Below, piece by piece: positions 1 through 64,000 of a stretch of 64,000 nt of DNA. How positions within the stretch are numbered: position 1 is the first letter of the stretch; each line of letters opens with the position of its first letter. The stretch is from Stenotrophomonas sp. BIO128-Bstrain (GTDB lineage: Bacteria; Pseudomonadota; Gammaproteobacteria; Xanthomonadales; Xanthomonadaceae). The stretch spans positions 2,790,001-2,854,000 of the forward strand of contig NZ_CP124620.1 in assembly GCF_030128875.1 (NCBI RefSeq). The letters run 5' to 3'. The notes below the pieces were generated by a model. That model searched no databases. It saw only the letters and a list, made by a program, of their open reading frames with translations, and was not told where the DNA came from. The position numbers and the translations under genes were made by a program.

Positions 1-1
1 C

Positions 2-1432
2 GATCAGGCGCCAACCGACCTGGTGGAGAATGGCAGTTTCTTCAACAGCCGGCTGCTGCCCTCGTTCGGGTACGACCAGGGCGTGCAGATCACCGACCGC
101 AACGAACGCCGCAAGCGCGGCCTCGGCGAACCGAGCCGCATGCCCAAGCTGGAGGACCAGGCCGCCCGCGCGAACAATTACGTGACCGACGATGCCGACT
201 GGCTGGCCTTCCGCAGCACGATCTGCACCGCGCCGGACCAGATCGCGCTGGCGCCGGGCTACCTGCAGCACGAAGCGACCATCAACGGGCGGCGCTGCTT
301 CAGCTACGCCATGGACCGGCCGATGCTCAACTTCTATGCCTACCTCTCGGCGCGTTGGGAAGTGAAGCGCGCCGCATACAAGGGCATCCCGATCGAGGTG
401 TACTACGATGCGCGCCACGGCTACAACGTGGACCGCATGATCGAGGCGGTACAGAAGTCGCTGGCGTATTACGAGGCCAACTTCACGCCGTACCAGCACC
501 GGCAGGTGCGCATCATCGAGTTCCCGGGCTACGCACGTTTCGCCCAGTCGTTTGCCAACACCATCCCCTACTCCGAATCGATCGGCTTCATCGCCGATCT
601 GCGCAACCGTGACAAGGTGGACTATGTGTTCTACGTGACCGCCCACGAGGTCGCGCACCAGTGGTGGGCGCACCAGGTGATCGGTGCCAACGTGCAGGGC
701 GCGACGATGTTGTCTGAATCGCTGTCCCAGTACTCGGCGCTGATGGTGATGGAGAAGGAGTACGGCCGGCAGCAGATGCGCCAGTTCCTGAAGACGGAAC
801 TGGATGGCTACCTGTCCGGGCGTGGCAGCGAGGGTATCGAGGAGCTGCCGTTGGCGCGGGTGGAGAACCAGCAGTACATCCACTACGAAAAGGGCTCACT
901 GGCGTTCTACCGCCTGCGCGAAGAGATCGGCGAGGCCGCACTCAACCGTGCGCTCAAGCGTTTCCTGCAGGACAAGGGCTTCCAGCAACCGCCCTACACC
1001 ACCTCGACCGAACTCCTGGGCTACATCCGGGCGGAGACGCCGGCCGACCGCCAGCAACTGGTGACCGATCTGTTCGAGAAGATCAGCTTCTACGACAACC
1101 GCGTGCTGGCCGCGACCGCGCGCAAGCGGGCGGACGGCAAGTACGACGTCACCCTGAAGCTGCATGCCGAAAAGCGCTATGCCGACGGTGACGGCAAGGA
1201 GACCGCTGGCGCCATGGACGACTGGATCGAGCTCGGCGTGTTTGCCAACGCTCCCTCGGGCAAGGAGCGCGACCAGAAGGTGCTGTACCTGCAGCGCCAC
1301 CACGTCACCGAGGCCAACCCGTCGATCACCGTGACGGTGGACGGCAAGCCGGATGAAGCGGGCTTCGATCCCTACAACAAACTGATCGATCGGGTCTCCT
1401 CGGACAACCGGCGCAAGGTGACGCTGCAGTAG
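2..1432 (+). CDS. M1-family zinc metallopeptidase, C-terminal part (5' end outside window)
   Basis: The frame is open from the first bases of the window, so this is the 3' part of a longer gene; the GTG at 23 is probably internal. The zinc site is clear: HEVAH encoded at 644-658 is followed by WWAH, and the third ligand Glu lies in SESLSQYSA (codon near 716). This spacing is the HExxH-(18)-E pattern of M1 (gluzincin) aminopeptidases. In Xanthomonadaceae such domains often form the periplasmic end of a large membrane protein encoded next to an ABC transporter permease, but the upstream part is not visible here. The C-terminal 120 residues form a beta-rich tail ending in RRKVTLQ. Family assignment is firm, substrate unknown. 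Confidence 0.85.
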   Translation, partial: DQAPTDLVENGSFFNSRLLPSFGYDQGVQITDRNERRKRGLGEPSRMPKLEDQAARANNYVTDDADWLAFRSTICTAPDQIALAPGYLQHEATINGRRCFSYAMDRPMLNFYAYLSARWEVKRAAYKGIPIEVYYDARHGYNVDRMIEAVQKSLAYYEANFTPYQHRQVRIIEFPGYARFAQSFANTIPYSESIGFIADLRNRDKVDYVFYVTAHEVAHQWWAHQVIGANVQGATMLSESLSQYSALMVMEKEYGRQQMRQFLKTELDGYLSGRGSEGIEELPLARVENQQYIHYEKGSLAFYRLREEIGEAALNRALKRFLQDKGFQQPPYTTSTELLGYIRAETPADRQQLVTDLFEKISFYDNRVLAATARKRADGKYDVTLKLHAEKRYADGDGKETAGAMDDWIELGVFANAPSGKERDQKVLYLQRHHVTEANPSITVTVDGKPDEAGFDPYNKLIDRVSSDNRRKVTLQ

Positions 1433-1441
1433 AACGCAGCG

Positions 1442-1837
1442 TCAGCGCGGGCTGTCGGCGAAGTCCTTCAGGATTTCGCCGACGCCCGATGGCGCGATCT
1501 CAAACCCCAGCGGCGTGCCGGGGTTGATCACCACGCCGTAGCCGCCGGGAACGCGCTTGAGCACGTCCAGCATCAGCATGCGGATGGTGTGCGGGGCCTG
1601 CTGGCTGTGGAAACCGACCCGGCTCATATCGGTGAACACCGACACGTGCAGCACGCCCTGCTTGTCGAACAGCAGCGGATCGAAACCGCTGCCGTCCGGT
1701 GTCACCAGGCTGCCGGTGAGCAGCACCACCTCGGACGCCACGAAGGCCTTCATGAACAGGCCGATCGGCAGCTGGCCGTCCATTGCCGTCTTGAGCAGCG
1801 TTTCGATCGGGGTCTGGGGGGCAGCAGCGTCGGTCAT
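1442..1837 (-). CDS. SseB-family protein (SseB N-terminal domain)
   Basis: A 131-residue soluble protein with the SseB N-terminal domain layout: a short helix, then strands around VVLLTG, the segment DPLLFDKQGVLHVSVFTD, and a late GYGVVINPG motif. SseB was named for enhanced serine sensitivity in E. coli; its molecular role is not settled. The protein lacks the second C-terminal SseB domain, as many short proteobacterial homologues do. It runs convergently towards the M1 peptidase with only 9 bases between the stops, so it is not in an operon with it. No signal peptide is seen. Confidence 0.7.
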   Translation of the reverse strand: MTDAAAPQTPIETLLKTAMDGQLPIGLFMKAFVASEVVLLTGSLVTPDGSGFDPLLFDKQGVLHVSVFTDMSRVGFHSQQAPHTIRMLMLDVLKRVPGGYGVVINPGTPLGFEIAPSGVGEILKDFADSPR

Positions 1838-1889
1838 GGAATGCAGGGGTATGGGTGGGGTTCGCTAGTGTACCGCCGGGGGTGCCAGG

Positions 1890-1912
1890 AGCCGGCCAGC
1901 GGCCGGCACTAC
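1890..1912. repeat. SMAG/REP monomer, stem type A
   Basis: One GTAG-tagged palindrome: read on the minus strand, GTAG-T is followed by a GCCGGCC/GGCCGGC hairpin. The CTAC end (1909-1912 on the plus strand) overlaps the stop codon of the neighbouring acetyltransferase gene, which reads TAG from within GTAG. The same stem occurs as a dimer at 10235-10315. Confidence 0.85.
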
Positions 1913-2406
1913 GGGCTGGCCGGATCGCCGACGAGGTAGAGGTGGAACGTCGGGTCCTCCTCGGTCAGCGCGACATGCAGGAGACCGAGCCGCGGCAGGG
2001 TCCGCAGCCAGTAGGCATGCGCCGCCAGATCGCCGCGGAACACCGCGAGCAGCCATTGCCCCTCGCCGGGGCGCAGCAGTGTGCTGACCACATAAGCGGC
2101 CAGGCCTTGCCGCCGGTACTTGGGGAGCACGAAGAGGTCGGCCAGTTCGGGATAGTGGTGGCCGTCCCGTTCCACCCGGTCCACCAGCACGAAGCCGGCG
2201 AGTGCTTCGTCGACGAACAGCAGCCGTGCCCACTGCGGGTCATCGCGCAGCGAGGCCTCGACGTCGCGCCGGTCACAGTCGAACAGGCCGTCGGGACGTA
2301 CCTCTTCCCCGCTCCAGGCCGAGGCCTCGAAGTAGTAGAACTGCATCAGATGGAGCAGGCGCTCGGCGTCGCCGGGCGTTGCGTGGCGCAGGGACAGGCG
2401 TGACAT
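1909..2406 (-). CDS. GNAT-family N-acetyltransferase
   Basis: 165 residues starting at MSRLSLRHA; the longer open frame upstream (to 2526) overlaps the next gene and has no GNAT character. The start of the fold (LRHATPGDAERLLHLM), the ADLFVLPKYRRQGLA acetyl-CoA loop with its R-R-Q-G-L-A signature, and a C-terminal beta strand (FHLYLVGD) are typical of GNAT enzymes with an EAS-type N-terminus. The substrate cannot be predicted. The stop codon is the TAG of a SMAG element. It lies downstream of the amylase gene on the same strand, 91 bases away, but a hairpin in that gap suggests separate transcription. Confidence 0.8.
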   Translation of the reverse strand: MSRLSLRHATPGDAERLLHLMQFYYFEASAWSGEEVRPDGLFDCDRRDVEASLRDDPQWARLLFVDEALAGFVLVDRVERDGHHYPELADLFVLPKYRRQGLAAYVVSTLLRPGEGQWLLAVFRGDLAAHAYWLRTLPRLGLLHVALTEEDPTFHLYLVGDPASP

Positions 2407-2457
2407 GGACAGCTTACTCGGAAGGACCGCACTGCGCGGTCGCGAGCCCGATTGTAA

Positions 2458-2489
2458 GGCCCGGCCCACCGCGAACGGCGGACCGGGCG
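2458..2489 (-). terminator. Possible weak terminator after the maltodextrin operon
   Basis: GCCCGG and CCGGGC arms flank an inner CCG/CGG in the gap between the amylase stop and the downstream acetyltransferase start. There is no good T-run, so termination efficiency is uncertain. Confidence 0.35.
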
Positions 2490-2497
2490 TCATCCGG

Positions 2498-4219
2498 CTA
2501 CTTCGCCAGGCGCTTCGTGCGCGCACGCTGGTCGTCGACCGCTGCCTTCAACTGCTGCTGCAGCGCCGTCTGGTCGACCGGTGCATCCAGCACGAACACG
2601 CGCACGCCGTGTGCGGGTACCTCGGCAGTCAGTGATCCCTTCACCGTGTGGCTGGCACCGCCCAGCGCTTCGCGCCAGGTCCCGGCCTGCAGGTAGCGGC
2701 TGACCTCGAAGGTGCGCGCCGCGTCACCCTTGTTGAGCAGCACCAGTGCGGTCTGCGCGGTATCGCCCTGCTGCAGCACACGGAAGAACACCGCTTCATC
2801 GCCGTGCAGGCGCTCGTTGACCTGCAGGCCGCGCTGCAGGGCGGGGGTGGCCTCGCGCAGCTTGGCGATGCGCTGCAACGGCGCAAAGATCGGGCTCTTC
2901 GGCGCCTCATCGACGCGCTTCTGGCCGAAGTAGGCACGGTTGCCGGCATGCTCGGCGCGGCTGCGCATGAAGCCGGTTTCCGACCCGTAGTAGATCACCG
3001 GGATGCCTCGCGCGGTGAACAGCCAGTTGTGGGCGTCGATGAACCCGGCATCGCTGGCATCCAGCCGCGCCATGTCGTGATTGTCGTAGAAACTCATCAG
3101 CTCGTACGGATTGGCATACGGCCCATCCAGCAGGTGCAGCGGCTCGGCCAGGGCCTCAAAGCCTTTCTGCTCCCTGCCAAAGACCGACGACAAGGCGCCG
3201 CGCAGCGGGAAATCGAGCACGGAAACGTTCGCATTGGCCGGCCAGGTGTGCTCGGCAATCTTGCGGGCGTCGTAGTCGAACGCTTCGCCGAACATGAACA
3301 TGCCCGGATGCTCCGCGCGGATGCGGTTGACGAAGGCATGCCACCACGGGTGTGGCAGCCAGCCGATGGTATCGATGCGCAACGCATCCACGCCCTGCGC
3401 GGTCCACTGCAGGTACGCGCCGACCAGGTAGTCCATCACCGCCGGATTGTGCTCGTTGAAATCGGAGAGTTCGGCCAGGTTGCCATCGAAGATCGAGCCG
3501 CTCTTCCCGTCCACCGGGCCGATGTTGTTGTAGAACGCGTGCAACGGGTTGTGGACCGGGTCCAGCTGCTGCGGCGGGAGGTTCTGATGGTCGGCGATCA
3601 GCCGGCCGCCCTTGTCGAAGATCTGCCCGAACTGCGGCTGCGCCACCGGCATCGTCCACGCGGGCGAGCCATGGTTGCCCACGATATCCAGCACCACCTT
3701 CAGATCGGCCGCGTGCAGGCCACGGGTGAAATCGCCGAAGTCCAGGTCCTTGCTCGGCAGATGTTCGTCGAGCGTGTAGAAGTTGACGCCCCAGTAGCCG
3801 TGGTAACCGGTCTTGCCGCGGTCGGTCAGCGTGCTGGTGCAGCTGATCGGCTTGCTGCCGGTGAAGGCCTGGTCCGGGTTGTCGATGATCGGGGTGATCC
3901 ACACCGCGCCGAAGCCCAGATTGCGGATGTACGCGGCGTTGTCGAGCACACCCTTGAAGTCACCGCCGAGATAGCCGATGTTGCCGTCCACCTTGTCCGG
4001 GCACGGCACCGGGATGTCGAAGGTGGGGTGTGCACCGCCCTGGTCGCGGTGATCGTTGGACGGGTCGCCATTGACGAAGCGGTCGGTGACCACGAAGTAG
4101 ACCGCTTGGCTGGCGAACGGCTCACGCGTGCCGACATAGTCCGGGCGCTCGACGGCCAGGGCGGGACTGGCGGACAGTACGAATGACAGGGCCAGCGACA
4201 ACGACGAATACCGGGACAT
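2498..4219 (-). CDS. Secreted GH13 alpha-amylase / maltodextrin hydrolase
   Basis: 573 residues from MSRYSSLSLALSFVLSASP, a Sec signal peptide ending near ALA-VE. The start is chosen because an AGGAGG-like site precedes it and the ATG overlaps the transporter stop codon as TGATG. GH13 regions are all visible: DIVGNH (region I), ALRIDTIGW with the nucleophile Asp (II), MFMFGEAF with the acid/base Glu (III) and FYDNHDMARL (IV). The N-terminal motif DRFVNGDPSND is typical of amylases and CGTase-like enzymes acting on starch. It is the third gene of a minus-strand operon and would break maltodextrins in the periplasm or outside the cell. A cyclodextrin-directed activity is possible but cannot be told from sequence alone. 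Confidence 0.9.
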   Translation of the reverse strand: MSRYSSLSLALSFVLSASPALAVERPDYVGTREPFASQAVYFVVTDRFVNGDPSNDHRDQGGAHPTFDIPVPCPDKVDGNIGYLGGDFKGVLDNAAYIRNLGFGAVWITPIIDNPDQAFTGSKPISCTSTLTDRGKTGYHGYWGVNFYTLDEHLPSKDLDFGDFTRGLHAADLKVVLDIVGNHGSPAWTMPVAQPQFGQIFDKGGRLIADHQNLPPQQLDPVHNPLHAFYNNIGPVDGKSGSIFDGNLAELSDFNEHNPAVMDYLVGAYLQWTAQGVDALRIDTIGWLPHPWWHAFVNRIRAEHPGMFMFGEAFDYDARKIAEHTWPANANVSVLDFPLRGALSSVFGREQKGFEALAEPLHLLDGPYANPYELMSFYDNHDMARLDASDAGFIDAHNWLFTARGIPVIYYGSETGFMRSRAEHAGNRAYFGQKRVDEAPKSPIFAPLQRIAKLREATPALQRGLQVNERLHGDEAVFFRVLQQGDTAQTALVLLNKGDAARTFEVSRYLQAGTWREALGGASHTVKGSLTAEVPAHGVRVFVLDAPVDQTALQQQLKAAVDDQRARTKRLAK

Positions 4220-5706
4220 CAGACAACCTCCTGTTGGGATGGCACATACAGCACGCACAGGCCGGCCAGCAGCAGGCTGCCGCCCCCAAGTGCGAGCACG
4301 TGCATCGGGTCACCGCCCAGCCACGTGCGCAGCAGGAAGCCGAGCGCACTGGCCGCGACCAGCTGCGGGATCACGATGAAGAAATTGAACAGGCCCATGT
4401 AGATCCCCATCTTGGCCGCCGGCACGCTGTCGGACAGCAGCGCATACGGCAGCGACAGGATCGAGGCCCAGGCGAAGCCGACGCCGACCATCGACAGCAG
4501 CAGCCAGTGCGGGTCGCCGATGAACAGCATCGAGATCAGCCCCAGCCCGCCCAGCCACAGGTTGACCAGGTGACTCCAGCGCAGGCCGAGTGCACGCACC
4601 ATCAACGGGATCAGCAAGGCCGCCAGTGCGGCGAAGCCGTTGTAGGCACCGAACAGCACACCGACCCAATTGGCGCCGTCGTTGTAGGCGGCCGAGGCGG
4701 TATCGGTCGAGCCAAAGTGCTTACCGGCGACGGCGGCGGTGGTGTAGATCCACATCGCGAACAGCGCGAACCATGAGAAGAACTGCACCCACGCCAGGCG
4801 ACGCATGGTGCGCGGCATCGCACGCAGGTCGTCGACGATGGTGGCCAGCATGTTCGCGCCGGGCACGCAGCGCGCCACACCGAGCAGCACGCCGTAGGCG
4901 ACGCACAGGCCGGCGAGCACATACAGCATGCGGTCACCCTGCTGCGACGCGATGGCGGCGGCAAGCACGAGACCGGCCGCCACCCAGCCACCGATCTGCG
5001 CCCAGGGGGGCGGTCCGGCCACGCGCGCACTGTGGTGCACGGCGGCCGGCTCGGCATCGTCGAAGCGGGCCAGTTCGGCAGGCGAGTACTCCCGGGTGCT
5101 GACCACCGTCCAGGTGATCGCCGCCAGCAACACCGCCGCGCCGAAGTAGAACGCGTAGCGCACGGTATCGGGCACCTGCCCCGCTGCGGCCGTATTGGCC
5201 ACGCCGAAGTGGGCCAGGATGAAAGGCAGGAAGCTGGCGACGATGGCGCCGATGCCGATGAAGAAGCTCTGCATCGCAAAGCCGGTCGGCCGCTGCCGCG
5301 GGGCCAGCTGATCGCCGACGAACGCGCGGAACGGCTCCATCGATACGTTGATCGAAGCATCCAGTACCCAGAGCGTGCCGGCCGCGATCCACAGCGCCGG
5401 CGAATTCGGCATCACCAGCAGGGCCAGCGTGGTCAGTACCGCACCGATCATGAAGAACGGGCGGCGGCGACCCCAGCGCGTCCAGGTGCGGTCGGACAGG
5501 TAGCCGATCACCGGCTGCACCAGCAGGCCGGTCAGTGGCGCGGCGATCCACAGCCCGGGCACCGCATCCATCGGGGCGCCGAGCGTCTCGAAGATGCGGC
5601 TGGCATTCGCGTTCTGCAGCGCGAAGCCGAACTGGATGCCGAGGAAGCCGAAGCACATGTTCCAGATCTGCCAGAACGACAGCGTCGGCTTGGGCGAACG
5701 GCTCAT
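4219..5706 (-). CDS. MFS sugar transporter (maltose/sucrose:H+ symporter type)
   Basis: 495 residues, about 12 hydrophobic segments. The start MSRSPKPTLSFWQIWNMCFG is the family-typical one; its ATG overlaps the previous gene's stop as ATGA. The loop DRTWTRWGRRRPFFMIG after the second helix is the conserved MFS loop 2-3 signature of the glycoside-pentoside-hexuronide/SLC45 type found in maltose and sucrose carriers. It sits between a periplasmic glycosidase and an amylase, so it most likely imports maltose or short maltodextrins across the inner membrane. Translational coupling on both sides indicates one transcript. Confidence 0.85.
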   Translation of the reverse strand: MSRSPKPTLSFWQIWNMCFGFLGIQFGFALQNANASRIFETLGAPMDAVPGLWIAAPLTGLLVQPVIGYLSDRTWTRWGRRRPFFMIGAVLTTLALLVMPNSPALWIAAGTLWVLDASINVSMEPFRAFVGDQLAPRQRPTGFAMQSFFIGIGAIVASFLPFILAHFGVANTAAAGQVPDTVRYAFYFGAAVLLAAITWTVVSTREYSPAELARFDDAEPAAVHHSARVAGPPPWAQIGGWVAAGLVLAAAIASQQGDRMLYVLAGLCVAYGVLLGVARCVPGANMLATIVDDLRAMPRTMRRLAWVQFFSWFALFAMWIYTTAAVAGKHFGSTDTASAAYNDGANWVGVLFGAYNGFAALAALLIPLMVRALGLRWSHLVNLWLGGLGLISMLFIGDPHWLLLSMVGVGFAWASILSLPYALLSDSVPAAKMGIYMGLFNFFIVIPQLVAASALGFLLRTWLGGDPMHVLALGGGSLLLAGLCVLYVPSQQEVV

Positions 5707-7904
5707 CGGCGCGGCTCCGTCGAGGCTGCCACCGGCATCAGGGTCAGTGCGGATACGCGCGCCTGGTTGAGCACGCCCGCGCTGCCGCCCTTGCCGCCGT
5801 TGTACTGCGCGAAGTGGGTCAGCGCGCTCATGTTGAAGCCCTCCTCCAGCGAGATGCGGCAGGCCCGTGCCGTCGTCTCGAACTCTACGGCTGTTGAATC
5901 CTGTTCGCCCACGCTGTGCGGCATCACGATGGGGCGGCGCTGCTCGGGCTGGCTCGCACACTGCAGCACCAGCGTCTTCACCGCTGCGGTCACGCCGGTG
6001 TTGATCGGGCCGTTGGGGTTGTTGTAACGCAGCCGTGCACGCCAGCGGCCGGCGGTCGGTGCGGTCCACTGCCACTGCGTGTCGCCGGCCAGCACCTGCT
6101 GCGGGCCGATGCAGGTCATCGGGCTGTGCAGCGATTCCAGCGCGCCTGCACGGCGGGTCAGGCTCAAGCAGTGGCTGGCACCGTCCTTGACCAGCGTGGC
6201 GACACCCTGCACGGTCACTACTTGCTGGCCGTCGCGCCACAGCACGTGCCCGGCAGGCACCGTGATCTGCCAGCCTGCCGTCGTTTCACGCGGCACCGGG
6301 GCGGCGGGGGTGGCCGGGGCGAACACCGCCGAGGGACGCAGGATGGCCGGTGATGGCGTCGCGCCCGTGGCATGCAACGGCACCAGCTGCACCGTGGTGG
6401 TCGTGCCGTCGCGCTGGATATCACCCGCCACCAACAGCTCGCCGGCAAGGTGCTTCGGTCGCACCAGCACGTAACGCTGTTCGCCATCGTCCAGGCGGAT
6501 GCGGTCATGCTCACCGAACAGCGTCGGCACCAGCGATGTCGGCAGCTTCGGCGCGATACGACCGTCGTCCTCCACGCCGAACACACCTTCCAGCACCATC
6601 GAGAGATAGCCGGCCACCGACCACAGCTGGCGTGGCGAATTCACCACCGGGCCGCTGAGGGCACCTTCATCGACATGCACCGCCAGCGTGCGCATCTCGT
6701 AGTTCTCCATGTTGGAACCGGCCAGCGCGGTGCCGCGCATCAGCGACTCGATCTCCATGGCGATGCGCGGGGCATCGTCCAGCCGGCGCGCCGCGCGCAG
6801 CGAGTACGCGCTGACGAAGGGCCAGATGCCGCGGTTGTGGTAAATCGGCTGCTGGGCTTCCTGCGGCCAGACGACCGGACTGCCACCGGCCACGGCCGGG
6901 TAGTTCGACAGGGCACGCCGCGCGCGATCGGCCGGAAACACATCGGCCAGCACGCCCAGCGAGAGCGCGAGCAGGTCGTACTTGGCATACGGCACCGGGT
7001 GCGCGGCTTCACCGATGTAGCTCATGTACTGCCCGGCATCCTCGCGCCAGAAGCGCGTGTCGATCTGGCGGGCCAGCGCGTCGGCCCATTGACCATACGT
7101 GGCAGCCCGCGCATCGCCGTGCTGGCGTGCCAGCTGCTCGGCCAGCCGCAGGGCCTGATAGTGGAGCACGTTGGTGGACAGCGCGAAGGACTCGCCGATG
7201 AAGCGCACGTCCTCGCGGGTCCAGTCCGGGTAGGTCTGCTCGCGCCAATCCAGGAACGAGGTCTCGCCGCGATACAGGCCGATCCGTGCCTCGAACACCG
7301 CCTCGCGATCCTGTGCCAGGGTGGCCTGCAGTGCCTGCCAGACCTGGTCGGCAAAGGCCGCGTCATCCAGCAGCCCGCGTGCGGCCAGGAACCACACCAC
7401 GCGGTCGCTGCTGATCGGCCAACTGCCACCGGAGCCGGTGTCCTGCGCCACGAACAGGCCCGGCGTATGCCCATCGCGCGCGGTGGACAGCTTGAACTGC
7501 AGCGACTGGCGCGTGCGTACCGGATCCAGACGCGACAGTGCCAGATCCGCGGCGAAGCTCACATCGCGAGTCCACACATAGGGCCAGCGCTCGCCGGTCT
7601 GGAAGCACTCGCAGTCCACGGGCTTACCGTGATTGAAGGCCGGGTCGCGGATCGCATCCACGCGGTCGGCATCCATCTCCTGCTGGGCCAGCCCGAACAG
7701 CGCATCGAACAGCACACTGCCGGTTTCGCTGCGCATCGGCTGCGCGTTGACGCGCACCTCGCCCTGCGGTGCGTGCAGAAGGTAGCCACCTTCAGCGGCG
7801 GTCTCGGCACGCGCATGGCGGCCATCGAAGTCCAGGTCGGCCGCACGTGCGGTGGACCCCATCGCTGCCCCGAGGGCAACGGTCAGGCAGATCATCTTCA
7901 GCAT
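5703..7904 (-). CDS. Secreted six-hairpin glycosidase-like enzyme
   Basis: 733 residues from MLKMICLTVALGAAMGSTARA, a signal peptide; the longer upstream frame is rejected because it has no ribosome site or conserved character. The middle of the protein has the pattern of (alpha/alpha)6 toroid glycosidases: GERWPYVWTRDVSFAADLAL, WPISSDRVVWFLAA and SFLDWREQTYPDW, with acidic residues in each. A C-terminal 150-residue beta-rich domain follows. It is the first gene of the operon with the MFS carrier and amylase, so action on starch-derived oligosaccharides is likely. The GH family number and bond specificity are not certain. Confidence 0.65.
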   Translation of the reverse strand: MLKMICLTVALGAAMGSTARAADLDFDGRHARAETAAEGGYLLHAPQGEVRVNAQPMRSETGSVLFDALFGLAQQEMDADRVDAIRDPAFNHGKPVDCECFQTGERWPYVWTRDVSFAADLALSRLDPVRTRQSLQFKLSTARDGHTPGLFVAQDTGSGGSWPISSDRVVWFLAARGLLDDAAFADQVWQALQATLAQDREAVFEARIGLYRGETSFLDWREQTYPDWTREDVRFIGESFALSTNVLHYQALRLAEQLARQHGDARAATYGQWADALARQIDTRFWREDAGQYMSYIGEAAHPVPYAKYDLLALSLGVLADVFPADRARRALSNYPAVAGGSPVVWPQEAQQPIYHNRGIWPFVSAYSLRAARRLDDAPRIAMEIESLMRGTALAGSNMENYEMRTLAVHVDEGALSGPVVNSPRQLWSVAGYLSMVLEGVFGVEDDGRIAPKLPTSLVPTLFGEHDRIRLDDGEQRYVLVRPKHLAGELLVAGDIQRDGTTTTVQLVPLHATGATPSPAILRPSAVFAPATPAAPVPRETTAGWQITVPAGHVLWRDGQQVVTVQGVATLVKDGASHCLSLTRRAGALESLHSPMTCIGPQQVLAGDTQWQWTAPTAGRWRARLRYNNPNGPINTGVTAAVKTLVLQCASQPEQRRPIVMPHSVGEQDSTAVEFETTARACRISLEEGFNMSALTHFAQYNGGKGGSAGVLNQARVSALTLMPVAASTEPRR

Positions 7905-8050
7905 CGAAGTGGCGAACCGGCTCGCGCCAGTTGCCTCCCTCCCCTTTGCTCGCGTTGTAGGTCCGCACCGCCTCGCGGCAATGCGCTCGCGGCCCCCTCC
8001 CAGGGTGCCTTGGGCCCATGGTAGACGGCACGCCGCAGCCTGCATCGAGC

Positions 8051-8064
8051 TGCATACGTATTCA
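8051..8064. promoter_or_regulatory. Predicted LacI-type operator (divergent promoter region, maltodextrin locus)
   Basis: TGCATACGTATTCA, a near-perfect palindrome centred on ACGT, in the 233-base gap between the divergent glycosidase operon and the GH97 gene. The same 14-mer occurs at 15846-15859 and, inverted, at 10397-10410, each time in front of a maltodextrin gene. LacI-family regulators commonly bind such sites; no regulator gene is present in the window. Confidence 0.65.
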
Positions 8065-8076
8065 TGGCCAGGGCGG

Positions 8077-8104
8077 TCGGCAATCGTGACCGCGTCGCTA
8101 TAGT
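8077..8104 (+). promoter_or_regulatory. Possible promoter of the GH97 gene
   Basis: TATAGT at 8099-8104 with a weak TCGGCA at 8077-8082 gives 16-base spacing and lies 34 bases upstream of the ATG. The predicted operator lies just upstream. The -35 match is poor, so the assignment is tentative. Confidence 0.35.
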
Positions 8105-8137
8105 CCGGGGGTGTTTTCGGCCGCCTTGGGAGGGGAA

Positions 8138-10204
8138 ATGCCGTCACTGTCGCATCCAACAAACGGGCATTTCGCACGTCGTCGCCTGCCCCTGCTGGGC
8201 TGGATCCTCTGCGCATTCAGCGCCACCGTCTTGGCGGAACCGGTCACTGTCGCCAGTGTCGAGTCGCCCGGCAAGGTACTGCGCGTGTCGCTGCAACTGG
8301 ATGGTGGCAACCCCAGCTACCGGGTGGACCGTTTCGGCGAAACGGTGGTGGACAACTCCAAGCTTGGCTTCCAACTGCGCGATGGCCGCCTGGACCGCGA
8401 CCTTGCCGTGGTCGGCCAGCAGTCGCGCAGCGTCGATGAGACCTGGGAGCAGCCCTGGGGCGAGCGCCGGCTGACCCGCAACCACTTCAACGAAGTGGTG
8501 GTGCAGCTGGTCGAGCGCAGCGGCACCAAGCGGCGCATCGATGTGGTGTTCCGGGTCTACGACGACGGCCTGGGCTTTCGCTATCGCTTCCCGCAGCAGC
8601 CGGGGATGCGCGAGGCGATCATCGATGATGAGCTGACCGAGTTCGCGATCGCACCGACCGCCACCGCCTGGTGGATTCCGGCCGGCGAGCCGATCCACTA
8701 CGAATATCTTTACCAGCGTACGCCGCTGGACCAGGTGCCACTTGCGCATACGCCGATGACGCTGCGCAGCCGCGATGGACTGCATGTCTCCATCCATGAG
8801 GCGGCCCTGGTGGACTACGCCGGCATGTGGCTGCGCCGCACCGAAGGCCAGCGCCTGCGGGCGCAGCTGTCACCCTCTGCCGAGGGCTGGAAAGTGCGGC
8901 GCAGCCTGCCCTTCGATACGCCGTGGCGCACGCTGCAGATCAGCGACACCGCCGGCGGGCTGGTCGAATCCAGCCTGATCCTCAACCTCAACGAACCCAA
9001 TGTGCTGGGCGACGTGAGCTGGGTGAAGCCCTCCAAGTACCTGGGTGTGTGGTGGTCGATGCATCTGGACGAGGAAAGCTGGGCCACCGGCCCGCGACAT
9101 GCTGCCACCACGGCCAAGACCCAACGCGTGATCGACTTCGCTGCCCGGCATGGCTTCCGCGGCGTGCTGGTGGAAGGCTGGAACCCCGGCTGGAACGGCG
9201 ACTGGGTCGGCAACGGCTACGCGTTCGATTTCACCCGGCCCACTGCGGACTTCGACATCGAGGCGCTGTCGGCCTACGGCGCGACGAAGGGCGTACACCT
9301 GATCGGCCACCATGAAACCGGCTGCGCCATCGAACACTACGAGGATCAGCTCGGCGCGGCGCTGGATCTCTACGCGCGGCTGGGCGTGGACTCGTTCAAG
9401 AGCGGCTATGTGTGCGATGACGGCCAGGTGGATCGGCGGAACCCGGCGGGTGGGCCACTGTGGCGCGAGTGGCACGATGGCCAGTTCATGGCCCGCCATC
9501 ACCTCAAGGTGGTGCAGGAGGCGGCCAGACGGCATATCGCGGTGAACCCGCACGAGCCGATCAAGGACACCGGCCTGCGCCGCACCTACCCGAACTGGAT
9601 CACCCGCGAAGGTGCACGTGGGATGGAGTACAACGCCTGGGGACAGCCGCCGAATCCGCCTGAGCACGAGGTCAACCTGGTGTTCACCCGGATGCTGTCC
9701 GGGCCGATGGATTACACCCCCGGCATCCTCAGCCTGAAGGGCCGTGGCGGCCAGGCGATCCCCAGCACGCTGGCGCGCCAGCTCGCCCTCTACGTGGCGA
9801 TCTACAGCCCGATCCAGATGGCCGCCGACCTGCCCGAGCACTATGAGCAGCACCGTGAGGCCTTCCGCTTCATCGAAGATGTGGCGGTGGACTGGGAGGA
9901 CACCCGCGTGCTCAACGGCGAGGTGGGCGACTTCGTGACCATCGTGCGCAGGGACCGCCACAGCCGCGACTGGTTCCTTGGCAGCATCACCGACGAACAT
10001 GGCCGCGTGCTGCCCATCCCGCTGGGCTTCCTGGAGCCGGGCGTACGTTACCGGGCGGAAATCTATCGCGATGGGGACGGCGCCGATTTCCGCAGCAACC
10101 CCTTCGCCTTCGTGCGCGAGACCCGCGAGGTCACCAGCGCCGACGCGCTGACGCTCGTGCTTGCGCCGGGCGGCGGCCAGGCGATCCGCTTTACCCCGTT
10201 GTAG
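8138..10204 (+). CDS. GH97 alpha-glucosidase, inverting (SusB-like), secreted
   Basis: 688 residues. The ATG at 8138 is chosen over an earlier GTG (8111) because a GGGAGGGG ribosome site lies just before it and a signal peptide follows (RRRLPLLGWILCAFSATVLA). The order of domains fits GH97: N-terminal beta-sandwich (to about residue 280), a TIM barrel with GFRGVLVEGWNPGW and HHETG (Glu about 393), NPHEPIKDTG (Glu about 473) and REGARGMEYN (Glu about 491 and 497), then a small C-terminal sandwich. Glutamates in the last positions match the inverting SusB type rather than the retaining type with Asp. It would release glucose from maltodextrins in the periplasm, feeding the divergent operon's carrier. 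Confidence 0.9.
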   Translation: MPSLSHPTNGHFARRRLPLLGWILCAFSATVLAEPVTVASVESPGKVLRVSLQLDGGNPSYRVDRFGETVVDNSKLGFQLRDGRLDRDLAVVGQQSRSVDETWEQPWGERRLTRNHFNEVVVQLVERSGTKRRIDVVFRVYDDGLGFRYRFPQQPGMREAIIDDELTEFAIAPTATAWWIPAGEPIHYEYLYQRTPLDQVPLAHTPMTLRSRDGLHVSIHEAALVDYAGMWLRRTEGQRLRAQLSPSAEGWKVRRSLPFDTPWRTLQISDTAGGLVESSLILNLNEPNVLGDVSWVKPSKYLGVWWSMHLDEESWATGPRHAATTAKTQRVIDFAARHGFRGVLVEGWNPGWNGDWVGNGYAFDFTRPTADFDIEALSAYGATKGVHLIGHHETGCAIEHYEDQLGAALDLYARLGVDSFKSGYVCDDGQVDRRNPAGGPLWREWHDGQFMARHHLKVVQEAARRHIAVNPHEPIKDTGLRRTYPNWITREGARGMEYNAWGQPPNPPEHEVNLVFTRMLSGPMDYTPGILSLKGRGGQAIPSTLARQLALYVAIYSPIQMAADLPEHYEQHREAFRFIEDVAVDWEDTRVLNGEVGDFVTIVRRDRHSRDWFLGSITDEHGRVLPIPLGFLEPGVRYRAEIYRDGDGADFRSNPFAFVRETREVTSADALTLVLAPGGGQAIRFTPL

Positions 10205-10234
10205 ATCTGATCAGAGGTCTCGACGCAGGCCCAT

Positions 10235-10315
10235 GACGGGTAGTGCCGGCCGCTGGCCGGCTCCTCCATCTGCCTGGCATCCCGAGGAGCCGGCCAGCGG
10301 CCGGCACTACCCGTC
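10235..10315. repeat. SMAG/REP dimer, stem type A
   Basis: Two inverted GTAG elements. The left copy (about 10235-10266) reads GGGTAGTGCCGGCCGCTGGC and on into GGCTCCT; the right copy (about 10284-10315) is its exact reverse complement, with an 18-base spacer. Each copy is itself a hairpin. The element can fold into one long stem and may act as a transcription stop or mRNA 3' stabiliser after the GH97 gene. Confidence 0.9.
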
Positions 10316-10396
10316 GACGTTTGCATGGCAAACCGTGGCGCGGTGGCGCGCATGCGCCAACGCAGCTGTAATCGCTTCCAACACGGCAAACGTCAT

Positions 10397-10410
10397 TGAA
10401 TACGTATGCA
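10397..10410. promoter_or_regulatory. Predicted LacI-type operator upstream of the maltodextrin TonB receptor
   Basis: TGAATACGTATGCA, the reverse complement of the motif at 8051 and 15846. It lies about 30 bases upstream of a TACCAT/CATAGC -10-like region and 126 bases before the receptor ATG, a geometry similar to the other two sites. Confidence 0.65.
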
Positions 10411-10535
10411 GGGTGATTCCCGCGGCAGGCGCGCTGCCTACCATAGCCACGCAGTCAACGGCCACCGCGCCATGACGCTCCCGGGTCCTCCGGGCAACCA
10501 CAAAATCGATTGGCAACATTGCCTGGGAGGGGAAA

Positions 10536-13295
10536 ATGTTGAACCGCAAGCGCAGCGCGCTGAGTCTCGCGCTGGCCGTCGCCCTGACGCCGTTGATGGC
10601 GTCGGCGCAGACCGCCGAATCCAGTACCACCACCCCACCGACCGGAAATACGGCAACCAACCTGGACACCGTCCAGGTCACCGGCATCCGCCGTGGCATC
10701 GAAAACGCGATCGCGATCAAGCAGGACGCCACCTCGGTGGTCGAAGCGATCTCGGCCGAGGACATCGGCAAACTGCCTGACGTGAGCATCGCCGAATCGC
10801 TGGGCCGCCTGCCCGACCTGGCCGCACAGCGCGTGGCCGGCCGCGCCCAGGTCATCAGCGTGCGCGGCCTGTCGCCGGATTTCGCCACCACCCTGCTCAA
10901 CGGCCGCGAAGTGGTCAGCACCGGTGACAACCGCAGCGTCGAGTTCGACCAGTACCCCTCGGAACTGGTCAACGGCGTGACCGTCTACAAGACCCCGGAC
11001 GCCGCCCTGGTCGGCCAGGGCCTGTCGGGCACCATCGACATGCAGACCGTGCGTCCGTTGAGCTTCGCCGAGCGCGTGATCGCGATCAGCGGCCGCTACC
11101 AGAAGAGCTCGCTGGGCAAGGCCGCCAACGTCGACCCGTACGGCAACCGTTTCAGCGCCAGCTACATCGACCAGTTCCTGGACAACACCCTGGGCATCTC
11201 GATCGGCTATGCGCACAGCGACATGCCCATCCAGGAAAACCAGGTCGGCCTGTACGAGCCGTGGACCACCGAGCAGACCGACCAGGGCAACCGCCCCGGC
11301 CTGGCTCCGGGCACCGTGTTTTCCGATGGCATCAAGGCCCTGCGCCGCACCGGCAACAACGAGCGCGACGGCGTGATGGCCACCGTGCAGTTCCGTCCGT
11401 CGAACGTGTGGACCAGCACGCTGGATGCCTTCCACACCGAAGCCGAGCAGATCGACACTGCCAACCAGTTCGAGGTCAACCTCAGCAACTACAACGGCGG
11501 CTATACCCCGGGCCTGCTGATCACCAACCCGCAGATCAACGCCGACGGCACCTTCGCCGGCGGCGTGGCGACCGGCGTGTATCCGCTGGTGCGCGGCATG
11601 TACAACAAGCGCAAGGACAAGATCGACGCGTTCGGCTGGAACAACGAGTTCAACTTCGAACGGGTCAAGGTCGTCGCCGACGTGAACTACTCCAAGGCCA
11701 CGCGCAACGAACTGAATCTGGAGAACAACCTGCAGCTCACGCCGATGCCGCAGCTGGATTCGGTCGGCGTGGTGGTCAAACCGGATGGTTTCTCACAGAT
11801 CAGCCCGGGCCTGGACTATTCCAATCCGGACGCGCTGTTCCTGACCAACACCATCTACGGCTCCGGCTACGGCAAGGTGCCGATGGTCGAAGACCGCCTG
11901 AAGGGCGCCCGCCTGCAGGCCACCTTTGCGATGCCCGATTCGCTGCCGTGGTTCTCCGATGTGGACGTGGGCGTGAACTACGCCGACCGCCGCAAGGACA
12001 AGACCCAGGCCGAGGGCAACATCCTGCTGGGCGACCAGGGCGATGCCAACATCGCCAGTGACCTGCAGTACGCGCCGGTCAACCTGGGCTTCGCCGGTAT
12101 CGGCTACATCCCCGCCTGGAACGTCCCGGCCGCGGTGGACCGCTACATGGTGTTCAACCCGGTCACCAACCTGGACTATCTGATTCCCAAGGCCTGGACG
12201 GTGCAGGAAAAGACCAGCACCGCCTGGATCCGCGCCAACATCAACACCGACCTGGGCGAGGTGGGCCTGCGCGGCAACATCGGCGTACAGATGGTGCGTA
12301 CCGACCAGAGCTCGCAGTCCAACTACTTCGACCGCTCACGTCCGGACGGCCAGAACATCCTGCCGATCGATGACGGCAAGACCTATACCGATTGGCTGCC
12401 CAGCTTGAACCTGGCCTTCATGTTCCCGCACCAGCAGACGCTGCGCTTCGCCGTGGCCAAGCAGGTGGCACGCCCGCGTGTGGACCAGATGCGTGCCGGC
12501 CTGGAGTTCGGCGTGGACACCGCCACCGGCAAGCCCGGCGGCAGCGGCGGCAACCCGCTGCTGGATCCATGGCGCGCCAACGCCATCGACCTCTCGTACG
12601 AAAAGTACTTCGGCGAGAAGGCCTACGTGGCCGCCGCGGTGTTCTTCAAGGACCTGAAGTCCTACGTCTACACGCAGTCGCGCGATGACTACGACTTCAG
12701 CGACCTGCTGGCCAGCTACGTACCGCCGCCGGGCATGATCGTGCCGGTGCTGCCGACCGGCACCTTCTCGGCCCCGCAGAACGGCCAGGGTGGCAAGCTG
12801 AAGGGCCTGGAGCTGACCGCCTCCTTCCCGCTGGAGATGCTGACCGAGAGCCTGCGCGGCTTCGGCGTGCAGGCCAGTGCGACGTTCAACGACAGCGACA
12901 TCAAGATCCTGGATCCGGAAAGCGCCTCCAGCGTGGGAAGCGATCCGATCAGCCTGCCGGGCCTGTCCGAGCGCGTGTACAACTTCACCGCGTACTACGA
13001 GCGCAGTGGGTTCGAGGCACGCGTGAGCCAGCGCCGTCGCTCGGACTTCATCGGCGAGATCGGCAATTTCAACGGCAACCGCACCCTGCGTTACGTGGTC
13101 GGCGAGAACGTGACGGATGCGCAGGTCAGCTACACCTTCGCCGACAGCAGCAGCCTGCATGGGCTGACGCTGCTGCTGCAGGGAAGCAACCTGACCAACG
13201 AGCCGTATCGGACCTATGCCGGCACCAAGGATCGCCCGCTGGAGTACGTGGAGTGGGGCCGCACCTACATGCTGGGCGTGAACTACAAGTTCTGA
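10536..13295 (+). CDS. TonB-dependent outer-membrane receptor, probable maltodextrin uptake
   Basis: 919 residues with signal peptide (RSALSLALAVALTPLMASA), a TonB-box-like DTVQVTG about residue 45, a plug domain (GKLPDVSIAESLGRLPDL, then ISVRGLSPDFATTLLNGRE) and a C-terminal barrel ending in Phe (YMLGVNYKF). The plug text is that of the large carbohydrate-type receptors of Xanthomonas and Caulobacter rather than siderophore receptors. Its place between GH97, GH13 enzymes and a sugar carrier, and a shared operator, point to maltodextrin import over the outer membrane (MalA-like). The leader just before the ATG (TGGGAGGGGAAA) is almost identical to that of the GH97 gene. Confidence 0.85.
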   Translation: MLNRKRSALSLALAVALTPLMASAQTAESSTTTPPTGNTATNLDTVQVTGIRRGIENAIAIKQDATSVVEAISAEDIGKLPDVSIAESLGRLPDLAAQRVAGRAQVISVRGLSPDFATTLLNGREVVSTGDNRSVEFDQYPSELVNGVTVYKTPDAALVGQGLSGTIDMQTVRPLSFAERVIAISGRYQKSSLGKAANVDPYGNRFSASYIDQFLDNTLGISIGYAHSDMPIQENQVGLYEPWTTEQTDQGNRPGLAPGTVFSDGIKALRRTGNNERDGVMATVQFRPSNVWTSTLDAFHTEAEQIDTANQFEVNLSNYNGGYTPGLLITNPQINADGTFAGGVATGVYPLVRGMYNKRKDKIDAFGWNNEFNFERVKVVADVNYSKATRNELNLENNLQLTPMPQLDSVGVVVKPDGFSQISPGLDYSNPDALFLTNTIYGSGYGKVPMVEDRLKGARLQATFAMPDSLPWFSDVDVGVNYADRRKDKTQAEGNILLGDQGDANIASDLQYAPVNLGFAGIGYIPAWNVPAAVDRYMVFNPVTNLDYLIPKAWTVQEKTSTAWIRANINTDLGEVGLRGNIGVQMVRTDQSSQSNYFDRSRPDGQNILPIDDGKTYTDWLPSLNLAFMFPHQQTLRFAVAKQVARPRVDQMRAGLEFGVDTATGKPGGSGGNPLLDPWRANAIDLSYEKYFGEKAYVAAAVFFKDLKSYVYTQSRDDYDFSDLLASYVPPPGMIVPVLPTGTFSAPQNGQGGKLKGLELTASFPLEMLTESLRGFGVQASATFNDSDIKILDPESASSVGSDPISLPGLSERVYNFTAYYERSGFEARVSQRRRSDFIGEIGNFNGNRTLRYVVGENVTDAQVSYTFADSSSLHGLTLLLQGSNLTNEPYRTYAGTKDRPLEYVEWGRTYMLGVNYKF

Positions 13296-13332
13296 TTGAG
13301 CTTGCTTCAGCGACGTAATGGCAACATCGAAG

Positions 13333-13360
13333 AACCCGCTGCTTGTGCAGCGGGTTTTTT
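13333..13360 (+). terminator. Rho-independent terminator of the maltodextrin receptor gene
   Basis: Perfect 10-bp stem AACCCGCTGC / GCAGCGGGTT with TTGT loop, followed by TTTT; 37 bases after the receptor stop codon. Confidence 0.9.
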
Positions 13361-13415
13361 GTTGGATTTTCTTTGCCCTCTCAAAAGCGTCAGTGCCGAC
13401 TGTCCGTGGCCTGGT

Positions 13416-13517
13416 CGGGGGTGTGTGGGTTCGCGGGACGCGCCGTAAACCCATCCATGGGGGCTCGTGAGCCGCATCCATGCGGCACACGAGCCCCCGC
13501 CAACCCACACACCCCCG
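13416..13517. repeat. Large nested palindrome 1
   Basis: Three nested stems on one axis: outer 16 bp (13416-13431 with 13502-13517, GGGGGTGTGTGGGTT type), middle 11 bp (13459-13469 with 13488-13498, GGGGGCTCGTG type) and inner 6 bp (GCCGCA/TGCGGC around 13471-13486). All arms are perfect. It is distinct from SMAG (no GTAG tag) and resembles palindrome 2 in plan, not in sequence. Confidence 0.8.
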
Positions 13518-13616
13518 CCCTTCGACAGTTGGTTGGTCGCCATGGGAGTGCAGTGCACTGCAACGCAAACCAGAGCAGGGTAAAGGAAGATCGAACGAGG
13601 TATCTGCGGTTAGGGC

Positions 13617-13780
13617 CAGCTCGAGCAGTTCGGCCGCCTCGACACTTTTGACCGTGCCGACTACTTCGAAAGCCCCGATTGCCGTGACCGCCTGGACCGT
13701 TCCGATCACACCGATCATCTCGACCGCACTGGCCGATACGACCGTTGCGAATGCTTCAACTGTTTCAACTGCTTCAACGC
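13617..13780 (-). repeat. Degenerate 9-bp-period repeat
   Basis: On the minus strand about 18 units of nine bases follow each other; the least worn ones read GAAGCAGTT, GAAACAGTT, GAAGCATTC. In one frame this gives a three-residue rhythm with a hydrophobic third residue (EAV ETV EAF ATV ... GTV QAV TAI GAF EVV GTV). No start codon with a ribosome site opens the frame and it runs out into palindrome 1, so it looks like a decayed satellite rather than a gene. Confidence 0.55.
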
Positions 13781-13895
13781 CTGAGACCAGCGCGTCAGCT
13801 CAAGCCTTTCGAATTCCGGTCAACATCAGCCTCGCCGGTGCGATGTCGTGCCTGCCCGGCATCGCCTTTCCCTTGCACACCGACACACTGTGAAA

Positions 13896-14003
13896 GGGTG
13901 GGCAGGGGTGGGTTGGCGGGACCGTATGCCGCCATGGATGGCGGCATACGAGCTTACATGGACGTACTTGCAGCGGGTCCCGCTGACCCACCCCTGCCCG
14001 CCC
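13896..14003. repeat. Large nested palindrome 2
   Basis: Outer arms of 14 perfect bp (13900-13913 with 13986-13999, GGGCAGGGGTGGGT type) extended by GGG/CCC; second stem GCGGGAC/GTCCCGC (13916-13922 with 13977-13983); inner 12-bp hairpin GTATGCCGCCAT with a GG loop (13924-13949). About 27 unpaired bases sit on the right side of the inner hairpin. Same nested plan as palindrome 1, about 380 bases away. Confidence 0.8.
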
Positions 14004-14030
14004 AAACCAGCACGACCGCAGCCCTGAGCG

Positions 14031-14064
14031 CTGTGGCTGTGGCTGTGGCTGTGGCTGTGGCTGT
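14031..14064. repeat. Hexanucleotide microsatellite (CTGTGG)5
   Basis: Five perfect CTGTGG units plus CTGT, in non-coding DNA between two convergent genes. Confidence 0.95.
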
Positions 14065-14086
14065 ACCCAACGCCCGAACGCAAGAC

Positions 14087-14117
14087 AAAAAAAGGGCGAG
14101 GCACCTGGCCCCGCCCT
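14087..14117 (-). terminator. Rho-independent terminator of xgtA
   Basis: On the minus strand: GGGCGGGGC, loop CAGGT, GCCTCGCCC (one G-T wobble), then seven T residues; 22 bases after the xgtA stop codon. Confidence 0.9.
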
Positions 14118-14139
14118 CTCAATACCACCGGAAAACCGA

Positions 14140-15753
14140 TCAGCCGCGTCGCGCGCAATACATCGACTGCGCCGGCAACACCAGCTCACTCCCAACAACC
14201 TCGCCCGCGTCCGGACCAGGCACCTGCACCACCTGCCAGTCCCCCACCGGCAGCGACACCCGCACCGGATCCGCCGACAGATTGAACGCCAACAGCAGCG
14301 TCTCCTCCCCGTGCACCCGCTCGAACATCAACACCGGCTCGGCGCACGCAAGGAAACGGATATCGCCCACCAACAACGTCGGCATCGTCCGCCGCCACGC
14401 CAGGAACTGACGGAACGCGTTCAACACCGACTGCGGATCATGTTCCTGCGTCGCCACCGAGGCGGCCTGATGCTCCGCCGGAATCGGCAACCACGGCTCA
14501 CCGGTCGTGAACCCCGCCTTCGGCGCATCGAGCCACGGCATCGGCGTGCGGCAGCCATCGCGGCCCTTGAAGTTCGGCCAGAAGGTGATGCCATACGGAT
14601 CCTGCAGCGCCTCGAACGGCACATCCGCTTCGCCCAGCCCTAGCTCCTCGCCTTGGTACAGGCAGATCGAACCCCGCAGCGAACACAGCATCGCTACCAG
14701 CATCCGCGCCAACCGCGGTTGGGCCGGATGGCCGCCCCAGCGCGTCACTGCGCGCTCCACGTCGTGGTTGGAAATCGCCCAGCACGGCCAGCCTTCGGTC
14801 ATCGTCGCTTCCAGCCGCGACACCGTATCGCGGATGTAACCGGCGCTGAAATCCTTCACCAGCAGCTCGAAGCTGTAGCCCATGTGCAGCCGGCCCGGCG
14901 CGGTGTACTCGGCCGTGGTGGCCAGCGAATCTTCCGCGGAGATCTCGCCCAGGCTGACCGAGCCGGGGTACTCGTCCAGCAGCACGCGCAGCCGCTCGAT
15001 GAACCCGATGTTCTCCGGCTGGGTGTTGTTGTAATAGTGGTACTGGTAGGCGTACGGGTTGTCCGCGCTGAAGCCACGGCCCAAGCGCTTCTCCAGCGGC
15101 TTGGCCGGGTTGTCGCGCAGCTGTGCATCGTGGAAGCAGAAGTTGATCGAATCCAGGCGGAAGCCGTCCACGCCGCGATCCAGCCAGAACCGCACGTAAT
15201 CCAGCGTGGCCTGCTGCACCGCCGGGTTGTGGAAGTTCAGGTCGGGCTGGTCGGCCAGGAAGTTGTGCAGGAAGTACTGCTCGCGGCGCGGCTCCCACTG
15301 CCAGGCCACGCCGCCGAAGATCGACATCCAGTTGTTGGGCGGGGTGCCGTCCTCGCGCGGGTCGGCCCATACGTACCAGTCCGCCTTGGGATTGGTACGG
15401 TCCTGGCGGCTCTCCTGGAACCAGGCATGCTCGATCGAGGTATGGCTGAACACCTGGTCGATCATCACCTTCAGGCCCCGCGCATGCGCCTTGGCCAGCA
15501 GCTGGTCGAAGTCGGCCAGCGTGCCGAACATCGGATCGACATCGCGGTGGTCGGCGATGTCATAGCCGAAGTCGGCCATCGGCGATTTGAAGAACGGCGA
15601 GACCCAGATCGCGTCGACGCCCAGCGCGGCCACGTAGTCCAGGCGTTCGATGATGCCGGGCAGGTCGCCCACGCCATCGCCATTGGCATCCAGGAAACTG
15701 CGCGGGTAGATCTGATAGATGACGGCACCGCGCCACCATGGAGACTGCGACAT
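14140..15753 (-). CDS. xgtA: GH13 alpha-glucosidase / alpha-glucosyl transfer enzyme (XgtA type)
   Basis: 537 residues, one shorter than the 538-residue Xanthomonas campestris XgtA as I recall it. The start MSQSPWW (15753) has a GGGGGG-rich ribosome site; the longer frame to 16050 is rejected. Catalytic residues fall at Asp201 (GFRLDS), Glu270 (SLGEIS) and Asp331 (SNHDVER), in line with the GH13_23 subfamily. There is no signal peptide, so it acts in the cytoplasm on imported maltose or maltodextrins; the X. campestris enzyme also transfers glucosyl groups to small alcohols and phenols. The gene is preceded by the same operator palindrome as the other maltodextrin genes. Confidence 0.9.
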   Translation of the reverse strand: MSQSPWWRGAVIYQIYPRSFLDANGDGVGDLPGIIERLDYVAALGVDAIWVSPFFKSPMADFGYDIADHRDVDPMFGTLADFDQLLAKAHARGLKVMIDQVFSHTSIEHAWFQESRQDRTNPKADWYVWADPREDGTPPNNWMSIFGGVAWQWEPRREQYFLHNFLADQPDLNFHNPAVQQATLDYVRFWLDRGVDGFRLDSINFCFHDAQLRDNPAKPLEKRLGRGFSADNPYAYQYHYYNNTQPENIGFIERLRVLLDEYPGSVSLGEISAEDSLATTAEYTAPGRLHMGYSFELLVKDFSAGYIRDTVSRLEATMTEGWPCWAISNHDVERAVTRWGGHPAQPRLARMLVAMLCSLRGSICLYQGEELGLGEADVPFEALQDPYGITFWPNFKGRDGCRTPMPWLDAPKAGFTTGEPWLPIPAEHQAASVATQEHDPQSVLNAFRQFLAWRRTMPTLLVGDIRFLACAEPVLMFERVHGEETLLLAFNLSADPVRVSLPVGDWQVVQVPGPDAGEVVGSELVLPAQSMYCARRG

Positions 15754-15845
15754 TGAGGCCCCCCTTCGGGCTTCCACGGCACCCCAGAGGGGGCCAGAAA
15801 CGAACCCGACAAGCTTAGCTGCGCGCCTCCAGTGGTGGGGTTGCT

Positions 15846-15859
15846 TGCATACGTATTCA
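15846..15859. promoter_or_regulatory. Predicted LacI-type operator upstream of xgtA
   Basis: TGCATACGTATTCA, identical to the site at 8051-8064. It lies 93 bases upstream of the xgtA start on the minus strand. Confidence 0.65.
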
Positions 15860-16035
15860 CGCCAGATGCCGGCGCGGGGCGCATTCCCAGCGCCCGGCCG
15901 GGCGGCAGCCAACCGGGCACGGCGCATCGGTGGCGGCGCCCAGGATCGGCAGGGTCCGGCCCCCGCCCCGCGTCTGCCGCGCACCTTGGCCGGGCCACAG
16001 GCGCGTCTTCGCAGGCGGAATACGACGGCACCGCC

Positions 16036-16041
16036 TATAAT
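16036..16041 (+). promoter_or_regulatory. -10 box (TATAAT) of ispB
   Basis: Consensus TATAAT 27 bases upstream of the ispB ATG. No convincing -35 hexamer is seen at the expected distance. Confidence 0.5.
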
Positions 16042-16068
16042 TCCGGCCAAGCCTGAAAGTCAGACCGC

Positions 16069-17067
16069 ATGACCATCACCGAAGACACCCGCCCCGCGCT
16101 GGGCCTGCCCCAGATCCAGTCGCTCGCTGCGCCCGACATGGACGCCGTCGATGCGCTGATTCGTCGCCGACTGTCCTCGGATGTCGTGCTGATCAACCAG
16201 ATCGCCGACCACATCATCTCGGCCGGCGGCAAGCGCCTGCGCCCGATGCTGGTGATGCTGGCTGGCCGCGCGGTCGGCCAGGCCGGTGCGGAACACCACC
16301 AGCTGGCCGCGATCATCGAGTTCATCCATACCTCGACCCTGCTGCACGACGACGTGGTGGACGAATCCAGCCTGCGGCGTGGCCGCAGCACCGCCAATGC
16401 GCTGTGGGGCAACGCCCCGAGCGTGCTGGTCGGCGATTTCCTCTACTCGCGCAGCTTCCAGCTGATGGTCGAACTGGACCGCATGCCGGTCATGCGGATC
16501 CTGGCCGACACCACCAACCGCATCGCCGAGGGGGAGGTGCTGCAGCTGCTGCACGTGCATAACCCGGATACCGACGAGGCCGCCTACCTGCGTGTGATCG
16601 AGCGCAAGACCGCGGTGCTGTTCGCCGCCGGCACCCGTCTGGGCGCGCTGGCCAGTGGTGTCGATGAGGCCACCCAGCAGGCGCTGTACGATTACGGCAT
16701 GCACCTGGGCTACGCCTTCCAGATTGCCGACGATGTGCTGGACTACTCGGCCAACGCCGATGAGCTGGGCAAGAACCTGGGCGACGACCTCGCCGAGGGC
16801 AAGGCCACCCTGCCGTTGATCCACGCGATGGCGCATTCGGATGCGACCACCCGCGAGCGCCTGCGCGAGATCGTGCAGAACGGTGACGCCGAGGCGATGC
16901 CGGAAGTGCTGGCGGCCATCCACGCCACCGGCGGGCTGGACTACAGCCGCGCGCGCGCCGAGGAGTATGCCGACGCCGCCGAGCGTGCGCTCGACGGCCT
17001 GGCCGACAACGATGCCGTGGCCGCCCTGCGCGGGCTCGCCCGTTACGCGGTGCAGCGTTCGCATTGA
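16069..17067 (+). CDS. ispB: Octaprenyl/polyprenyl diphosphate synthase
   Basis: 332 residues. The two Asp-rich Mg-binding motifs of trans-polyprenyl synthases are present: DDVVDESSLRRG (about residues 95-106) and FQIADDVLDYSANADELGKN (about 218-237), with GGKRLRPML near the start and the trailing DDLAEGKATLPL. The small residues before the first motif fit a long-chain product. It makes the side chain of ubiquinone by adding isopentenyl units to farnesyl diphosphate. It is a single gene, divergent from xgtA, with a SMAG dimer 37 bases downstream. Confidence 0.93.
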   Translation: MTITEDTRPALGLPQIQSLAAPDMDAVDALIRRRLSSDVVLINQIADHIISAGGKRLRPMLVMLAGRAVGQAGAEHHQLAAIIEFIHTSTLLHDDVVDESSLRRGRSTANALWGNAPSVLVGDFLYSRSFQLMVELDRMPVMRILADTTNRIAEGEVLQLLHVHNPDTDEAAYLRVIERKTAVLFAAGTRLGALASGVDEATQQALYDYGMHLGYAFQIADDVLDYSANADELGKNLGDDLAEGKATLPLIHAMAHSDATTRERLREIVQNGDAEAMPEVLAAIHATGGLDYSRARAEEYADAAERALDGLADNDAVAALRGLARYAVQRSH

Positions 17068-17103
17068 CGGAGGGCGTTCCGCCCGACGGTCGTATCCCTC
17101 AGA

Positions 17104-17206
17104 GGTAGAGCCGACCGTTGGTCGGCTGCGCTTCGCCCCCGCACCACGATCACCGATAGATGTACCACGCCATGCGCGGTGCAGCCGACCAACGGTCGGC
17201 TCTACC
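17104..17206. repeat. SMAG/REP dimer, stem type B
   Basis: Left copy GGTAGAGCCGACCGTTGGTC... (17104-17129) and its exact inverse at 17181-17206. The loop between them contains a worn copy of stem type C (around CCACGCCATGCGCGG). The right GTAG lies 24 bases past the present stop of the hydrolase gene and would be its stop codon if the 18-bp duplication at 17214-17259 were removed. Confidence 0.88.
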
Positions 17207-17213
17207 GGGGGGT

Positions 17214-17259
17214 GGTCTCGAACCGCTCCTCACCGGGCTCTGGTCTCGAACCGCTCCTC
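17214..17259. repeat. 18-bp direct duplication at the hydrolase 3' end
   Basis: The 18-mer GGTCTCGAACCGCTCCTC occurs at 17214-17231 and again at 17242-17259, 28 bases apart. The second copy is the last part of the hydrolase coding region; the first copy lies after its stop codon. Confidence 0.9.
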
Positions 17260-18030
17260 GAAGAATTCATCCAGTGCCTTCCAGGCACGCTTGGCCGCCC
17301 GTTCGTTGTACAGGCAGCCTGGCGGGCTGTTGGCATCGGATTCGGCGAAGCAGTGCACCGCGCCACTGTAGTTGGTGAACTCCCAGTCGACCTTGGCCGC
17401 GTTCATTTCCTGCTCGAAGCTGGCGATGTCCGCTTTGCTTACGCCCTTGTCGTCGGCGCCATTGAGCACCAGCACGGAGGGATGCGTCCCGCCGGCCTTG
17501 GCCGGCAGCGGTGAGCCCAGGCCACCGTGCAGGCTGACCACGCCAGCCAGCGGTGCGCCGGCGCGCGCCATCTCCAGCACCGTGGTGCCGCCGAAGCAGA
17601 ACCCGACCGCGCCGATCCGGCTGGCATCCAGCGGCGCCTTGCCGGCCTGGGCCTTGAGCACCTCGATCGCCTTGAGCGCACGGGCGCGCAGCACGGGGCG
17701 GTCGTTGCGCAGCTTGGTCGCCACCGGACCGGCCTCGGCGTCGGTCTTCGGTCGCACGCCCTTGCCGTACACATCGGCGACCAGCACCACGTAGTCATCG
17801 CCGGCCAGCTGCTTGGCCTTGGCGATGGCCGAGTCGTTCACGCCCTTCCAGTTCGGCACCATCACCAGGCCGGGGCGCTTGTCATTGTCACTGTCGTCGT
17901 AGACCAGCACCCCACTGAACGTGGTGGCGTCCTGGGTCCACTCCACCGGCTTGGCCTGCATTGCCGCCAGCGCGGGCAACGCCGTCATTCCCAACAGCAC
18001 CGCCGCACCCCACCGCCATTGCCTGTTCAT
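17230..18030 (-). CDS. Dienelactone hydrolase-family protein, secreted
   Basis: 266 residues from MNRQWRWGAAVLLGMTALPALA, a signal peptide; longer frame to 18411 rejected. The alpha/beta-hydrolase core carries the dienelactone-hydrolase triad: Cys145 in GFCFGG, Asp in NGADDKG and His226 in GAVHCF. The signal peptide places it in the periplasm, unlike the cytoplasmic enzymes of chlorocatechol breakdown, so the natural substrate is probably another ester or lactone. The C-terminus ends RFETRAR, created by a local duplication: without it the frame would read RFETTPR and stop at the TAG of the SMAG element. Confidence 0.85.
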   Translation of the reverse strand: MNRQWRWGAAVLLGMTALPALAAMQAKPVEWTQDATTFSGVLVYDDSDNDKRPGLVMVPNWKGVNDSAIAKAKQLAGDDYVVLVADVYGKGVRPKTDAEAGPVATKLRNDRPVLRARALKAIEVLKAQAGKAPLDASRIGAVGFCFGGTTVLEMARAGAPLAGVVSLHGGLGSPLPAKAGGTHPSVLVLNGADDKGVSKADIASFEQEMNAAKVDWEFTNYSGAVHCFAESDANSPPGCLYNERAAKRAWKALDEFFEERFETRAR

Positions 18031-18238
18031 GCGTCTGCTCCCGACAGAAAGAGCCCCGAGTGTATGACGGCCGGTTGACGGCACCGTGTAGAAGCGCCGG
18101 GTCGACGGCCCCCCCGGTGATCCGGCAGGCCGGCCACGCCCGACCTCATCTGGATTGACCACCGCCGTCCCTGTTATTGAATTAACTACCTCCGTCCCTG
18201 TTATGGCAGGCTGGCCGGCCCCGTGTACGGAATACCCC

Positions 18239-18835
18239 ATGAGCCTTGTCGACCGTTTCCTGTCCGGCCTGGTGCCGCGCCTGCCCGAAGATGATGCGCG
18301 GATGTGGGCCTGGGTCGAGGGCGCTAGTGCAGCCGATCTGCAGCGCCTGCGCGAGCGCTGGCCGCAGGCGCCCGAGAGCCTGCTTGCACTGCTGGCGCGG
18401 GTCGACGGCACGCATTTCCGCGCCTACCCGGGCGGCGAGGTGGTGGTGCTGATGCTGGGCTCGGACGTCGAAGAGGGGCATTACCCCTACTACCTGCGTT
18501 CGGTGGACCAGGTCTTCGAGGACAGCGCGCAGTGGGATGACAGCATCCGCTCGATCTACGAGGAATGGCTGGAGGAAGACCCGGAGATTCTCGGCGACGG
18601 CATCGATGCCGACCTGCCGATGGGCAAGCGCCTGTGCTTCTCGCACTGCATGAACAACGGCGGCAGCTCGATGCTGTACCTGGATTTCGATCCCGCGCCC
18701 GGTGGCACGGTCGGCCAGGTGGTGCGCTACCTGCACGACCCGGACAGCTACCGGGTGATCGCGCCGAGCTTCGATGCATACCTGCAGCAGCTCATCGAAA
18801 ACGACTACGCCTTCATCGATGAGGAAGAGGTCTGA
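18239..18835 (+). CDS. SUKH (SMI1/KNR4) family protein
   Basis: 198 residues starting at MSLVDRFLSGLVPRLPEDD; an in-frame upstream extension to 18155 has no ribosome site. The middle and end show the SUKH layout: an N-terminal helix with LRERWPQAPESLLALLARVDGT, the GGEVVVLML strand, PMGKRLCFSH, and a final SFDAYLQQLIEN helix. The protein is acidic. Many SUKH proteins are immunity proteins for polymorphic toxins, others are housekeeping; here no toxin gene is adjacent, so the role is open. Two 13-bp direct repeats (CCGTCCCTGTTAT at 18165 and 18192) lie in its upstream region. Confidence 0.7.
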   Translation: MSLVDRFLSGLVPRLPEDDARMWAWVEGASAADLQRLRERWPQAPESLLALLARVDGTHFRAYPGGEVVVLMLGSDVEEGHYPYYLRSVDQVFEDSAQWDDSIRSIYEEWLEEDPEILGDGIDADLPMGKRLCFSHCMNNGGSSMLYLDFDPAPGGTVGQVVRYLHDPDSYRVIAPSFDAYLQQLIENDYAFIDEEEV

Positions 18836-18891
18836 CGCGTAGATCACCGACGTGCCCCGCGCGGATGAACGATGCCGCACATCCAAGGGGC

Positions 18892-19075
18892 AGAGCCACG
18901 CCATGCGTGGCTGCGCCATCCACACCACGGTAGAGCCACGCCATGCGTGGCTGCGCCATCCACACCACGGTAGAGCCACGCCATGCGTGGCTGCGCCATC
19001 CACACCACGGTAGAGCCACGCCATGCGTGGCTGCGCGATCCACACCAACGGCAGCCACGCATGGCGTGGCTCTAC
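18892..19075. repeat. SMAG tandem array, stem type C (four direct 40-bp units plus one inverted)
   Basis: Units begin at 18892, 18932, 18972 and 19012, each AGAGCCACGCCATGCGTGGC plus CTGCGCCATCC ACACCACGG-type spacer; the first lacks the full GTAG (GCAG instead), the fourth has one C-to-G change. An inverted copy (19053-19075) closes the array. Units are otherwise identical, which points to recent expansion. It separates the convergent SUKH and murD2 genes and may serve as a two-way transcription barrier. Confidence 0.92.
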
Positions 19076-19084
19076 AGCGACCTA

Positions 19085-20474
19085 TCAGGCGATCCCGATC
19101 CCCGGGATCGCCGTGATCTGGTCCGGATCGAAGCCGGCCAGTTCGGCGAAGTGGCGGCCACGGGCGACGTAGTCGCGGTACACGCCATAGCTGGGCGCAC
19201 CCGGCGACAACAGCACCACCCCGCCCTGCCCGCCGAGCGCGGCCTGCGCCAGCTGCATGGCCTCGGGCAGATCGGTGGCCGCATGCAGACCGAAACGGCC
19301 GGCATCGGCCAGCGGCTGCAGCAGTGCGTGGATGCGCGGGCCGTTGGCGCCCATCGTGACGATCTCCACCGGCGGTACGTCGTGCGCCATGTGCGCAACG
19401 AAGTCGTGCCAGTCCAGTCCACGATCATGCCCGCCCACCAGCAGCGCGATGCGGTGCCCGGCGAAACATTCCAGCGCCGCCAGGCTCGCATGCGGCGTGG
19501 TGCTGATCGAATCGTTGATGTAGGTGATCCCCTCGCGCGTCCCGATGGTCTGCAGGCGGTTGGGCAGCGGGCGGAAGTCCTGCACCCTCGGCGCGAGCGC
19601 CACAGCGTCCGGGCCCAGCGCTTCGATCGCCGCCAGCACCGCGCACAGGTTGCCGCGGTTGTGCCGACCGGGCAGCGGAGTATGCGAGGTATCGAACACC
19701 GGCTGCTCGCCGCGATGCACGACATCGCCGCGCATGTGCCAACCCAGCGGCTGGTTGAACCAGATGATCTCGCTGCGGGGCAGCGACAGCCCGGCCAGGT
19801 GTGGATCGGCTGCGTTGAGCACCGCGATCCGCGGCGCGGCCCCGGTGACCAGCTGCAGCTTGTCTTCGATGTAGCGCGCTTCGCTGCCGTGCCAGTCCAG
19901 GTGTTCGGGGAACAGGTTGAGCACGATGGCGACCTGTGGGTGCGCGCCACTGCGCGCGACCTCGCCGGTCTGGTAGCTGGAGAGTTCCACCGCCCAGTAC
20001 TGCGGCGCGGGCTGCGGCGCCAGCACTTCCAGCAGCGGCAGGCCGATGTTGCCGATCAGCCCGGTGCGCGCGCCCGAGGCGCGCAGCAGGTGCGCCAGCA
20101 GCGCGGTCGTGGTGCTCTTGCCCTTGGTGCCGGTCACGCACACGGTGTCGTGCACGATGCCGTCGGCGGCGGCCTGCTCGGCGAACCACAGCGAGGTACC
20201 GCCGATGAACTGCGTGCCCTGCGCGCCGGCGTGCAGGGCCGCCTCGCCATACGGGCTGATGCCCGGTGATTTGATCACCACGTCGAACGCGGCGAGCGCC
20301 TCGCCGGTGACCTCCGATCGCACCGTCAGCGCAGCGCCGGTTTCCTCGCGCGCCGCGGCGGCCTCGGCTTCCGGGCAGAACAGGGTCAGCGGCAGCGATG
20401 GCAGTCGCTGCTGCAGGACGCCGAACGCAGCGCGCCCCTCGCGTCCCCATCCCCATAGGGCAACGCGCTTTCCC

Positions 20475-20494
<20 letters not shown>
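19085..20494 (-). CDS. murD2: UDP-N-acetylmuramoyl-L-alanine--L-glutamate ligase MurD2
   Basis: 469 residues with Mur-ligase architecture: N-terminal Rossmann-like domain ([12 protein letters not shown]), ATPase P-loop TGTKGKST (121-128), the ELSSYQTGE and [11 protein letters not shown] motifs, and a C-terminal domain with [15 protein letters not shown]. It starts inside the end of the murL-like gene (20-base overlap). In Xanthomonas oryzae MurD2 adds L-glutamate, not D-glutamate, to UDP-MurNAc-L-Ala and MurL then inverts it. The tight pairing with the murL-like gene supports MurD2 over ordinary MurD. Cytoplasmic step of peptidoglycan synthesis. Confidence 0.88.
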
Positions 20495-21827
<1,333 letters not shown>

Positions 21828-21860
21828 GGTGTATCCGGTTTGAAAGGCGGCAGGCAGCGG

Positions 21861-24464
21861 TCACGGGCCATCATCGATGACGTCCTCGCGCGGCAGCTCG
21901 CGCTGGTTGTAAGTGTTGGCCATGACGTAGCCATACGCGCCGGCGTCGGCGATCAGCATCACATCGTCCGGCGCGGTCGAGGCCGGCAGGCGGCGACGCT
22001 TGCCGAACACATCGCTGGATTCGCAGATCGGCCCGACCACATCGAACATCGCTTCGGAGTAGCCGCTGAGGCGGCTGAGATTCTCGATGTCATGCCAGGC
22101 GTCGTACAGGGCCGGACGCATCAGAGTATTCATGCCCGCATCCAGACCGACGCGGCGGATGCCGTCCTTCTCCACCACCTGGGTGGCCCGGGCCAGCAGC
22201 ACGCCGGACTCGGCCACCAGATAGCGGCCCGGCTCGATCGCCAGGCGGAACGCCGGGTGCACGGCCTTCACTTCGGCAAGGCCGGCGGCCCACGCGTCCA
22301 GATCGAAGGGCTCGTCGTCGGCGCTGTACGGAATCGGCAGGCCACCGCCGATATCGATGGTCTCGACGCTGCCGATGCGGCGGGCGAACCCGGCCAGCTC
22401 ATCGCACATCAGGCGCCAGTGCTGCGCGGTTTCCACGCCGCTGCCCAGGTGGGCATGCAGGCCGACCACGCGGGTGCCCAGCTCGCCGGCGATGCGCACG
22501 AACTCATCCACGCGCGCGATCGGCAGGCCGAACTTGGAGTCCTTGCCGCCGGTGCGGACCTTGGCATGGTGACCTTCGCCACGGCCCAGGTCCACGCGCA
22601 GCCACAGCTCGCGGTTGCTGAACAATTCCGGCCAGCGCTGCAGCGCTTCCACGTTATCCAGGGTGACGGTGACGCCCAGCGCGAACGCGGCATCGTATTC
22701 GGCGTGCGGCGCAAAGCTGGGGGTGAACAGCACGCGCTTGGGCGACAGCGTCGGCAGCGTGTTGAACACGTGCTTGAGCTCGCCGTGCGAGACGCACTCC
22801 AGGCCGAAGCCTTCCTGCTCCAGCACTTCCAGGATGGCCGGGTGCGAGTTGGCCTTGATCGCGTAGTAACGCTGGTCGATCGCCTTGATCGCGTTCAGCG
22901 CGCGCGCACGCGCCCGCACCGTCGGCAGGTTGTAGACGTAACGCGGCGTACCGGCCTGGGCGAGCGTCAGCAGGTGCTCGCGCTGGCCCCGCCACCAGGC
23001 GGTTTCGCGCGGGCGGATGGTGCCGGCGATCTCGCGCCAGCGCGGGCCGAATACTTCGCCCTCTTCCACCGGCATTGCGCCGCTGTCGATCAGCTCGGCG
23101 TGCAGGATCGGCAGCAGCCCGTCCGCATCCGCCTCGTCGATCACGAAGGTCAGGTTCAAATCGTTGGACGACTGCGAAATCATGTGCACGCGTTCGCGGC
23201 CGAAGGTGGCCCACACGTCCGAGAGCTTGTGCAGCAGCGAGCGCATGCCGCGGCCGACCAGGGTGATCGCCGCGCACGGCACGATGATCTTGACCTTGCA
23301 GATCTGCGAGAGGTCGGCCGACAGCGCGGCCAGCACGTCGGTGCTGACCAGGTTCTCGGAGGGATCCAGCGAAACGGTCACGTTGGTCTCGGCCGAACCG
23401 ATCAGGTCAACGGACAGGCCATGCTTCTTGAACAGCCCGAACACGTCGGCCAGGAAGCCGACCTGCTGCCACATGCCGATGCCTTCCATCGAGACCAGCA
23501 CGATCCCGTTGCGGCGGCTGATCGCCTTCACGCCAGGCACCGCTGCGGCATTGCCGTCGATGCTGGTGCCCGGCAGTTCGGGACGCTCGGTATCCAGGAT
23601 CGCCATCGGCACCCCGGCGTCGCGGCACGGCTTGATCGAACGCGGGTGCAGCACCTTGGCGCCGGTCGTCGCGATTTCCTGCGCCTCGTAATAGTCCAGG
23701 CGGGTCAGCAGGCGCGCGTCCGGCACGTCCTTCGGGTTGGCACTGAACATGCCCGGCACGTCGGTCCAGATCTCCACGCGGCTGGCGCCGAGCAGCGCAC
23801 CGAAGTACGCCGCCGAGGTATCCGAACCGCCACGGCCGAGGATGGCGGTGCCGCCATCGGCGTGGCGGGAGATGAAGCCCTGGGTGATCAGCATGCGGGT
23901 CGGCTGGGCGCGGAAACGCGCGGCCCAATCGGCCTCGGCACGCCACTGGCAGTTCACCGACAGGCGCTGCGACCACTCGCTCTGGCTGGGCTGCGGCGGC
24001 AGCGCATCGAGCCACTCGCGTGCGTCCATCCAGCCGAAATCCAGACCGCTGGCGCGCAGGTAGGCCGCACCGACGGTCGAGGACAGTAGTTCGCCCTGGC
24101 CCAGTACCTCGGCCTGCCACTCCAGCGGCCGCCCGGCGGCACGCGGATCGTCCAGCAGCCCGGCAAGCGCGTCCAGACGCACGTCCAGCGCGGTGGCATC
24201 CAGCTCCAGCTCGGTCAGGAACGCGCGGTGGCGCGCGACCAGCGCCGCGACGCGGTCGCGGCTGTCGGCGGCGCCATCGGCGATCGCGGTGAGTTCATTG
24301 GTCACCCCGGACAGCGCCGACACCACCACCAGCACGCGCGAGCCCGTTTCTTCCGCCCGTTTTTTCGCCAGTTTGCCGATGGTGTCCCAGCGGTGACGAC
24401 GCGACACGGAGGTGCCGCCGAACTTCAGTACGATCCAGCGATCGACAAGGGGGGAAGCTGACAT
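21861..24464 (-). CDS. lysAC: Bifunctional aspartate kinase / diaminopimelate decarboxylase
   Basis: 867 residues joining two enzymes. Residues 1 to about 470: aspartokinase with KFGGTS at 14-19, RGGSDTSAA, and two ACT-type regulatory regions. Residues about 490-867: class III PLP decarboxylase with PLP lysine K537 (YYAIKANSHP), HLGSG, GGGLPIPY and EPGRY motifs, and CESSDVFGK near the end. It catalyses the first and last steps of lysine biosynthesis; the last uses up meso-DAP, the peptidoglycan cross-linking residue. Such fusions are known in Xanthomonadaceae. The ATG at 24464 has only a weak ribosome site. First gene of the operon with murL and murD2. Confidence 0.93.
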   Translation of the reverse strand: MSASPLVDRWIVLKFGGTSVSRRHRWDTIGKLAKKRAEETGSRVLVVVSALSGVTNELTAIADGAADSRDRVAALVARHRAFLTELELDATALDVRLDALAGLLDDPRAAGRPLEWQAEVLGQGELLSSTVGAAYLRASGLDFGWMDAREWLDALPPQPSQSEWSQRLSVNCQWRAEADWAARFRAQPTRMLITQGFISRHADGGTAILGRGGSDTSAAYFGALLGASRVEIWTDVPGMFSANPKDVPDARLLTRLDYYEAQEIATTGAKVLHPRSIKPCRDAGVPMAILDTERPELPGTSIDGNAAAVPGVKAISRRNGIVLVSMEGIGMWQQVGFLADVFGLFKKHGLSVDLIGSAETNVTVSLDPSENLVSTDVLAALSADLSQICKVKIIVPCAAITLVGRGMRSLLHKLSDVWATFGRERVHMISQSSNDLNLTFVIDEADADGLLPILHAELIDSGAMPVEEGEVFGPRWREIAGTIRPRETAWWRGQREHLLTLAQAGTPRYVYNLPTVRARARALNAIKAIDQRYYAIKANSHPAILEVLEQEGFGLECVSHGELKHVFNTLPTLSPKRVLFTPSFAPHAEYDAAFALGVTVTLDNVEALQRWPELFSNRELWLRVDLGRGEGHHAKVRTGGKDSKFGLPIARVDEFVRIAGELGTRVVGLHAHLGSGVETAQHWRLMCDELAGFARRIGSVETIDIGGGLPIPYSADDEPFDLDAWAAGLAEVKAVHPAFRLAIEPGRYLVAESGVLLARATQVVEKDGIRRVGLDAGMNTLMRPALYDAWHDIENLSRLSGYSEAMFDVVGPICESSDVFGKRRRLPASTAPDDVMLIADAGAYGYVMANTYNQRELPREDVIDDGP

Positions 24465-24669
24465 GGAGGTGGAGGTTTGGGTAGTGAGGGGAATCGCCCG
24501 GCACGCCGGGCCGAACCCCCGATTCTATGCCAAGCCTGGCCGTTGCAGGGCCCGGGCGGCCCAGGCCGGGCGGATTTGGCCGGTCGCCGGTGCGCGGGGC
24601 GCCGGTCACGGCCCGGAACGCAGCCCCGATTGGTAAGCTGCCCGCCCGTTTTTCGTTGAGCGCATCGCC

Positions 24670-25545
24670 ATGACCTCCCGTCGTTTCCTGCAGCTGGATG
24701 TGTTCTCGCCCTACCCCGGCGCCGGCAACCCGCTGGCCGTGGTACTCGATGCACAGGGCCTGGACGAGGCAGCGATGCAGGCCATCGCCCGCTGGACCCG
24801 GCTGCCGGAGACCACCTTCGTGTTTCCCCCGCAGGCACCCGGTGCCAGCTACGGCATCCGCATGTTCAGCCCGCAGAAGGAAGTCCCGTTCGCCGGCCAC
24901 CCCAGCGTGGGCACCGCCCATGCCGTGCTGGAACTGGGCGTGGCCGCGCCGGTCGAGGGCGTGCTGGTCCAGGATGGCATCGCCGGAGCGCTGCCGCTGC
25001 GCGTGGACGGCAGCGGCGCTACCCGCACCATTGCGATCCGCACGCCGCGTGCAGCGGTGGCCGAAGTGACGACCGCCAACGATCCCCGCCTGCAGGCCGC
25101 GCTGACCGGGTGGCCGCTGGGCAGCCTGCCGCCGGCGCGCATGGCCGGTGGCCGCAGCTGGTGGGTGGTTGAACTGGCAGACGAAGCGGCCCTGCGCGCA
25201 CTCACCCCGGACTGGGATGCCGTGGCCACCCTGGCCGAAGCGACCGACAGCATGGGCGTGTTCGCCTATGCGCGCAGCCAGGGCCAGGCCTGGGATCTGG
25301 CGGTGCGTGCGTTCGTCGGCAACGGTCGCCGCTTTGAAGACGCCGCCTCCGGTGCGGCCAATGCGGTGCTGGCTGCCTGGCTGGACAGCCGCGATGCGCT
25401 GCCCGGCACCGCGCACGGCTACGTCGTCAGCCAGGGCCGCGAAGTGGGCCACGATGCGCGCCTGACCCTGCGCATCGATGACCATGGCGATGTCTGGTCC
25501 GGCGGCCAGGTGCAGACCGTCATCCGCGGCACGCTGGACTGGTGA
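24670..25545 (+). CDS. PhzF-family isomerase
   Basis: 291 residues of the PhzF/diaminopimelate-epimerase fold. Visible signature: FTLQLDVF-like start (RRFLQLDVFSPYPGAGNPLAVV), the general acid/base Glu in LPETTFV (about residue 45), PFAGHPSVGTAH and the second-half motif ASGAANAVLAAWL. PhzF in phenazine producers isomerises trans-2,3-dihydro-3-hydroxyanthranilate; no other phenazine genes lie nearby, so the substrate here is unknown. It is divergent from lysAC and convergent with the following amidohydrolase. Confidence 0.88.
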   Translation: MTSRRFLQLDVFSPYPGAGNPLAVVLDAQGLDEAAMQAIARWTRLPETTFVFPPQAPGASYGIRMFSPQKEVPFAGHPSVGTAHAVLELGVAAPVEGVLVQDGIAGALPLRVDGSGATRTIAIRTPRAAVAEVTTANDPRLQAALTGWPLGSLPPARMAGGRSWWVVELADEAALRALTPDWDAVATLAEATDSMGVFAYARSQGQAWDLAVRAFVGNGRRFEDAASGAANAVLAAWLDSRDALPGTAHGYVVSQGREVGHDARLTLRIDDHGDVWSGGQVQTVIRGTLDW

Positions 25546-25561
25546 TCCCGGCGGCGGCGCG

Positions 25562-27235
25562 TCAACGCGCCGCGTCGTACACCGGTGCGCCATCGACCCA
25601 GGTCGAGCGCACCTGAAGGTCGGCCAGTTCGGCGGGGGCGACGCTGAGTGGATCGCGGTCGAGCACCACGAAATCCGCGCGCAGGCCGGGCTGCAACCGG
25701 CCGACCTGGGCGTCGTCATGGCCTGCCCACGCGGCGTCGGCAGTGAAACCCCGCAGCGCTTCGGCCGCGGTCAGGCGCTGATCGGGCTGCCAGCCCGCCG
25801 GCGGTTGGCCGGCACGGTCCTGGCGGGTGACGGCGGCATACAGGCCCAGGCGGGGATCCACCTGCTCCACCGGGAAATCCGACCCCAGCGCAAGCCGAGC
25901 ACCGGAGGCCAGCATCCGTCGCCACGCATAGGCACCAAGGATGCGCTCGGGCCCGACCCGATCCTGCGCCCAGCCCATGTCCGAGGTGGCGTGGGTAGGT
26001 TGCATCGAGGCGATCACGCCGAGCTGGGCAAAGCGCGGAATGTCCTCCAGCGCAACCACCTGCGCATGTTCGATGCGCCAGCGATGGTCGCCACTGCGGC
26101 GCTCGCCGAGCACCCGTGCATAGGTATCCAGCGCGATCCGGTTGCCGCGGTCGCCGATCGCATGCGTGGCGACCTGGACATGGCAGGCATCGGCTTTGCG
26201 CACGGCGGTCTCGAAGTCCTCAGGTGAGGTGACCAGCAAGCCGCGGTTGTGCGGGTCATCGCTGTAATCTGCCAACAGCGCCGCACCGCGGCTGCCCAGC
26301 GCGCCATCCATAAACAGTTTGACCCCGCGCATTTCCAGCCGGCCGCCGGCGTGCTGGTAGGCCCCGTTCGCGCACAGATCGGCCAATGCTTCGCTGTTGC
26401 CATCGGCATAGGCATCGATGCGCAGCGGCAACTTGCCGGCGTCGGCGAAGCGGCGCATCAGGGCCAGATCGGCGCGCGATACGCCCATGTCGTGCACGCC
26501 GGTCAGGCCCTGGCTGACTGCTTTGTCGAGCGCGCGGGTCAGCATCTGCTCGCGTGCGGCCTCGCCCGGGGCCGGTATCGCCGCCTGCACCAGGGTCATC
26601 GCTTCATCGATGAACACCCCGCTCGGCTGGCCCTTGGCATCACGCACGATGCGCCCACCTGCAGGCTGCCAGTTGCCCTTCAGCGCGCGTTGCCCGGGGC
26701 GCTGGGCGACCGCGCGCAGTGCCGCGCTGTTGCCCCAGCCGGCGTGGCCGTCGATGCGGCCCAACCAGACCGGGCGGTCCGGGAATGCAGCGTCGAGATC
26801 GGCCACGGTCGGAAACTGTTTGCCCGGCCAGCGGTTCTGGTCCCAGCCACTGCCCAGCAGCCAGCCCTCGGGGTTCTCCGCCGCAAAGCGCTGCAGGCGC
26901 GCGACGATGTCGGCAGTGCTGGTCGCGCCGGTCAGGTCGGCCTGCATCAGGGTGCTGCCGAGGAACATCAGGTGCGCGTGCGCGTCGATCAGGCCCGGGA
27001 TCACGGTCGCCTGGCCGACGTCGGTCAGCGCCGCCAGTGGATACAGCTCGAGCATCGCCTGCCGGTCACCGACGGCAAGCACGCGCCCGGTCTCGGTCTC
27101 CCATGCCAGCGCGGTGGCGGTCGGCGCGTCCGGATCGCCGGTGTGGATGGTGGCGGCGGTCAACAGGCGGACATCGGCCTGCGCGGTCCCCGCCAGCAGG
27201 CAGGCCATCAGGGCAGCGAAAGCAGTCGGACGCAT
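25562..27235 (-). CDS. Secreted YtcJ-like metal-dependent amidohydrolase
   Basis: 557 residues from MRPTAFAALMACLLAGTAQA, a signal peptide; an in-frame TTG 15 bases earlier is less likely because a GTGGGG site precedes the ATG. The amidohydrolase-superfamily features are PGLIDAHAHL (first metal HxH), GVHDMGVS, ATHAIGDRGN, RIEHAQV and GSDFPVEQVDP, in the order of the YtcJ/amidohydrolase-3 family. Substrates of this family are poorly known. It ends 16 bases from the convergent phzF-like gene. Confidence 0.85.
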   Translation of the reverse strand: MRPTAFAALMACLLAGTAQADVRLLTAATIHTGDPDAPTATALAWETETGRVLAVGDRQAMLELYPLAALTDVGQATVIPGLIDAHAHLMFLGSTLMQADLTGATSTADIVARLQRFAAENPEGWLLGSGWDQNRWPGKQFPTVADLDAAFPDRPVWLGRIDGHAGWGNSAALRAVAQRPGQRALKGNWQPAGGRIVRDAKGQPSGVFIDEAMTLVQAAIPAPGEAAREQMLTRALDKAVSQGLTGVHDMGVSRADLALMRRFADAGKLPLRIDAYADGNSEALADLCANGAYQHAGGRLEMRGVKLFMDGALGSRGAALLADYSDDPHNRGLLVTSPEDFETAVRKADACHVQVATHAIGDRGNRIALDTYARVLGERRSGDHRWRIEHAQVVALEDIPRFAQLGVIASMQPTHATSDMGWAQDRVGPERILGAYAWRRMLASGARLALGSDFPVEQVDPRLGLYAAVTRQDRAGQPPAGWQPDQRLTAAEALRGFTADAAWAGHDDAQVGRLQPGLRADFVVLDRDPLSVAPAELADLQVRSTWVDGAPVYDAAR

Positions 27236-27319
27236 GCAGACACCCCACAAAAGGAAAGCGGCGACTATGCGGCGGCCGCTTTCCCATCACAATCTGCCTG
27301 TGCACCAATCGTGCGCCGA

Positions 27320-27754
27320 TCAGCTGGCCAGTTCGGCTTCCAGCGTGATCGGCACCGCACTGAGCGCCTTGGAGACCGGGCAGTTCTGCTTGGCGTCATC
27401 GGCGATGGCACGGAACTGGGTGGCCTCGATGTTCGGCACCACGGCCTTCACCTTCAACGTGATCTGCGACAGCTGCGGGCCACCTTCCATCGAGAGGTCG
27501 ACCTTGGCTTCGGTATCCAGCGAGGTCGGCACGAAACCGGCTTCGGTGAGCTTGGCCGACAGCGCCATGGTGAAGCAGCCGGCGTGTGCGGCGGCGATCA
27601 GTTCTTCCGGGTTGGTGCCCTTCTCATCGCCGAAGCGGCTGCTGAAGGCATAGCGGGTTTTGTCCATCAAGCCGCTCTGGGGCGTGCTCAATTGTCCCTT
27701 GCCTGTCTTGAGGTCACCTTCCCAATGCGCGGTGGCATGACGCGAAATACCCAT
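27320..27754 (-). CDS. OsmC-type organic hydroperoxide reductase
   Basis: 144 residues from MGISRHATAHWEGDLK, preceded by an AGGAGA ribosome site; longer frame to 28009 rejected. The two redox cysteines of the OsmC/Ohr family are in place (AHAGCFTMAL and KQNCPVSKAL), and the TNPEELIAAAHAGCF stretch is typical of OsmC rather than Ohr. It would detoxify organic peroxides in the cytoplasm using thiol reductants. Single gene with its promoter in the 364-base upstream gap. Confidence 0.9.
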   Translation of the reverse strand: MGISRHATAHWEGDLKTGKGQLSTPQSGLMDKTRYAFSSRFGDEKGTNPEELIAAAHAGCFTMALSAKLTEAGFVPTSLDTEAKVDLSMEGGPQLSQITLKVKAVVPNIEATQFRAIADDAKQNCPVSKALSAVPITLEAELAS

Positions 27755-28118
27755 CGTTGATCTCCTGCGGGATGAATGGCCAGGCCAGCCTAGACCGGTC
27801 CGCGTTAGCACCGTGTCTGGCCGCCGCCAGCCTGCTGCCGGGTGTCGCCCCCAGCTGAATCGGCGATCAGGATGGATGCTGTTTTCAAGTGGTTTTCGTG
27901 CGACAGTCGGGGTGCGACGGTCCATGACCGATGGCACCCGCCGCGAGGGCGGACCCTGTTTTTTGGCTATGACCTGATGCACCGCGGTAACGAAGGGCGT
28001 GGAAATCACGAATTTTTATGCGTCTGCCTATTGGCGGCGCCCCACAGTTGCCCTACATTTCGCTTGCCGACGGGGTTCGGCGCGACCAAACAACCAACCG
28101 TTCACGGAACAGGAAACC
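27755..28118. other. Divergent intergenic region osmC-like / HU-like
   Basis: 364 bases, lower in GC than the surroundings. It contains a CCGCC/GGCGG hairpin followed by a T-run (about 27940-27963), a repeat-free AT-rich tract (AATTTTTATG near 28011) and a CAGGAAACC ribosome site for the HU-like gene. The hairpin plus T-run could be an attenuator or the end of a small RNA; no other feature was recognised. Confidence 0.5.
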
Positions 28119-28517
28119 ATGGCAAAGACCGCTAAGAAGGCTGCCCCGAAGAAGGCAGTAAAGAAAGTCGCTACGAAGGCAGCCGCGAAGCCGGCCGCTC
28201 CCAAGCCGATCAAGGAAGTGCTGAGCAAGTCTGGTCTGGTTGCACACATCGTTGAAGCGTCCGGCGTTGTCGCCAAGGACGTGCGCGCCGTGCTCGCCTC
28301 GCTGGAAGGCGCCGTCGCCGCTTCGGTGCACAAGAAGGGCGCTGGCAGCTTCACCCTGCCGGGCCTGCTGAAGATCTCCACCGTCAGCGTGCCGGCCAAG
28401 CCGAAGCGCAAGGGCATCAACCCGTTCACGAAGGAAGAGCAGTGGTTTGCCGCCAAGCCGGCGTCGACCAAGCTGAAGGTGCGTCCGCTCAAGAAGCTCA
28501 AGGACGCCGCGCTCTAA
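28119..28517 (+). CDS. HU-family DNA-binding protein with histone-like Lys/Ala N-terminal tail
   Basis: 132 residues. Residues 1-30 are almost only Lys, Ala and Pro (KTAKKAAPKKAVKK then VATKAAAKPAAPKP), resembling eukaryotic histone H1 tails. Residues about 33-125 form an HU/IHF-like fold: helices (LVAHIVEASGVVAKDV), the GAGSFTLPGLLKIS strand and the RKGINPFTKEEQWF arm. The start is the ATG at 28119 with CAGGAAACC in front; an upstream in-frame extension is rejected. It should bind and compact DNA; tails of this type are common in Xanthomonadaceae. The tail's lysines are candidate targets for acetylation or methylation, and a SET-domain gene lies 2 kb away. Confidence 0.88.
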   Translation: MAKTAKKAAPKKAVKKVATKAAAKPAAPKPIKEVLSKSGLVAHIVEASGVVAKDVRAVLASLEGAVAASVHKKGAGSFTLPGLLKISTVSVPAKPKRKGINPFTKEEQWFAAKPASTKLKVRPLKKLKDAAL

Positions 28518-28541
28518 TCTGCGCGCTTCCTGCAGCACCCG

Positions 28542-28572
28542 ACGGGACGGCTCACGCCGTCCCGTTTTTTTT
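28542..28572 (+). terminator. Rho-independent terminator of the HU-like gene
   Basis: ACGGGACGGC / GCCGTCCCGT stem with short loop (TCAC) and eight T residues, 25 bases after the stop codon. Confidence 0.95.
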
Positions 28573-28804
28573 GGAGGTTCTGCCATCCCATCGAGGCGGC
28601 GGGTGGGTCCGACGCTGGCGAAACACAGCGTTTCCAAAGCCATCAACGGCGCGCCCTTCCCGCGCAGATGCCTGTCCTGCCGTGATCCACGCGATGACAG
28701 GACCGGCCGGAACGCACAGGGTGGAACACTGCGTGCGACCGCGCCTGTCGTCGCGGTGCGGATCGCAGCCTATGGTGGCCTTGTCCCCCACCGCGCAGGC
28801 AGCC

Positions 28805-29116
28805 ATGGCCAGCTCTTCTTCCCAGCGTTACCGCATCACCGTCACCCCGATCGAAAAGGACGGCCTGCAGTGCAGCGGGCGCTGCACCATCGAGCTGGAG
28901 CATCGTGCGCAGCAGGACTGGATGCGCCTGCTGGAAATCGCACGGCGCAACACCGGCCTCAGCGGAGACGAACGGGCCGCGGCGATCGTCGCCACCCAGC
29001 TGCTGCGCGATCTCGCCCAGCGCCATGCCGATGAACCCAGCCACCCGCTGACCGTGCTGCAGCCGCAGCTGGACGAGGTGCTGGCCGCGCTGGAATCGAT
29101 CCAGGGCGCGCCCTGA
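28805..29116 (+). CDS. DUF3861-family protein
   Basis: 103 residues. The start MASSSSQRYRITVTPIEKDG and the strand CSGRCTIELEHRAQQDW match what I recall of DUF3861, a small uncharacterised proteobacterial family. The C-terminal half is helical (AAAIVATQLLRDLAQRH, VLQPQLDEVLAALESI). No signal peptide. The upstream in-frame extension to 28442 overlaps the HU gene and is not used. Function unknown. Confidence 0.65.
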   Translation: MASSSSQRYRITVTPIEKDGLQCSGRCTIELEHRAQQDWMRLLEIARRNTGLSGDERAAAIVATQLLRDLAQRHADEPSHPLTVLQPQLDEVLAALESIQGAP

Positions 29117-29196
29117 GCCCACCACCCGCACGCGTCAAAGCTGGATTCAGCCGCGCGCGTTATTGTTGGCGTCTCATTCCCGCACGGCCTGCCGTC

Positions 29197-29793
29197 ATGA
29201 ACGTTCGCCCGCTGTTGTCCCGCCTCGCCGCCTGCACCGTGCTGCTGGCCGCCGCCATCGGCGCGCAGGCCGCGCCCAGCATTTCCGGCCGTCAGTTGTC
29301 GGTGGGCGCCACCGATGTGCAGCAGTACCTCGATGGCAGTTTCCCGCGCACGCAGGACGCGCTGGGCGGCCTGATCGCGATGACCATGAGCCATCCCCAG
29401 CTCACCCTGCCGCAAGGCAACCGCCTGGATCTGGGTTTCGACATCGCCATGGCCACTGCCGGCGGCAACCCCGCCCCGCTGGGCAAGGTCAAGCTGAGCA
29501 GTGGCCTGCGTTATGACGCGCAGACCCAGGGCTTCCACCTGCAGGAACCGACGGTCGATGACTTCACGCCGGCCAACAATGGCGGCAAGCTCGATTCGCG
29601 CACGCGTGGCCTGCTCAACACCTGGCTGGTCGATTACGCCCGGCGCGAGCCGATCTACAAGATCGACCCGACGGTCGCGGCGGTCCTGGGCACGCTGCAG
29701 GTGCAGTCGGCGCAGGTAGAGAACGGCAAGCTGGTGGTCACCTTCAACCAGGACCTCGGTGCGTTGGTGCCGGCAGGCTTGCTGAGCAAGTAA
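29197..29793 (+). CDS. DUF1439-family periplasmic protein
   Basis: 198 residues with a signal peptide (LAACTVLLAAAIGAQAAPS). The body has the DUF1439 (YceB-like) character: beta strands around LDLGFDIAMAT and a TVAAVLGTLQVQSAQVENGKLVVTFNQ end. YceB is a lipoprotein in E. coli; here the cleavage region has no clear lipobox cysteine at the right place, so it is probably soluble. These proteins resemble lipid-binding folds but have no settled function. Confidence 0.7.
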   Translation: MNVRPLLSRLAACTVLLAAAIGAQAAPSISGRQLSVGATDVQQYLDGSFPRTQDALGGLIAMTMSHPQLTLPQGNRLDLGFDIAMATAGGNPAPLGKVKLSSGLRYDAQTQGFHLQEPTVDDFTPANNGGKLDSRTRGLLNTWLVDYARREPIYKIDPTVAAVLGTLQVQSAQVENGKLVVTFNQDLGALVPAGLLSK

Positions 29794-29832
29794 CCGGAAA
29801 TGGCACCGACCCACGGTCGGTGCGTGCATCCA

Positions 29833-30375
29833 TCAAGCGGCCAGCGCCTTGGCCACGGCATCGGCGAACGCCGGGATGTCACCCGGCTTGCGGCTGGTGA
29901 TCAGGCCACCATCCACCACCACCTCGGCATCGGTCCACTCGGCACCGGCATTGCCCAGATCGGTTTTCAGCGACGGCCACGAGGTCACCTTGCGGCCCTT
30001 GGCCAGGCCGGACTCGACCAGCAGCCACGGCCCGTGGCAGATCGCAGCAACCGGCTTGCCCGCGGCGCCGAAGGCCTTGATCAGGACCACCGCGTCGGTA
30101 TCGATGCGCAGCTTGTCGGGATTGATCACGCCGCCGGGGAGGACCAGCGCGTCGTAGTCGTCGGCCTTGGCGCCCTTCAAGGGGGCATCGACCTTCACGT
30201 TCTCGCCCCAGTCCTTGTCTTTCCAGCCGCGGATCTGACTGGCGTCACCGGGGGCGATCACCTTCACAGAGGCGCCCCAGGACTCCAGCAGTCGCTTGGG
30301 TTCCTGCAGCTCGGACTGTTCGAAACCATCGGTAGCGAGGATCGCGATGTGCTTGCCGTTGAGTGCATGTGCCAT
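29833..30375 (-). CDS. PfpI/DJ-1-family protein (YhbO-like deglycase)
   Basis: 180 residues with the class I glutamine-amidotransferase-like fold. Nucleophile Cys113 in AICHGPWLL, the acidic residue near FEQSELQEP, and the final helix of the PfpI group (ITSRKPGDIPAFADAVAKAL) are present. E. coli YhbO/YajL-type proteins have been reported as chaperones and protein or nucleotide deglycases acting on methylglyoxal adducts, though the deglycase role is debated. It follows the SET gene on the same strand, 123 bases downstream. Confidence 0.88.
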   Translation of the reverse strand: MAHALNGKHIAILATDGFEQSELQEPKRLLESWGASVKVIAPGDASQIRGWKDKDWGENVKVDAPLKGAKADDYDALVLPGGVINPDKLRIDTDAVVLIKAFGAAGKPVAAICHGPWLLVESGLAKGRKVTSWPSLKTDLGNAGAEWTDAEVVVDGGLITSRKPGDIPAFADAVAKALAA

Positions 30376-30498
30376 TGAGCGGCTCCAGTAAGTAGGAGCC
30401 TTCAGTGTGGCCAGGCATGCATTGGGCGACGGTGACCAGGATGTGCACAGCGTGTCGGCGCAGTCACCGGCGCACGTGGCCGGTGACCGCCGGCGCGG

Positions 30499-30966
30499 TC
30501 AGCGCTTGGGCTGGAGCATCGTGCCGGTGCACTTTTTAGAGCCGCAGCGGCATTCCCAGATCTTCTTCAGGCGCGCGGTGTGACGCTCGGCCAGGGTGAT
30601 GCCGTAGTTGTAGGTCAGCTCGTCGCCCGGCTGGATATCCTTGATCGCCTCGATGAAGACCTTGTCCTCGCGGCGGTTGTCGCCCTCGGCTTCCTCGATC
30701 ACCGCTTCGCAGTTGGGCTCGCAGCTGTGGTTGAGCCAGCGCGCATCATTGCCCTTGTAGTTCGCATCGATGACGTAGTCGTCATTGAGGGTGAACAGGA
30801 AGGTATGACCACTCTCCACATCCCCGGTGTCGTCGGCATCCACGTCGGCGTGGCTGCGCAGCAGACCCTTGTACTGGATGACCCGCTCACCTTTCTTGAT
30901 CGGCGCCAGCGCGAACACGCCATTGCCATGGATGGTGGACTTGCGGGCCTGGATCTTCTTGGGCAT
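30499..30966 (-). CDS. SET-domain protein-lysine methyltransferase
   Basis: 155 residues from MPKKIQARKS; the TTG 72 bases earlier is a less likely start. SET motifs are all here: HGNGVFALAPIKKGE at the N-terminus, RWLNHSCEPNCEA (the NHSC pseudoknot), GDELTYNYG, and a post-SET zinc cluster CRCGSKKC after WE. These residues form the S-adenosylmethionine and lysine channel, so the enzyme should be active. SET proteins are mostly eukaryotic; bacterial ones usually act on histone-like or ribosomal proteins. It is divergent from the suf operon and lies about 2 kb from an HU protein with a lysine-rich tail. Confidence 0.9.
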   Translation of the reverse strand: MPKKIQARKSTIHGNGVFALAPIKKGERVIQYKGLLRSHADVDADDTGDVESGHTFLFTLNDDYVIDANYKGNDARWLNHSCEPNCEAVIEEAEGDNRREDKVFIEAIKDIQPGDELTYNYGITLAERHTARLKKIWECRCGSKKCTGTMLQPKR

Positions 30967-31079
30967 CTGGCTGACCGTTGCGGTGGGAAGCCCCGATTCT
31001 CGCTTAATCTTTGTGATTGCCAAAGCGATGCGGTTCAATACGCCTCAAAGGCCGCCCTGCGGGCGCCTGAACGGGCGGG

Positions 31080-31108
31080 TTGGATGCCGGCGGAGAAAAG
31101 CGTACAAT
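31080..31108 (+). promoter_or_regulatory. Promoter of the suf operon
   Basis: TTGGAT (31080-31085) and TACAAT (31103-31108) with 17-base spacing, 30 bases upstream of the regulator ATG. The Rrf2 regulator encoded first in the operon probably acts here. Confidence 0.6.
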
Positions 31109-31138
31109 TTCAGTCCGCTTTATGGTTCTGCCCCCACC

Positions 31139-31591
31139 ATGCTCCGCGTCACCAAGCTTACCGATTACGCCACCGTCGTGCTGACCGTACTCGCCGCCCG
31201 CCCGGGCGAGGTGCTCAGTGCCACCGAACTGGCCGAGTTCGCCCGTCTGGAACCGCCAACCGTCAGCAAGCTTCTCAAGCCTCTGGCCCAGGCCGGGCTG
31301 GTGGAAGGCCTGCGCGGCGTGCGCGGCGGCTACCGGCTGACCCGCGCGGCGGACCAGATCACGCTGTTCGAGATCGTGGAAGCCATGGAAGGGCCGTTGG
31401 GCCTGACCGAGTGCGCCCACGACCACAGCCAATGCGGCCGCGAGCTGCAGTGCGGCGCCCGCAGCAGCTGGCGGATGATCAACGACGTGGTGTCCGAAGC
31501 GCTGCGCGCGGTCACCCTGGCGCAGATCCTGCCCCCTCTTCCCCTTGTTGACGCCCACCGCCGCGCGATCGCGGCGGATGTCGTCTCCTGA
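31139..31591 (+). CDS. Rrf2-family transcriptional regulator of the suf operon (IscR/SufR type)
   Basis: 150 residues. N-terminal winged helix ([19 protein letters not shown], then [19 protein letters not shown]) followed by the wing RGGYRLTRA. Three cysteines at 92, 99 and 105 ([15 protein letters not shown]) match the IscR cluster ligands at 92, 98 and 104 within one residue, so an [Fe-S] cluster is probably bound. It opens the suf operon and likely senses Fe-S supply and represses or activates it. sufB follows after 13 bases. Confidence 0.9.
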
Positions 31592-31604
31592 TCAGGCAGC
31601 CCCC

Positions 31605-33076
<1,472 letters not shown>

Positions 33077-33080
<4 letters not shown>

Positions 33081-33481
33081 AGAGCGTGCTGACCTTGGCC
33101 CTGCTGCTTGGGGCTGCGGCGCCGGCGTCTGCCGAATCGGCCTGCGATGACCTGAGCACGCAGATGCAGATGAATGAGTGCGCCAACGAAGGGTTCGAAG
33201 AAGCCGACGCCGCGTTGAACGCGGTGTATCGGCAGGTGGTGGGCAAGCTGGCCGATGCACCGGTGGCGCTGGCCAACCTCAAAGCCGCCCAGCGCCTGTG
33301 GGTGCAGCTGCGCGATGCCGATCTGGAAGCGCAGTACCCGGTTGGCAAGGATGAAGACCCGCGCATGCTGTACGGCTCGATGTACCCGATGCTCTATTCC
33401 GGGGCCAAGACTGCATTGACTCAAACCCGCACCGATTACCTGCGCAAAGAATTCCTCGAGCGCAGCGAATACGACCTCTGA
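33077..33481 (+). CDS. LprI-like (DUF1311) secreted protein inside the suf operon
   Basis: 134 residues with a signal peptide ([17 protein letters not shown]). The mature part begins [16 protein letters not shown], with the paired cysteines and the [15 protein letters not shown] helix ([17 protein letters not shown]) of the DUF1311/lysozyme-inhibitor LprI family. It is translated from an ATGA overlap with sufB and followed after 45 bases by sufC, so it belongs to the operon although a periplasmic protein has no known part in cytoplasmic Fe-S assembly. Confidence 0.8.
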
Positions 33482-33526
33482 GTCGCGCTGCCTCCAGTTT
33501 CCCTATCTGACAAGACGATTATCGAC

Positions 33527-34291
33527 ATGTTGAAGATCGACAACCTCCACGCACGCATCGGCGAAAAAGAGATTCTCAAGGGCCTCTCGCTCGACGTGAA
33601 GCCCGGCCAGGTGCACGCCATCATGGGCCCCAACGGCGCCGGCAAGTCCACCCTGGGCAATGTCCTGGCCGGCCGCGACGGCTATGACGTGAGCGAAGGC
33701 AGCGTGCAGTTCGAAGGCCGTGACCTGCTCGAGCTGGCGCCGGAAGAACGCGCCGCCGCCGGCCTGTTCCTGGCCTTCCAGTACCCGGTGGAAATCCCGG
33801 GCGTGAACAACACCTACTTCCTGCGCGCCGCGCTCAACGCCCAGCGCAAGGCGCGCGGCGAGGAAGAACTGGATTCGATGCAGTTCCTCAAGCTGGTGCG
33901 CCAGAAGCTGGCCGTGCTGCACCTGAAGGACGAACTGCTGCACCGCGGCGTCAACGAAGGCTTCTCCGGTGGCGAGAAGAAGCGCAACGAGATCTTCCAG
34001 CTGGCCGTGCTCGAGCCGAAGCTGGCGATCCTGGATGAAACCGACTCCGGCCTGGACATCGATGCGCTCAAGAGCGTGGCCGACGGCGTCAACGCGCTGC
34101 GTTCGCCGGACCGTTCCTTCATCGTGATCACCCATTACCAGCGCCTGCTCGATTACATCAAGCCGGACGTGGTGCACGTGCTGGCCGATGGCAGGATCGT
34201 GCAGAGCGGCGGCCCGGAACTGGCCCTGGAACTGGAAGCCCATGGCTACCACTTCCTGAAGGACCGCGTGGTGCCGGAGGCAGCGGTCTGA
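33527..34291 (+). CDS. sufC: Fe-S cluster assembly ATPase SufC
   Basis: 254 residues, an ABC-type ATPase. Walker A GPNGAGKST (34-42), Q-loop FQYPVEIPGV, signature FSGGEKKRNEI, Walker B LAILDETDSGLDI and the H-loop VITHYQRLL are all canonical for SufC. It drives conformational change in SufBCD. It ends with TGA overlapping the sufD ATG by one base. Confidence 0.97.
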   Translation: MLKIDNLHARIGEKEILKGLSLDVKPGQVHAIMGPNGAGKSTLGNVLAGRDGYDVSEGSVQFEGRDLLELAPEERAAAGLFLAFQYPVEIPGVNNTYFLRAALNAQRKARGEEELDSMQFLKLVRQKLAVLHLKDELLHRGVNEGFSGGEKKRNEIFQLAVLEPKLAILDETDSGLDIDALKSVADGVNALRSPDRSFIVITHYQRLLDYIKPDVVHVLADGRIVQSGGPELALELEAHGYHFLKDRVVPEAAV

Positions 34292-35553
34292 TGAGCGCCC
34301 TGCTCGATTCCCTCGCCAGCGGCTTCTGCGGCAGCGATGCACGTCGCGCCGAGCTGGATGCCGCGCTGCAGGCCGGCCTGCCCGACCCGCGTACCGAAGC
34401 CTGGAAATACACGTCGCTGCGCCAGCTGGAGCGTCGCAGCTTCCAGCCCGCCCCGCTCGCCCCGGCCGTGGTCGATGCCGCCCTGCTGGCCGACATCCCG
34501 TCGCCGCGGCTGGTGTTCGTCAATGGCCGCCCGTCCGGCGCGCTCAGCGATGTCGCGGCGGTGCCGGCCGGTGTGCAGCTGGCCACACTGTCCTCGGCGC
34601 TGGCCGCCGGCGATGAAGCCGCCCGTTTCCTTGGCCGTCGCTTCGAGCGCAGCGAGGAAGTATTCGCCCGTCTCAACGCTGCACTCGCCGATGAAGGCGT
34701 GCTGCTGCGCGTGGAAGAAGGCGTGCAGGTCGAGGCGCCGCTGCAGCTGGTCTTCATCAGCGTGGCCGGCGAGACCGATCTGTCCTGGCACCATCGCCAC
34801 CTGATCGAACTGCGCAGCGGTGCCGCGCTGGGCGTGGTCGAGCATCACCTGCATGTCGGTGATGCCGCGCACCTGGACAACACCCTGGTGCACGTCCACC
34901 TCGCGCAGGATGCCGTGCTCTCGCACGCCCGCGTGCAGGCCGATGCCACCCGCGCCACCTCGCTGCTGCGCACCGACGCCGTACTGGCCCGCAACGCGCA
35001 GTACCGCCGCGTGGACCTGGAGCTGGGTGCGGCACTGAGCCGCCATGAGCTCAACGTCCGCCTGGAAGGCGACAACGCCCAGCTGACCGCCAACGGTGTG
35101 CTGCTCGGCAATGGCCGCCGCCATGTCGATACGCGCCTGGGCATCGAGCACATCGCGCGCGATACCGCCTCGGAAATGGTCTGGCGTGGCGTCGCCGCCA
35201 ACCGCAGCCGCGTGGTCTTCCACGGCGGCATCCACATCCGCGAAGGCGCCGATGGCACCGACGCCAACCTCTCCAACAAGAACCTGCTGCTGTCGGCCGA
35301 TGCCGAGATCGATACCCAGCCCACCCTGGTGATCGATGCCGACGAAGTAAAGGCGGCACATGGCGCCACGGTTGGTCAGCTTGATGCCAACGCGCTGTTC
35401 TACCTGCGCTCGCGCGGCTTGCCGGCCGATCGTGCACAGCAGCTGCTGAGCGCCGCGTTCTGCCATGAACCGTTGAACGTCCTCGACGCACGCCTGACCG
35501 AGCAGCTCACCGCCCAGCTCAGCCGTGCGCTGGCCGTGGCGGGCGTGGCATGA
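34291..35553 (+). CDS. sufD: Fe-S cluster assembly protein SufD
   Basis: 420 residues. The N-terminal part has the PRTEAWKYTSLRQLE motif found in SufD, the middle is beta-helical with the NRSRVVFHGGIHIREGADGTDA strand, and the C-terminus ends with LFYLRSRGLPADRAQQLLSAAFCHEPL. This last segment includes the His (HGATVGQLD) region involved in cluster building at the SufB-SufD interface. Stop overlaps the sufS start by four bases. Confidence 0.95.
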   Translation: MSALLDSLASGFCGSDARRAELDAALQAGLPDPRTEAWKYTSLRQLERRSFQPAPLAPAVVDAALLADIPSPRLVFVNGRPSGALSDVAAVPAGVQLATLSSALAAGDEAARFLGRRFERSEEVFARLNAALADEGVLLRVEEGVQVEAPLQLVFISVAGETDLSWHHRHLIELRSGAALGVVEHHLHVGDAAHLDNTLVHVHLAQDAVLSHARVQADATRATSLLRTDAVLARNAQYRRVDLELGAALSRHELNVRLEGDNAQLTANGVLLGNGRRHVDTRLGIEHIARDTASEMVWRGVAANRSRVVFHGGIHIREGADGTDANLSNKNLLLSADAEIDTQPTLVIDADEVKAAHGATVGQLDANALFYLRSRGLPADRAQQLLSAAFCHEPLNVLDARLTEQLTAQLSRALAVAGVA

Positions 35554-36806
35554 ACCTGTCCACGCCGCGCCCGGCCGCCGATACCGGCACCGCGCCCGAC
35601 TGGGACCGCGTGCGCCTGGACTTCCCGCTGCTGATGCGCGAAGTGCACGGCAAGCCGCTGGTGTACTTCGACAACGCCAACACCGGCCAGAAGCCGGTGC
35701 AGGTGATCGGCGCGGTGGACGAGTTCTACCGCCGCTACAACGCCAACGTCAGCCGCGCGGTGCATGCGCTCGGCACCGAGGCCACCGATGCCTACGAAGG
35801 CGCACGCAACAAGCTGGCGCGTTTTCTCAATGTCCGTGCCAGCGAGCTGGTGCTGTGCAGTGGCACCACCTTCGCGATCAATCTGGTCGCGTATTCGTGG
35901 GCGTTGCCGCGGCTCAAGGCCGGTGATGTCATCCTCGTCTCGCGCATGGAGCACCATGCCAACATCGTGCCGTGGCAGCTGGTCGCCCAGCGCACGGGCG
36001 CGACAATCCGCGTGGCCGAGATCACCCCGGAGGGCGCATTGGACCTGGACGCGCTGCGCGCGGCGATGACCCCCGAGGTCAAGCTGCTCGCCGTCACCCA
36101 TGTCTCCAACGTGCTGGGCACGGTCAACCCGGTCCGCGAAATCTGCCGCGAGGCCCGCAAGCGCGGCATCGTCACCGTGGTGGACGGCTCGCAGGCCGTG
36201 CCGCACCGCAAGGTCGACATCCCCGCGATCGGCTGCGACTTCTATGCCATCACCGGCCACAAGATGTGCGGCCCGACCGGCACCGGCGCCCTGTGGGCCA
36301 GGCGCGAACACCTTGATGCCATGCCGCCGTTCCTCGGCGGGGGCGAGATGATCAAGGAAGTGAGCTTCGAAGGCACCGTGTTCAACGACGCCCCGCACAA
36401 GTTCGAAGCCGGTACCCCGAACATCGCCGGCTTCATCGGCCTGGGCGTGGCGGTGGATTACCTCGAGTCGCTGGGCCTGGAGCATGTGGAAGCCCGCGAA
36501 GGCGAGCTGCTGGCGCACTTTACCGAAGAGCTGAACAGGATCGACGGCCTGCGCATCTTCGGCACCACGCCGGACAAGGCGGCGGTGGTCTCCTTCCTGG
36601 TGGACCGCGCGCACTCGCACGATCTGGCCACCCTGCTCGACCTGGAAGGCGTCGCGGTCCGCTCGGGCCAGCACTGCGCGCACCCGCTGCTGCAGTACTA
36701 CGGCGTCGCCGCCACCTGCCGTGCCTCGCTGGCGTTCTACAACACGCATGAGGAAATCGAGCGCTTCATCGTGGCGCTCAACAAGGTGCGCAAGCTGCTG
36801 GGCTGA
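35550..36806 (+). CDS. sufS: Cysteine desulfurase SufS
   Basis: 418 residues, group II cysteine desulfurase. PLP lysine K238 in TGHKMCGPTG; the catalytic cysteine C376 in RSGQHCAHPLL lies on the short rigid loop typical of SufS. The start NFSTPRPAADTG-like region is short; DFPLLMREVHGKPLVYFDNANTGQKP opens the fold. It supplies sulfur to SufB. No SufE gene follows in this window; the partner may lie elsewhere. A strong terminator ends the operon 27 bases after the stop. Confidence 0.96.
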   Translation: MNLSTPRPAADTGTAPDWDRVRLDFPLLMREVHGKPLVYFDNANTGQKPVQVIGAVDEFYRRYNANVSRAVHALGTEATDAYEGARNKLARFLNVRASELVLCSGTTFAINLVAYSWALPRLKAGDVILVSRMEHHANIVPWQLVAQRTGATIRVAEITPEGALDLDALRAAMTPEVKLLAVTHVSNVLGTVNPVREICREARKRGIVTVVDGSQAVPHRKVDIPAIGCDFYAITGHKMCGPTGTGALWARREHLDAMPPFLGGGEMIKEVSFEGTVFNDAPHKFEAGTPNIAGFIGLGVAVDYLESLGLEHVEAREGELLAHFTEELNRIDGLRIFGTTPDKAAVVSFLVDRAHSHDLATLLDLEGVAVRSGQHCAHPLLQYYGVAATCRASLAFYNTHEEIERFIVALNKVRKLLG

Positions 36807-36832
36807 GCCCGCGCCAGACTGCGCCCCACTCG

Positions 36833-36859
36833 AACGCCGTGGCCTGCCACGGCGTTTTT
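36833..36859 (+). terminator. Rho-independent terminator of the suf operon
   Basis: ACGCCGTGG, loop CCTG, CCACGGCGT, then TTTTT. Confidence 0.95.
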
Positions 36860-36913
36860 CATGGCGCGCCCCGCACATTTCCGTAGCGCCCCCTGCGGGC
36901 CTAAAATGGCGCC

Positions 36914-37450
36914 ATGAGCACCCTGACCTTCCGCGCGGCCACTGCCGCCGACATCCCCGCCCTGATCGCCCTGGTCACCTCCGCCTACCGTGGCGATGCC
37001 AGCCGGGCCGGCTGGACCACCGAGGCCGACCTGCTGGACGGCGCCCGCATCGATGCCGACGGCCTGCAGGCCGACCTCGCCAAGCCACGCTCGACCATCC
37101 TGCTGGCCGAGCGCGATGGCCAGCTGCTGGCCTGCGCGCACGTGGCCGATGACCACGGCAAGGGCTACTTCGGCATGTTCTCGGTCGACCCGTCCCAGCA
37201 GGGCGGCGGCATCGGCAAGCAGCTGATGCTGGCCGCCGAGGCCCACGCGGCGCGCGAGTGGGGCGTGCCGGTCATGCAGATGACGGTGATCGACGTCCGC
37301 GACGAGCTGATCGCCTTCTACGAGCGCCGCGGCTACCAGCGCACCGGCATCAAGAAGCCCTTCCCGTATGGGGATGAGCGTTTCGGCATCCCCAAGCGCG
37401 ACGATCTGCGCTTCGAGATCCTGGAAAAGCCGCTGGCGGTGCCGGCATGA
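36914..37450 (+). CDS. GNAT-family N-acetyltransferase
   Basis: 178 residues. GNAT layout with TFRAATAADIPALIALV at the start, the pyrophosphate-binding loop SQQGGGIGKQLM and the LIAFYERRGYQRTG C-terminal motif. Its stop overlaps the Rieske gene start (ATGA), so the two form a bicistronic unit behind the suf operon. Substrate unknown. Confidence 0.88.
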   Translation: MSTLTFRAATAADIPALIALVTSAYRGDASRAGWTTEADLLDGARIDADGLQADLAKPRSTILLAERDGQLLACAHVADDHGKGYFGMFSVDPSQQGGGIGKQLMLAAEAHAAREWGVPVMQMTVIDVRDELIAFYERRGYQRTGIKKPFPYGDERFGIPKRDDLRFEILEKPLAVPA

Positions 37451-37779
37451 GCGAGACCTGGACCTTCGTCTGCGCCAGCGCCGAGCTGCTGCCCGGCGAG
37501 ATGAAGAGCACCTTCGACGAAGTGACCGGGACGCCGATCGTGGTGTTCAACCTGGACGGGGAACTGTACGCACTCGAAGACCAGTGCACCCACGATGAGT
37601 TCGAGCTGTCGTCGGGCACCTTCGATACCGGCGAGGGCAGCATCGAGTGCGTCCTGCACGGGGCCCGTTTCGACGTGCGTGACGGCGCTGCCCTCTGCGC
37701 GCCGGCCTATTCGCCGGTGGCGAAGTTCCCGGTCAAGCGGGAACACGACGCCGTCTGGGCCCGCGATGACCGCGACTGA
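37447..37779 (+). CDS. Rieske-type [2Fe-2S] ferredoxin
   Basis: 110 residues, a stand-alone Rieske domain. The two ligand pairs are CTHDEF (Cys and His) and CVLHGARF (Cys and His), 18 residues apart in sequence between pairs, as in ferredoxin components of non-haem oxygenases (NirD/HcaC type). It follows the suf operon and is translationally coupled to an acetyltransferase; it may be an electron carrier or simply a cluster client. No oxygenase gene is near. Confidence 0.9.
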   Translation: MSETWTFVCASAELLPGEMKSTFDEVTGTPIVVFNLDGELYALEDQCTHDEFELSSGTFDTGEGSIECVLHGARFDVRDGAALCAPAYSPVAKFPVKREHDAVWARDDRD

Positions 37780-37800
37780 GCCGGCCTGAACGCGGGCGTT

Positions 37801-37829
37801 TTGAAAACGCGAATTGTTCCTATTACCAT
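37801..37829 (+). promoter_or_regulatory. Probable iron-regulated promoter of the Fiu-type receptor unit
   Basis: TTGAAA (37801-37806), 17 bases, TACCAT (37824-37829). The spacer holds GCGAATTGTTCCTATTA, a weaker match to the Fur-box text seen at 42161 and 45351 (four differences over 17 bases from GCGAATCATTCTCATTA). Confidence 0.5.
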
Positions 37830-37868
37830 AGGCATTGCGGTCACTTGGCCGCTCCTGCCCGGTAAGCC

Positions 37869-38255
37869 GTGTCCGCCAACCGCTCCGCCCTTGGTCTCGC
37901 CGCCCTGTGGGCCACGTTCTGCGTGGTGCTGCTGGCCTGCGGCTGGCTGACGGCTGGCGGCTCCGGTAGCGCCGGGTCGGCGCCGGCGGCGGCGCACACC
38001 GCGGGCCTGCTGGGCGCCGACAGCGCGCGCCAGGCATCGGCGCCATCCACGCCTGCACCGGAGCTTCCTGCCGAGCCGACCCTGGCGGCGGAGACCGGTG
38101 CCGACCCCGAGCCCAGCCCGCCGGCAGTACTGCCCCAGCTGCGCCGCACGCCCTGGATCGCCGTCGTCCCGCTGTGGCCGTCCGACGCGCTGCGCTGGCA
38201 GCGGCTGGAACCTTCGCTGCGGCTCAACCCCGGCCACGCCCCGCCCCACGCCTGA
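37869..38255 (+). CDS. Small membrane-anchored Ala/Pro-rich protein upstream of TonB receptor
   Basis: 128 residues if the GTG at 37869 is the start. Residues about 7-30 form one hydrophobic helix (LGLAALWATFCVVLLACGWL), followed by a Gly/Ala/Pro-rich stretch and a short C-terminal part (TPWIAVVPLWPSDALRW). It lies between an iron-type promoter and the receptor gene, with 147 bases to the receptor ATG. A similar but not closely related ORF (42300-42695) precedes the second receptor in the same layout. I do not recognise the family; it may be a membrane leader peptide or a regulator. The weak ribosome site leaves some doubt that it is translated. Confidence 0.45.
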   Translation: MSANRSALGLAALWATFCVVLLACGWLTAGGSGSAGSAPAAAHTAGLLGADSARQASAPSTPAPELPAEPTLAAETGADPEPSPPAVLPQLRRTPWIAVVPLWPSDALRWQRLEPSLRLNPGHAPPHA

Positions 38256-38402
38256 TTCCGGCGGCGACGCTGCGCGTCGCTGCCCGCGCACGCCCGCGCC
38301 ATCGCGCCGCCGTCGGCCGTCTGCCCGTTTTCCCCACCTGCCTCCGCTCCGCCGTGACCGCCACACGCTGTCCGGCCTTCGTCCGTCCTGCCAGGAATCA
38401 CC

Positions 38403-40685
38403 ATGACCGTCCGCCCGACTCCGTTGTCGTCCGCCCTGCTGCTGGCCATCGCCGCCCCCGCCATCGCCCATGCCGAGGCCGACGCTGCCGATCCGCAGCG
38501 CGCCACCGAACTGGATGGCGTCGACGTCCACGGCGAGCGCGTGCGTGCGCAATCGTCCAAATTCACCGCGCCGCTGCTGGATACGCCCAAGTCGGTCAGC
38601 GTGATCTCCCAGCAGGTGATCGAACAGACCGCCGCCACCACCCTGCTCGATGCACTGCGCACCGTGCCGGGCATCACCTTCGGCGCCGGCGAAGGCGGCA
38701 ACCCGACCGGTGACCGTCCCTTCATCCGCGGCTTCGATTCGGCCTCGGACATCTACGTCGATGGCATCCGCGACGCCGGCAGCCAGACACGTGAAGTGTT
38801 CGCCATCGAGCAGATCGACGTGGTCAAAGGCCCGAGCTCGGCCTACTCCGGCCGCGGTTCAGCCGGCGGCACCATCAGCCTGGTCAGCAAGACGCCCCAG
38901 CTGGAGAACTTCGTGGCCGGCAGCCTGGCCGCCGGCACGGACAGCTACTACCGCGGCACGCTCGATGCCAACCAGTTGATCGGCGACGGCATCGCCGCGC
39001 GTGTGAACATCATGAAGCACGAGGCCGACGTGGCCGGCCGTGACGAAGTCAACAGCAGCCGCTGGGGCATCGCGCCGTCGCTGGCGTTCGGTCTGAACGG
39101 CCCGACCCAGGCGGTGATCAGCCACTACCACATGGAAACCGACGACCTGCCCGATGCCGGCGGCTTCCCGTACAACAACCCGTTCACCAGCGGCCCCAAC
39201 CTGGCGCTCAATGGCGACGGCAGCCCGATCGTGACCAACCGCGACGCGTTCTACGGCCTGGTCGACCGCGATTTCCAGAAGACCAAGGCGGACATCACCA
39301 CCTTGAACCTGTCGCATGATTTCGGCGGCATCGTCCTGCGCAACATCACCCGCTACGGGGACACCAGCAACGATTACCTGTGGACCCAGCCGGACGACAG
39401 CAAGGGCAATCCGAACCTGTTCGGCACCGTCTGGCGCCGCACCAACGCGCGCGCCACGCAGACCGACAGCTTCGTCAACCAGACCAGCGTTACCGGTGAG
39501 CTGGAGACCGGCCCGCTGCGCCACAGTTTCAACGCCGGCGTGGAATACAGCAGCGAAAAGACCGTGCGCGGCACCTACGCGATCGCCGACGTGCGCCGCC
39601 CCAATGGCCAGACCACCGCAGGCACCAACAACCCGCTGACCGGCAACCAGAGCTGCCCGACCACCGGCGCGGCCACCGGCTACAACTGCACCGACCTCAC
39701 CCACCCCAACCCGAACGATCCGTGGTCGGCCACGCATACCGTCACCCGCAGCGACCCGGCCCGCGACGTGCGTCAGACCACCCGCACCAAGTCGGCCTAT
39801 GTGTTCGACACGATCAGCTTCAGCGAGCAGTGGATGCTGAACCTGGGCGCGCGCTTCGACGACTACAACACGCATCAGTTCAACCCGACGGCCGCGGCCA
39901 ACCTGCAGCACCTGCGCAACGACACCTCGTTCTGGAACGGCCAGGCCGGCCTGGTGTTCAAGCCGGTCGCCATCGGCAGCATCTACCTGTCCTGGGGCAC
40001 CTCCTCCACCCCGGTCGGCGTGGACGGCGGTGATGGCGCCGACGGCATCAGCGCGACCATCCAGGATCTCAAGCCGCAGCGCAGCCGCAACATCGAGCTG
40101 GGCACCAAGTGGGATCTGTTCGATGCCCGCCTGTCGCTGACCGGTGCGATCTTCCAGACCGAGATGAGCAACGCGCGCGTGACCAGCGATGCGGGCACCA
40201 CGCAGAACGCTGGCACCAAGAAGGTCAAGGGCGCCGAACTCGGCTTCAGCGGCACGATCGTGGAGGGGTGGCAGGTCTTCGGTGGTTACACCTACCTGGA
40301 TGCCGTGGTCGAGGACAACGGCTTTGCGCTGGTCAACGGGGTCTACGTGCCATCGCCGTTCAACGGCAACGCGTTCCCCAACACCGCCAAGCACAGCGCC
40401 AGCCTGTGGACCACGTGGGCGCCGTCGTTCGTGCCGGGCCTGAGCCTGGGCGCCGGTGCCAACTACGTGGACAAGGTCTACGGCAACGTCAACAACACCA
40501 AGTGGGTGCCGTCCTATACCCGTTGGGATGCGATGGTCGGCTACGCCTTCAGCGAGCGCTACAACCTGCAGTTGAACGTGCAGAACCTGACCAACAAAAC
40601 CTACTTCACCAAGGCGTACGCTTCGCATTACGCCGCCATCGCGCCGGGCCGCTCGGCCACGTTGGCCTTCAATTTCAAGTTCTAA
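38403..40685 (+). CDS. TonB-dependent catecholate siderophore receptor (Fiu/PiuA type)
   Basis: 760 residues, the same length as E. coli Fiu. Signal peptide ([17 protein letters not shown]), TonB-box region ELDGVDVHG, plug motifs [35 protein letters not shown] and VDGIRDAG, and a 22-strand barrel ending ATLAFNFKF. The D-T-P-K-S-V plug is typical of the Fiu/PiuA/FhuE branch. The following genes encode a PiuC-like dioxygenase and a Sel1 protein, the same set as piuA-piuC in Pseudomonas aeruginosa. It should import ferric catecholates and probably takes up catechol-type siderophore-antibiotics too. Confidence 0.9.
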
Positions 40686-40692
40686 GCGATAC

Positions 40693-40724
40693 GCCCCCTC
40701 CCGTGTCCCGGCGCGGGAGGGGGC
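40693..40724 (+). promoter_or_regulatory. Strong intercistronic hairpin between receptor and piuC-like gene
   Basis: Perfect 11-bp GC stem: GCCCCCTCCCG (40693-40703) with CGGGAGGGGGC (40714-40724), 10-base loop, no T-run. The right arm carries the GGGAGGGGG Shine-Dalgarno-like sequence just before the piuC ATG (40736), so folding could lower piuC translation or set mRNA ends. Confidence 0.6.
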
Positions 40725-40735
40725 TGGAGCCCACC

Positions 40736-41425
40736 ATGCTGCTGCACATTCCCGACGTCCTCACCGCCGAGCAGGTCACCCAGGCCCGCCAGCAGCTGGC
40801 CACGGCCGGCTGGACCGACGGCCGCCTGACCGCGGGTTACCAGTCCGCGCAGGCCAAGCACAACCTGCAGTTGCCCGAGTCCGATCCGGCCGCGCGTGCG
40901 GTCGGCTCGGCCATCCTCAATGCACTCGGCCGCAACAGCACCTTCTTCTCGGCCGCGTTGCCGCGTCGCATTTTCCCGCCGCTGTTCAACTGCTATCAGC
41001 CGGGGCAGACCTTCGGGTTCCATGTGGACAACGCCGTGCGCTACGACTACACCGCCCCCGGCCAGCCGCAGCCGGTGCGCACCGACCTGTCGGCCACGTT
41101 GTTCCTGAGCGACCCGGATGAGTACGAGGGTGGCGAGCTGGTGATCGAAGACACCTACGGCAACCGGCGGGTGAAACTGCCGGCCGGCCACATGGTGCTG
41201 TACCCGGGCACCAGCCTGCACCAGGTTACCCCCGTCACCGCCGGCACGCGGCTGGCCTCGTTCTTCTGGATCCAGAGCATGCTGCGTGATGACGGCCAGC
41301 GGCGCCTGATGTGGGACCTGGATGTCTCGATCCGCCGCCTCACCCATGACCACCCCGAACACCCTGCGCTGGTGAATCTCACCGGCGTGTATCACAACCT
41401 GCTGCGGCAGTGGGCCGATGTCTGA
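40736..41425 (+). CDS. PiuC/YbiX-family Fe(II)/2-oxoglutarate dioxygenase (PKHD type)
   Basis: 229 residues. PKHD hydroxylase motifs: [10 protein letters not shown] (HxD iron ligands), [12 protein letters not shown], and [27 protein letters not shown] with the distal His and the 2-oxoglutarate Arg. PiuC/YbiX proteins are coded next to catecholate receptors in many Gram-negatives and affect siderophore-antibiotic uptake; their substrate is not known. Start ATG chosen inside the ORF because the receptor gene ends just before it. The stop region overlaps the next gene by eight bases. Confidence 0.92.
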
Positions 41426-42131
41426 GCCGGCCCTGCCCGCGTTCGACCTGGCAGCACTGGCCGACCAGCTGCAGCACGATCCGGCCGCCGCGCTCGCCAC
41501 GCTGGAAGCGACCGCGCAGCGCGGCGACCCACAGGCGCAGTTCCTGCTCGGGCAGGCCCGGATGGAAGGGCGCGGGATCGCGCCCGATGCGGCGGCGGCC
41601 GTGCTCTGGTTCGAGCGCGCCGCCAACGGTGGTCTGCCCCTCGCCATGAACATGCTCGGCCGCTGCCACGAACTCGGCACCGGGACGCCGATCAACCTGG
41701 CACTGGCCGCGGTCTGGTACGGCAAGGCAGCGGATGCCGAGTTGGACTGGGGCCTGTACAACCTGGCCAACCTGCTCGGCACCGGCCGCGGCGTGCCGCG
41801 CGATGACGCCGCCGCATTCGCGCTGTACCTGCGCGCGGCACGGCTGGGCCATGCGAAATCGATGAACCTGGTCGGCCGCTGTCTGGAAGACGGCATCGGT
41901 GTACCGGCCGATCCGCGTGCGGCACCGGCCTGGTACCTGCGTTCGGCCGAGGCCGGCGACTTCCGCGGGCAGGCCAGCCATGCCTCCCTGTTGCTCGCCG
42001 CCGGTGATATCGACGGTGCGGCGGACTGGCTGCGTCGCGCACTTGCACACGGGAGCCCGTCGTTTCTGGCTCACGTGCGCCCCACCTTGGCGGCCTCTCC
42101 GCATCCCGCGATCCGGGCGCTGGTCAGCTGA
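41418..42131 (+). CDS. Sel1-repeat protein
   Basis: 237 residues without a signal peptide. Four to five Sel1-like repeats are visible: [56 protein letters not shown] and [19 protein letters not shown]. The same gene order (receptor, piuC, Sel1) is found in P. aeruginosa (PA4514-PA4516), as I recall, supporting a shared function in ferric catecholate processing. It overlaps piuC and is thus co-expressed. Molecular role unknown. Confidence 0.88.
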
Positions 42132-42160
42132 TTCCTGCGCTCCGGACGCGCAGGGACCGA

Positions 42161-42183
42161 AATCATTAATCATTCTCATTTGC
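42161..42183. promoter_or_regulatory. Fur box upstream of the FepA-type receptor unit
   Basis: AATCATTAATCATTCTCATT and TGC: contains the AATGAGAATGATT core (reverse strand) typical of Fur boxes. It overlaps the -35 of the promoter at 42180. Confidence 0.75.
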
Positions 42184-42209
42184 GTCCGCTAACGAATCTC
42201 ACCTACAAT
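42180..42209 (+). promoter_or_regulatory. Promoter of the FepA-type receptor unit
   Basis: TTGCGT (42180-42185), 18 bases, TACAAT (42204-42209). The Fur box covers the -35. Confidence 0.6.
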
Positions 42210-42299
42210 CCCGCCGCGTTGCTGGTCGGCTGATCGACTGGCCATTCACAGGGGCCCGCCTTGCGCCATCCACACCGCCACCGCAGCTTTGCTCCCGCC

Positions 42300-42695
42300 A
42301 TGCGCGGGCGGCAGCAGGCGTTGTCGAGCGTGCTGGCATGGCTTGGCCTGCTGTCGCTGCTGCTGGCCGGCCTGCCCGTGCTGGAACGGGCCGCCCCGGG
42401 CAGCACTGTGATGGTCCTGCAGATGCCAATGGGCGAGCACCCGGCCGGCGGTGGTGAGACCGCACAGGAAGAAGCCCCGGCCAAGCCGCGCCGGGTCGCC
42501 AGCGCGCGCCCTGCCGCGACGCCGCCGCTGCCGCCCGCGTTGCCGCCGGTCGTGGAATCGCTGGATGCGCTGATGGCCACACTGGTGGCACAGCCGCCGC
42601 GGGTCGTACCAGCCATTGACTCGGCACCGGCCACGCCGCTGCCTGCCGCACCCGGCCTGCGCGTGCAGCGCGGCCAAGCCCCACCGCAGGGCTGA
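42300..42695 (+). CDS. Small membrane-anchored Pro/Ala-rich protein upstream of TonB receptor
   Basis: 131 residues from the ATG at 42300 (a TTG at 42261 would add 13). One hydrophobic helix (SSVLAWLGLLSLLLAGLPVL, about 9-28) followed by a Pro/Ala/Glu stretch with basic patches, giving a topology like a truncated TonB-type protein but without a recognisable TonB C-terminal domain. It lies 140 bases upstream of the receptor ATG and behind a Fur-boxed promoter, the same plan as at 37869. Family not recognised. Confidence 0.5.
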   Translation: MRGRQQALSSVLAWLGLLSLLLAGLPVLERAAPGSTVMVLQMPMGEHPAGGGETAQEEAPAKPRRVASARPAATPPLPPALPPVVESLDALMATLVAQPPRVVPAIDSAPATPLPAAPGLRVQRGQAPPQG

Positions 42696-42835
42696 TTCCG
42701 ACCTTCGGCGGCGCCACCGTGCCCGCCTCCGGTCCTGCGCGTTGCGCCCGCCCCGGGCGTTCCTGATTCCTGCGCGTGCTGCCGCCCTGCGGCCTGCCAC
42801 GTCGCGTCCGTTTTCTCCCTTCCGAGGTTGCCCCC

Positions 42836-45259
42836 ATGGCCCAGCGCCATCGTCGTCGCACGTCCCTGTCCCGCTGCACGCTGTCCCTCGCCCTGCTCGG
42901 TGCGCTGAGCGCCCCGGCCTTCGCCCACGGCGACGCCGCCGCTCCGACCACGCTGGACAAGGTAGTGGTCACCGCCGCCGGCTTCGAACAGAAGATCGCC
43001 GATGCACCGGCCAGCATCAGCGTGATCAGCCGCGAAGAGTTGAGCAAGCGCCCCTACACCAGCCTGGTGGATGCGCTGCGCGACGTGGAAGGCATCGACG
43101 TGGGCATGGAACCGACCGACAAGAACGGCCGCGCCACCATCTCCATGCGCGGCATGCCCTCGGACTACACCCTGGTGCTGATCGACGGTCGCCGCCAGAG
43201 CAACGCCGGCAACCTGTACCCGAACAACTTCGGCGGTGGCCAGTTCTCGTACATGCCGCCGCTGGATGCGATCGAACGCATTGAAGTGGTGCGCGGCCCG
43301 ATGTCCACGCTGTATGGCTCCGATGCCATGGGCGGGGTGATCAACATCATCACCCGCCGCAACCAGGCCGAGTGGCATGGCGCGGTCACCCAGGGCTTCA
43401 CGGTGCAGCAGGACGACCAGTTCGGTGACGCGCGCAGCACCGATGTCTACCTCAGCGGCCCGCTGGTCAAGGACCGTCTGGGCGTGTCAGTGCGCGGCAG
43501 CTATTACGACGCCAAGGCCTCCAACCCGGAATGGGATGACCTGCCGCTGCCGGACGGCACGATGTGGTCGCGCAGCATCGGCTTCGGTGCCGGTGGCAAG
43601 GCGGTGGCCAACACGAACTGGAACGCGGGCATGCGCCTGAACTTCATCGTCAATGACGACCACGAGCTGTGGCTGGATTACGACGTGTCGCGCCAGAAGT
43701 ACGACAACAGCGAAGGCCAGACCGGCACCCTGGACAGCCTGGCCAGCCTGTGGCGCGTGGGCAATGCCACGATCCCCAACCCGAACGGCCCCGGCAACGT
43801 CACCCGCCGCGTGGTGCAGCCGCGCGTGGGCTACACCGCCTACCAGCGTTACGAGCGCGACCAGCTGGCGCTGACCCATCAGGGCCGTTATGAATTCGGT
43901 ACCTGGCAGACCACCCTGACCCACATCACCAGCAACAACCTCGGCCGCTCGCTGCCGCTGACGCTGGACGAACGCGCCGATCTGCAGACGCTGTGGAATG
44001 ATGTCTGCCGCCGCACCGGCGCCGCCGCCAACTGCGCTGCCGGTGCACGCAACGGACTGGGCGCGCTCAACCCGGCCGAGATGGCGCGCCTGCAGGCCTT
44101 CCTGCCACGCCCGCTGCGCACCATGGAGCTGAAGGGCAACGTGCTGGACACGATGCTCGACCTCACCTTCGGTGCGCACAAGCTGACCGTGGGCGGCCAG
44201 TACAACGACACCGACATGGTCGACGGCGTGTTCGGCATGGATGGGGCCGGCTACAAAGATAACGTGAAGCAGCAGCACCGCATGTGGGCGCTGTTCGCCG
44301 AGGACAACTGGTCGCTGACCGACAGCCTGACCGCGACGGTCGGCGTGCGCTATGACGACCACAACATCTTCGGCAGCCACGTCAGCCCGCGCGCTTACCT
44401 GGTGTGGAACGCCAACGATGCCTGGACCCTCAAGGGCGGCGTCAGCACCGGCTACAAGACACCGCGCCCGGACCAGCTGTTCCCCGGCATCGTCGGCTTC
44501 GGTGGCCAGGGTGTGACCCCGCTGGTCGGCTCGCCCAACCTGAAGCCGGAGACCAGCACCAACTACGAAATCGCCGCGTACTACGAAGGCGATCGCTGGG
44601 GCTTCAACGTCACCGGCTTCCTCAACAAGTTCGATGACAAGATCGCCAGCGGCGGCACCTTCGCCAACTGCGAAGTGGCCCCCAACGATGGCAGCTATTG
44701 CGTGGACATCGGCCCGGGCTGGGCCGAGCTGGGCTACAGCACCTTCGGGCAGAGCGTGAACATCGACAAGGCCGAAACCCGCGGCGTCGAGGCGGCGGCC
44801 CAGGTCGATCTGCTGGACAACCTGCAGCTGCGCGGCAACTACACCTGGACCAAGAGCGAGCAGACCAGCGGCACCGGCAAGGGCCTGCCAATCACCGGCA
44901 ACCCGGCCAGACACATGGCCAATGCCAGCCTGAACTGGCAGATCAGCGAGGCGGTGAGCCTGTCGCTGATCGGCGAAGGCCGCTACGACCGCTACCGCGA
45001 CACGCTGGTCAGCAATGTCGGCGGCGTCAGCAGCTCGCAGACCCGCTATTACGAGGACTACACGATCTTCCACCTCGGCGGCAGCTGGGACATCAACAAC
45101 TGGCTGACCGTCAACGCGCGGGTCAACAACCTGTTCGACAAGGACTTCGTGTCGCAGTCCTGCGTGCTGATCAGCGACAGCGAATACGACTGCGTGGATG
45201 ACTATTCCACCAAGGACCAGCGGCGCAGTTACTGGATCTCGTTGAACGCCAAGTTCTGA
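42836..45259 (+). CDS. TonB-dependent ferric-enterobactin-type receptor (FepA/PfeA/IroN-like)
   Basis: 807 residues from MAQRHRRRTSL with signal peptide (LALLGALSAPAFAHG). TonB box TLDKVVVTA; plug with ASISVISREELSKRPY, GRATISMRGMPSDYTLVLIDGRRQS, MPPLDAIERIEVVRGPMSTLYGSDAMGG-type stretch, which is the FepA/BtuB class. Cysteine pairs in the barrel (NDVCRRTGAAANC; SQSCVLISDSEYDC) suggest disulfide-stapled loops. It ends YWISLNAKF. Start chosen for the CCGAGG ribosome site. With the downstream reductase operon it suggests uptake of ferric catecholate followed by reduction. Confidence 0.88.
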   Translation: MAQRHRRRTSLSRCTLSLALLGALSAPAFAHGDAAAPTTLDKVVVTAAGFEQKIADAPASISVISREELSKRPYTSLVDALRDVEGIDVGMEPTDKNGRATISMRGMPSDYTLVLIDGRRQSNAGNLYPNNFGGGQFSYMPPLDAIERIEVVRGPMSTLYGSDAMGGVINIITRRNQAEWHGAVTQGFTVQQDDQFGDARSTDVYLSGPLVKDRLGVSVRGSYYDAKASNPEWDDLPLPDGTMWSRSIGFGAGGKAVANTNWNAGMRLNFIVNDDHELWLDYDVSRQKYDNSEGQTGTLDSLASLWRVGNATIPNPNGPGNVTRRVVQPRVGYTAYQRYERDQLALTHQGRYEFGTWQTTLTHITSNNLGRSLPLTLDERADLQTLWNDVCRRTGAAANCAAGARNGLGALNPAEMARLQAFLPRPLRTMELKGNVLDTMLDLTFGAHKLTVGGQYNDTDMVDGVFGMDGAGYKDNVKQQHRMWALFAEDNWSLTDSLTATVGVRYDDHNIFGSHVSPRAYLVWNANDAWTLKGGVSTGYKTPRPDQLFPGIVGFGGQGVTPLVGSPNLKPETSTNYEIAAYYEGDRWGFNVTGFLNKFDDKIASGGTFANCEVAPNDGSYCVDIGPGWAELGYSTFGQSVNIDKAETRGVEAAAQVDLLDNLQLRGNYTWTKSEQTSGTGKGLPITGNPARHMANASLNWQISEAVSLSLIGEGRYDRYRDTLVSNVGGVSSSQTRYYEDYTIFHLGGSWDINNWLTVNARVNNLFDKDFVSQSCVLISDSEYDCVDDYSTKDQRRSYWISLNAKF

Positions 45260-45308
45260 GGCACACCGGCGCGGCGTCCGTAGTGACGCCGCGCCCGGTC
45301 TTGACCTC

Positions 45309-45344
45309 GGGCAGCGGTCCGGCAAGGGACCGCTGCCTTCTTTG
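45309..45344 (+). terminator. Terminator after the FepA-type receptor gene
   Basis: GGCAGCGGTCC (45310-45320), loop GGCAAG, GGACCGCTGCC (45327-45337), then TTCTTT. A second hairpin, GCGGCGT/ACGCCGC, lies at 45272-45294. Confidence 0.8.
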
Positions 45345-45350
45345 TCTACA

Positions 45351-45381
45351 AATTGCGAATCATTCTCATCAATGGTGTAAT
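45351..45381 (+). promoter_or_regulatory. Fur-boxed promoter of the PepSY-ApbE-reductase operon
   Basis: Fur-box text AATTGCGAATCATTCTCATC at 45351-45370 overlaps a promoter TTGCGA (45353-45358), 17 bases, TGTAAT (45376-45381). Because the box lies inside the apparent ORF start, the true start of the PepSY gene must be downstream. Confidence 0.75.
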
Positions 45382-45409
45382 TCGCCCCTCAGTACTCTCT
45401 CTTCCGACC

Positions 45410-46048
45410 GTGGCCACCAGCGCTCCCTCTTCCAGCGTGCAACAACAACGCCGCGGCTTCTGGCTGCGCACGCTGCACCAGTGGCACTGGATCAGCTCGG
45501 CGGTGTGCCTGATCGGCATGCTGCTGTTCGCCGCGACCGGCATCACCTTGAACCACGCCTCCCGGATCGAAGCCACGCCGGAGGTGGTCAGCCGTCAGCT
45601 GGAACTGCCTGCCGACCTGCTCGGCAAGCTGGGCGACCGCGCCGATGGAAAGGCACCGATCCCGCGCGTGGCCAGCCGCTGGCTGGATGCACAGCTCGGC
45701 ATCTCGATCGGGCGTCGCCCGGCCGAATGGTCCGATGGCGAAATCTATCTCTCCATGCCCAGCCCAGGCGCGGACGCATGGCTGAGCATCGACCGTGAAA
45801 CGGGCGAGGTGGAGTACGAATCCACCGCGCGTGGCTGGGTGTCCTATTTCAACGATCTGCACAAAGGGCGCAATGCCGGGCCTGCCTGGGGCTGGTTCCT
45901 GGATATCTTCGCCGTGGCCTGCCTGGTGTTCTGCATCACCGGCCTGTTCCTGCTGCACCTGCATGCCCGCCAGCGCCGCATGACCTGGCCGCTGGTCGGC
46001 CTGGGCCTGCTGATCCCGCTGCTGATCGCCCTGATCCTCATCCACTGA
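45410..46048 (+). CDS. PepSY-associated transmembrane protein (probable reductase membrane subunit)
   Basis: 212 residues if the GTG at 45410 is used; the TTG at 45353 lies in the Fur box. Three membrane helices: about 23-48 ([24 protein letters not shown] in part), about 157-182 and about 186-210. A periplasmic loop of some 110 residues with [25 protein letters not shown] strands forms the PepSY part. Histidines at helix ends (LHQWHW, NDLHKG, LHLHAR) could bind haem, as in PepSY-TM ferric reductases such as P. aeruginosa FpvG or PiuB. First gene of a five-gene iron-regulated unit. Confidence 0.85.
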
Positions 46049-46071
46049 CCGTCCCCTTCCGGAGCCGCACC

Positions 46072-46590
46072 ATGCGCGTCACCCTGACCATCGCCCTGAG
46101 CGGCCTGCTGGCCACCTCGCCGGCCTATGCCACCACCCTGGACATCAATGTCGAGGTGCCCAAGCTCAACGTGGCCGAATACCACCGCCCCTATGTGGCC
46201 GTGTGGCTGGAAGGCGCCGACCAGAAGGTCGCCGCCAACCTGTCGGTCTGGTACCAGCAGACCGGCAACAGCGAGGGCCATGGCACCAAGTGGCTGCCCG
46301 ACCTGCGCCAGTGGTGGCGCAAGAGCGGCCGCACGCTGGAGGTGCCGGTGGACGGCGTGACCGGTCCGACCCGCCCGGTCGGCAAGCATGCGCTGTCGTT
46401 CAACGACAAGCAGCCGGCGCTCAAGGCACTCGCCCCGGGCAACTACACCCTCGTGGTGGAAGCGGTGCGCGAAGTCGGCGGCCGCGAACTGCTCAAGATC
46501 CCCTTCACCTGGCCGGTCACGGCCGCACAGACGGGCAAGGCCCAGGGCGCGACCGAACTCGGTCTGGTCACCCTGTCCGCCAAGCCCTGA
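46072..46590 (+). CDS. DUF2271 periplasmic protein (possible flavinylation substrate)
   Basis: 172 residues with signal peptide ([18 protein letters not shown]). DUF2271 text: [55 protein letters not shown]. Near the end, KAQGATELG places Gly-Ala-Thr (T161) where an S/T-G-A-T-type FMN attachment motif of ApbE substrates could be; the match is partial. The gene sits 23 bases after the PepSY gene and before DUF4198 and apbE, so a covalently bound flavin on this protein is plausible but unproven. Confidence 0.8.
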
Positions 46591-46615
46591 TACCCCATCC
46601 ACCTGGAGTTTTTCG

Positions 46616-47422
46616 ATGAAGCGCACGCTCGTCCTCGCCGCCGCCATGGCCGCCGCACTTCCGTTCTCCGCCCTGGCCCACAAGGCCTGGCTGCAGCCCT
46701 CGCAGACCGTGATCGCGGGCACCAACCCGTGGATCACCGTCGATGCGGCGGTCTCCAACGACCTGTTCTACTTCAACCACGTGCCGCTGCGCCTGGACAA
46801 CCTGGTCATCACCGCGCCCGACGGCAGCACCGTGCAGCCGCAGAACGCGGCGACCGGCAAGTTCCGCAGCGTGTTCGATGTCGAGCTGACCCAGCAGGGC
46901 ACCTACCGCCTGGCCACGATCAACAACGGCCTGTCGGCCAGCTGGGAAGAAGACGGCAAGCCCAAGCGCTGGCGCGGCACCCCGGCCACCTTCGCCACCG
47001 AAGTCCCGAAAAACGCGAGGAACCTGCAGGTCTCGCAGTCGGTCGGCCGCGTGGAGACCTTCGTCACCAACGGCACCCCGAACGACACCGCGCTCAAGCC
47101 GACCAACCAGGGCATCGAGATGATCGCGCTGGCCCACCCGAACGATCTGGTCGCCGGTGAAGCCGCACGCTTCCGCGTGCTGGTCGACGGCAAGCCGGCC
47201 GCCGGCCTGGACTTCGAGATCACCCGCGGCGGCACCCGTTACCGCAACGCACAGGAAGAGATCAAGGTCAGTACCGATGCCAAGGGCGAGTTCGCCGTCA
47301 CCTGGCCGGAAGCGGGCATGTACTGGCTGGAAACCGGCACCGAGGACAGCAAGACCTCGATCAAGGAAGCCAAGAAGCGTCGCCTGAGCTACGTGGCCAC
47401 GCTGGAAGTGCTGCCGGAGTAA
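46616..47422 (+). CDS. DUF4198 periplasmic protein
   Basis: 268 residues with a signal peptide ([19 protein letters not shown]). The mature protein begins [13 protein letters not shown], typical of the DUF4198 (nikM/cobalt-transport-associated) family, and ends with a Greek-key like domain ([37 protein letters not shown]). These domains appear in metal-uptake operons and may bind metal or substrate in the periplasm. It follows the DUF2271 gene by 25 bases. A hairpin with a short T-run lies after it. Confidence 0.85.
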
Positions 47423-47462
47423 CGGCATCCGGCGTGCCGTGCGCGCGCCGTCCTCCCCACCC

Positions 47463-47489
47463 GCCCCCGCCGACCTGACGGGGGCTTTT
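47463..47489 (+). terminator. Possible partial terminator inside the reductase operon
   Basis: GCCCCCG (47463-47469), 9-base loop, CGGGGGC (47479-47485) and TTTT. It could reduce apbE and reductase transcription relative to the first three genes. Confidence 0.5.
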
Positions 47490-47542
47490 CACCCGACGCA
47501 TTCCGGCCATCGGGCTTACCAAGGCCCGACCTGCCCACCCCC

Positions 47543-48523
47543 ATGACCAATCCGGATTTCGACATCGCCCACCTCGGTGGCCACACCATGGGCACCACCT
47601 GGCAGGTAAAACTGGCCGTGGCGCGCACCCGCGACCTGCACCCGTTGCATGCCGGCATCCAGGCGCAGCTCGATGCCATCGTGGCGCAGATGAGCACGTG
47701 GGAAGCCGACAGCGATATCGCGCGCTTCAACCGTGCCTCCGCCGGTGAATGGCAGGTGCTGCCGCCGTTGTTCGATACGGTGATGCAGTGTGCGCTGGAG
47801 ATCGCGCAGCGCAGCGGCGGCGCCTTCGATCCCACCGTGGGCCCGCTGGTGGCGCTGTGGGGGTTCGGGGCGCAGGCGCAGGCCCGGCGGATTCCCGATG
47901 CCGACACGCTGGCGGCAACGCGCGCGCGCTGTGGCTGGGAACGCCTGCAGTGGCAGCCCGGTCGCCTGCTGCAACCCGGCGGACTGGCACTGGATCTGTC
48001 GGCGATCGCCAAGGGCTTTGGTGTCGATCAGGTCAGCGCGTGGCTGCGCCAGAACGGGGTACACGCCGCATTGGTGGAGGTCGGCGGCGAGCTGCACGGG
48101 TTTGGGCACAAGCCCGATGGCCAGCCGTGGCGCGTGCTGGTGGAATCGGCACCGGAGGAAGACGCGCAGGCCACCTACCCGCCACGCGTGCTGGCACTGA
48201 CGGACCGCGCGGTCGCCACCTCCGGTGATCGCTGGCACCACTTCGAGCAGAGCGGCGAGCAGTTCAGCCACACGCTGGATCCGCGCATCGGTGCGCCGGT
48301 CACGCGCGCTGCGGCGGCCGTCACCGTGGTTGCCGACAGCGCCATGCAGGCCGACGCCTGGGCCACGGCGCTGACCGTGATGGGCAGGGACGAGGGCATG
48401 GCATTTGCGCGCACCCATGCGCTGGCCGCACGCTTTGTCGGCCGTGGCGCGCACGGTAGCGAGGAATCCATGAGTCCTGCATTCGAGCAGTTGCTTGCCG
48501 ACGATCGCGTGGGCGCGGCATGA
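47543..48523 (+). CDS. apbE: FAD:protein FMN transferase (ApbE)
   Basis: 326 residues. ApbE motifs: HTMGTTWQVKL near the N-terminus, GGAFDPTVGPLVALWGFG, LDLSAIAKGFGVDQVSAWL and HTLDPRIGAPVT, with the acidic and Thr residues that bind FAD and Mg. There is no clear signal peptide in the chosen start, so it may act in the cytoplasm or start upstream is missed. ApbE transfers FMN to a Thr of client proteins; here the clients are most likely products of its own operon. ATGA overlap with the next gene. Confidence 0.93.
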   Translation: MTNPDFDIAHLGGHTMGTTWQVKLAVARTRDLHPLHAGIQAQLDAIVAQMSTWEADSDIARFNRASAGEWQVLPPLFDTVMQCALEIAQRSGGAFDPTVGPLVALWGFGAQAQARRIPDADTLAATRARCGWERLQWQPGRLLQPGGLALDLSAIAKGFGVDQVSAWLRQNGVHAALVEVGGELHGFGHKPDGQPWRVLVESAPEEDAQATYPPRVLALTDRAVATSGDRWHHFEQSGEQFSHTLDPRIGAPVTRAAAAVTVVADSAMQADAWATALTVMGRDEGMAFARTHALAARFVGRGAHGSEESMSPAFEQLLADDRVGAA

Positions 48524-50133
48524 GCCTGCGCCCCTCGCGTGCGTGGTTGGGCAACCTGATGGTGATGGTGCTGCTGGGCGTCATTGCCTGGGCGCTGCTG
48601 CGCCTGCATCTGGGCGACGCCTGGTGGCCAGCCGCACCGTTGGCCGCGCACTGGCGCTGGGCAGCGGGCAGCCTGGTGCTCTATGCCGCGTTCTGCACCC
48701 TGATCTGGTGGCGTGGACGACCGCGGCAGGCGCGCGTGGCCGACAACGGACCCGCACCGATCCTGCTGGTCTGGGCCAGCCAGACCGGCTTCGCACAGCA
48801 GCTGTGCGACCGCAGCGCAGAGGCATTGCGCGCTGCCGGGCTGCCAGTGCGCATCCGTGCGCTGCATGCGGTGACGGCCGAGCTTTTGCAGCGCAGCGCG
48901 CAGGTGCTGTTCGTGGTCAGCACCACCGGCGAGGGCGATGCACCGGATCATGCCCTGCCCTTCCTGCGCAAGGTGATGCCGCAGGCGCCCGCACTGCCCC
49001 ACCTGCAGTACGGCGTGCTGGCCCTGGGCGATCGCAGCTATGGCCATTTCTGCGCCTTCGGCCACCAGCTCGACGCGTGGCTGCGCCAGCGTGGTGCGCA
49101 CCCGCTGTTCGACACGGTTGAAGTGGACAATGCCGATCCCGGTGCGCTGCGCCACTGGCAGCAGCTGCTCGGCCAGCTCGGCGGCGAAGCCACCGACCTG
49201 CCGGACTGGACGCCGGCCGAGTATCTGCCCTGGCAACTGCAGGCGCGGCATCTGGAAAATCCGGGCAGCCCGGGCGCACCGACCTACCGGATCACCCTGG
49301 TGCCTGCCGATGGCACCCTGCCGGTCTGGCAGGCCGGCGACGTGGTCGAGATCGGGCCGCAGCATGCACCGGCGGACGTCGAAGCCTGGCTGCGCAAGAC
49401 GCCGTGGGCGGGCGACACATTCATCGATGGGCAGACGCTGCGTGCGCACCTTTCGCACGCGCATCTGCCCGGTGCAGAGGAGATGGCGGCGCTTGCCGAT
49501 CCAGATGCCGTGGTCGCCGCGTTGCGTCCCCTGCCGCACCGGGAATACTCCATCGCCACCCTGCCCGCCGAAGGCCAGGTGCAGCTGCTGCTGCGCCGCC
49601 AGCTGCGGCCCGATGGCACGCCGGGCCTGGGCAGTGGCTGGCTGTGCGATCACGCTGCGCTCGATGGGCGCATCGATCTGCGCTTCCGCAGCAACCCCAA
49701 CTTCCATGGTGTGGCGGCGGCAACGCCGCTGATCCTGATCGGCAACGGCACCGGCATCGCCGGCCTGCGCGCGCACCTGCGCGAGCGGATCAGCGCCGGC
49801 GCGCGCCGCAACTGGCTGCTGTTCGGCGAGCGTACGGCCGCGCACGATTTCTTCTTCGGCGACGACCTGCGCGCCTGGCAGCGCGACGGCTGGATCGCAC
49901 GGCTGGATACGGTGTTCAGTCGCGACGGTGGTGAGCATCACTACGTGCAGGACCGGCTGCAGGCGCAGATCCACACGCTGCAGCAGTGGGTGCACGACGG
50001 TGCCACGATCCTGGTCTGCGGCAGCCTGCAGGGCATGGCACCGGCGGTGGATGCGGTGATCGAGCAGGCGCTGGGCCGCGACGGTAAAGAAGCGCTGATC
50101 GTGGCCGGGCGCTACCGGCGCGACGTGTACTGA
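48520..50133 (+). CDS. Membrane-anchored flavodoxin/FAD/NADPH reductase (PiuB/CysJ-like)
   Basis: 537 residues. Two N-terminal membrane helices (about 9-28 and 42-61), then a flavodoxin domain (WASQTGFAQQLCD, STTGEGDAPDHALPF, GDRSYGHFCAFGHQLD), an FAD-binding barrel (REYSIATLP) and an NADPH domain (LIGNGTGIAGLRAHL, CGSLQGMAPAVDAVIEQAL). Thus NADPH, FAD and FMN can pass electrons in series, as in sulfite reductase alpha-subunit. In P. aeruginosa PiuB a PepSY part is fused to such a domain; here the two are split over the ends of one operon. It likely supplies electrons to the PepSY membrane protein for ferric reduction. Confidence 0.88.
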   Translation: MSLRPSRAWLGNLMVMVLLGVIAWALLRLHLGDAWWPAAPLAAHWRWAAGSLVLYAAFCTLIWWRGRPRQARVADNGPAPILLVWASQTGFAQQLCDRSAEALRAAGLPVRIRALHAVTAELLQRSAQVLFVVSTTGEGDAPDHALPFLRKVMPQAPALPHLQYGVLALGDRSYGHFCAFGHQLDAWLRQRGAHPLFDTVEVDNADPGALRHWQQLLGQLGGEATDLPDWTPAEYLPWQLQARHLENPGSPGAPTYRITLVPADGTLPVWQAGDVVEIGPQHAPADVEAWLRKTPWAGDTFIDGQTLRAHLSHAHLPGAEEMAALADPDAVVAALRPLPHREYSIATLPAEGQVQLLLRRQLRPDGTPGLGSGWLCDHAALDGRIDLRFRSNPNFHGVAAATPLILIGNGTGIAGLRAHLRERISAGARRNWLLFGERTAAHDFFFGDDLRAWQRDGWIARLDTVFSRDGGEHHYVQDRLQAQIHTLQQWVHDGATILVCGSLQGMAPAVDAVIEQALGRDGKEALIVAGRYRRDVY

Positions 50134-50149
50134 GAAGTGCCTCCAGGCC

Positions 50150-50761
50150 TCAGGCGTTGCGGCCCACCGCACTCACGCGGATCGCCAGCAACTCGCCGCC
50201 GCCGTGCAACGCAAACCGGCGGCGCTCGCCGGCAGCCAACCAGGCGGTATCACCGGCGGCCAGCGGTGCCAACAACGGCTCCCCGTCAAATTCGGCCTGG
50301 CCGGCCAGCAGATGGATCGCCCAGGCCGCCTCGGGTTCGGTGAAAAAGAACATGCTGCCGACCAATGGCCGATGCAGCAGCTCGGCCTGGACCGCATCGC
50401 GCCGCCACATCAGATTGAAATCGTGGGTCACCCCGTCGACCAGTTCGCCGGTCACCTGCGCTTCGCCGGCAAACCGCAGCCGGTCGTGCGGCGGCATCAG
50501 CGTGTGCAGCGCGCCATCGTCGAAACGCAAGCGCAGGCCCTCGCCACGCAGCAGCACCAGTTCGCGCTCGATGCCCGGAAACGCCGAGAACGCGGCGTCC
50601 TGCTCGATCTCGGCGATCGACAGGCGCACCTGCCAATCGTCGTTGTCGGGCACGCGCAGGATTTCGCGGGTCCAGCCCAGGCCATTGCGCCAGCGTTCGC
50701 GGCGGTACTCGAAAGCGGGAATGACGCGGCTGGCCGCGCTCAGGACGGTATCGGGGGACAT
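50150..50761 (-). CDS. HutD/Ves-family protein
   Basis: 203 residues with the bicupin HutD/Ves pattern: RRERWRNGLGWTREI at the start, WQVRLSIAEIEQDAAFSAFPGIERELVLL, and DFNLMWRRDAVQAEL in the middle. HutD is linked to histidine degradation genes in pseudomonads and Ves to cold growth in E. coli; no hut genes are seen here. Convergent with the reductase gene, 16 bases apart. Confidence 0.85.
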   Translation of the reverse strand: MSPDTVLSAASRVIPAFEYRRERWRNGLGWTREILRVPDNDDWQVRLSIAEIEQDAAFSAFPGIERELVLLRGEGLRLRFDDGALHTLMPPHDRLRFAGEAQVTGELVDGVTHDFNLMWRRDAVQAELLHRPLVGSMFFFTEPEAAWAIHLLAGQAEFDGEPLLAPLAAGDTAWLAAGERRRFALHGGGELLAIRVSAVGRNA

Positions 50762-50797
50762 GGCCCTAGTGTGCCTGAGCCGAGGTGGGCAGTCCTG

Positions 50798-51505
50798 TCA
50801 GGACATACCGCCGCAATCGGGTTCCAGCAGCCGCGAACGCGCCAGCCAGTCCTTGTCCGGGTAGTACGCGAACACCATCGTGCCGCCGCGCAGGCTGTCG
50901 ATCAGCGGCCGCGCCACCGACAACCGCACCGCCGGGCAGCCCAGGCTGCGGCCCAGGCGACCCTGCAGCCGTGCGATCGCCGGGTTCACGTACGGCGCGC
51001 CGTGGATGACGATCGCGCGGTCGCGGGCATGGTCGTTGAAGCCGGGTTCCAGCCCTTCCAGCCGCAGCGAATAGCCGTTGCCGCCCATATAGGTTTCCTT
51101 GGCCGTGAACGCGCCGAGGCTGGACATGAAGCTGCCGTCCTTGTTGGAGAAATGCTGGGTGCGGTTGTCACCGCTGTTGCGCCCATGCGCAACCCACTCC
51201 TCGAACAGCAGCCGCTGGCGGGTCAGATCGAAAATCCACATGCGCGGTTCGGTCGACGGCCGCGAGTAATCGATCACGCTCAACTTGCCCGGGTCGACGC
51301 CGAGCTCCGGCCGGCGCAACGCACAGCGCATCGCGCGCGCCGCCAGCTGCAGCACGTGCTTGTCCGCCGCAGGGGCGGCCTTGGCCAGCATCTCGGCCAT
51401 CTGCACCGGGCTGCCGGTCGGCGCCGGCGCAGGGCTGGCCGCGCCCGCCGTGGCGGACGCGATCAGGCCACAGAACGCAGCAGGCAGCAATTTCACAACG
51501 GGCAT
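50798..51505 (-). CDS. Murein L,D-transpeptidase catalytic-domain protein (YkuD_2 family)
   Basis: 235 residues with a signal peptide (LLPAAFCGLIASATAGAA). The catalytic part shows IVIHGAPYVNPAI with the conserved His and GRSLGCPAVRLSV with the catalytic Cys, the pattern of the short YkuD_2 family (about 200 residues). Such proteins modify or anchor peptidoglycan in the periplasm; activity of this branch is little tested. The start at 51505 precedes the signal peptide. It lies just downstream of a second L,D-transpeptidase on the same strand. Confidence 0.82.
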   Translation of the reverse strand: MPVVKLLPAAFCGLIASATAGAASPAPAPTGSPVQMAEMLAKAAPAADKHVLQLAARAMRCALRRPELGVDPGKLSVIDYSRPSTEPRMWIFDLTRQRLLFEEWVAHGRNSGDNRTQHFSNKDGSFMSSLGAFTAKETYMGGNGYSLRLEGLEPGFNDHARDRAIVIHGAPYVNPAIARLQGRLGRSLGCPAVRLSVARPLIDSLRGGTMVFAYYPDKDWLARSRLLEPDCGGMS

Positions 51506-51532
51506 GGGCAGCTCACCAGGCGGAGGCAACCC

Positions 51533-52603
51533 TTACAAAGTGGACCCACCGGCGTCGGATTCCAAGACAGGCTGCAGGTTCTGTTCATCGGCCACCGGGC
51601 GTACCGCCGGCAGGCTGGTCACCAGCAGCGTGGTGCCGGGCACCAGCACGCTGTACAGCTGTTCGGCGAATTCCGGCGGCAGCGCCATCGGCAGGCTGGG
51701 CGTGGCGAGCAGGTCCGGGGTCGCATTGGCGGCGGTCTGGCCCAGCAGCGGATACGCGGTCCAGCGGTGCAGCGGGCGGTGCGGATCCAGCGGGCTGGGG
51801 TTGTCCTGGTAGCCCTGGCCCATCACGAACAGGGTGGTCCCCTCGAAGGCCGGCAGCGCCTTGGCTTCCAGCCGCGACTCGCCGATCAGCACGCCATCGC
51901 GCAGCACGTACAGGCGCTGGTCGTGCAGGCTGACCAGGATGCCGACCTGGCCGGCCGGTGCGGCCGCATCGTTCCAGTAGTGCGCGGGTGCGTCGGTGCT
52001 CTCCACCAACGGCTTGCCGGTGCTGCTGACCGGGGCCAGCACGGCCGGATAGGCCAGCGTCATCGGCGCGCTCTTGGCATCGGCCACCACCACGGTATCG
52101 CCGCGATGGGTCTCGCCGAACAGCTTCTGCGCGAACGCCTGCGGCAACCGCACGCAGCCGTGCGAAGCCGGATGCCCGGGCAGGCTGCCGCCGTGCAGCG
52201 CGATGCCGTCCCAGGTCAGGCGCTGCATGTATGGCATCGGCGCGCTGTTGTAGAGGTTGGACTTGTGGTCCTTGTCCTTCTGCAGGATCGTGAACACACC
52301 GGTCGGGGTTTCGTGCCCGGCCTTGCCCGAGCTGATCGTGCTCATGCCGATCGCGATGCCGCTGCGGTACACGTAAGCGCGCTGCTCATCGAGGCTGACC
52401 ACCAGCACGATCGGGCCGGACGGGGAGATCTCCGGATGCCAGAGGAACTCGCCGGGCTTGAGATCGGTGGGGCCGCGCGGGGCCTCGGTCGTCCTGCTGG
52501 CCGTCGGCGCAGTGTTGGCGGCCGTGGCGGGAAGCATCCCGGTCGCCAACAGCGTTCCGAGCGCCAGACTCAACAGCGTGCTGCGTACTGCCATGTCGTG
52601 CAT
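51533..52603 (-). CDS. L,D-transpeptidase (YkuD domain), periplasmic
   Basis: 356 residues from MHDMAVRSTLLSLALG (the second ATG at 52594 is equally possible) with a signal peptide. The YkuD active site is intact: HGGSLPGHPASHGCVRLP with His and nucleophile Cys. N-terminal to it is GPIVLVVSLDEQRAYVYRSG, and a C-terminal repeat of that strand pattern (GQVGILVSLHDQRLYVLRDG), so two related sandwich halves flank the catalytic domain. It forms 3-3 cross-links or attaches proteins to the wall. It is followed after 27 bases by the YkuD_2 gene. Confidence 0.88.
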   Translation of the reverse strand: MHDMAVRSTLLSLALGTLLATGMLPATAANTAPTASRTTEAPRGPTDLKPGEFLWHPEISPSGPIVLVVSLDEQRAYVYRSGIAIGMSTISSGKAGHETPTGVFTILQKDKDHKSNLYNSAPMPYMQRLTWDGIALHGGSLPGHPASHGCVRLPQAFAQKLFGETHRGDTVVVADAKSAPMTLAYPAVLAPVSSTGKPLVESTDAPAHYWNDAAAPAGQVGILVSLHDQRLYVLRDGVLIGESRLEAKALPAFEGTTLFVMGQGYQDNPSPLDPHRPLHRWTAYPLLGQTAANATPDLLATPSLPMALPPEFAEQLYSVLVPGTTLLVTSLPAVRPVADEQNLQPVLESDAGGSTL

Positions 52604-53002
52604 CCATTCGAAGAGATGCCGCCACGCTACACGAAGTGCCGCCAAGCGTTCGCGAAAACCACGGGCGGCCACGCGTCGTATTTCGTTCGCCCCAAACAGT
52701 AATTGCCCGGCCACACCTCCGTGTGCAGACCGGGCAATCGATACATCCTTGTCGGCATCCCGCCTTCCCCCTGTGCGTCCTGCGCAGTCTGGGTGCCGGC
52801 CATGCTCCGTGCACTCGGCCGTATATGCTTCCGCCATCTCAGCCCTTCCCGGGGTCTGGATGCCACCGTCCTGGTGGGTCCGCGCCGCTCCTTCCGCGCC
52901 GCCTCCGTGCGTGCCGCCTCCCTGCAGCGGTCGGTGCCACCGCGGCATCCTGCCGTGGCAGCCAGTGACCGGCGTCCTGCCCGTCCCGACGTGTCCTGTT
53001 GT
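52604..53002. other. 399-base gap between comEA-like and L,D-transpeptidase genes
   Basis: Contains a perfect 9-bp stem ATTGCCCGG/CCGGGCAAT (52702-52738) with an inner CACAC/GTGTG stem, inside a possible 43-residue minus-strand ORF (52627-52758, ATG at 52758 behind a GGGGGAAGG site). Apart from this, nothing was recognised; a promoter for the transpeptidase must lie near the left end. Confidence 0.5.
52627..52758 (-). CDS. Possible 43-residue peptide
   Basis: Starts MPTRMYRLPGLHTEVWPGNY behind a GGGGGAAGGCGGG-type ribosome site and ends AWRHFV. It is rich in aromatic residues and has no signal or membrane segment. The strong hairpin at 52702-52738 lies within it, so it could equally be a structured leader RNA of the transpeptidase gene. 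No family recognised. Confidence 0.2.
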   Translation of the reverse strand: MPTRMYRLPGLHTEVWPGNYCLGRTKYDAWPPVVFANAWRHFV

Positions 53003-53332
53003 TCAGCGCCTTGGTACGGTGGCCGGCGCTGCCCTCCTGGGCGGTGCCTGGACCGGCGCCTGCCTGGCCCCGGTGGTCATCCGTTGTCGATTCCGTTCGA
53101 CGGTAGCTGTCCCTATCCCCTTCACCCGCGCCAGATCCTCGACGCGTTCAAAAGGGCCGTGTTGTCGCCGGTATGCGACGATCGCTTCGGCCTTCATCGG
53201 GCCCACGTTCGCCAATCCCTGCTGCAGCGTCGACGCATCCGCCGTATTGATGTTGATCCGATCGGCCGCGAAGGCCATTCCGCTCAACAGCAGTCCCAGC
53301 ACCAGCGCCCTGCACGAAAACCAAGGTCCCAC
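53003..53332 (-). CDS. ComEA-family helix-hairpin-helix DNA-binding protein
   Basis: 109 residues from the GTG at 53332, chosen for the GGAG site seven bases before it and for the signal peptide it opens (CRALVLGLLLSGMAFAAD). The mature protein is a double HhH domain: RININTADASTLQQGLANVGPMKA and GPFERVEDLARVKGIGTATVERNR. ComEA proteins bind incoming DNA in the periplasm during natural transformation. The C-terminal tail is Arg/Pro/Ala-rich. Longer frame to 53437 is not needed. Confidence 0.85.
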   Translation of the reverse strand: MGPWFSCRALVLGLLLSGMAFAADRININTADASTLQQGLANVGPMKAEAIVAYRRQHGPFERVEDLARVKGIGTATVERNRQRMTTGARQAPVQAPPRRAAPATVPRR

Positions 53333-53530
53333 TGTGTAGCTCCGTGTGGCTCGGAACCGGCCCCTGCCGGCAATCCTGTCGAAGGTTCCAGCGTCCCTCG
53401 CCACATACACACAGCCTATCGTCCACGGCGCCTTCACACAGCAGGCGTAACACCCGACGTGATGTAGGGAAATACCTACCCCAGCGCAGGCGTAGAATGG
53501 ACGGACTTGTCAAAGCATTCCGGAGTTCAG

Positions 53531-55024
53531 ATGGACAGCGCCAAGCTCGGCCAATTCGTCAGTGAAAAGTGGGACAACGAGATCGTCCCGCAATTGGTCG
53601 ATTACATCCGTATCCCCAACAAATCGCCGATGTTCGACGCCGATTGGGTCGCCAACGGCTACATGGAACAGGCCGTCACCCTGATGGAAACCTGGGCCAA
53701 GGCCCAGAACCTGCCCGGCCTGACCGTCGAGGTCGTGCGCCTGGAAGGCCGCACCCCGCTGCTGCTGCTGGAAATCCCGGCCTCCGGCGCCGAGACCGGC
53801 GACGACACCATCCTGCTGTACGGCCATCTGGACAAGCAGCCGGAAATGACCGGCTGGGACGATGACCTGGGCCCGTGGATCCCGGTGCTGCGCGGCGACA
53901 AGCTGTACGGCCGCGGCGGCGCCGATGACGGCTACGCGATGTTCGGTTCGCTGGCCGCCGTGCTGGCGCTGCAGGAACAAGGCCTGCCGCACGCGCGCTG
54001 CGTGATCCTGATCGAAGCCTGCGAAGAATCCGGCAGCTACGACCTGCCCGCCTACGTTGATCACCTGGCCGAGCGCATCGGCAAGCCGTCGCTGGTGGTG
54101 TGCCTGGATTCGGGCTGCGCCAACTACGACCAGCTGTGGTGCACCACCTCGCTGCGCGGCCTGACCGGCGGCAACTTCTCGGTCAAGGTGCTCAACGAAG
54201 GCGTGCATTCCGGCGATGCCTCCGGCGTGATCCCGTCCAGCTTCCGCCTGCTGCGCCAGCTGATCTCGCGCATCGAGGACGAGAACACCGGCCGCATCCT
54301 GATCGACGGCATGAATGTCGAGATCCCGGTCGAGCGCCAGGAACAGGCCAAGCGCGCCGCTGAAGTGGTGGACACCGCCATCTTCGAGAAATTCCCGATG
54401 GTCGACGGCCTGCGCCCGATGAACGATGACCTGGCCGAACTGGTGCTCAACCGCACCTGGCGGCCGGCGCTGTCGGTCACCGGTGTGGACGGCCTGCCGC
54501 CGCTGGCCTCGGCCGGCAACGTGCTGCGCCCGCATACCGCGGTGAAGCTGTCGCTGCGCCTGCCCCCGACCGCCGACGGCAAGGCCTGCGGCGAGCTGCT
54601 CAAGGAAGCGCTGCTGCGCGATCCGCCGAATGGCGCCGAAGTGAAGCTGGACCTAGAGAAGGCCTCCAGCGGCTGGAACGCCCCGGCCATGGCGCCGTGG
54701 CTGACCCAGGCGATCGACGATGCCAGCCAGACCTTCTTCGGCAAGCCGGCGATGTACATGGGCGAAGGCGGCTCGATCCCGTTCATGGGCATGCTCGGCG
54801 AGAAGTTCCCGGGCGCGCAGTTCATGATCACCGGCGTGCTCGGCCCGCACTCCAACGCACACGGCCCGAACGAGTTCCTGCACATCCCGATGGGCAAGCG
54901 CGTGACCTCGTGCGTGTCCAAGGTGATCAGCGAGCATTACGCGGCCAGCCTGCGTGGCGAGACCAGCGGTTCGCCGGTCGCCGCCGACAGCGGTACCCGT
55001 CACGGCGGCCACGGCTGCTGCTGA
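53531..55024 (+). CDS. M20-family metallopeptidase
   Basis: 497 residues from MDSAKLGQFVSEKW with CGGAG before it; an in-frame ATG eight codons earlier is rejected. Metal-binding residues: YGHLDKQPE (first His/Asp), GRGGADDGYA, EACEESGSYD (bridging Glu), SGCANYDQ and the last His in HGPNEFLHI. The long 497-residue form with insert is that of dipeptidase-like M20 enzymes of Xanthomonadaceae. The C-terminus ends GTRHGGHGCC, His- and Cys-rich. Peptide specificity unknown. Cytoplasmic. Confidence 0.88.
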   Translation: MDSAKLGQFVSEKWDNEIVPQLVDYIRIPNKSPMFDADWVANGYMEQAVTLMETWAKAQNLPGLTVEVVRLEGRTPLLLLEIPASGAETGDDTILLYGHLDKQPEMTGWDDDLGPWIPVLRGDKLYGRGGADDGYAMFGSLAAVLALQEQGLPHARCVILIEACEESGSYDLPAYVDHLAERIGKPSLVVCLDSGCANYDQLWCTTSLRGLTGGNFSVKVLNEGVHSGDASGVIPSSFRLLRQLISRIEDENTGRILIDGMNVEIPVERQEQAKRAAEVVDTAIFEKFPMVDGLRPMNDDLAELVLNRTWRPALSVTGVDGLPPLASAGNVLRPHTAVKLSLRLPPTADGKACGELLKEALLRDPPNGAEVKLDLEKASSGWNAPAMAPWLTQAIDDASQTFFGKPAMYMGEGGSIPFMGMLGEKFPGAQFMITGVLGPHSNAHGPNEFLHIPMGKRVTSCVSKVISEHYAASLRGETSGSPVAADSGTRHGGHGCC

Positions 55025-55083
55025 CGTTGGCGGACGCAGCCCGGCCTTGCTAGGCTGCGTCCACCTCTACTGACGCATTTGGC

Positions 55084-55353
55084 ATGAACGGACTGTTTGG
55101 CAGCACCAGCTGGCTCTACATCATCCTGGTCGGCTTCGTCGTCGGTCTGCTCGGGCGTTTCTTCATGCCGGGCAACAACCGCATGGGCTGCCTGCTGACC
55201 ATCGTGCTCGGCATCGTCGGCGCCCTGCTGGCCGGCTGGTTCGGCCAGTACATGGGCTGGTATGCCCGCGGCGAGCCGGCCGGTTTCATCGGCGCGATCC
55301 TGGGTGCGATCGCGGTCCTGGCCGTGCTCCGGCTGTTCAGCAGCAAGCGCTGA
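55084..55353 (+). CDS. GlsB/YeaQ/YmgE-family stress-response membrane protein
   Basis: 89 residues with three hydrophobic helices: WLYIILVGFVVGLLGRFFMP, LLTIVLGIVGALLAGWFG and GFIGAILGAIAVLAVLRLF. The GLL-R-F-MPG motif and the glycine-rich second helix are typical of the transglycosylase-associated (GlsB/YeaQ) family, often induced by stress. 59 bases after the peptidase; amgK follows. Confidence 0.85.
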   Translation: MNGLFGSTSWLYIILVGFVVGLLGRFFMPGNNRMGCLLTIVLGIVGALLAGWFGQYMGWYARGEPAGFIGAILGAIAVLAVLRLFSSKR

Positions 55354-55411
55354 GCATCGCCCTCTTCTTTCTTCCCGCGCGCCGTCCGGCGCCGCTTCGA
55401 CGTACCCGTCC

Positions 55412-57135
<1,724 letters not shown>

Positions 57136-57174
57136 CGGCACGGGCAAAACCGCGCCCCCCCGGTCAATCCGGTG

Positions 57175-57245
57175 GTAGAGCCGACCGTTGGTCGGCTGCT
57201 CTACGCCCGAGCCCACCAGAGCAGCCGACCAACGGTCGGCTCTAC
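57175..57245. repeat. SMAG/REP dimer, stem type B
   Basis: GTAGAGCCGACCGTTGGTCG... and its inverse, arms identical in sequence to those at 17104-17206, with a short 19-base loop. The right CTAC (57242-57245) is the stop codon (TAG) of hda on the minus strand. Confidence 0.9.
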
Positions 57246-57952
57246 AGGCGGTGTGGGCCGTCTTCAAGGACCTGGCGCAGGAACGGTACGGTGATGCGGC
57301 GCTGCGCCGCCAGCGATTCGCGGTCCAGCCAGTCCAGCAGGCTGACCAGGCTGCCCAGCTCGCGGCCGGTACGGGTCAGCAACCATTCGATGGCGGCCTC
57401 GTCGATGGCCAGGCCACGTCGCGCCGCGCGTTCGCGCAACACCGCCGCACGGCCTTCGTCGTCCAGCGGCTGCAGCACCACGCGCACGCACTGCTGCAGG
57501 CGTGAGCGCAGGTCTGGCAGCACCAGCCCCAGCTGGTCCGGGGCGTGCTGCGCGGTGTACAGCAGGGTGATCCCCGCGGCGCGCGCACGGTTGTGGAAAT
57601 CAAACAGCGCCACTTCATCTTCGCGCTGCCCGGCTACGGCGTCGAGCCCGTCCAGCGCGACCAGGTCGCGCCCCTCCAGCGATTCCAGCGCGGCGCGGGT
57701 GCGTCCGACCACCGCCTTCAGCGGCAGGTACGTCGGCTGGCGGCCGGCCTGTTCGGCCAGCGAACACATCGCCAGCGCCTGGTGGGTCTTGCCGGTGCCC
57801 GGCGCGCCTTCGAGGTAGACCCAGTCGTGCGCCGCGCCCACGGCGATGGCGCGCAGCTGCGCCAGTGCGCCATCCGGCGCGCCGATGAAGGTCTCCAGCC
57901 GCTCGTCCTGCGGGTAGCGCAGGGCAAGCGGCAACTGCGGCACGACACTCAC
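57242..57952 (-). CDS. hda: DnaA regulatory inactivator Hda
   Basis: 236 residues from GTG (57952), which overlaps the permease stop by four bases. N-terminal clamp-binding motif QLPLALRYP, Walker A GAPGTGKT (about 49-56), Walker B LVALDGLDAV, sensor motifs YTAQHAPDQLG and RTGRELGSLVSLL. Hda with the sliding clamp promotes hydrolysis of DnaA-ATP and limits re-initiation. Stop codon TAG is donated by a SMAG element. Operon with the upstream permease and DUF2066 gene. Confidence 0.94.
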   Translation of the reverse strand: MSVVPQLPLALRYPQDERLETFIGAPDGALAQLRAIAVGAAHDWVYLEGAPGTGKTHQALAMCSLAEQAGRQPTYLPLKAVVGRTRAALESLEGRDLVALDGLDAVAGQREDEVALFDFHNRARAAGITLLYTAQHAPDQLGLVLPDLRSRLQQCVRVVLQPLDDEGRAAVLRERAARRGLAIDEAAIEWLLTRTGRELGSLVSLLDWLDRESLAAQRRITVPFLRQVLEDGPHRL

Positions 57953-59121
57953 TGCGCGTCCGGCCCCTTCGGGGTGCCTACGATCACGATCTCGGGCTTG
58001 TCGACGTAGGCATCGAGCACGATCGCCGACTTCTCACCGGCATACAGATCACTCTGGCGATAACGCTGGTGCGCATAGCGCAGCAGCACGTTGCTGACCG
58101 CCGCCACCGGCAGCGCGAGCAGCATGCCCAGGAAGCCGAACAGCTGGCCACCGGCCATCACCGCGAAGATCACCGCCACCGGGTGCAGGCCGATCTTGTC
58201 GCCGACGATGCGCGGGGTCAGCACGTAGCTTTCCAGCAGCTGGCCCACGGTGAACACCACGCCGACCAGGATCAGCAGTTTCAGATCGAAGCCCTGCGCC
58301 TGCACCAGCGCGGCCACCACGGCCATCACGATGCCGGTGGTCGCGCCCAGGTAGGGAATGAAGCTGATCAGGCCGGCCACCAGCCCGATCAACAGGCCCA
58401 GCTTCAGGCCGACCAGCGACAGGCCCGCGGCGTACACCACGCCCAGCGCGATCATCACCAGGAACTGGCCGCGGATGAATGCCCCCAGCACCTCGTCCGA
58501 CTCACGCGCCAGGTTGGTGATGGTGCCGACGTGGTTGCGCGGAATCATCGAAGCCACGCGCTCGACCAGCTTGTCCCAGTCGCGCAGGAAGTAGAACGCC
58601 AGGATCGGCAGCAGCAGGATGTTGACCACCCAGGTGACCATCGTGAAGCCCGAGCGCTGCACGTAACCGAAGAAGGTCTTGGCGAAGCCACCGGCCTGCT
58701 GCCAGTGGCTGCGCACCCACTCGATCAGCCGGTCCGGGTCCATCCACTGCATGACCTCCAGCCCGGTCTTCTGCTCGAACCACGGGATGCCTTTTTCCAT
58801 CAGCCATTGCTGTGCCTGCGGGATCGCCGCCACCAGCGTGGCGACCTGGCGCTCGATCATCGGCACCAGGATCAGCAGCGCGGCGGTGATCAGCAGGATC
58901 ATCGCGACGAACACCAGCACCACGCCGGTGTTGCGCGAGCGGCCGGTGGCCTCGATCCGGTCGACCAGCGGGTCGCCCAGCCAGGCCAGCGCCAGGGCCA
59001 GCACGAAGGGGGTCAGGATCGGGCCGAGCAGCCAGATCACCCAGCCGGCGGCAAGCGCCACCAGCACATACTTCAACCGCCTGAGGAACTGCGCGATTTC
59101 CGCTTCGGGGGTAAGGATCAT
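57949..59121 (-). CDS. AI-2E/PerM-family membrane protein
   Basis: 390 residues with seven to eight hydrophobic segments, including LAAGWVIWLLGPILTPFVLALALAW and several Gly-rich C-terminal helices, as in the AI-2E exporter/PerM family. The PGLNR-free, IPYLGATTG motif and the FGFLGMLLALPVAAV end are typical. Its substrate is uncertain; a transport role for autoinducer-2 has been claimed for some members only. Overlaps both neighbours by four bases. Confidence 0.88.
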   Translation of the reverse strand: MILTPEAEIAQFLRRLKYVLVALAAGWVIWLLGPILTPFVLALALAWLGDPLVDRIEATGRSRNTGVVLVFVAMILLITAALLILVPMIERQVATLVAAIPQAQQWLMEKGIPWFEQKTGLEVMQWMDPDRLIEWVRSHWQQAGGFAKTFFGYVQRSGFTMVTWVVNILLLPILAFYFLRDWDKLVERVASMIPRNHVGTITNLARESDEVLGAFIRGQFLVMIALGVVYAAGLSLVGLKLGLLIGLVAGLISFIPYLGATTGIVMAVVAALVQAQGFDLKLLILVGVVFTVGQLLESYVLTPRIVGDKIGLHPVAVIFAVMAGGQLFGFLGMLLALPVAAVSNVLLRYAHQRYRQSDLYAGEKSAIVLDAYVDKPEIVIVGTPKGPDAQ

Positions 59122-60242
59122 CGCAGGCGGTACTCGTTGCTGGCAGGCGGCGGCAGGGCCGAGGGGTTGGTTTCATCGATCGGCACCGGCAGGGCCAGCG
59201 GCGCGGTCGGCGCGATCACGCCGTTGTCGCCCAGCATGCGGTTCAGGCCGGGCAGGCCGGTGGTCAGTTCCAGCGACAGCTCCAGGCGGTCGCCAGAGGC
59301 GCGCACCGGGGTGACGTTGCGCACCACCGCGGTCTCGCGCAGGCCGGCAGCCAGGCGCATGTAATCCTCGGCACTGTTCAGGCCCAGCACCACGATCGTG
59401 TAGGTCCCGGCGGCACCGGTGGCGGCCCCGGCCTTGGCATAACGGCGAACCAGCGCATCGGCGGCGCCGTCGGCACCACCGGCCATGGCGCGGCGGGCGT
59501 CACTGTCCTTGGTGCTCCACTTGTTCAGTTCCTTGCCGCCATCGACGAATACCCAGTCGGCGACCCAGCCACTGCCATCGCGGTAGAGCTTGCCGATCAG
59601 CTGCATCGGCGGGGCATAGCGCGCCGAGGCGCGGGCGACGGCGGCCGTATCCTGGCGCCAGATCGCGCCGACCAGCGCCTGCTCGGCCGCGCTGCCCGAG
59701 GGCAGGCCCAGCTTGTAGCCGCGTTCGATGGCCCGGTTGAGCAGCGGGCGGGCCGCGTTGGCCTGCTGGACGGTGACCAGGCGCGGGCCGGAGCCATCGT
59801 CGATAGCCAGCCAGATCACCGGCTTCGGGCGGGGCTGCGGCCACAGCGGCAGGCCCAGGGCCGAGATCAGCCCGTCGACGTCATCCTCGCGGAAGCGCGC
59901 CACCAGGATCGTGCGGTAGCTCGGGGCGCCGCCGGCCGAGGTGCTCTGGTCCTGGCGGTAGTCATAGCTGGCCACGTAATCCTTGGCGTTGCGCAGGGCC
60001 TGCATCACCCCGGGGCGGCTCATCACGCTGCGGTCGCCCGAGAGTTTGGCCAGCACATTGCCCAGCGCCCTGGCCAGGGCACCGTTGCGGTCCGAATCGG
60101 CCTGGCTGTTGACCGGGACCTCGGCCTCGTAAGCGCCACTGGCGGTGGCCACATCGCCTTCGGTGCGCAGGCCGCTCTGGGCCATCGAGGCCACCGGCAG
60201 GCACAGCGCGAGGAACATCATGAAAAAGAGGCTGCGGCGCAT
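59118..60242 (-). CDS. DUF2066 secreted protein
   Basis: 374 residues from MRRSLFFMMFLALCLPVASMA, a signal peptide, with GGAAGTCC before it (an in-frame ATG 12 bases earlier is possible). DUF2066 features: EAEVPVNSQADSDRNGALARALGNVLAKLSGD near the start and YRTILVARFREDDVDGLISALG. This family sits next to hda and purM in many gammaproteobacteria but has no defined function. Convergent order DUF2066-PerM-Hda, divergent from purM. Confidence 0.85.
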   Translation of the reverse strand: MRRSLFFMMFLALCLPVASMAQSGLRTEGDVATASGAYEAEVPVNSQADSDRNGALARALGNVLAKLSGDRSVMSRPGVMQALRNAKDYVASYDYRQDQSTSAGGAPSYRTILVARFREDDVDGLISALGLPLWPQPRPKPVIWLAIDDGSGPRLVTVQQANAARPLLNRAIERGYKLGLPSGSAAEQALVGAIWRQDTAAVARASARYAPPMQLIGKLYRDGSGWVADWVFVDGGKELNKWSTKDSDARRAMAGGADGAADALVRRYAKAGAATGAAGTYTIVVLGLNSAEDYMRLAAGLRETAVVRNVTPVRASGDRLELSLELTTGLPGLNRMLGDNGVIAPTAPLALPVPIDETNPSALPPPASNEYRLR

Positions 60243-60311
60243 CAGGACTTCCATTGAGCGTATCCGGGGGGAATTGTTGCCCGAATAGGGCCTGCGCGCC
60301 AACGTGGCCTG

Positions 60312-60318
60312 TTAAAAT
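60312..60318 (+). promoter_or_regulatory. -10 region of purM
   Basis: TTAAAAT 32 bases upstream of the purM GTG; the -35 is not clear. Confidence 0.4.
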
Positions 60319-60350
60319 CGCGCTTTCACCCCAGCGCAGCGCCGACGCCC

Positions 60351-61406
60351 GTGACCAATTCCCCGTCCAACCCCTCTCCCCTGACCTACCGCGACGCCGG
60401 TGTCGATATCGACGCGGGCAATGAGCTGGTCGAGCGCATCAAGCCGCTGGTGAAGCGCAGTTTCCGCCCGGAAGTCATGGGGGGCCTGGGTGGCTTCGGC
60501 GCCCTGTTCGACCTCTCCAGCAAGTACCGCGAGCCGGTCCTGGTCTCGGGGACGGACGGCGTGGGCACCAAGCTGAAGCTCGCACAACAGCTGGGCCGCC
60601 ACGACACGATCGGCATCGATCTGGTCGCCATGTGCGTGAACGACGTGCTGGTCCAGGGCGCCGAGCCGTTGTTCTTCCTGGATTATTTCGCCACCGGCAA
60701 GCTGGACATCGATACCGCGGCAGCGGTCGTGGGCGGCATCGCCAACGGCTGTACCGAGGCCGGTTGCGCGCTGATCGGTGGTGAGACCGCTGAAATGCCC
60801 GACATGTATGCCCCGGGCGAGTACGACCTGGCCGGCTTCACCGTCGCCGGTGTCGAGAAGAGCGAACTGAAGGACGGCGCCAGCGTGGCCGCCGGCGACG
60901 TGCTGATCGGCATCGCCTCCTCCGGCCCGCACTCCAACGGCTACTCGCTGGTGCGCCGCATCTATGACCGCGCCGGCCAGCCGGCCGACCTGGAACTGGA
61001 GGGCGGGGTCAAGCTGGTCGATGCGCTGATGGCGCCGACCCGCCTGTACGTCAAGCCGATCCTGGCGCTGCTCAAGACCCATGGCGCGGCGATCCACGGC
61101 ATGGCCCACATCACCGGTGGCGGCCTGACCGAGAACATCATCCGCGTCGTCCCCGAGGGCCTGGGCCTGGACATCCAGGCCGATGCCTGGACCCTGCCGC
61201 CGGTGTTCCAGTGGCTGCAGAAGGAAGGCGCGGTGGCCGACAGCGAGATGTGGCGCACCTTCAACTGCGGCATCGGCTTCGTGCTGATCGTGGCCGCCGA
61301 CCAGGTGGCCTCGGTCGCTGCCGCCGTCACCGCGCAGGGGCTGGACCACTGGACCATCGGTGCCGTGACCCCCGCCGATGGCACCGAACGCGTCAAGATC
61401 GGCTGA
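60351..61406 (+). CDS. purM: Phosphoribosylformylglycinamidine cyclo-ligase
   Basis: 351 residues from a GTG. PurM motifs: [65 protein letters not shown] and [10 protein letters not shown]. Catalyses the ATP-dependent closure to 5-aminoimidazole ribotide in purine synthesis. First gene of purM-membrane protein-purN. Confidence 0.96.
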
Positions 61407-61414
61407 GCCCGGTC

Positions 61415-61897
61415 ATGGAGCCCCGCCTGGAGGCCGCTGCCCAACCGCCGTCGCTGCCCGCCGCAGCGGCGCCGGCCGTGCCGGGCACCGCGGTTGACAC
61501 CTCGCAGCTGCAACTGCTGTCGGTCTTCCACTATGTGCTGGCCGGCCTGACCGCGCTGTTCTCGCTGTTCCCGCTGATCTATCTGTTGATGGGCGTGGCC
61601 GTCATCTTCGCCGCACCACCGCCGTTGGCGCCGGGCGAGGCGCCGCCGCCGTTCGATCCGCGCCTGCTTGGGTGGGTGTTCGTGCTGATCGGTGGGCTGG
61701 GCTGCGCTGCCGGGCTGGTGCTGGCCGGGTACATGGCCTATGCCGGGCGCTGCCTGGCGCAGCGCCGGCGTTACCTGCTGTGCATGGTGGTGGCCGGTAT
61801 CGCCTGCATCTTCATGCCGTTCGGTACCGCCCTGGGCGTGTTCACCCTGGTGGTGCTGTCGCGCCCGGCAGTCAAGGCGGCCTTCGAAACCGCATGA
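61415..61897 (+). CDS. Membrane protein of unknown function between purM and purN
   Basis: 160 residues. Ala/Pro-rich N-terminus (about 30 residues), then three hydrophobic helices (about 38-66, 86-110, 121-150) with the segment ARCLAQRRRYLLC between the last two. It starts 8 bases after purM and overlaps purN (ATGA), so it is co-translated with the purine genes although it is not an enzyme. Family not recognised by me. Confidence 0.7.
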   Translation: MEPRLEAAAQPPSLPAAAAPAVPGTAVDTSQLQLLSVFHYVLAGLTALFSLFPLIYLLMGVAVIFAAPPPLAPGEAPPPFDPRLLGWVFVLIGGLGCAAGLVLAGYMAYAGRCLAQRRRYLLCMVVAGIACIFMPFGTALGVFTLVVLSRPAVKAAFETA

Positions 61898-62547
61898 GCA
61901 GCCGTATCGCCGTACTCGCCTCCGGCCGGGGCAGCAATCTGCAGGCCATCCTGGACGCCATCGCCGCGCAGCGGCTGGATGCGCAGGTCGTGGCCGTGCT
62001 CTCGGACAAACCCGAGGCCTCGGCCCTGCTCAAGGTCGGCCCGGCCCAGCGCTGGGCGCGCTCGCCCAGGGACTTCCCGGACCGCGCCGCCTTCGATGCG
62101 GCGATGGCCGATGCGCTGGACGCGTTCGCCCCGGACTGGATCGTCTGCGCCGGTTACATGCGCATCCTCGGCCCGGCCTTCGTGGCGCGGTTCGATGGCC
62201 GCCTGGTCAACATCCATCCCTCCCTGCTGCCGCTGTACAAGGGGCTGCACACGCATGCGCGCGCGTTGGAAGCCGGTGATGCCGAGCACGGCGCCAGCGT
62301 GCACTTCGTGGTGCCCGAACTGGATGCCGGCACCGTGCTGGCACAGGCCCGCGTGCCGGTCCAGGCCGGTGACACCGCCGAAGCGCTGGCCCTGCGGGTG
62401 TTGGCCGTGGAGCATCCGCTGCTCATCGCCAGCCTCGGGCTGCTGGTCAGCGGCCGCGTAACTGAACAGGCAGGTCAGCTCCAGCTCGACGGTCACCCCC
62501 TGTTTAGCCCGCTGCGCCTAGATTGCGCCGGACAGCTGAACCGATAA
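61894..62547 (+). CDS. purN: Phosphoribosylglycinamide formyltransferase
   Basis: 217 residues. PurN signature: AVLASGRGSNLQAILDAI (phosphate-binding), the YMRILGPAFV strand, catalytic NIHPSLLPLYKGLHTHARAL (Asn, His) and the acid DAGTVLAQARVPV (Asp). Uses 10-formyl-tetrahydrofolate in the third step of purine synthesis. Start overlaps the stop of the preceding membrane protein. Confidence 0.95.
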   Translation: MSSRIAVLASGRGSNLQAILDAIAAQRLDAQVVAVLSDKPEASALLKVGPAQRWARSPRDFPDRAAFDAAMADALDAFAPDWIVCAGYMRILGPAFVARFDGRLVNIHPSLLPLYKGLHTHARALEAGDAEHGASVHFVVPELDAGTVLAQARVPVQAGDTAEALALRVLAVEHPLLIASLGLLVSGRVTEQAGQLQLDGHPLFSPLRLDCAGQLNR

Positions 62548-62614
62548 GCGCCGCGCACACACGCCGCTGATCCCGGCGCTGGCATTCTTCCCCTTCCCCC
62601 ACCGACCGGCCCGC

Positions 62615-63391
62615 ATGAGAACGCCTTTGTTCAAGCCCGTGCTGCTGATGGCCTCCCTGCTGTGCACTGCCGCCCTTGCCCACGCGCAGGAGACGGCGCC
62701 CCCCCCGTTGCCCGCCCTTCCTGCAATGGACTGGGAGGCACCGCCGCTGCAGCCATTCACCGCCACCTACCAAGCCCTCTACAAGGGCAAGCAGGCCGGC
62801 GATGCGACCATGCGCGTCACCCACACCGGCGGCGACCAGTGGCGGGTGGACATGCAGGTGGTGGGTCGCAGCGGCTTTGCCAGCGTGCTCGGCCTGAACC
62901 TGGAGCAGAGCACGGTGTTCGAGAACCGCAACGGCACCTACGTGCCGTTGAGCCAGAGCACTGTCCGCAAAGGCCTGTTCCTGGGCAAGAAAGTGACCGG
63001 CACCTATGACTGGAAGGCCGGCACCGCGCAGTGGCTGGGCGATCTGAAGAAGGAACGCCGCCAGCCGATCCCGCTGCAGCCCGGCGACCAGAGCGCGCTG
63101 CTGCTGAATCTGGCGATCATGCGCGACGCCCGCCCCGGCGGGCAGATGCACTACCGCTATGTGGACGTGGGCCGCGTCCGCCAGCACGACTACCAGGCCG
63201 CGCCGGACACGGAGAACGTGCCGGTGGGCGACCTGTCCTACAACGCGCTGCGGGTGTACCGCACCAACGGCGGCAACGACGAAACCATCCTCTGGATCGC
63301 CAACGGTGTTCCCACGCCGGTGCGCATCCTGCAACGCGAAGATGGCGAAGATCGGATTGATCTGCGCCTGATCGAATACCAAGGAGTCTGA
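62615..63391 (+). CDS. DUF3108 periplasmic protein 1
   Basis: 258 residues with a signal peptide (LLMASLLCTAALAHAQE). DUF3108 text: FTATYQALYKGKQAGDATMRVTH, VDMQVVGRSGFASVLGLNLEQSTVFENRNG and the DWKAGTAQWLGD segment; the C-terminus ends RIDLRLIEYQGV. A DUF3108 paralogue follows two bases later. Both are probably lipid-linked or envelope proteins; function unknown. Confidence 0.8.
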   Translation: MRTPLFKPVLLMASLLCTAALAHAQETAPPPLPALPAMDWEAPPLQPFTATYQALYKGKQAGDATMRVTHTGGDQWRVDMQVVGRSGFASVLGLNLEQSTVFENRNGTYVPLSQSTVRKGLFLGKKVTGTYDWKAGTAQWLGDLKKERRQPIPLQPGDQSALLLNLAIMRDARPGGQMHYRYVDVGRVRQHDYQAAPDTENVPVGDLSYNALRVYRTNGGNDETILWIANGVPTPVRILQREDGEDRIDLRLIEYQGV

Positions 63392-63393
63392 GC

Positions 63394-64000
63394 ATGACCA
63401 CACTGAACCGTCCGCTGACCTGGATCGCCGCTGGCGCCCTGGCTGTCGTGAGCCTGCCCGCCATGGCGCTGCAGCCGTTCAAGGCCGATTACCAGGCCAG
63501 CTACATGGGCATGCAGGCCAATGGCACCATGACCCTCACCAGCGAAGGCGCCAACAAGTGGCGCTACAGCCTCAACGTCAAGAACCAGCTGGCCGATCTC
63601 AGCCAGAACACCGTCTTCGAGGAAGCCAACGGCCGCCTGCGCCCGCTGAGTAGCAACGACCGCTCGGTGCTGCTGGTCAAGAAGCGCAACGTGGACGCCA
63701 ACTACAACTGGACCAGCAACCAGGCGACCTGGACCGGCGACGTCAAGCCGGACCGTCGCGGCCCGGTCGCGCTCAAGGCCGGCGACATGGACGCCCTGCT
63801 GATCAACCTGGCGATCGCGCGGGATCTGGCTGCCGGCAAGCCGCTGAACTACCGCATGGTCGACGAAGGCCGGATCAAGCCGATGTCCTACAAGGTGGTC
63901 GGCAAGGAAAAGATCACCGTGGCCGGCAAGTCCTACGACGCGACGAAGGTCTCGCGCGTGGACGGCAACAAGGAACTGATCGCCTGGATCGTGCCGGAGT
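63394..64000 (+). CDS. DUF3108 periplasmic protein 2 (3' end outside window)
   Basis: At least 202 residues; open to the window edge. ATG at 63394 follows AGGAG. Signal peptide (WIAAGALAVVSLPAMA), then LQPFKADYQASYMGMQANGTMTLT, the same opening as the upstream paralogue, and VKPDRRGPVALKAGDMDALLINLAIARDL matching RRQPIPLQPGDQSALLLNLAIMRD there. So the two genes come from a tandem duplication. Confidence 0.78.
   Translation, partial: MTTLNRPLTWIAAGALAVVSLPAMALQPFKADYQASYMGMQANGTMTLTSEGANKWRYSLNVKNQLADLSQNTVFEEANGRLRPLSSNDRSVLLVKKRNVDANYNWTSNQATWTGDVKPDRRGPVALKAGDMDALLINLAIARDLAAGKPLNYRMVDEGRIKPMSYKVVGKEKITVAGKSYDATKVSRVDGNKELIAWIVPE

Follow-up and report, generated by a model that had tools for sequence, protein, structure and literature searches.

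The locus analyzed lies in a 64 kb stretch of DNA, the whole of which is referred to as the window, and contains an operon of five genes confirmed by Pfam matches (PF16357/PF03929, PF10029, PF10670, PF02424, and PF00258 with PF00175) in the order PepSY, DUF2271, DUF4198, apbE, and reductase. These genes, their order, and an ATGA link between apbE and the reductase gene had been described in the initial annotation and were recovered here, the link being an overlap at 48520–48523. The features of the locus were as follows:

38403–40685, + strand: TonB-dependent receptor, Fiu/CciT-like (domain and model matches)
40736–41425, + strand: PKHD-type 2OG-Fe(II) dioxygenase of the PiuC/YbiX/CciO type (PF13640 and PF18331; linked in relatives)
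42776–45259, + strand: TonB-dependent receptor, CirA/CfrA-like (domain and model matches)
45349–45373, no strand assigned: Fur-like box of two overlapping 19-mers (45349–45367 and 45355–45373), overlapping the −35 element
45353–45358, no strand assigned: −35-like TTGCGA within the Fur-like box, read by eye
45376–45381, no strand assigned: −10-like TGTAAT beside the Fur-like box, read by eye
45410–46048, + strand: PepSY_TM_like_2 membrane protein with three TM segments (PF16357, E = 6.5e-84; PF03929, 3.1e-11; putative start)
46072–46590, + strand: DUF2271 protein, exported, predicted FMN carrier (PF10029, E = 2.8e-50; motif conservation)
46351–46371, + strand: predicted flavinylation heptad of DUF2271, D94-G-V-T97-G98-P99-T100 (motif scan and conservation)
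46552–46554, + strand: codon of DUF2271 T161, the FMN site proposed initially and rejected here
46616–47422, + strand: DUF4198 protein, exported (PF10670, E = 7.7e-60)
47463–47487, + strand: stem-loop GCCCCCG..CGGGGGC followed by TTTT, between the DUF4198 gene and apbE (RNA fold of the gap, z = −1.6)
47543–48523, + strand: ApbE FMN transferase lacking both a signal peptide and a lipobox (PF02424, E = 1.3e-82; triad S227-H243-D271)
48520–50133, + strand: membrane-anchored flavodoxin and NADPH/FAD reductase, CysJ/CPR-like (PF00258, PF00175; ATGA overlap with apbE)

The Fur box placed at the operon promoter in the initial annotation was found again as a Fur-like box, predicted from the sequence by counting matches to the E. 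coli Fur consensus; its two 19-mers matched at 13 and 12 of 19 positions, respectively. In the whole 64 kb, 13 matches were reached only by the 19-mer 45349–45367 and by two overlapping 19-mers at 42159 and 42165, upstream of the neighboring TonB receptor gene, and when the local 151 bp were shuffled 2000 times by mononucleotide, 0.3% of the shuffled sequences reached this value. With a putative Fur box at its promoter, the operon is a candidate member of the Fur regulon; a published Fur-regulon table of S. maltophilia includes what appears to be this locus. The operon belongs to an iron-starvation type that has been recognized before. A promoter consensus scan of the region upstream of the operon listed no promoter, since the scan demands A at the second position of the −10 element. 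The TTG at 45353, the start of the listed ORF, lies inside the promoter and Fur box; GTG 45410 is the likelier start of the PepSY gene. The receptor gene at 42776–45259 probably forms a separate transcription unit, with its own Fur-like box (42159–42183) and a terminator-like hairpin (45309–45338). Both in the family and beyond it, the operon was linked to a receptor and PKHD dioxygenase pair of the CciT–CciO/PiuA–PiuC type. This linkage, the ApbE without an export signal, the Pro in place of Ala in the DUF2271 motif, and the metal-binding fold and His of DUF4198 had been missed in the initial annotation.

Unlinked genes in relatives had been named initially as evidence that would refute the proposal, and this refutation did not come about: the five genes were found together in 68 of the 70 family loci with a window-type DUF2271 (profile score of at least 180; types scoring under 180 were left out of the counts) and in 57 of the 63 named loci left after duplicate removal. 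Sixteen named loci proved, by their identical DUF2271 DNA, to duplicate unnamed ones and were removed from the pooled counts, while close but non-identical strains were kept; with the duplicates included, T100 was present in 186/186 and ApbE lacked a signal in 153/171. G126, with a partial DUF2271, was left out, and the profile yielded no DUF2271 row for either L179 or L255. Outside the family, 60 places above the cut-off were taken in and 12 were left out (G834 second copy, G835 twice, G741 twice, G682, G820, G656, G759, G621 second copy, G867, and G690), as were additional order-level places. In L097, whose genome is in about 330 contigs, neither ApbE nor a DUF4198 match was found. ApbE was present in 70 of the 71 family genomes with a window-type DUF2271 and in 26 of the 73 without any DUF2271, a co-occurrence that is partly trivial because apbE belongs to the operon.

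The gene set is the PepSY-like flavinylation system of Méheust 2021, and the initial surmise that it might be listed in flavinylation surveys proved correct (PMC8238504). A PF03929/PF16357 protein lies beside ApbE and DUF2271, and at least one product of the flavinylation genes bears a predicted signal peptide, namely DUF2271, whose N-terminus is signal-like by inspection. According to PMC8238504, the cluster definition needs a signal peptide in only one of ApbE, FMN-bind, DUF2271, and DUF3570, and 3220 PepSY-like clusters were recorded, with DUF2271 in 2833 and DUF4198 in 1500. The described systems share with this operon PepSY_TM (PF16357), DUF2271, DUF4198, ApbE, and links to iron, whereas the present operon has an ApbE with no export signal and a T-G-P-T motif; no discussion of a non-exported ApbE was found in the portions of PMC8238504 available. 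The same five genes form the Fur-regulated Caulobacter operon CCNA_03155–03159, which was reported to be iron-responsive and to show a fitness loss in EDTA, and for which a role in periplasmic ferric reduction was proposed (PMC3751524, PMC12004947). The Caulobacter CciT–CciO genes (CCNA_00028/00027) are located elsewhere, while here the receptor and PKHD dioxygenase pair lies upstream.

The three-helix PepSY protein with His residues described initially was confirmed by three TM-like segments and by the conservation of His26, His49, His151, His185, and His212 (177 distinct proteins), which are candidate haem ligands. Its AF2 model (mean pLDDT 91.8) showed a weak fold match to FoxB 7ABW, and FoxB was not among the best 50 Foldseek matches of the model; searches of solved structures by the PepSY and DUF2271 sequences gave nothing useful. 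The reductase has a TM-like segment at residues 13–31 and matched the cysJ model partially, below the model cut-off. PiuB stands beside the FoxB-type PepSY ferrisiderophore reductases. Reductases of the FoxB type, characterized by a fold in which conserved His pairs bind two haems, have in common with the operon (PMC11334425, PMC13038864, PMC12424826) the PepSY_TM family, conserved His, and a link to TonB receptors; the operon differs in its three TM helices, a separate NADPH reductase, and a predicted covalent-flavin carrier.

Among the nine window proteins scanned, the heptad D-x-x-[ST]-G-[AP]-[ST] occurred only at residues 94–100 of DUF2271, and it was the only conserved ApbE-like motif across the five operon proteins. 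T100 was kept in 170/170 distinct window-type DUF2271 proteins (169 aligned, plus L124, which was misaligned in the pooled alignment and has the motif TGAT), and D94 in 178 of 180. The window DUF2271 does not contain [S/T]GA[S/T], which PMC8238504 reports as conserved and not as a system definition; T-G-P-T occupies the same position (97–100), the canonical Ala being replaced by Pro (P99) here and in most relatives. T100 in D-G-V-T-G-P-T is accordingly the residue at which FMN attachment is predicted, and the site to be examined is T100, not T161. The placement of FMN on T161, made initially on the basis of Gly-Ala-Thr at residues 159–161, is extremely improbable: this motif is present in the window, but in its heptad, G-K-A-Q-G-A-T, neither the Asp nor the Ser/Thr of D-x-x-[S/T]-G-A-[S/T] is present, and the position is variable in relatives (S 95, T 50, E 8, H 7, A 5, and others among 180 proteins, duplicates removed), residue 160 being Ala in only 21 of the 180. 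A DUF2271 protein of A. ursilacus was shown to be flavinylated at the Thr of [S/T]GA[S/T], using signal-peptide-truncated proteins in E. coli (PMC8238504).

ApbE is a predicted FMN transferase by its domain and Ser-His-Asp triad, which is present in 154 of 156 distinct relatives and has the spacing of V. cholerae S241-H257-D285. This complete genome encodes no other ApbE, and the protein has no recognizable export signal or lipobox: 15 mostly polar residues precede the catalytic core (best 11-residue hydropathy −0.11), and in frame farther upstream there is nothing but a stop codon and residues that are polar or rich in proline. Signals were called by a hydropathy rule with a cut-off of 2.2 and a looser one of 1.9. 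At 2.2, 137 of 155 distinct operonic ApbEs lacked a signal, and among family relatives with a signal-less operonic ApbE it was the sole ApbE in 45 of 54. For comparison, 30 stand-alone copies were scored in 20 genomes without an operonic copy, with only the best copy per genome counted: 17/20 exceeded 2.2, 3/20 were missed, and all 20 reached a Cys after a hydrophobic stretch, as lipoproteins do; five of the 10 further copies had no signal (L301, L302, L303, L305, and L306).

The ApbE of the operon therefore appears to stay inside the cell, whereas ApbE is typically membrane-anchored and periplasmic according to a 2025 review (PMC12052999). It is quite unlikely that it reaches the periplasm by an unrecognized route (a weak or cryptic signal, or piggy-back) and flavinylates there. 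Such a route would agree with described systems in which exported substrates are served by an exported ApbE, and the rule at 2.2 does miss weak signals, flagging only 58/170 DUF2271 proteins besides overlooking the three lipoprotein-like ApbEs; but at 1.9 it called 141/170 DUF2271, 168/168 DUF4198, 4/116 cytosolic PKHD, and only 20/155 ApbE proteins, and in the window the core is preceded by just the 15 mostly polar residues. Twin-arginine-like n-regions (RRx[FLIVMA]) were found in 6/170 DUF2271 proteins and in none of the window, which also speaks against this route; Tat export of a folded, flavinylated DUF2271 was rejected on the same count.

With no export signal on the only ApbE of the genome, flavinylation of DUF2271 would most likely take place in the cytosol. 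The Klebsiella fumarate reductase ApbE likewise has no signal peptide, but its substrate is a soluble protein modified in the cytoplasm (PMC12052999), while the predicted substrate here carries a signal peptide. This known pairing of a soluble ApbE with a cytosolic substrate is consistent with another reading, in which the G-P-T lineages have lost the flavinylation of DUF2271, T100 persists for some other reason, and ApbE serves a different cytosolic protein; Pro in place of Ala also points that way, as does the halving of flavinylation by an Ala-to-Val change in another system. We consider this unlikely, since T100 and D94 are invariant or nearly so in those lineages, ApbE is kept in the operon, and searches of the genome for the substrate families FMN_bind, NqrB/RnfD, and DUF3570 found none. 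Moreover, signal-less ApbEs also accompany standard motifs: Ala is retained at 31 of the loci without a signal on ApbE ([ST]GAT in 27 distinct loci, SSAT in 4). A strict rule equating a signal-less ApbE with G-P-T was rejected, as it holds one way only, none of the exported ApbEs (0/18) occurring with the Pro motif. On a tree of 123 of the 170 rows, thinned at 88% identity, the ApbE signal state changed four times and Pro eight times (independent-pairs test, p = 1).

His22 of DUF4198 (codon 46679–46681) was invariant in 177/177 distinct proteins, and His55 and His174 were kept in 161/177 and 158/165 (without gaps), respectively. The mature protein is predicted to start with His22 after an A-L-A cleavage site, which makes the other two conserved His residues mature 34 and 153. 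The AF2 model matched the metal-bound structures of Zcp (9MHx entries, with Cu/Zn/Co bound) and of the Ni-binding DUF4198 of Ideonella (9GCB; PMC12537917); with 9GCB, the protein shares the fold and, given the predicted cleavage, an N-terminal His, but the second ligand there is His18, and by simple count Trp18 is found here. These matches, together with the support of copper enzymes by another PepSY_TM protein, CrpH (PMC13038864), are compatible with an operon that handles or reduces copper or nickel instead of or besides iron. This is improbable in view of the Fur-like box, the linkage to siderophore-type receptors, and the response of the Caulobacter operon to iron and its phenotype in EDTA.

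The operon probably uses a covalent flavin to pass electrons on to iron beyond the inner membrane. Electrons would go from NADPH to the FAD/FMN of the membrane-anchored reductase, then to haems held by the conserved His of PepSY, to FMN bound covalently to Thr100 of periplasmic DUF2271, and on to Fe(III) brought in by the TonB receptors; Fe(II) would then be passed on, perhaps by DUF4198 with its metal-binding fold and N-terminal His, for uptake by FeoB, a domain match to which was found in this genome. The chain proposed initially is thus retained on family knowledge and conservation, except for the flavin on T161. ApbE would attach FMN to the DUF2271 precursor in the cytosol, from cytosolic FAD, and the Sec pathway would export the chain already flavinylated. 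To a Fur-regulated PepSY-like ferric reductase in which a cytosolic ApbE flavinylates DUF2271 before Sec export we give about an even chance. More tentatively, and at somewhat below even, such loci may represent a widespread branch in which a non-exported ApbE charges DUF2271, Sec exports it, T-G-P-T is tolerated or used, and no periplasmic FAD export is needed. The operonic ApbEs concerned occur in Stenotrophomonas, Xanthomonas, Pseudoxanthomonas, Burkholderiales, and another proteobacterial class (presumably alpha). Flavinylation followed by export was not found in the literature searched; if it takes place, a covalent flavin is installed before export, which bears on the making of periplasmic flavoproteins and on the cargo range of Sec.

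The stem-loop at 47463–47487, which is absent from the list of predicted terminators, might be an attenuator. A DUF4198–ApbE fusion by read-through or frameshift was rejected, as the frame offsets among distinct signal-less loci (37/45/54) were near chance; in the window, the two ORFs lie in the same frame across one stop codon.

The five genes form a single rightward operon in the order PepSY_TM_like_2, DUF2271, DUF4198, ApbE and a membrane-anchored flavodoxin/NADPH reductase, with an ATGA overlap joining apbE and the reductase gene. Domain matches and scoring against the Fur consensus upheld the initial annotation of these genes and of a Fur-like box at their promoter. The window's genome is a single contig of 4.49 Mb, and its nearest named relatives are Stenotrophomonas, with 97–98% DUF2271 identity to records of S. 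rhizophila and S. maltophilia. The operon and its neighbours are as follows.

38,403–42,131: Fiu-like receptor, PKHD dioxygenase and Sel1 protein, farther upstream of the CirA/CfrA-like receptor
42,159–42,183: Fur-like box of the CirA/CfrA-like receptor, upstream of it
42,776–45,259: TonB receptor, CirA/CfrA-like, just upstream of the operon
45,309–45,338: terminator-like hairpin, 3' of that receptor gene
45,349–50,133, rightward: five-gene operon
50,150–50,761, minus strand: gene of a HutD/Ves-like protein, running towards the end of the operon (convergent)

Given this hairpin and its own Fur-like box, the CirA/CfrA-like receptor gene is probably a transcript separate from the operon. Within the operon, the DUF4198–apbE gap (47,463–47,487) contains a G+C-rich stem-loop followed by four T (RNA fold of the gap, z = −1.6), which could lower the expression of the two downstream genes, apbE and the reductase gene.

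The Fur-like box overlying the operon promoter is a 19-mer at 45,349 with 13 of 19 positions as in the E. coli Fur consensus. No site in the 64 kb scored higher, and only two others, which overlap each other upstream of the receptor, scored the same; when the local 151 bp were shuffled by mononucleotide, 0.3% of the shuffles reached 13. Among distinct relatives, a match of at least 12 in the 250 bp around the PepSY start was found in 59 of 166, and in 4 of 166 for equal-sized control stretches inside the operon. A published Fur-regulon table for S. maltophilia, adapted from RegPrecise, has pepSY SMLT_RS05540 together with SMLT_RS05535, and a receptor, a sel1 gene and piuC at SMLT_RS05555–05565 (PMC6240677); by gene names and order, we take this to be the locus seen in the window.

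As the initial annotation had thought possible, this operon class has already been described (PMC8238504; mSystems 2024, PMC11334425; Caulobacter papers). A review gives the ApbE target as D-x-x-[S/T]-G-A-[S/T], with its final residue receiving the FMN (PMC12052999). With Pro allowed for Ala, the only such heptad in the window's proteins was D94-G-V-T-G-P-T100 of DUF2271. Residue 100 was Thr in 170/170 distinct window-type DUF2271 sequences (profile score at least 180), namely 169 from the alignment and L124, a relative misaligned there that has TGAT on separate reading; no other conserved heptad-type motif was found in the alignments of all five operon proteins. T161, where the FMN had been placed initially, lies in the context G-K-A-Q-G-A-T, and its column contained S, T, E, H, A and other residues among relatives. 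In the study that demonstrated DUF2271 flavinylation, for A. ursilacus, the protein had one conserved [S/T]GA[S/T] motif and its Thr was the modified residue (PMC8238504); T100 is the sole candidate for that motif here. Because of the invariant Thr, the lack of another conserved motif and the variable T161 column, the predicted FMN site is most likely T100.

The N-terminus of the window ApbE is MTNPDFDIAHLGGHT, directly followed by the catalytic core (MGTT...); the in-frame sequence upstream holds nothing but a stop codon and stretches that are polar or rich in proline. No second ApbE was found elsewhere in the window's genome, nor were FMN_bind, NqrB/RnfD or DUF3570 proteins. The export score was the best 11-residue hydropathy in the 60 residues before the ApbE core. 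Of 155 distinct operonic ApbEs, 18 were exported-like at a cut-off of 2.2 and 137 were not; this cut-off is strict, since just 58/170 DUF2271 and 141/168 DUF4198 proteins exceeded it. At 1.9, 141/170 DUF2271, 168/168 DUF4198, 4/116 PKHD (cytosolic) and 20/155 ApbE proteins from the same loci were above. In 20 genomes with a DUF2271 cluster in which no apbE was found, apbE was present elsewhere (20/20); the best stand-alone copy per genome exceeded 2.2 in 17/20 and carried a Cys after the hydrophobic stretch, lipoprotein-like, in 20/20. The Ser-His-Asp catalytic triad was conserved in 154/156 ApbEs, and 45 of 54 family (GTDB Xanthomonadaceae) relatives with a signal-less operonic ApbE had no other ApbE. 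Export as a DUF4198–ApbE fusion is argued against by the frame offsets of the two genes among signal-less loci, which were unrelated (37/45/54). Hydropathy thus predicts that most operonic ApbEs, the window's among them, stay inside the cell.

In the accessible text of the review, cytosolic ApbEs are paired only with intracellular substrates (PMC12052999). A non-exported ApbE with an exported substrate was not found in the open-access literature, which is weak evidence, with subscription journals mostly outside the search. What appears new within the known class is an operonic ApbE predicted to lack an export signal and to serve an exported DUF2271. Among named loci, duplicates included, signal-less ApbEs occurred in Stenotrophomonas (16), Pseudoxanthomonas (17), Xanthomonas (15), Luteimonas (6), Solimonas (2) and three Burkholderiales records; a further 15 loci lay in the phylum but in different classes, presumably Alphaproteobacteria. 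A short R-V-L-[I/V]-P-like N-terminal motif preceded the core outside the family in L214, L217, L218, L232, L233, L242, L248 and other relative loci (16/154 signal-less loci, duplicates included).

In the family (68 relatives and the window), the 14 exported ApbEs accompanied [ST]GAT (12) or SAAT (2), and the 55 signal-less ones [ST]GPT (49) or SGAT (6). Among distinct loci of the wider set, Pro occurred in 106 signal-less and 0/18 exported loci, and Ala in 31 signal-less loci. A 123-row tree placed 4 changes in signal state and 8 in Pro, and an independent-pairs test gave the association no support (p = 1). Because of this result and the 31 signal-less loci with Ala, the Pro motif is reported as a lineage feature only, not as a proven consequence of ApbE relocation.

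DUF2271 was present in 76 of 149 genomes sampled from the family; 80 loci were fetched, of which 70 were window-type. The neighbourhood survey suggested in the initial annotation found the genes linked, with PepSY and the reductase each in 70, DUF4198 in 69, ApbE in 68 and the full set of five in 68. The PKHD dioxygenase was near the operon in 56/70, with a Fiu-like receptor beside it in 56/56. After 16 of 80 named loci were dropped as duplicates of family loci, 63 window-type loci were left (all five genes in 57, PKHD in 47); the 37 window-type loci elsewhere in the phylum contained all five genes in 18 and PKHD in 14. The association of the receptor–PKHD pair with the PepSY operon recurred outside the family in several arrangements, the PKHD gene being upstream, downstream or on the opposite strand; therefore, the link probably arose several times. 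In P. aeruginosa, piuB, piuA and piuC are adjacent. CciO–CciT synteny is reported in Caulobacter, and the accessible text names no PepSY operon beside that pair.

L144, from a record titled Bacillus subtilis SK7B5 contig00005, carried a Stenotrophomonas-like copy of the locus (DUF2271 95% identical) and is most likely a contaminated assembly. In L128, L130, L131, L133 and L134, another DUF2271 type lay near a reductase and an ApbE, which by hydropathy also lacked an export signal. In L127, L129, L132, L135 and L136, a second DUF2271 type was fused with ApbE (open frame of 519–678 codons), with DUF4198 upstream and a receptor-like match downstream, and some of these frames had a hydrophobic N-terminus.
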